21,639 nucleotides of DNA from Ectocarpus siliculosus (Eukaryota; Sar; Phaeophyceae; Ectocarpales; Ectocarpaceae): positions 1,106,740 through 1,128,378 of the forward strand of contig FN649735.1 of the NCBI GenBank assembly GCA_000310025.1, written 5' to 3'. Positions 1-21,639 of the stretch are shown here, in pieces (within the stretch, counting starts at the first letter, position 1; the number at the start of each line of letters is the position of its first letter). Both the position numbers and the translations under genes were made by a program. Below the pieces are notes generated by a model. That model saw only the letters and a list, made by a program, of their open reading frames with translations. It did not search any database and was not told where the DNA came from.

Positions 1-19
1 TTCTGTTGGAAAAAGTTGT

Positions 20-52
<33 letters not shown>

Positions 53-717
53 ACTCATAGTCGTGCATGCGGTAGTCGTTAGACCATTGACCTCGCATCC
101 CTACAAAGCCGGGACGGAGCACGCCGGGTTCTCACCGGACCAGGCTCTCACATTCATAATTGTAAGGCATGGCCGGGAGTCTTCCTCGAGCTGATGGCTC
201 CTGAGGAGATAGAGTTCCAGGAGATTTTTGGCGTGCGTTTCGAAAACAATTGGAGGAGAGAACAGAGAGAGGGATATAAAACCTTGAGCGGGCCCACATA
301 AAAAGCAATAACGACAAAACAAAAAATCCTTGTGTATGAGGACTTCAGAAGTTTCCAAGAAAGGGGCGATGAACAAGTGTAGGCCAAAAGCAGGTACAGT
401 CTTTCGCGCTTTACGGACACTCATGGCGTTCTTCACTGCTGTGTTCTCAACTTGGGGAGGGTCGCTAATGTTGGTGTCTTCAAGGACACTCGTGGCGTTC
501 TTCATAAAAAAAATGTCGTAAATGTTGGCGTCTTCAAGGACTCCTTCAAGAAAAGTTGTCCGTAACGCGGGGACAGCACTATCGTTAATGCTGGTGTCTT
601 TTTGGAACCCCATGGCGTGCTTCCTCCAAAAGTGTCCCGAACTCGGGGAGCGTCGCCCATGCTGGTGTCCTTACGAGCGGGGACGACTCGACTGAATGAC
701 TGCTGCTGGGATTGTAC
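1..717. other. pheS intron (partial) with 31-nt poly-G and degenerate minisatellite
   Basis: No exon was recognised. It holds a 31-nt G run at 21-51 and, at about 411-675, several degenerate copies of a unit built around ATGTTGGTGTCTTCAAGGA and CACTCGTGGCGTTCTTC. Open frames here arise from the repeats. Confidence 0.55.
411..675. repeat. Degenerate tandem repeat, unit about 54-71 bp
   Basis: The motif ATG(T/C)TGG(T/C)GTC recurs at 468, 522, 588 and 659. It is accompanied by copies of GGACACTCGTGGCGTTCTTC and ACTCGGGGAGCGTCGC. Copy spacing is 54, 66 and 71 bp, so copies have diverged by indels. Confidence 0.7.
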
Positions 718-913
718 CTGCATATCCCTCGCCGGGTGGTCCTTGGGGCAGTTTAGCGCCTCGAAGCAGTAGTAGTCGTTCTCGATCTCGGGAGCATCCT
801 CCACGCCGTCGACAAGGGAGTACCCCATGTCTATGAAAACGTCCGTGGCCAGCTCCGTCATGATGGACAGCGGGTGCCGGTGCCCGTGCGGGGCGTGCCT
901 CCCGCTTTGGATC
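718..913 (-). CDS. pheS: pheS exon with HPL motif and start of catalytic domain
   Basis: The acceptor is CTCATCTCAG at 914-915, following an A-rich plus-strand tract that reads as poly-T on the coding strand. The exon has 65 codons plus one base that completes a Gly codon from the previous exon. It contains [15 protein letters not shown], then [14 protein letters not shown] and [11 protein letters not shown]. In bacterial PheS this segment is normally followed by DTFY. The donor is CAG/GTACAAT, and the next exon must lie left of the window. In-frame readthrough into the intron gives unrelated sequence. Confidence 0.92.
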
Positions 914-1739
914 CTGAGATGAGAGCAAAAAAAAAAAAAAAAAGCCGGCCCCCACACGAACGGTCGAGTCGCTATGGATGAACCAGTTTTTGGTATTCGT
1001 TTACATACCTAGCAGCAAGATATCGTTGTTGTGCTTCCCGCACAGACCTCCTCGGTCGTACCAGTCTCCGCAACAGACAACGCTATTGGCAACATGTCTT
1101 AATCATTTTAGGGGGTAGAAAAGAGAATGTTTCTTGCCTCGTCAGCCCTGTCGTGACTGCTACAGAATATGTTGGGTATGTGCAAGTGTCCTCTGGCTGC
1201 AGGAAAGTTCCCCAGAAAACTAGGCGGAAGAAAAAACACTCAGGGTTCGAAATCGCCAGAGCTTTCCGAAAACGCATCATTTGAACTCGGCGTGCTCTTC
1301 GTCGCGGAGTAATCGAGACTTGAACATCGGTCCAGGGGGGGTGGTATCTTGTGCAACCTGCAGTAATCATCTTACCGGAACAATAACAAAAAGCACGTCT
1401 CGTGGAGTGGGAAAGTTAAGATGGCCTCACAAAAAGCACGCCTCGTGGAGTGGGAAAGTTAAGATGGCCTCACAAAAAACACGCCTCGTGGAGTGGAAAA
1501 GCTAAGAAGGGCTCACAAAAAACATGTCTCGTGGAGTGGGAAAGTTAAGGCGGGCTCACAACAACAGGAGTCGTGGAGTGGGAAAGCTAAGATGGGCTCA
1601 CCCGGGCAGCGTGACGTCCACCTTGTCCTTCTCCATCTCCGCCTCGACGGCAGCGTTCTCGAGCGCGTCCTTGGAAGACTTGAGCGTTTCCTCCAAGGAC
1701 GCCTTTACTACGTTGCTAACCTTACCCAGCTTCGGCTGT

Positions 1740-1773
<34 letters not shown>

Positions 1774-2375
1774 TCAACGCAGGAAGAGCGCGTACGGGAA
1801 GAGGAACGACGGCGGTACGAAAGAGGAGGAGGGGATAGAGAGCACCGACACCCAGAGAGGGGATATTAAAAAAAGTTGTGTACTTCTTTCTCATCAAGTA
1901 GTTCCACACCTCTTGTCGGCCGAAAACGAAGTACACACACACACACGTGGGGGGGGGGGGGGAGAGGAGGTTTCATACGCCCGTGTTCCTACACAGCTGG
2001 CCTCGGTTGCACACGGCAATGTTCCTACAAAGCTAGCCTCGACTTGGTCCTGGCTCGCAAACCTCAGGGGGAAAACAAAAGCAAGAAAAGAATGGGAAGC
2101 GGCAAGCACAAAAAAAAAAACGACTTTGGTAGTTGACAGAAGGGGAGGATTGTTCAACCCTTCTCTGGCCATGAAGCCTCTTGAGACGTGGACGGATCGC
2201 CGAGGAGTTGTTTCGTGCGACGGGCTGCAACGGCGGCTTGAACGCGATGCGGTCGCCACAGCAGGAGGTGTGAGCATCTGACGGCTCGAAAAAAAAAAAT
2301 CCTCCAGAACGAAGGCCGACCTGCCCCTTGTCTCACGCCATCATCGCAATCAAAGCCACTAACACCACCACCACC

Positions 2376-2407
<32 letters not shown>

Positions 2408-5400
2408 CAACAACAAAACGTTGAGGTCGACGGATGAGTCGAGTACTGCAGAGCCAACGGTCACCTACCAGGTGCCCCCCCACGCCGCCGCCGCGGGGAG
2501 GGGAGGGGCAACACACTGCACCGTGAAAGGTTGTGCAGGCCTGTGCGTGGACGGACGCATGGACACGCCATCACGAAAGGGGGAATCTCACGGAGACCAT
2601 TGCCAGCACAAGAGCGTTGGTCGGTCGCTAGACCCCACGGAGAGAAACGACTGCTGTGGGAAATTCTGTAGTGGGCGGTATTTTATTTTTGCGGCGCATC
2701 CTCCTTTCCACAAAGGGTGGCGACATGGGGACGCGGAGTAACGCCGTTCATCCCACTATGGACGCCATCGGAACAAGAAAGTTGTACAGCCGTGCCTCGT
2801 AAACACCGCTGTAGTGAAATGAAACAGGGCATATCTGTGATGACGAGGAGAAAAACAATTTCGGCGGCATAAAAAAATCACACTCATGGTATAAAAAAAA
2901 GACGGTGGCACTGAGCCCCCCCGTCTCGTAATTTCCCACCGGGTCGCTACGCACCTTATCTTCCGGGCTGAGGAGTCTCATTTGCCCCATGACCTTCTGC
3001 ACTGGTCCCTTCTTTGTCATGTACTTGCGTCGAAGGTCTTCTAGCTCCTGGTAGTGACAACAACAACCGCAGGGGGAAGCATCAACAACATCAGCCGCAG
3101 CAGCAGCAACAACAACAACAAAGTGTACACAAGAAGAGGGTGACGAGACGGAAATTTATCGTTTGGGGATGCCTCGAAACCTGTGGCCAAAATACAAAAA
3201 CGGTCAGCTCCTACGCATAAAAAAGTACTAAATTAAATCGTCATTCTGTACCTGCAGAGTTGTGGCCGCCTTCATCTCCTTCTCTGCCTCCTGCTGTACC
3301 ATCAGCAGCTCGCTCGAGACCGTCTCGATGTCGATGGCAGGCGCTGCCGCTTCCCCCTCCTACCGTGAACAAGGCGGAAAAGAGCAAGGCAGCGTGTTGG
3401 AAAGAGAGTGGCAAAACGCAAGTGCGCGCTCGCCAAGCGGGGGCGCCCACTTTCTCTTACGGACAACCACTCAAGAAAAATCGATACGTGAGAGAGAATA
3501 CGAAAAGGGCAATGACGGCACACACGCTCAGAGGTGACCCCGTGCCATAGCGCTAAAACTGCACGCTGCCAGTAAGGCGATGATACCAGAACTACGACGC
3601 TGATTTTCGCTTCACTGTGCCGAATACTGACCACTCTCTGGATAGATTTAGATAGCCTTCCCTGGGTTTTTCGTTGAAGCAAACATGTTGGGACAAAGCA
3701 TGCAATCGGCGAAGTTGGATTAGGGATAGGGTCTGCGTATCCCCCCCTCCCTCTTAATCTCCTCAACAACTTGATTTGTCGCGAAGGCGATCCTGAACAC
3801 GGCACTCGTCTTGGGCCGCGGGACGGGAAGCATTCCGGCAGGTGAATGGGTAGAGCGTGCCACCCGTCGGAATGCTTCCCGTCCCGCGGCCCAAGACGAG
3901 TGCCGTGTTCAGGATCGCCTTCGCGACAAATCAAGTTGTTGAGGAGATTAAGAGGGAGGGGGGGATACGCAGACCCTATCCCTAATCCAACTTCGCCGAT
4001 TGCATGCTTTGTCCCAACATGTTTGCTTCAACGAAAAAACCCAGGGAAGGCTATCTAAATCTATCCAGAGAGTGGTCAGTATTCGGCACAGTGAAGCGAA
4101 AGCCCTTCTGTAAATCAGCGTGCCACCCGTACCGCCTCTCCGTCGTCGAGTAATCGAGCTTTGAAGATCGGTCCAGTGGGGGTGGGGGTGGTATCTTACG
4201 CAACCCACGGTATTCGACTGCATGAAGGTCTCTGACAATACTTTCTTGGTACAGACACTTCATTCCGATCTCGACGATACTCTTAGACAAGCTCAACAGT
4301 TTCGGATACACCGAATTTTTGATCGATGACTCTAGCTCTTGCGCACAACGAACCTTCAAACAAGAAATCATCGTCAGAAACTTTCTAGATACCTCTGAAA
4401 AAAGTGGACGGGCAAGAGTACGTAGCGCGCGCTCTTCCCGTCCGAGTGGTATTTGCACATGCGATGATTTCGTGCGAGGAAGACCTACTCCTCAATAGAA
4501 ACTACCGTAGTGTAGTACCATCGCCGACAGCGCCGAGTGGTATTTGGACATGCGACGATTTTGCGTGAGGAACATTACTCCAGCAGAAACTGCTGTCTCC
4601 GAGATCCTTTCAGACTTGGTCCTGAGAGCCTGAGAGCAACTTTTCCTTCGCCGTTGTAAACTTGGTAAGACACTTGCGGACGACAATCGGGCTGCACAGC
4701 AGTCCATGCGGTACTCCAAGGGTTACGAAATAGCACAAAATACTAGACATAGCAAGGTACATGACCCTATGTTCATGCTGCGCTGGATCACCTTGCCCCC
4801 TTTTCCTTTAGCTGCGAGCACCGGAGCGCCACAGACAGGGCTTGCCAAGGCGAGAGAGTCAAACGGCAAACAGACGAACAGGGGCCCAGCGAACGAGAAG
4901 CGGAGGAACCAGTCGGGGGCGAGTCAGCGAATGGCACTAGAGCGGCGAGGATGGCGTGCGGCGGCGGTCCCGAAAATGCTCTTCGTTTCACCGCTGCCAC
5001 TGGCCGACCTAGGCCTGCTTCGTACGGCCACAGCGTTTCTAAGGGCGTCGTCAAAGTACGCTGTTCCGCTTGCGTGGCTCTCGCATTGGAGATGTCCCCC
5101 CCGCCCGACAAAACCGAAATCGGGCTTTGATGGTATGAAGGCACTGAGGCACGGTAGAATTCTAGCTTTCACTACTGTTGCAACCCGTTTGTTACCCGCT
5201 TTAGATTTCACCATTCGTCGGCTGATTGATCTGCACTGATCCTGGGCTCAAGTGGACCGAGCACACCAACGTCCGCGACCGCTGTGATTTGCATCATGTA
5301 GGCCAAGCGTGCAAGGCCAGTGCAGTTCAACAAGCCTCTCGATGCACCAGATATAGAGCTGCCCACGGGGCAAGAAAGCCACTCACAACGAGAGGGGGCG

Positions 5401-7065
5401 TCGGTAATTCGCGATCGGGCACATGAAAAACTACAAATAAAACCTTTTCTTACGTTGCTGGCGCGAGGTCACCGGCGTTCGTGCTCTCTCGTCAACTCGT
5501 CAACGTCACAGGGACATGCGGCGATGAACATGTAAACCCGACGCTGCGAATTTCGATGCCACTTTTTTCTTTATCGACCACAACAACGTAAGGTTTCCCT
5601 CCTTCACGAATAGGTCGGTCACAGGCCATCCACAACAGCAGCAGCATCATGTCTAAGAATACATGTAGGTTATGGTCTCAAAATACTCAGGGCTATACGT
5701 GGCGACGCATTCGCCCCGTGGGATAGGAATGGAAAGAAAAGCGCGCCGCAGGCGGACATATTTTTGGGCTTACCATCAGCTTTGAAGAAATGGGATCTCA
5801 ATTTCTCGGATGGGAATTGCATGTGATGGGAAAGGGATCGTGCTTCACGCTGATGGTATGGTCTATGGTATTGGCCAATCCTTGTTGCTGGGATGGGATG
5901 GTAACATACCAAGTTTTCGCTGGTCATGGTGATGGTTTATTGATGGTTTTGATGTGTGTCGGGTTTGCCGCCTCTCCTGTTCATCATGGCGAGGACACAG
6001 CAAAGCACAGCATTCACCTCGTCGCCAATAAGGCTCCTCATTTCCTCGTCGCATACGTCATGTAGGCCTGATAAATATCACCCTCTTTATACGAAATGCT
6101 GCGCCCAAAAAAACGAACACACACACGCAAAAACTACGGGCTGCTATTTCTCATTTACACCTTACTTGGATGTCTTCCCCGCTACTCAACTAGCACACAG
6201 AGATGCACTTGGCATGCTACACAACTACGCAATTACACAACGACAACCCCTCCCGCCGAAGTATTCTGGGGTTGCAACTAACTGCTGCATCAGCGCTGGC
6301 ATCGCATTTGGACCTCCTTGAACCCGGGAATGAGATGCCTGTTCAGACGGAGCAGCAACATCTTCTCGATCTTGTGGGGGAATACCGGCGCGCATGTCAC
6401 TCAGGACGAGTTTATTGCGGATGGGTGCCATGTTGGGGTGGGAGTGGCTGGAATGGGATATGCTTTTGTGATGGGAGTGGCTGGGATAGGATAAGCCATT
6501 GTGATGGGAGTGTGGATGGGATGGGAGCGACGTGGGAAATTCTAGATGAGATGGGATGGCACTCTGAACCCGATGGGATGGTAAACGTGATGGGATCCAA
6601 ACTCTCCTACCATACCACTACCATCCCATTACCATCCCATTACCATCAAATTTACCATCCCATCTATATCCACGTATAGCCCTGAAAATACTACGTTCCC
6701 CCAACACCTGCCGCAGCAGCGTGCTTCGAAAACGCGCGCGTCTCGGGGAGGGTGGTATACAACGTACGTCAACAACGACCGCATGAGTCAACCTGTACAT
6801 GTTCTTGGGAGCCACGCCAGCGCCACAGCCATAGGCCGCCGCTGTCAGAAAGTGTGAGAACTACATATCCACCACGACAGCCCCCTGTCTACATCTGTTT
6901 CCTCGCCGTGATGGCTGAGCTGCTGAGGTCTCACCGGGATGACTGCTCCCAAGCTCGCTGCTGCAATCTTCTGCTAGACGACGGCTGTCGATACTGGAAT
7001 GGCAAAGTTGATGCTGTAAAGGCGGCACCAGGTGCTACCAACAGAGCAGTAGCCACCAGTGCCAT
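718..7065 (-). CDS. pheS: Phenylalanyl-tRNA synthetase alpha subunit, bacterial type, probably plastid-targeted (partial, 5' part)
   Basis: PheS joins phenylalanine to tRNA-Phe as the catalytic alpha subunit of the alpha2beta2 class II enzyme. Exons in order of transcription: 6935-7065 (presequence), 6793-6841 (tentative), 3252-3359, 2955-3047, 1602-1735, 718-913; the rest, including catalytic motifs 2 and 3, is off the left edge. The last four exons join in frame with GT/AG borders. They give an N-terminal coiled-coil-like domain ([14 protein letters not shown]), the linker DVTLPG, the HPL element that opens the catalytic domain, and [16 protein letters not shown], a hallmark of bacterial PheS. 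Monomeric mitochondrial PheRS (FARS2 type) lacks this N-terminal region and has a different sequence after HPL, so it is not that enzyme. The gene diverges from the SGT-like gene across about 1.4 kb. PheS identity is near certain; plastid location depends on the first exon and is inferred. Confidence 0.85.
1309..1372. repeat. Copy of a dispersed short repeat (TAATCGAG...TGGTATCTT family)
   Basis: GTAATCGAGACTTGAACATC, followed by GGTCCAGGGGGGGTGGTATC and TTGTGCAACC, matches the sequence at 4150-4213 with only a few changes. It is also related to the arms of the repeat in the SGT intron. Confidence 0.65.
1384..1600. repeat. 43-bp tandem repeat, five copies, abutting a splice donor
   Basis: Copies start near 1384, 1430, 1473, 1516 and 1559. 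The core is CTCGTGGAGTGGGAAAG, ending in GATGGCCTCA or GATGGGCTCA. On the minus strand every unit begins with GTGAGGCC or GTGAGCCC, the same sequence as the real pheS donor at 1601. The array sits in the intron between the exons at 1602-1735 and 718-913. Confidence 0.9.
1602..1735 (-). CDS. pheS: pheS exon, N-terminal helical domain and DVTLPG linker
   Basis: It encodes [20 protein letters not shown] and continues to [10 protein letters not shown]. This matches the bacterial PheS pattern of a Gly-Lys-x-x-Asn helix, a charged coiled coil and the DVTLPG linker. The acceptor CTACAG directly follows a (CTG)n run on the coding strand. The donor is CCCGG/GTGAGC, which lies at the edge of a 43-bp tandem repeat. 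It leaves two bases (GG) that the next exon completes to Gly. Confidence 0.92.
1741..1772. repeat. (CAG)n microsatellite at a 3' splice site
   Basis: About ten GCA units on the plus strand read as CTG repeats on the coding strand and end four bases before the acceptor CAG of the exon at 1602-1735. Confidence 0.9.
2363..2416. repeat. Compound microsatellite (CAC)n(AAC)n
   Basis: About nine CAC-type units are directly followed by about nine AAC-type units inside a pheS intron. Confidence 0.9.
2955..3047 (-). CDS. pheS: pheS exon, coiled-coil domain ([11 protein letters not shown])
   Basis: Thirty-one codons, phase 0 at both ends, encode [20 protein letters not shown] and then [11 protein letters not shown]. 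Bacterial PheS has the pattern LxxLRxKYLGKKGxxTxLLKxLxxLSPEE at this point, so the match is direct. The acceptor is CACTACCAG and the donor AAG/GTGCGTAG. Upstream on the coding strand is a TTG/CTG triplet-repeat tract in place of a typical pyrimidine tract. Confidence 0.92.
3252..3359 (-). CDS. pheS: pheS exon, start of the mature N-terminal domain
   Basis: Thirty-six codons, phase 0 at both ends, encode [20 protein letters not shown] and a charged helix ending in KAATTLQ. The next exon continues it as ELEDLRRKY, as expected for the first helix of PheS. A TAG stop is in frame directly before the exon, so it must be spliced at GGTAG. The tract before it (CCACTCTCTTTCC, then CTTGCTCTTTTCC) is a good pyrimidine tract. 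The donor is CAG/GTACAG. Confidence 0.85.
3597..4121. repeat. Near-perfect inverted repeat (arms 241 and 254 bp, 30-bp spacer)
   Basis: The left arm is 3597-3837, the spacer 3838-3867 and the right arm 3868-4121. Aligning them by eye shows only two differences: a 12-bp segment (ACAGAAGGGCTT in right-arm reverse complement) missing from the left arm, and one base in an A/T run. The spacer ends with AGCGTGCCACCCGT, which recurs at the outer end of the right arm (4117-4130). Each arm contains TTAGGGATAGGGTCTGCGT, related to sequence at 15458. The repeat lies in the long pheS intron. No long ORF with recognisable domains is present. Confidence 0.9.
4131..4213. repeat. Copy of a dispersed short repeat next to the large inverted repeat
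   Basis: GTAATCGAGCTTTGAAGATC, then GGTCCAGTGGGGGTGGGGGT and GGTATCTTACGCAACCCACGG, resembles 1309-1372 and the inner parts of the repeat at 10165-10392. It ends in ACGG followed by TA, like the SGT-intron element. Confidence 0.6.
4443..4600. repeat. Diverged direct repeat, period 91 bp
   Basis: CGAGTGGTATTTGCACATGC at 4443 and CGAGTGGTATTTGGACATGC at 4534 begin two related stretches of about 60 bp that share GCGA(T/C)GATTT, GTG(C/A)GAGGAA and AGAAACT. Confidence 0.7.
4601..5679. other. Intronic stretch with no recognised gene
   Basis: Medium open frames on both strands (for example 4706-5239 plus, 4788-5144 minus) overlap each other and show no family motif. It lies inside the long intron of the minus-strand pheS model. 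Confidence 0.4.
5688..6684. mobile_element. Non-autonomous hAT-type DNA transposon (997 bp)
   Basis: Perfect 15-bp terminal inverted repeats are seen: CAGGGCTATACGTGG at 5688-5702 and its reverse complement at 6670-6684. The element is flanked by an identical 8-bp direct repeat, AAAATACT, at 5680-5687 and 6685-6692. An 8-bp target duplication with CAGGG...CCCTG ends is the signature of the hAT superfamily. The subterminal zones are packed with GATGGGATGG-type motifs and with their inverted form (ACCATCCCAT) at 6610-6662, as expected for hAT transposase binding sites. No transposase domain (hAT dimerisation, BED finger) is visible in any frame, so it would need a transposase in trans. The intact TSD and ends suggest recent insertion, here into the long pheS intron. 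Confidence 0.88.
6400..6662. repeat. GATGGGA-rich subterminal repeats of the hAT element
   Basis: GTGATGGGAGTGGCTGG-like units near 6422-6525 give way to GATGGGATGG units, then to inverted CCATCCCATTACCATCCCAT at 6621-6645. This can form a hairpin with the preceding GATGGGATGGTAA. Confidence 0.7.
6793..6841 (-). CDS. Tentative 49-nt linker exon between the presequence and pheS
   Basis: The presequence exon ends two bases into a codon, while the first PheS exon starts at phase 0, so an exon of length 1 mod 3 is needed between them. Here a strong acceptor (TTCTCACACTTTCTGACAG) is followed by 49 nt that read open in the required frame and end at CAG/GTTGAC. The encoded peptide is short and Trp/Arg rich, which is odd for a transit peptide. 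The phase and acceptor support it, but the composition does not. A different exon could serve instead. Confidence 0.3.
6935..7065 (-). CDS. Plastid presequence exon (signal peptide + transit peptide), probable pheS exon 1
   Basis: ATG in a good context (CCTCCCATGGCA) opens a hydrophobic signal peptide, [16 protein letters not shown], followed by [20 protein letters not shown], a Ser/Arg-rich stretch without acidic residues. A Phe right after a small-residue cleavage site (GAA/F) is the known heterokont plastid import signature (ASAFAP-like). The exon ends at CCCG/GTGAGA, a strong donor. An in-frame upstream ATG at 7105-7107 would add 14 residues, but the downstream start gives the better signal peptide. 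The exon points toward PheS on the same strand, with no other recognised gene between. The link to PheS is inferred from position and strand. Confidence 0.6.
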
Positions 7066-7107
7066 GGGAGGCCGCCTCGCCCTATGAGAATCAGCAGCAG
7101 AGGTCAT

Positions 7108-8471
7108 GTTTCGCGTGTGTGTACTCGCATTAGCAGCACCGCTGTGTACTGTGTAGCACGGCCGTGATCGACCATGGGGGGGCCAGGCGGTGGGTAGGTT
7201 ACTACCCTGATTCACGGAGCCTCCCCAACTTGCCTCTGGGGACTGGGGAGAGAGCACCTGCAGTCCCTCTCTCTTCGCTCTGGTGGTCGCCGCTTCCCCT
7301 AACAAGGTGAAATGTGGACCTTTCGTGAGGGATATGGCATTTGGCTTGTGTGTGATTGTCTGCTTTCACTTCCGTTCGACCTTGCACCCTTGCTTTTCTG
7401 CCACGAAACATTTTCTAGAAACAAAGAACAGATGTGCGGTGTGATCGTGTGTTCTCAGATGCTGCTGTCTACCTACCCCGCTGCTGCTGTACTGCCCTTC
7501 TCTCGCTCCTGGAACACCTGCACGACAAAACGGCACCCTCGAGACAGCTGATGGATCGTTCCTTGTTGTTGCCCACGAGTAGTTCTTCCCAGCATAACTT
7601 TGGACCCAACTTTCAACTTCAGTGGATAGGGTAGACTCACGGACTAGCTGCCCTTCTTTCGGCGGAGGTTCACGTGCAGCTGGAAGTGTAATGGTGGCCA
7701 TGCGTATGTTCCCGTAGTTTTGTGGCGTTCTGATGAATCTAGACAGCTGCACAACCGCGTACTCCTCTCTAATGGTGCATCTGCTGTGAGTTTGCCCCGC
7801 TTCACATTTTCGCACCACCCAAGAAGGAAGTGTACTGCTGTCATTGCTAGTCTTTCTGGCGGCGTCCGTGCAACACACCGAAGGCAGTGCGCGTGTTTGG
7901 TGTTTGGGATATATTCGCTTTGTTGCTTTGTGCACCTTCCTACTGTGCGACCCCGGCTTGCGCGCGAAACATATTTCGACATGTGTCAACTGGCGCCCAG
8001 AGCAGGTGGGACGAGGAAAAGCGCGCGGCGACACTGCGAGTGAATGTCTTGAAGATGTGCTGGGGTGCCTTGAGCGCCAACGCGCAGACCAAACCGTTCT
8101 CCAACAAACCGCCAGCGCTGCTCTGCACTTCATTCCCGAGTTCAACTTCCCACAGGCGTTTCGTTCCGTTTTTCCTCCTCCCTGTGAGCGTCTCGGGTAT
8201 ATACCGATTGCGCCGGGAATCTCTCTCCCTGAAATTCATCTACACAACTTTTGCCTATACATGCAGTGGTATGCACATGAGTCGCTTCGTTTTTTTTTTT
8301 TTTCATCGACGTGACCAACGAACTCAACGATGGCAGCTAATCTTGTCGAGAACGCGCGCGACCGTTTCATCCAAGCTCATGTTTGGATCTAAACGCCAAC
8401 CATGCTCACCGCTCCCGATCCTAACTTGCGACTCATCCCGCAAAACCCTGCCGCCCCGCCCCGCAGAAATC
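7108..8471. promoter_or_regulatory. Divergent intergenic region between pheS and the SGT-like gene
   Basis: Both genes start outward from here (7065 minus, 8472 plus), so it should hold both promoters and 5' UTRs. No TATA box or other element can be assigned with confidence. It includes a T15 run near 8288-8303. A 259-codon open frame (7366-8145, minus) shows no domain and is not annotated as a gene. Confidence 0.45.
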
Positions 8472-8624
8472 ATGAGTGTGGACACCCCGACCATGATGCT
8501 ATCGGTGCTCGAGCACCTTGCTTCCGCCGAGGGCGACTTGCCGTCGGAGTCGCGAACGCACGTGGCGTCGGCTATCTCCAGCCTCTCTTCCGCGTTCGGC
8601 CTAAACCTGGAAGACCCAAAGCAG
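8472..8624 (+). CDS. SGT-like exon 1 (dimerisation domain, first part)
   Basis: Fifty-one codons from ATGAGTGTGGACACC. The frame is open further upstream, but the upstream residues look unrelated to the family. The donor is CAG/GTCAGT. The join to exon 2 reads LNLEDPKQVRELSLKPHTLE, matching the family's FGVTVED...LPEIF region. Confidence 0.88.
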
Positions 8625-11385
8625 GTCAGTAGGCCCCCTTCTCTCGTATTGATGCGGCTTTCTACAGGCGGCAAGTAATTATGAGATTAGAAGGTCGGGA
8701 CCTTTGAAATCATAATCATCGCACTCAAGTGGTAACGTACATTCGTTCTCCTTTGGTTCCAAGCACATGTAGCAGTCACGCAGCCAAATCGGATCGACAC
8801 ATCGTTAGTGCAACAAGCCCGTGCTCCCACTCTTGTCGCCAACAATCAAGCACGAATGTTGCACGGCCTTGCACTGTCGAACAATGCCTCCGCCGAACCG
8901 TCTCGGAAGCCACACAGACTGACGCCGTCACCGTGGCAAGCCCCTCAAGCCCTTAAGCTTAACTCCACAGCGAGAAAAGACGGGCTATCGTAAGCTTATC
9001 GCCACTTAGAAAAAAACGGGTTCTCTATCTCACACAAGCCATCTGTTCCCTTGACAGGTTCGCGAGCTGTCCCTGAAGCCGCACACCTTGGAGTCCATCT
9101 TCCGCGCGGGCTGCGCCGCCCTCGGAGCCAAGAGCGCCGGCCAGCAGCTCGCCGAGCTGCAGTCCTCCGAAGCGTTCAGCCAGTTCGTCAAGGTCGTCTC
9201 CGCCAAGGGATACTTCAAGGGGGTGGAGGAGGGCAGCGAGGGCTACGACGAGCGCATGGCGAAGCTCGTGGCCAAGTTCAAGGCGCGCACGGAAGCGGCC
9301 AGCGGCGGGCCTCCCGTCGAAGAGGCCGGGGGGGCCTCGTCCCGCTCTGCTGCTGCTGCTCCGGCGGCGGCAGCGGCGGCGGCGGCCGCGACGAGTAGAG
9401 CGGCCGCTGCGCCGGCCACTGGAGCGAAGGCCGCGGACGAGAAGAAGGCGGAGGAGGTCAAGGGGGAGGGGAACAAGCTCTTGCTGGCCAAGGACTACGA
9501 GGGCGCCGAGGCGAAGTACACCGAGGCGCTCGAGCTGTCCCCCTCGGGGCCCAACAGCCACGTCTACCTTTGCAACCGGGCGGCCGCGCTGTGCTACCTC
9601 GGCCGCAACGACGACGCCGTCGTCGACTGCCAGGAGGCCATCGACCTCAACCCGTCATACGCGAAGGCGTACACCAGGCTCGGCTACGCCTTCTTCCAGG
9701 TGCGGTGCCTAAAAGGTGTTGTAATCGGTAGCGGCTGAGTTTGTTAGTTCGACCCATTGGTAGAATATTTTGGTGTCGTTCCCATGGGAGGTTCCAGGTG
9801 CGGTCCCTCAAAGGTTGTAGCGTGTGCGGCTGAGTTTGTGGGAATATCCTCTTGGGAAATGCTTTTTCTGTCGTATTGTTGGAGACCCTTGAGGCGCAAC
9901 GCCTTCGAGAACTGTGAGCATTGCAAACCAGCACTAGCTCACTTGAGAAGGTGGCTGGGTGTGGTTACCGTTTTGACCTGTGGCCACTCGGGGTCTAGGC
10001 ATGTCTTCTGTGTCGATGTTGAAGTCCCGCGTGGTGCCCGTTCACACGGCAGTTCTTGGACTCGTGTGTTCTGTAGCGCCTTCCGCCGCGGGAAGAGCGT
10101 CGTGGACGCTTGTCCTTGCTTCGCGGTGTGGGGTGGCCAGGCTGCTGCCCTGACCTTCGTGCGCCTACCGTGTGAGGTGGAGAGATGGCACGCCCCCTTG
10201 AACGGCTTTCAAAGCTCGATTGCTGCATGACCAAGGGGGTACGGAAAGAGCCGATACGTCTACGGAAACCCTCGACGATATGTTTCCAAAACGAAAGTTC
10301 TTGGTGTTGGCACAAGCTTGGCTGTGGAGCAATCGCAATCGAGCTTTGAAAGTCGCTCCAACGGGGTGCCATCTCTCCGCCTCTTACGGTAGCTCTGGCA
10401 AGCTCTTCGTTTTTTTTCGAGCCGTTTGGGGCGCGTTGCGATCAACACCCACCCTTGGTTGCCTTCCAGCAATCTCGTCCATTCAGTTGTCTCTTGGTAA
10501 GCATCAACCATCAACCCTACTCCCGAGATTTGCGGGGGGTTGTCGTTGTTTCCTGTGCGGACGCTGCTGGCTTTCCGCTGCTGCTCACCCATGACATCAA
10601 CATGCTAGGGGTGTCCGATCATACGATAGAACTTGGATTTCGCTTAAACTTTTCCGCGAAGAGAATCGAACTATGAGCCTCAATCAATAGGAAACCCACC
10701 ATCTGGTCCGTGTCTCTGTTCGCATCAACCCTTGGCCCCAACACCCACCCCTTTCGTCGCCCATGTCTCTCTTGGCGCCACCCTTGGCAAACGCTCTTAC
10801 GGTGACGACCAACACCAGTTGGAAGACTACGAAGCGGCTGTCAAGGCCTACAAGAAGAGCCTCGAAATCGAGCCGGGGAACGCCGCAAACACCAAGAGCC
10901 TCAGGAGGGCGACCGCCAAGCTTGGCGCGGGGGGGGACGCGGACGAGATCTCCACAAGGGGGGCGGGCGGGGGCGCCCCGGGCGCGGGCGGCATGCCGGA
11001 CTTGTCCGGCCTGGCGTCGATGATGGGAGGGGCCGGAGGGGCGGGGGGGGCGGGGGGCGGCTTGGCGTCGATGATTCAGGGTTTGGCCGGGGTTGGCGGT
11101 GGTGGCGGCGCCGGCGGAGAGGGGGGAGCCCCGGCCGGTGGGCTCGCGGGCATGCTCAACAACCCCAACATGATGGCACAGGCGCAGCAAATGATGCAGA
11201 ACCCGGCCATGATGGCACAGGTGCAGAACATGATGTCGAACCCGGCAATGATGCAGGGGCTCATGGGCATGATGGGTGGAGGCGGGGGCGGGGCGCCGGA
11301 TATGTCGGCGCTGGCGGGCATGATGGGCGGAGGCGCTCCGGGGGCGGGCGGTTCCGGGAGCAACGACGACGAAAACAACAGCTGA
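8472..11385 (+). CDS. SGT/SGTA-type TPR co-chaperone, complete, 3 exons, 453 aa
   Basis: SGTA family proteins are cytosolic co-chaperones. They bind Hsp70/Hsp90 C-termini through TPRs, bind Get4/5 or BAG6 through the N-terminal dimer domain, and hand tail-anchored membrane proteins to the GET/TRC pathway. Exons are 8472-8624, 9058-9699 and 10819-11385, all phase 0. Seen in order: an N-terminal dimer domain (residues ~8-75; VLEHLASAEGDLPSE, LSSAFGL, LESIFRAG); an Ala-rich linker (~145-170); three TPRs (~184-300) with the clamp residues Lys/Asn in KGEGNKLLLAKDY, Asn in NRAAALCYLG and Lys/Arg in KAYTRLGYAFF; then a Gly/Met-rich C-terminus with NPNMM and NPAMM repeats. At 453 aa it is longer than the usual ~310 because of the Ala and Gly segments. 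The start was chosen because the dimer domain begins a few residues later. Confidence 0.92.
8625..9057 (+). other. SGT-like intron 1
   Basis: A 433-bp intron, GTCAGT to TTGACAG. No other feature is recognised. Confidence 0.8.
9058..9699 (+). CDS. SGT-like exon 2 (rest of dimer domain, Ala linker, TPR 1-2)
   Basis: The acceptor is TTCCCTTGACAG and 214 codons follow. The Ala tract ([14 protein letters not shown]) is coded by GC-rich GCN runs typical of slippage. The TPR part carries NSHVYLCNRAAALCYLG and DCQEAIDLNPSYAKAY, very close to animal and plant SGT proteins. The donor is CAG/GTGCGG, and this donor region is duplicated 98 bp downstream. Confidence 0.93.
9694..9840 (+). repeat. Direct duplication of the exon 2 splice-donor region
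   Basis: TTCCAGGTGCGGTGCCT at 9694 recurs as TTCCAGGTGCGGTCCCT at 9792, 98 bp later. Both are followed by AAAGGT-type sequence and then GCGGCTGAGTTTGT. The second copy keeps a full CAG/GTGCGG donor. Confidence 0.8.
10165..10392. mobile_element. MITE-like element with ~58-bp terminal inverted repeats, in SGT-like intron 2
   Basis: The left end (CTACCGTGTGAGGTGGAGAG, then ATGGCACGCCCCCTTGAACG and GCTTTCAAAGCTCGATTGC) is the diverged inverse of the right end (GCAATCGAGCTTTGAAAGTC, then GCTCCAACGGGGTGCCATCT and CTCCGCCTCTTACGGTAG). The outermost bases are TA next to CCGT and ACGG next to TA, so a TA target duplication, as in Tc1/mariner-type MITEs, is plausible. No ORF is expected at 228 bp. Diverged relatives lie at 1309 and 4131. 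Confidence 0.7.
10819..11385 (+). CDS. SGT-like exon 3 (TPR 3, Gly/Met-rich substrate-binding tail)
   Basis: The acceptor CAACACCAG at 10816-10818 gives YAFFQ joined to LEDYEAAVKAYKKSLEIEPG, a textbook third TPR. The tail has long Gly runs and two NPxMM-type repeats (NNPNMMAQAQQMMQ, NPAMMAQVQNMMSNPAMM) resembling STI1/SGTA hydrophobic-client segments. It ends in a tandem stop, TGATAG. Confidence 0.92.
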   Translation: MEDYEAAVKAYKKSLEIEPGNAANTKSLRRATAKLGAGGDADEISTRGAGGGAPGAGGMPDLSGLASMMGGAGGAGGAGGGLASMIQGLAGVGGGGGAGGEGGAPAGGLAGMLNNPNMMAQAQQMMQNPAMMAQVQNMMSNPAMMQGLMGMMGGGGGGAPDMSALAGMMGGGAPGAGGSGSNDDENNS

Positions 11386-13626
11386 TAGCCCGGCCGGCCG
11401 GCCGGCCGTCTTTTTTTCTCTGCTCTTGACCAAGCGCTTCCACGGCTTGGAGGCGCGGCGGCTGTAGTCGCCCGGTAGAGTCAGCCGGCCTCCCTAACCT
11501 GCGCTGTAGAGGCGAGGCATGACCTGTTGCTGCGTAGAGATCGTCGTATGCATACGGGCCTAAGCGTCTATTTCGGCGAACGGCCTAGATGGGAGGGCCG
11601 ACGAACTTGTGCGTTGGACCGCTCTAATCCCCGGTCACATGCAGGAGCTTTACAAACCGGTCGCGGGTTCGGTTTCGAGCGGTAAAAAACGGTTGCAGTT
11701 TTCATGCCGTACTTTAAATACCGTTGGAGATAAGTGTCAGCGATTGTGCGTGTCAAGGAAGTTCAGGTGGCCGTATGCGAGACCGCGGCGGATCCGTCGA
11801 GGTAGTTTCGCCGCAGCCTGGGACACCCCGTGTTGTATCTAGCACTGGTCGTTTCATCGCGATATCTAGCTCTGTTCGTTGCCCATCCGGATCTATCTCA
11901 GTTCTTGTTTATGTCCTTTGTGTCAAAGAGGTTGATGAGCGCCGCTTTGTGGAGGGCAGCAGTAGGCCAGAGGTGCGGCAGCGGCACAGTTGCTCAGTGC
12001 TCGCCTGCGCCAGAAACGCGAAGCAAGACAGCAATTCAGCGCAAATCACATACTATACTCACCGAGAATATCGTCGTTCGGCAGTACTGCTGTGGTCCGC
12101 TCGTGAGAATCACGGTTACTTGAAGGCGCTACGCCAAACCCTACTTTATTGTAGGTCCCACGGAGTACACTCAGCCCGGGCTTGAGTACCACGTTGTCAT
12201 GGCTGGGACGGGATGATTCCGCACCATCACTGCTGCCAGACGGCGGTGGCACCTGATGGCGAAATGGTTTTCTGTGGGATCAACAAGCTCCCATTGTTTA
12301 TGGGTTGGTCAGTTCGATGGAATCCATCGCGAAACAACGGCATCACCAAGAATTTAACCACCTCTGGAGCGTGCAGACGATTTCCTTCCTTCACGATGTG
12401 CCTTCCGTCGCACACCCCTTGAACGGCAACACAAAAAATCTATGTGCAAGGCGCTGCAGCGGACCGATAGTCCTCTCTGCGCAACGCCGAGCTCGAGCGT
12501 CTGCTCATGAAAGCCATCTTTGACGGCCATGTCCGCCCACAAGCGACCAGGCTTCTCCTTTCCATCGTTTCGCCATGCCCCACGGGTACAAAGGCACCGT
12601 CACGTTCTTTCCAGTCCCCCCTCGTCACCCGAGATGTTCCACAGTACCCTTCTTGATGCCCAGCGCCGACATCTGCTTGTCGGCCCTCTCGCGCTTGCTG
12701 GACATCTTCGACTCGTGCCACCGCCTTCTGCCCTCGTCCTCCCATGCCGTATGCCACCGCACCTGCTCGCAAGACGTTCGTTGTAGATGTGTGCGCACAG
12801 TATCAGATTGCGGCGTGTGCTCACGATGTCGTTATCGGACGGCGTGTGTCGGGAACATTTGAGTCATGTCCACGCGTCCGTAAAACCTAAGCCTGGGAGC
12901 ATAGACCCAAGGAATAACGTGCGCGGCCGAACATCGGATCAAGAAGGTCAACAATAGTGAACAGTGGTCGTCGAACATCGATAACCTAGCTACAGAGCAA
13001 GGCGTCAAAGCGACGTTGTGCGGTTATATTGGCCTCGGGGGTTGTGTCCATACACCTTCGACACGACGCGGTTCCCCTGGTAAGCAAAGCGGCCCTGTGT
13101 CTGTATCTCCTCTTTGACCGAGCAACAAAGCCGTTGGGTTTGTTGGGATCACGCGGCATAGCTCATCCGACCATATACCATGCTCTGTTCCCAGCGCACC
13201 AACAACCTCACCACCTGGCACACAGCCCTAACGACATCTGCTTTTCTTTCCACAATCACACGCGCTAAAGAACTAGCACCGAGTATTGACAACGAAAGCG
13301 AAACTGTCTGCAACTGGTTGGGTGATACTCTGCGGTCTCTGGCCTATGTAGGTGCCCTATCGAACGGCGCCCCCCCCCCACACCCTCTAGTACGCCCCCA
13401 CACGTGTGTTCGGGACAGAAACAAACGTCACGAACTATGTCTACCGTTCAAGCAGACAGAGAGCGAAAGGAAACCATACAAAAGGAGGTATACAGATGTT
13501 TCACGCACGCGTTACTTTTGGTCATGAACGCTTCATCACGCCAAAAACTCACGTTTTCGTGGAGACCACACCATAACGAAAAAGGGGGGCGCTAGAATAC
13601 TGCTTCCACTTAATGATCCGCCATGA
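11386..13626. other. Intergenic region between convergent genes, nothing recognised
   Basis: It should contain the 3' UTRs of the SGT-like gene (plus) and the 299-aa protein gene (minus). A (CCGG)n self-complementary run at 11389-11408 and a T7 run directly follow the SGT stop. Open frames are short, overlap on both strands and show no domain. Confidence 0.5.
11389..11408. repeat. (CCGG)n palindromic run after the SGT-like stop codon
   Basis: Repeated CCGG is fully self-complementary. It sits 4 bp after the TGA and before a T7 run, so it is transcribed in the 3' UTR. Confidence 0.75.
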
Positions 13627-13792
13627 TCAATCACCCTCAAAGAGTGCTCGACGAAGACTCGCCTGCGGTAGTCGCACAAGCTTGGCGCGGGCGTGCTCGG
13701 CCCCCAGCAACACCTGCAGCGCTGCGATGGCCGTTACCTCCTCTACCCCCGCCGGAACGCCGGGAAGAAGCCCTTCGGCGACGCCCAAGAAC
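13627..13792 (-). CDS. Unrecognised-family gene, exon 4 (C-terminus)
   Basis: The acceptor CTCAACAG adds G to complete Gly, then FLGVAEGLLPGVPAG, VEEVTAIAALQVLLG and KLVRLPQ, ending FEGD and TGA. The phase fits only the chosen exon 3 donor. Confidence 0.75.
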
Positions 13793-13937
13793 CTGTTGAG
13801 AGGGGACAGAAAGAAATCGTGGTTGCAGGGGGGGATGGGTGGCGGACCATGGAATATGGGAGAGCGACAAAAACGAAGGCAGAGAGAGAGAGAGAGAGAG
13901 AAATAGGTGAGGGATATGGAGATAGGCAGGGAGGGGA

Positions 13938-13980
<43 letters not shown>

Positions 13981-16202
13981 CAGGCAAGCACACAGATAAA
14001 GACGGTAGGGTGAAAGAACGAGAGACTGAGGCAAACAGACAGTCAGTACCGGTAAAAAGGAAACGGGCAAGGGGGCCAACAAAGACACACAAACGGGGGG
14101 CACCTCCCACGCGCACAAATCGGAAAAAACAATGACCATCCTCAACCGATGAACCGACGGCGCACCCTAGCTTGGCGAGCTTGGCCACGTCCCAGAGCGC
14201 CAGTGTGTTCCACGGCGTCGTGACCCCCGTCAGCTCCACGGTTTCCCCGCCCCGGAAGGCGTGTCCCGTGAGGGCCGCGCCGACGACCAGATCTGCGGGC
14301 CCCATGTAGGCCTCCATGCCCGATACGGCGTCCTTCCCCACGGTGGTCTCCAGAGACTGGTCGCCGATCGAGGCACAAACACGTATACACACGGCACGAC
14401 CAAATTGCATGGCGAACAAGGTCAAGGGGTATGGGGGGAGGAGCGAGGCCACCCCCGCGTACTAGGAGTCGAAAATACAAAGGGTGCGTCAGGTATAAGA
14501 GGTGTGGAAATACATGCTGGTATGAAAAATAACAGACATGCGATGTTTTCCTTCCTGGGGTTGAGCCGCTGCGTCTGCAGGACCGCTTGCTCATTTCTCG
14601 CGTCTTTTCTATCGGCGAGCTTGGGGGTGGTGGCGGGGGGGGGTGTCGGGGCGAGCCTTGCTCGTCTCGTTTGGTGTTCACAAGGCGGTACTTGCTTGGT
14701 TGACGCAAACCAAAGAGAAGATAGACACCATACCTCAGCGGTTTCGTTTGCTGCTCCGCAAAGCACGTCGTTAGCTCAAAACGCACAATAGCGCGGAGGG
14801 AATCCCAACCTATACTCCACATTTTTCAAACGAGAACACAAAATACAGACAGCGGCAGATGGTTGGGTAGGGCTTTCATCCAAAACTACCTAAACCATAC
14901 ACAATACTTTTTCCAAAGAGTGGAAAATAAAAGAGAGCAGTGGTACGGTAGGGTGTTGGTATTCAAGCGCACCTGGAACATGACAAGCTCAGCCCCGTCG
15001 CGAGAGGCGAACCCCAACAGGGCGTTCAGCGCCGGCGTGAACTTTCCCCACGGCGTCACCTCGAACACGTTCACCACGCCCGCCGCCCTCCCCTCGCCCC
15101 CCCCTCCCTCCCCGACCGACTCCACGGCGCGGTCGGGCGGCGCCTCTCTCTCTGCTTCCCTAGCGGCCAGAGTTATGGACTGCAAGAGCGGTGGGGAGGA
15201 GCCGGCGGCAGCGGCGGTGCTGGTGGTGGTGGTGCCGTGTTGATCCGTTGACGGCGGCGGCGGGGGAGGCGGCGGTCCTACGGCGATGGCGATGCTGTCT
15301 GCGTAGAGCAAGGCCGTGTTGAGGAACTCCCGCACCTGGGTGTTGGTTGCAATTGGGCGTGTCAGAAAGAAAAAATCAGCAATCTACGGAGCAAAACTGA
15401 TTAAGCAAACAGATGGGGATAAAGTATTCAATCCGTGCTTTAGGGTTAGGGTTAGGGTTAGGGATAAGGTCTGCGTGCCCCCTCCTATTCTCTCTCTAGA
15501 CACTCTTACAATCCTGCGTAGGCGGTCCGAAAAAAGGCGCGGGTGCATGAGAAAGGGAGCATGGACAGGGGCGTGAACTGTTGACGATGCGTTTGGGCTA
15601 GAGACCTTCGTGCACGTACGTGTGTATGTGGTGAGGGAGACGGGATGGTCCAAGACGGGGAGGCGGTGACAAGCGTACTGCGTGCTCCCAGCATTTCGAC
15701 GAGCCGCCCTCGAGGGCGTGTTTGGTTCGGGCGAGGGCCGGGGCCGGGAAAAAGCTACCGAAAACTACAAACGGGACGCGCAACTGACGCACTCCTCGCC
15801 CTCATGGTTGGTATTATAGATTCATTATAGGTACATGCCTTGTGACAGAGGCACGTGTGTGGGTAACGTAATGACTCGTCTGAGACCTTGGAACAGTGGG
15901 AGATGAAGCGAAGTAAACGATTGGATGGACGACAGCACTGCGAGGGGAGCTGCCCTCCTGGGAAGTGACAAGACAGCACTGTCGGGGCACTCGAACCCCA
16001 CGACAAACTTGTTTAGCAGCCGAAATCAAACCATTCGAATATGTGTCAGCGCCTACTAGTCTAATAATGATTCCGCGCTGACTAGTCCTCCAATGGTTTC
16101 ATTCCGGCTTCTACTGATAGTCCTCACCTTGACCAAGTCCACGGGACGGTCCGCATTGTTCTGGTGCACTCTGGTACACACGCACAACCGCCGCCGTCGC
16201 CG

Positions 16203-16233
<31 letters not shown>

Positions 16234-16307
16234 CTGGTTTGCTGCTCTCCGCCCTGTCCGCCCTCTCCGCCGCCCGGTTTCTCGGCGATAGCCGCCAGGG
16301 ATGCCAT
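13627..16307 (-). CDS. Protein of unrecognised family, 299 aa, 4 exons, complete
   Basis: Exons are 16128-16307, 14973-15335, 14166-14356 and 13627-13792, with donors GTGAGG, GTGCGC and GTGCGC. Phases join exactly to 300 codons including TGA. Read by eye, conserved-looking blocks are RVHQNNADRPVDLVKVREFL (~46-65), FEVTPWGKFTPALNALLGFA (~151-170), VMFQSLETTVGK, TTPWNTLALWDVAKLAKLGF (~227-246) and GVEEVTAIAALQ. These are split by a Pro/Thr/Ala/Gly low-complexity insert (~81-150) and a poly-Gln/Arg stretch (~26-40). The spacing of PW...LN and PWNTLALW faintly recalls GT-A glycosyltransferases, but I see no DxD motif and do not assign that function. No signal peptide or membrane segment is evident. 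The gene diverges from the channel gene on its right. Confidence 0.75.
13793..14165. other. Intron with (GA)n microsatellites
   Basis: Two AG runs, 13881-13900 and 13941-13976 on the plus strand, read as CT-rich on the coding strand and lie upstream of the acceptor. Confidence 0.8.
14166..14356 (-). CDS. Unrecognised-family gene, exon 3 (TTPWNTLALW motif)
   Basis: The acceptor GACCAG gives VMFQ joined to SLETTVGKDAVSGMEAYMGP. The exon continues through LVVGAALTGHAFRGGE and TTPWNTLALWDVAKLAKL. The donor is CTAGG/GTGCGC and leaves GG for the next exon. Other donors nearby (G/GTTCAT, G/GTTGAG) give wrong phases. Confidence 0.8.
14357..14972. other. Intron, 616 bp, nothing else recognised
   Basis: Open frames on both strands lack motifs. 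It is bounded by GTGCGC and GACCAG on the minus strand. Confidence 0.6.
14973..15335 (-). CDS. Unrecognised-family gene, exon 2
   Basis: The acceptor ACACCCAG opens VREFLNTALLYADSIAIAVG, followed by a poly-Pro/Thr/Ala insert and then VVNVFEVTPWGKFTPALNAL. The donor is TTCCAG/GTGCGC, phase 0. The conserved ends and variable middle suggest a lineage-specific insertion. Confidence 0.75.
15336..16127. other. Intron with interstitial telomere-like repeat
   Basis: A 792-bp intron. Besides the TTAGGG run at 15440-15463, a short GC hairpin lies at about 15980-16004. No exon was seen. Confidence 0.65.
15440..15463 (+). repeat. Interstitial telomeric repeat (TTAGGG)4
   Basis: Four perfect TTAGGG units followed by ATAAGG. 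The sequence after it, GGTCTGCGTGCCCCCTCC, is shared in diverged form with both arms of the inverted repeat at 3597-4121. Confidence 0.9.
16128..16307 (-). CDS. Unrecognised-family gene, exon 1 (poly-Gln stretch)
   Basis: Sixty codons from ATGGCATCCCTGGCG. CAA repeats give about ten Gln, followed by Arg repeats. The donor is AAG/GTGAGG, phase 0. The start Met is uncertain: the simple repeat could be intronic, with a later acceptor (GTACCAG) opening the exon at a different phase. Confidence 0.6.
16203..16233. repeat. (TTG)n microsatellite within an exon
   Basis: Ten TTG units on the plus strand are CAA repeats in the minus-strand gene, coding for a Gln tract. Confidence 0.85.
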
Positions 16308-17542
16308 GTTTGCACGTCTGCCGCGGGTCAAGAATGGATCGCTGAATTGTACGGCAGGCGGAGGAGTTTGTTCGCAAGGTACAGCAGAGTTAGACGGTTT
16401 TGCAGTCTGCCTGCTGTCGCCTCCTTGTGCCCGTCAATGCACAAATCGGGCAGAACCGTTCTACATATTCCACACATGTGTGAAAGCTCGCCACGCCGCC
16501 GTTGCTACCTGTAGCGTGGTTTGCAACAGGCAAACACATGAGAAGCGCATAGAGCCGTCGCTAGCTAACACGTGGGAGAATTCCAAAGCATATAAGAAAC
16601 TCGAGTATACGAAGTCTTGCGCATCCCAGTCCCTCCCCTAGCTAGTATGATCAAGGCGGTTTGAGACGAACGCAGTCAGTGCCCGTGTGCCCAGCTGCTT
16701 GGTTGGACTGCCGTACTGATACAGGAAAGAAAGCTACTTCTACATCGGTACATGGCATTCGCTGAACCATCTACAAGGGTGAGTACGTGAGTACACGTGC
16801 ATGATCTACAGCAGTGAGGCATCGCTTACTCTGCGTCAGCTGTGTCTGTATCTCAGATCGATGAGCTAGAGTGGAGATGAGCCGCAGTTGGAGGTAACAA
16901 GCGTCGGGCTGCTGTTGATTGCGCCGCATGAATGACAATGGGTCAGACCACGGCCGGAGGGCGTCGTTGCACTAGCGGCACACAAGTGATTTTTAAGCTA
17001 ACCCTCTCTTCCGCATACCATGTTGATATGGCAGCCCCTATCGGTGGTCGAGTTCCGAGCGATTTCGCCAACTCGTGCAACGAACGCGGCAGGAGATGCG
17101 TTGCCCATGTTGCGCGAACTGGACACATATTTTTGTACGTCTCTCTTTTCGTGTTTATGTGTGCTCGCAGTCACGCCTTGAACCTGTAGGACTTGTGCGG
17201 CAAAGGCAACTTTGAGCCCTCTATGTACAAGCAAGCGCAGGCACGGCCTGGCTTGGCGCACTCATACCTTGTTCTCCGCTCTCTTTCTCTCTCTCTCAAG
17301 AGGTTTTCGCTTTCTCTCGAGTGTCTTCGTACGCGTGCCGTCAACGTGAACGGGAGCGGAGTAGAGCGGAGAGAGCGGAAGAACACGCGGCGTGGAAAAA
17401 AAAAGAAAAGAAAGGCGGCGGAACCTCGCTGTCCCTTGCCAAGCGAACCTCCAACCTGACCTTCTCATTGAGCCTCTTGGGGCCTCTACTGCTGTTGCAC
17501 GAGGGTGTGGGTGCACCTGGTCTGTCGACAAGGGCGGCCGCC
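16308..17542. promoter_or_regulatory. Divergent intergenic region between the 299-aa protein gene and the channel gene
   Basis: Both genes start outward from this 1.2-kb spacer, so it should contain both promoters. No element can be assigned. A CT-rich tract at 17280-17325 lies upstream of the channel ATG. Confidence 0.4.
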
Positions 17543-17588
17543 ATGTACTCGCTGTTCTCCGAGAGGGAGAGCTTGCTCTCCCCCACAG
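17543..17588 (+). CDS. Channel gene exon 1 (N-terminus)
   Basis: Fifteen codons plus one base. The Kozak-like context, the donor type and an exact phase match to the exon at 19250 support it. Confidence 0.5.
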
Positions 17589-19453
17589 GTGCGCAGAGAG
17601 CACGCTTTGGTGCACTTGATGAGAGGGTGAAGCACTCTCGCGTGCTTCAATTGTACCAATATGATTCTTTAGCAGTTGATGCTTTGGAATTCGAATATGC
17701 GTGTGAGGTGCGATGCAGCTCTTGCCCTTGAGTCTCCCGGCAGGCTACACGAGTAGACGCGACGTCGATTGACCAGACATGAGAGCGCTGGGCAATGGCC
17801 ACTTGTTCTTGGCGCAGTCTATGCATCCATACCCGGGGATCATTTCCTATAGCTTTCAACCAAAGCAGCAAGTAGCGCAGCAAATGCATAAGCGAATAGA
17901 GTCCCCGAAGGCAGTACACGCCCTTTTCGATTCATTAAATGTTCTGTGCATACACCCACGCGCACCACGGGATCAGCGTTCCTTGTCTCTGCCCTCCCAA
18001 GATGGGTTACCTGCTACTCCGCCTCCAGAACCGTTTTGGATTATGAGAGTGATTCGCGAGGAAAGCATCAAATCCGTGTGTCCATCATTCTTTTTTTTAT
18101 CCTGGTCGCGTTGGTGGCGATTGCGGCAACACAACGGGGCACCCACCGGCGGCATTGTTTTCGTTTTGGATACACTGACCGGGTGGGGCAGATAATGAAG
18201 CAGGACTGCTGCGCCCAGACATATCAAGCGGGAGAAGCTAATTCGGTTCTCGATCGACCCTTGCAACCGCTGCTATTCCGAGCATCTGTACATGCAGTAC
18301 CAACAGCAAAACCAGTGGCATCCTGGTGGACCCTGAGTGTTCGGATTGCGTGCAAAACGTGCGGTCATTATAAGTACACACCAACACAGAGTCTTCTTGT
18401 TCTGCTTGAAGCTCGATGCGAAGTATCTTCGAGGCTATGCATAGTATGCATAGAGCAATGCGTACAAGAATTCAAGAAATGCTGTAGCTGCCACGTGCCT
18501 GGCGTCAGGAGTCCCACTCCCCCCCCCCCCCCCCCACCAAATCTCCACGCTGTCGTGCCCTCTTACCCACAATGGACGACCCGATCAACCATGCTTTGGC
18601 CAAGGGTACATAGCCGGCCAATAGATATATCCTCAGCCGCCGGGATGCAGCAGTTTTGTATCTGCCTGCCCTCGCCAACCCCAAATCGCATAGGAGTACA
18701 GATCTGTCTTTCGCAGCCTCGTTGCTGTTCGTGGCAGGTCGTTCCCCCTCAAGCCCTAATGGACCTCGTCTAACCCCCCCCCGCGGGCCTCACACGTGAC
18801 GCTCAACACCCTAACCCCAACCCTATTTTGAAAGGTGGGACTACAGGAGACGCGACTCTAGAGCAAGAAAAGAACAAAAAAAAACACACACACACGCAAC
18901 AAACACCCACGGAGAATTGCTTAGCCTCCCCCATGCCGTCCCCTCAAGGGGTCCCAGTTAATGGCATTTGGAATTGTTTTTTGTGTTTTCAACCCCACTG
19001 AGACTGACGTACTTGCATTGGCCAGCCGGTTGGCGCGGTCGATGCTAATAATAAAGACACACAAACACAAGCCTTGATTTAATTAGATAACCTCCAAACT
19101 CAAACACCCTTGGCACCACTTCGAGCAGTATTCTCCGATTTTTTTTCGTCAAGCCCCACGCCCGCAATAAACTTCATGTGCGACTAAACTTCATGTGCGA
19201 CCTCCCCCCCCCCCCCCCGCCCCTGCCGCGAATGTGTGCTTTGCTTCAGCGGGGGATGAAGCCCCCCCCCCAACCTTCCGGCGGCGGCTGTACGACCTCC
19301 TGGAAGCCAACACCAAGGTGGGCATGCTGCTCGAGGCCGTGATTGTGCTGCTGATCGTGGTGAACGTGGTGTGCTTCATGCTCTCAACGGAGCGGTCTCT
19401 GGAGGACAACAGAGACGGCCTCGCTCATCTTCGATTCCGTGGAGGTTTGCACG
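17543..19453 (+). CDS. Probable voltage-gated (Kv-like) cation channel, 5' part, with apparent frameshift
   Basis: Exon 1 (17543-17588) begins at ATG in an ideal context (GCCGCCATG) and encodes MYSLFSERESLLSPT, with an acidic dileucine-like ERESLL. It ends one base into a codon at G/GTGCGC. Exon 2 starts after TTTGCTTCAG at 19250 with two bases, completing Ala. It encodes FRRRLYDLLEANTKVGM, then a hydrophobic helix (VIVLLIVVNVVCFML) followed by STERSLE. This resembles the pre-S1 and S1 segment of Kv channels. Shortly afterwards the expected S1-S2 continuation (LIFDSVEVCT) is in the +1 frame, and a GTGAGC donor follows at 19454. S2-S6, the filter and the voltage sensor are not found in this window and may lie beyond it. 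Channel identity rests on one membrane segment and its flanks. Confidence 0.5.
17589..19249 (+). other. Channel gene intron 1 (1.66 kb)
   Basis: It contains a 275-codon open frame (17946-18773) without a convincing domain, C-rich runs near 18521-18537 and 19203-19218, and a 17-bp tandem duplication near the 3' end. If exon 1 is wrong, this would be intergenic. Confidence 0.4.
19168..19201 (+). repeat. 17-bp tandem duplication near the acceptor of channel exon 2
   Basis: TAAACTTCATGTGCGAC occurs twice in tandem, 19168-19184 and 19185-19201, about 50-80 bp before the acceptor. It duplicates a possible branch-point-like TAAAC. Confidence 0.9.
19250..19453 (+). CDS. Channel gene exon 2 (pre-S1, S1 helix, frame break)
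   Basis: Before the break the frame reads GDEAPPPTFRRRLYDLLEAN and on through S1. From about 19411-19426 the conserved reading moves to the +1 frame. The cause could be an extra base in the GACGGCC stretch, a sequencing error or pseudogene decay. Confidence 0.55.
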
Positions 19454-20415
19454 GTGAGCTCCGAGGGGGGGGGGGTCTGTCGTGGGTGGGTATTGCATGG
19501 CTGTGTCGGTCTACTACTGCTGCGGGACGTTCTATGGCCTGGTCGGAGTATGTGCAGCTGTCCACACGGCAGCGTTCGATCAATCCTGTGTACAGCACAA
19601 CTAAATAGCATCTTCTTGCTCTTGGATGCATGCTCGCGGTAGAAGTTACCCTCCTCGCGAAGTCGCTCGATGGAAGGCCGGTTTCCTCTCCACCCGCAAG
19701 CGCATGCCCCGCCATGACCGCAGTAGCACAGCAGCGCCACCACCCCAGCACAGCAGGTTCACACACGTAACCAGCAAACCTAGCTAGATTCAGCTTCCTC
19801 CGTCGGAAATGTGGCTGCTCATGTGTAGCCTGGGGCCGCGACACGTGTGCGCGTTTCGTGTTCACCACAATTACGAGTAGGCGAGACTACGCGCGAGCTT
19901 GGAAGTCACCTTGCAGAAAGTTTTGGGATATGGGTGTTGTCCCGTCTCTTGCTGTGCAGACCTGAGAAAGAGGTTGGGAGGCACAACTTTTGTACCTCCG
20001 GACGTTGTTTTTCTGTCTCTTTTCGTGAACGATGCGCCATTTTCTCTCTGATTTTCTGTTTTTTCATTTTACCTTGTTGTTGGGTCAGCTTGTGACCACA
20101 GAAAATGTAGTGTTTTCTTTGCCCAGGAGGAGCCCTGAAGAGGTACTGCATCAAGCTCCAATTTATTATTGTGGAGAGAACAACAAAACACCAACAAACA
20201 GCCACAGACCAGCAACAGATGTCACTTCCATACATTCCACTTCCCCAGCAAGAAAAATGAGACTAAGCAATTCTTGTTTGTGTACATGGGAGACCTGATG
20301 GTGTGACAAACAAACGACCCAAAAAAAAATATCGGAAAAAAAAAAAGTGTATGGTTCACGCATCATAACCCCCCACGGTGATGTGAAACCAGCGTGTCAG
20401 CCCCGAATGCACATA
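19454..20415 (+). other. Probable intron of the channel gene, nothing recognised
   Basis: No S2-S6 segment, no GYG filter and no domain was found in any frame. It is AT-richer than the exons, with A runs near 20321-20346. Confidence 0.4.
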
Positions 20416-20428
20416 CAGTCGAGGTCCC

Positions 20429-20583
20429 TCTATAGTGCGGGTTATATAGTGCGGGTGCCCGGTATAATGCGGGTGAAATCGCTTGGCACAACTTAGACCC
20501 CTCTATAGTGCGGGTGCCGCACTATAAGAGGAACCCCGGTATAGTGCGGTTTTGGTCGATCTCAGAAACCTCTATAGTGCGGG
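20429..20583 (+). repeat. Subterminal CTATAGTGCGGG repeats
   Basis: Five or six direct copies with small changes (TATAATGCGGGT, TATAGTGCGGTT) and one inverted copy (CCGCACTATAAGAGG). They are probably transposase-binding or end-recognition sequence. Confidence 0.85.
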
Positions 20584-20719
20584 TCTGACGTCATGACGGC
20601 CTAAATGCGCGGTCAAACCCGTCGACAAGTTCCGCACAACGTACACAAACCTACCCCTAGCGGGATACTGTATACTGTACCCCTACTGGCCACGAGAACA
20701 GCAGCAGCAGAGGCGCACG

Positions 20720-21064
20720 ATGCCATGTGCAGCAGGCGAACTCTGCCATCTCAGCACCCTCACACCTAAAGCCCCCGATGGTCACCAATGCCGAGGAGGA
20801 TGCGGAGGCAGACTGCACGGCATATGCGGCGAGGTGGAGGAAGAGGAGGAGGATGACGAGGGCGGAAACATCGGAGGCGGGCGTGCGGAGCCACCGCCTT
20901 ACACGGAACTTTCCCAACACTTCGCGTCCCTAGAAAACTACGCGGCAGGGTGTGGTTTGGACGAGGCCAGCTTCTTGCTCAAGAGGGCGCGGATGTTGAT
21001 GATCGAAGCGCATGCATCTAAGCCATCTCGTCAGACTGACGTCCGGGCGTATTTTGACGCGTAG
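20720..21064 (+). pseudogene. C-terminal remnant of a Tigger/pogo-like transposase
   Basis: The frame ends with an acidic stretch (EVEEEEEDDEGG), then PPPYTELSQHFASLENYAAG, LLKRARMLMIEAHAS and RQTDVRAYFDA and a TAG. An acidic patch followed by a helical segment and a short terminal TxxxYF-type motif is typical of Tigger/pogo transposase tails. Its place between the element's ends supports this. The upstream part of the frame looks poorer than an alternative frame (20727-20933), suggesting a frame break near 20830. The catalytic core is absent. Confidence 0.45.
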
Positions 21065-21163
21065 ATCAATGAGAGATATTTTGCTGCACGTATGTGTTGC
21101 ATGAATTACTGTGTGTCGGGATTATTGCGCCTGTGCGAGTATGCGCCTGTTCTCTCATTGATC
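21064..21163. repeat. 13-bp perfect inverted repeat after the transposase stop
   Basis: GATCAATGAGAGA at 21064-21076 and its exact reverse complement at 21151-21163, separated by 74 bp, start at the stop codon of the transposase remnant. Confidence 0.85.
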
Positions 21164-21639
21164 AACGTCTTCTCCCCTGTCTTTTCTCCGCGGGTGTCGG
21201 CTTTTGTTGTGTTCCTTTATGCACGTGGACTCACTTGTTCGCTTTGGAATGCTTGTTGGATAATCTCCTGTGGCTTTCATCATACGGTGGTTCCTTGTGA
21301 TTGTTTTTCAACGTCCACGGAGCCGTCGATGCACTATAAAACAATGGGACACCGAACATTAACATTTACAACATGTCGTGGACCAAATATCCTCTCGGCT
21401 GTACAGGATTTTGTTTACACCGCTGCTTCACTGCTGAATTTGCACCACGACCCACGTGTTCTCCTAATACCATTGAGCAAACTCGGGTTTCTTTTCCTGA
21501 GGCGGCACTGATACCTATTCAGCCCCTTGTTGGTTGTATGTACTACAGTGGCACCTTCATAACCGTCGTTATGGCCTATGTCCTACCCTTTATCCTAGTA
21601 ATATCGCGAATAGTGCGCATACCCGCACTATTGGGGGTT

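Follow-up and report, generated by a model that had tools for sequence, protein, structure and literature searches.

Which enzyme charges tRNA-Phe in the plastid of the brown alga Ectocarpus siliculosus is the question raised by a gene in the 21,639-nucleotide stretch of DNA analyzed here (the window). The first-pass annotation proposed that, in a bacterial-type phenylalanyl-tRNA synthetase (PheRS), this gene supplies the alpha subunit (PheS), with the beta subunit (PheT, encoded by syfB) made from the plastid genome. Our analyses indicate that such a plastid PheRS, nuclear in one subunit and plastid-encoded in the other, is the best reading of the gene, and a likely one.

The visible exons of the PheS gene

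Four exons, all on the minus strand, make up the visible part of the gene:

3252..3359, minus strand: first of the four visible PheS exons, with the N-terminal residues and the start of the N-terminal coiled-coil domain; entry in phase 0, acceptor with a pyrimidine tract
2955..3047, minus strand: PheS exon with the KKG region of the N-terminal domain (PF02912)
1602..1735, minus strand: PheS exon, rest of the N-terminal domain, up to DVTLP
718..913, minus strand: PheS exon in which the class II core domain (PF01409) begins; its last residues are ...DHPARDMQ

Spliced in the order 3359–3252, 3047–2955, 1735–1602 and 913–718, across introns with GT donors and AG acceptors, the exons give a single open frame of 177 amino acids. 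PF02912 was matched over profile positions 1–68 of 69 (E = 3.3e-19) and was followed by PF01409 (E = 1.2e-12). The peptide also matched TIGR00468 over model positions 4–120 of 324 (76.1 bits, E = 2.8e-21); the curated cut-off is 237.45, and an incomplete protein is expected to fall short of it. The nearest solved structure was 1b70_A (E = 6.1e-25) of the 1pys group, the chain of which we take to be the bacterial PheS of Thermus. Of the 33 alignment columns in which 90% or more of 107 bacterial rows share a single residue, the peptide agrees in 28; a four-residue insert in the exon at 718..913, VEDA, was absent from all 107 of those rows. A weak match (E = 0.013) of the coiled coil to an NCBIfam effector model, with 13.3 bits where the cut-off is 999, was dismissed as noise. 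Judged by sequence, the match of the four-exon peptide to PheS is far beyond chance, and the original recognition of the N-terminal half of a bacterial PheS in these exons was borne out. Mitochondrial-type monomeric PheRS has a core that lacks the bacterial N-terminal domain and is fused to FDX-ACB; the gene described here has that N-terminal domain and falls outside this type.

Neither the window nor, at the sensitivity of the search, the rest of the assembly yielded the catalytic half of PheS with its motifs 2 and 3. The gene runs towards the edge of an assembled block:

1..51: edge at which the assembled block stops; positions 21–51 are a poly-G run, and ~19.2 kb of N lie beyond the edge

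In the 9.5 kb assembled beyond this gap, seven bacterial PheS queries gave just two matches (E = 0.62 and 0.77). The catalytic half probably lies in the run of N, where it would be intact. That it was not found also suits a different explanation, in which a mitochondrial-type monomer serves the plastid and leaves the bacterial PheS as a relic or as redundant; against a relic speak the four open exons, their intact splice sites and the conserved columns matched.

Origin of the PheS

A bacterial-type gene in a eukaryotic assembly may be contamination, as the first-pass annotation had itself considered for the case of a bacterial sequence without introns, or may have come from bacteria by a transfer that had nothing to do with the plastid. 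Three introns with GT/AG borders separate the conserved exons, and the contig that carries the gene is 4.5 Mb long; both points argue strongly against contamination. A recent transfer fits poorly with the long branch of the query in trees and with the fact that, among the matches listed, none exceeded 48% identity over the aligned length.

Similarity was spread widely among bacteria. Matches were present in 112 of 117 cyanobacterial genomes (best, 143.6 bits) and in 117 of 119 genomes of the Tepidibacillus phylum (Bacillota), the best of which (132.5 bits) had 48% identity, the highest overall; 51 plasmid records also had a match, led by Listeria at 45.1%. A Prochlorococcus headed the list of the best 80 of 579 matches, a list made up mostly of Bacillota. 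We rejected this ranking as proof of origin, as the score ranges of the cyanobacteria and the Tepidibacillus phylum overlap strongly.

In a quick tree of 103 rows, PheS grouped with all 31 cyanobacterial rows (SH-aLRT 87). The bacterial rows of that tree came from 109 loci, two of which (L024 and L071) were dropped because the ORF extension had truncated them and five of whose rows were merged as identical segments, leaving 102; the 25 cyanobacterial loci taken from the search of 117 genomes were the best-scoring of the 112 that matched, a sampling that favors cyanobacteria. Two more careful trees, with 62 and 55 rows, drew on manually chosen bacterial sequences (61 and 54 of them); the second omitted seven long rows. 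In these, PheS grouped with L073 and L015, each of these joins being flagged as a long-branch one, and the nearest rows by path were Bacillota. An AU test of the cyanobacterial clade (p = 0.671) and two non-cyanobacterial clades (p = 0.575 and 0.614) rejected none of the three placements. These sequence comparisons allow a cyanobacterial origin of PheS. The nearest Bacillota rows and the two unrejected clades are compatible with another bacterial source, but given the introns, the contig and the long branch we consider contamination or a transfer unrelated to the plastid very improbable.

The candidate presequence exon and the presumed first intron

Upstream of the PheS exons, on the same strand, is a presequence-like exon, an observation on the side of a plastid-targeted product. 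The region between it and the PheS exons, presumed to be the first intron, contains two mobile elements:

6935..7065, minus strand: candidate first exon, with a signal-peptide-like stretch, a GAA/F site, an S/R/Q-rich tail and a GTGAGA donor in phase 2; its link to PheS is a candidate one
5687..6685: non-autonomous, hAT-like DNA transposon, bounded by inverted terminal repeats and flanked by the 8-bp duplication AGTATTTT
3605..4101: foldback element (long inverted repeat)

The first-pass annotation had the upstream exon splice to 3252..3359. The stretch with its donor is present, but the direct join from 7065–6935 to 3359–3252 failed: the 131 nt of the upstream exon end in phase 2 while the acceptor is in phase 0, and the resulting frame reaches a stop after 62 residues. 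A bridging exon was also sought between the two, under rough, custom splice and codon scores; the 17 candidates (19–394 nt) all had negative codon scores, the best total was 3.0, and we accepted none of them. The upstream exon itself had a per-codon score of −0.55, compared with +0.34 when the training exons were scored on their own model, a low value that the composition of a transit peptide could explain.

A scan of the window for presequences gave four hits, all on the minus strand and at three distinct sites (7065–6935, 18934 and 20235); the upstream exon accounts for two of the hits, one for each of its two start codons. Forty Markov resamples, scanned on both strands, gave a mean of 0.65 hits (range 0–3), and by our own arithmetic ~0.08 hits would be expected on the minus strand over the 5.6 kb that precede exon 3359–3252; the scan is crude, and its criteria were set after the upstream exon had been seen.

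PheRS genes in the assembly and the proposed plastid partner

The assembly is that of Ectocarpus: two stretches encoded in it, of 91 and 77 residues, match structure 4B0N, named E. siliculosus PhlD in PMC6274091, at all 168 positions. Across the assembly, PF01409 had eight matches, which resolved into three loci: the PheS gene (C10), C20 and C16. C20 is a cytosolic-type alpha, with the alpha chains 9udl and 3l4g as nearest solved relatives. C16, the only monomer locus among these matches, is of the mitochondrial type, its nearest solved relatives being mitochondrial PheRS and pieces of FDX-ACB being present. An archaeal-type (cytosolic) beta was recovered on C15 in six separate pieces, none of which alone was over the cut-off, and served as a positive control for the search for a multi-exon PheT.

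For bacterial PheT, the assembly had no TIGR00472 match at E ≤ 0.001 (two candidates scored), within the limits set by gaps and search sensitivity; the same model matched all 14 control genomes, 10 of them over the cut-off. PF00124 had no match in the assembly, in which the plastid genome is apparently not included. Table 1 of PMC2765969 lists syfB as present in the plastid DNA of E. siliculosus and absent in Fucus, with the gene in 4 of the 14 genomes of the table (Ectocarpus, Phaeodactylum, Gracilaria and Porphyra). The expectation that red-lineage plastids, those of brown algae included, keep syfB therefore stands for Ectocarpus but was too broad. Passages of plastome papers leave the fate of syfB in Fucales open.

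Two alternatives bear on this inventory. In the first, both subunits are nuclear and a bacterial PheT is hidden in an assembly gap. Long runs of N do occur, the one of ~19.2 kb adjoining the PheS gene itself, and weak matches can escape assembly searches; set against the piecewise recovery of another multi-exon PheT and the listing of syfB as plastid-encoded, we regard a hidden nuclear PheT as highly unlikely.

In the second, introduced above with the relic PheS, C16 would serve the plastid through dual targeting. SyfB needs an alpha subunit, however, and Ectocarpus is listed with syfB; a single monomer locus was found, and a crude scan of 6.5 kb around C16, which is weak evidence, had no presequence signal. 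Gile et al. (2015; PMC4494062) propose replacement by a dual-targeted mitochondrial-type monomer in the diatoms Thalassiosira pseudonana and Fragilariopsis cylindrus, both given there as without syfB. For Ectocarpus we consider dual targeting of C16 an unlikely solution.

The split between a nuclear PheS and a plastid PheT is the best reading because the PheRS inventory shows no match to a bacterial PheT and syfB is listed in the Ectocarpus plastid. The introns and the 4.5 Mb contig of the PheS gene agree with this part of the first-pass annotation; its presequence splice and the breadth of its syfB claim do not stand. Also to be counted on the other side are the out-of-frame upstream exon, the catalytic half that was not found, the careful trees with Bacillota as nearest rows, and a syfB known from a literature table. 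As we envisage the system, the gene, which may descend from the cyanobacterial ancestor of the plastid, would be transcribed and its RNA spliced in the nucleus; the PheS it encodes would enter the plastid and assemble, as two alpha chains with two plastid-encoded beta chains, into an enzyme that charges plastid tRNA-Phe.

If so, a two-genome enzyme described in a diatom would extend to a multicellular alga, and the plastid gene syfB would gain a concrete partner. We hypothesize, at roughly even odds, that the brown-algal plastid PheRS has been a chimera of nucleus and plastid since the red-algal endosymbiont, and that, when Fucales lost syfB, the nuclear PheS was lost or retooled as well. A split enzyme predicts that orders that lost syfB also lose the nuclear bacterial PheS, or that the mitochondrial-type monomer reaches the plastid. 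Were the hypothesis true, Fucales would be a natural experiment in the dismantling of a two-genome enzyme.

Comparison with known systems

The split nucleus/plastid PheRS is already known from a diatom, and Ectocarpus appears to offer a further case of it. In PMC4494062, in the text of which Ectocarpus has no occurrence, the plastid PheRS of Phaeodactylum tricornutum consists of nuclear pheRS3 (a prokaryote-type alpha) and plastid syfB, and its nuclear set comprises a cytosolic alpha and beta, a mitochondrial monomer and a bacterial alpha. The four nuclear PheRS genes equal the set in Ectocarpus. Ectocarpus differs in being a brown alga rather than a diatom, and its PheS gene in being half visible, with mobile elements in the presumed first intron and a presequence exon that is a candidate. 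In T. pseudonana, pheRS3 is likewise a nuclear gene proposed for plastid service (PMC4494062); it is a mitochondrial-type monomer predicted for the plastid, whereas the Ectocarpus monomer is the separate gene C16. With bacterial PheS (TIGR00468; PF02912 and PF01409), the Ectocarpus protein has in common the N-terminal coiled coil and the first part of the class II core; unlike it, the Ectocarpus gene is nuclear, contains introns, carries the VEDA insert and is known from its N-terminal half.

PheS Exons and the Adjoining Gap

The window contains four minus-strand exons that, once spliced, form a single open frame of 177 residues with the character of bacterial PheS, the alpha subunit of PheRS. 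These exons, a candidate presequence exon, and two mobile elements are as follows.

Features of the PheS region
7065-6935, minus strand: candidate presequence exon, 44 protein letters, GTGAGA donor
5687-6685: hAT-like non-autonomous transposon in the presumed first intron; its ends read CAGGG...CCCTG, and it is flanked by an 8-bp duplication, AGTATTTT
3605-4101: foldback element in the same presumed intron, whose long inverted repeat is nearly perfect (98% complementarity over the 181-nt arms, 100% over the outer 67-nt arms)
3359-3252, minus strand: PheS exon (GT donor/AG acceptor set)
3047-2955, minus strand: PheS exon (same set)
1735-1602, minus strand: PheS exon (same set)
913-718, minus strand: PheS exon (same set)

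The peptide matched the bacterial PheS N-terminal domain, PF02912, at E 3.3e-19 (model positions 1-68 of 69); C-terminal to it comes the class II core domain, PF01409 (E 1.2e-12), of which only the start is covered. Its match to the bacterial PheS model TIGR00468 covered positions 4-120 of 324 at 76.1 bits, below the whole-protein cut-off. The closest solved relative was 1b70_A (E 6.1e-25) of the 1pys group, which we take to be Thermus. The peptide had the conserved residue in 28 of the 33 columns where one residue occurs in ≥90% of 107 bacterial rows. The exon coordinates proposed in the first-pass annotation were exact. In the core part of exon 913-718, four residues that all 107 bacterial rows lack, VEDA, are inserted ahead of PEIE. 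The exon also begins with the additional residues IQS, which an alternative acceptor lying slightly further downstream, by a few bases, might explain.

That exon ends in ...DHPARDMQ, at position 65 of 246 of the PF01409 core model. Adjoining the window, the assembly holds only N between C10:1106739 and at least 1098000, is N at all eight points sampled over C10 1097000-1088000, and stays N as far as C10:1087535, a run of ~19.2 kb (G000:C10:1087535-1106739). The 9.5 kb assembled past the run gave two matches only to seven bacterial PheS queries (E 0.62 and 0.77), and whole-assembly searches found no other piece of the gene. The visible part therefore does not include catalytic motifs 2 and 3, and the remainder of the gene is probably hidden in the N run.

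A Candidate Presequence Exon

Heterokont plastid presequences have a hydrophobic core and cleavage before F, followed by an S/R/Q-rich stretch. The peptide of exon 7065-6935 resembles this arrangement; its fit to the AXAFXP motif, as named in the available text of PMC4169464, is only partial. A crude presequence scan, whose criteria were drawn up only after this exon was known, gave four hits in the window, which fall on three distinct minus-strand sites; 40 Markov resamples averaged 0.65 hits (maximum 3). Simple arithmetic puts the minus-strand expectation at ~0.08 hits for the 5.6 kb that lie upstream of exon 3359-3252.

The first-pass annotation had this exon spliced directly to 3359-3252. 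The presequence-like exon is present, but that join fails, as the exon (131 nt, immediately preceded by the triplet TAG) ends in phase 2 and the acceptor at 3359 requires phase 0, giving a stop after 62 residues. All 17 candidate bridging exons enumerated between the two had negative codon scores. A link between this exon and the PheS gene is plausible but unproven.

PheRS Genes in the Assembly and the Probable Plastid Partner

Searches of the Ectocarpus assembly (189 Mb, 492 contigs) gave eight PF01409 matches in three loci, one being the window PheS gene on C10. The C20 exon had alpha chains 9udl and 3l4g as its closest solved relatives; we take 3l4g to be a cytosolic-type PheRS alpha, and hence C20 to be of that type. 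The C16 exon was closest to mitochondrial PheRS structures, and two further C16 pieces matched FDX-ACB (E 7.1e-6, below the curated cut-off, and 4.6e-8, above it). An archaeal-type beta on C15 was found as six pieces, none individually above cut-off and one with an internal stop. C15 also carries a type III polyketide synthase, two exons of which are identical (91/91 and 77/77 residues) to PDB 4B0N, named as E. siliculosus PhlD in PMC6274091; the window accordingly belongs to Ectocarpus, either siliculosus itself or a very close relative.

The bacterial PheT (beta subunit) model TIGR00472, which matched in 14/14 control genomes, had no match in the assembly at E ≤ 0.001, with two candidates scored. 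There was also no match to PF00124 (psbA family), and the plastid genome is therefore apparently absent from this assembly. Table 1 of Le Corguille et al. 2009 (PMC2765969), in the portion available, marks syfB, the plastid PheT gene, as present in E. siliculosus, absent in Fucus, and present in 4 of 14 genomes overall. Excerpts of three papers describe Fucales without syfB (PMC7005149, PMC8290108, PMC9202911); one of them reports it in Ectocarpales, Laminariales, and Dictyopteris, and a search of a Sargassum genome in PMC8290108 gave no convincing match. With no nuclear bacterial beta matched and the beta gene listed as kept by the plastid, the best interpretation of the window PheS, a bacterial alpha, is that it partners the plastid-encoded beta. 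We consider such a split enzyme, nuclear alpha with plastid beta, to be likely.

Origin of PheS

A quick tree of 103 rows grouped the query peptide with all 31 cyanobacterial rows (SH-aLRT 87). In two careful trees, with 62 and 55 rows, the long-branched query sat beside other long rows, and Bacillota were nearest by path. Constraining the query with cyanobacteria, gamma/betaproteobacteria, or desulfuromonads gave likelihoods of +7.8, +4.0, and +5.5 over the tree found (p-AU 0.671, 0.575, and 0.614), and the AU test rejected none of the three; the PheS trees used 168 alignment columns. The top bit score was higher for cyanobacteria (143.6) than for the phylum of Tepidibacillus (132.5), with overlapping score ranges, and the highest identity to the query, 48%, falls in the latter phylum. 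According to the consulted part of Gile et al. (PMC4494062), the alpha subunit of Phaeodactylum groups with cyanobacteria.

Other Features of the Window

A TPR gene in pieces (9055-11385, plus strand) has TPR repeats followed by a tail rich in Gly and Met, where ubiquilin/STI1-like matches are weak and below cut-offs; the gene resembles the co-chaperone SGTA. Hydrophobic segments at 19171-21639 (plus strand), extending past the window end, appear membrane channel- or transporter-like, and two pieces of them had no Pfam match.

Comparison with Known Plastid PheRS Systems

Apart from the splice, what the first-pass annotation observed is correct. The split enzyme that it proposed is probably right, given the bacterial alpha, the lack of a nuclear PheT match, and the plastid listing of syfB, but it is less novel than suggested, as this kind of system is already known. 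The part of Gile et al. 2015 (PMC4494062) available describes syfB loss in T. pseudonana and F. cylindrus, where a mitochondrial-type monomer serves the plastid, and contains no occurrence of Ectocarpus or brown algae. The literature found on phenylalanyl-tRNA synthetase with Ectocarpus and plastid treats, in the portions seen, the plastid gene, and the brown algal nuclear PheS itself may be unreported in the literature searched. The same paper by Gile et al. describes, in P. tricornutum, a nuclear, plastid-targeted, prokaryote-type alpha with the beta in the plastid genome; like Ectocarpus, whose beta is known from the literature, this species has a nuclear bacterial-type alpha and a plastid beta gene.
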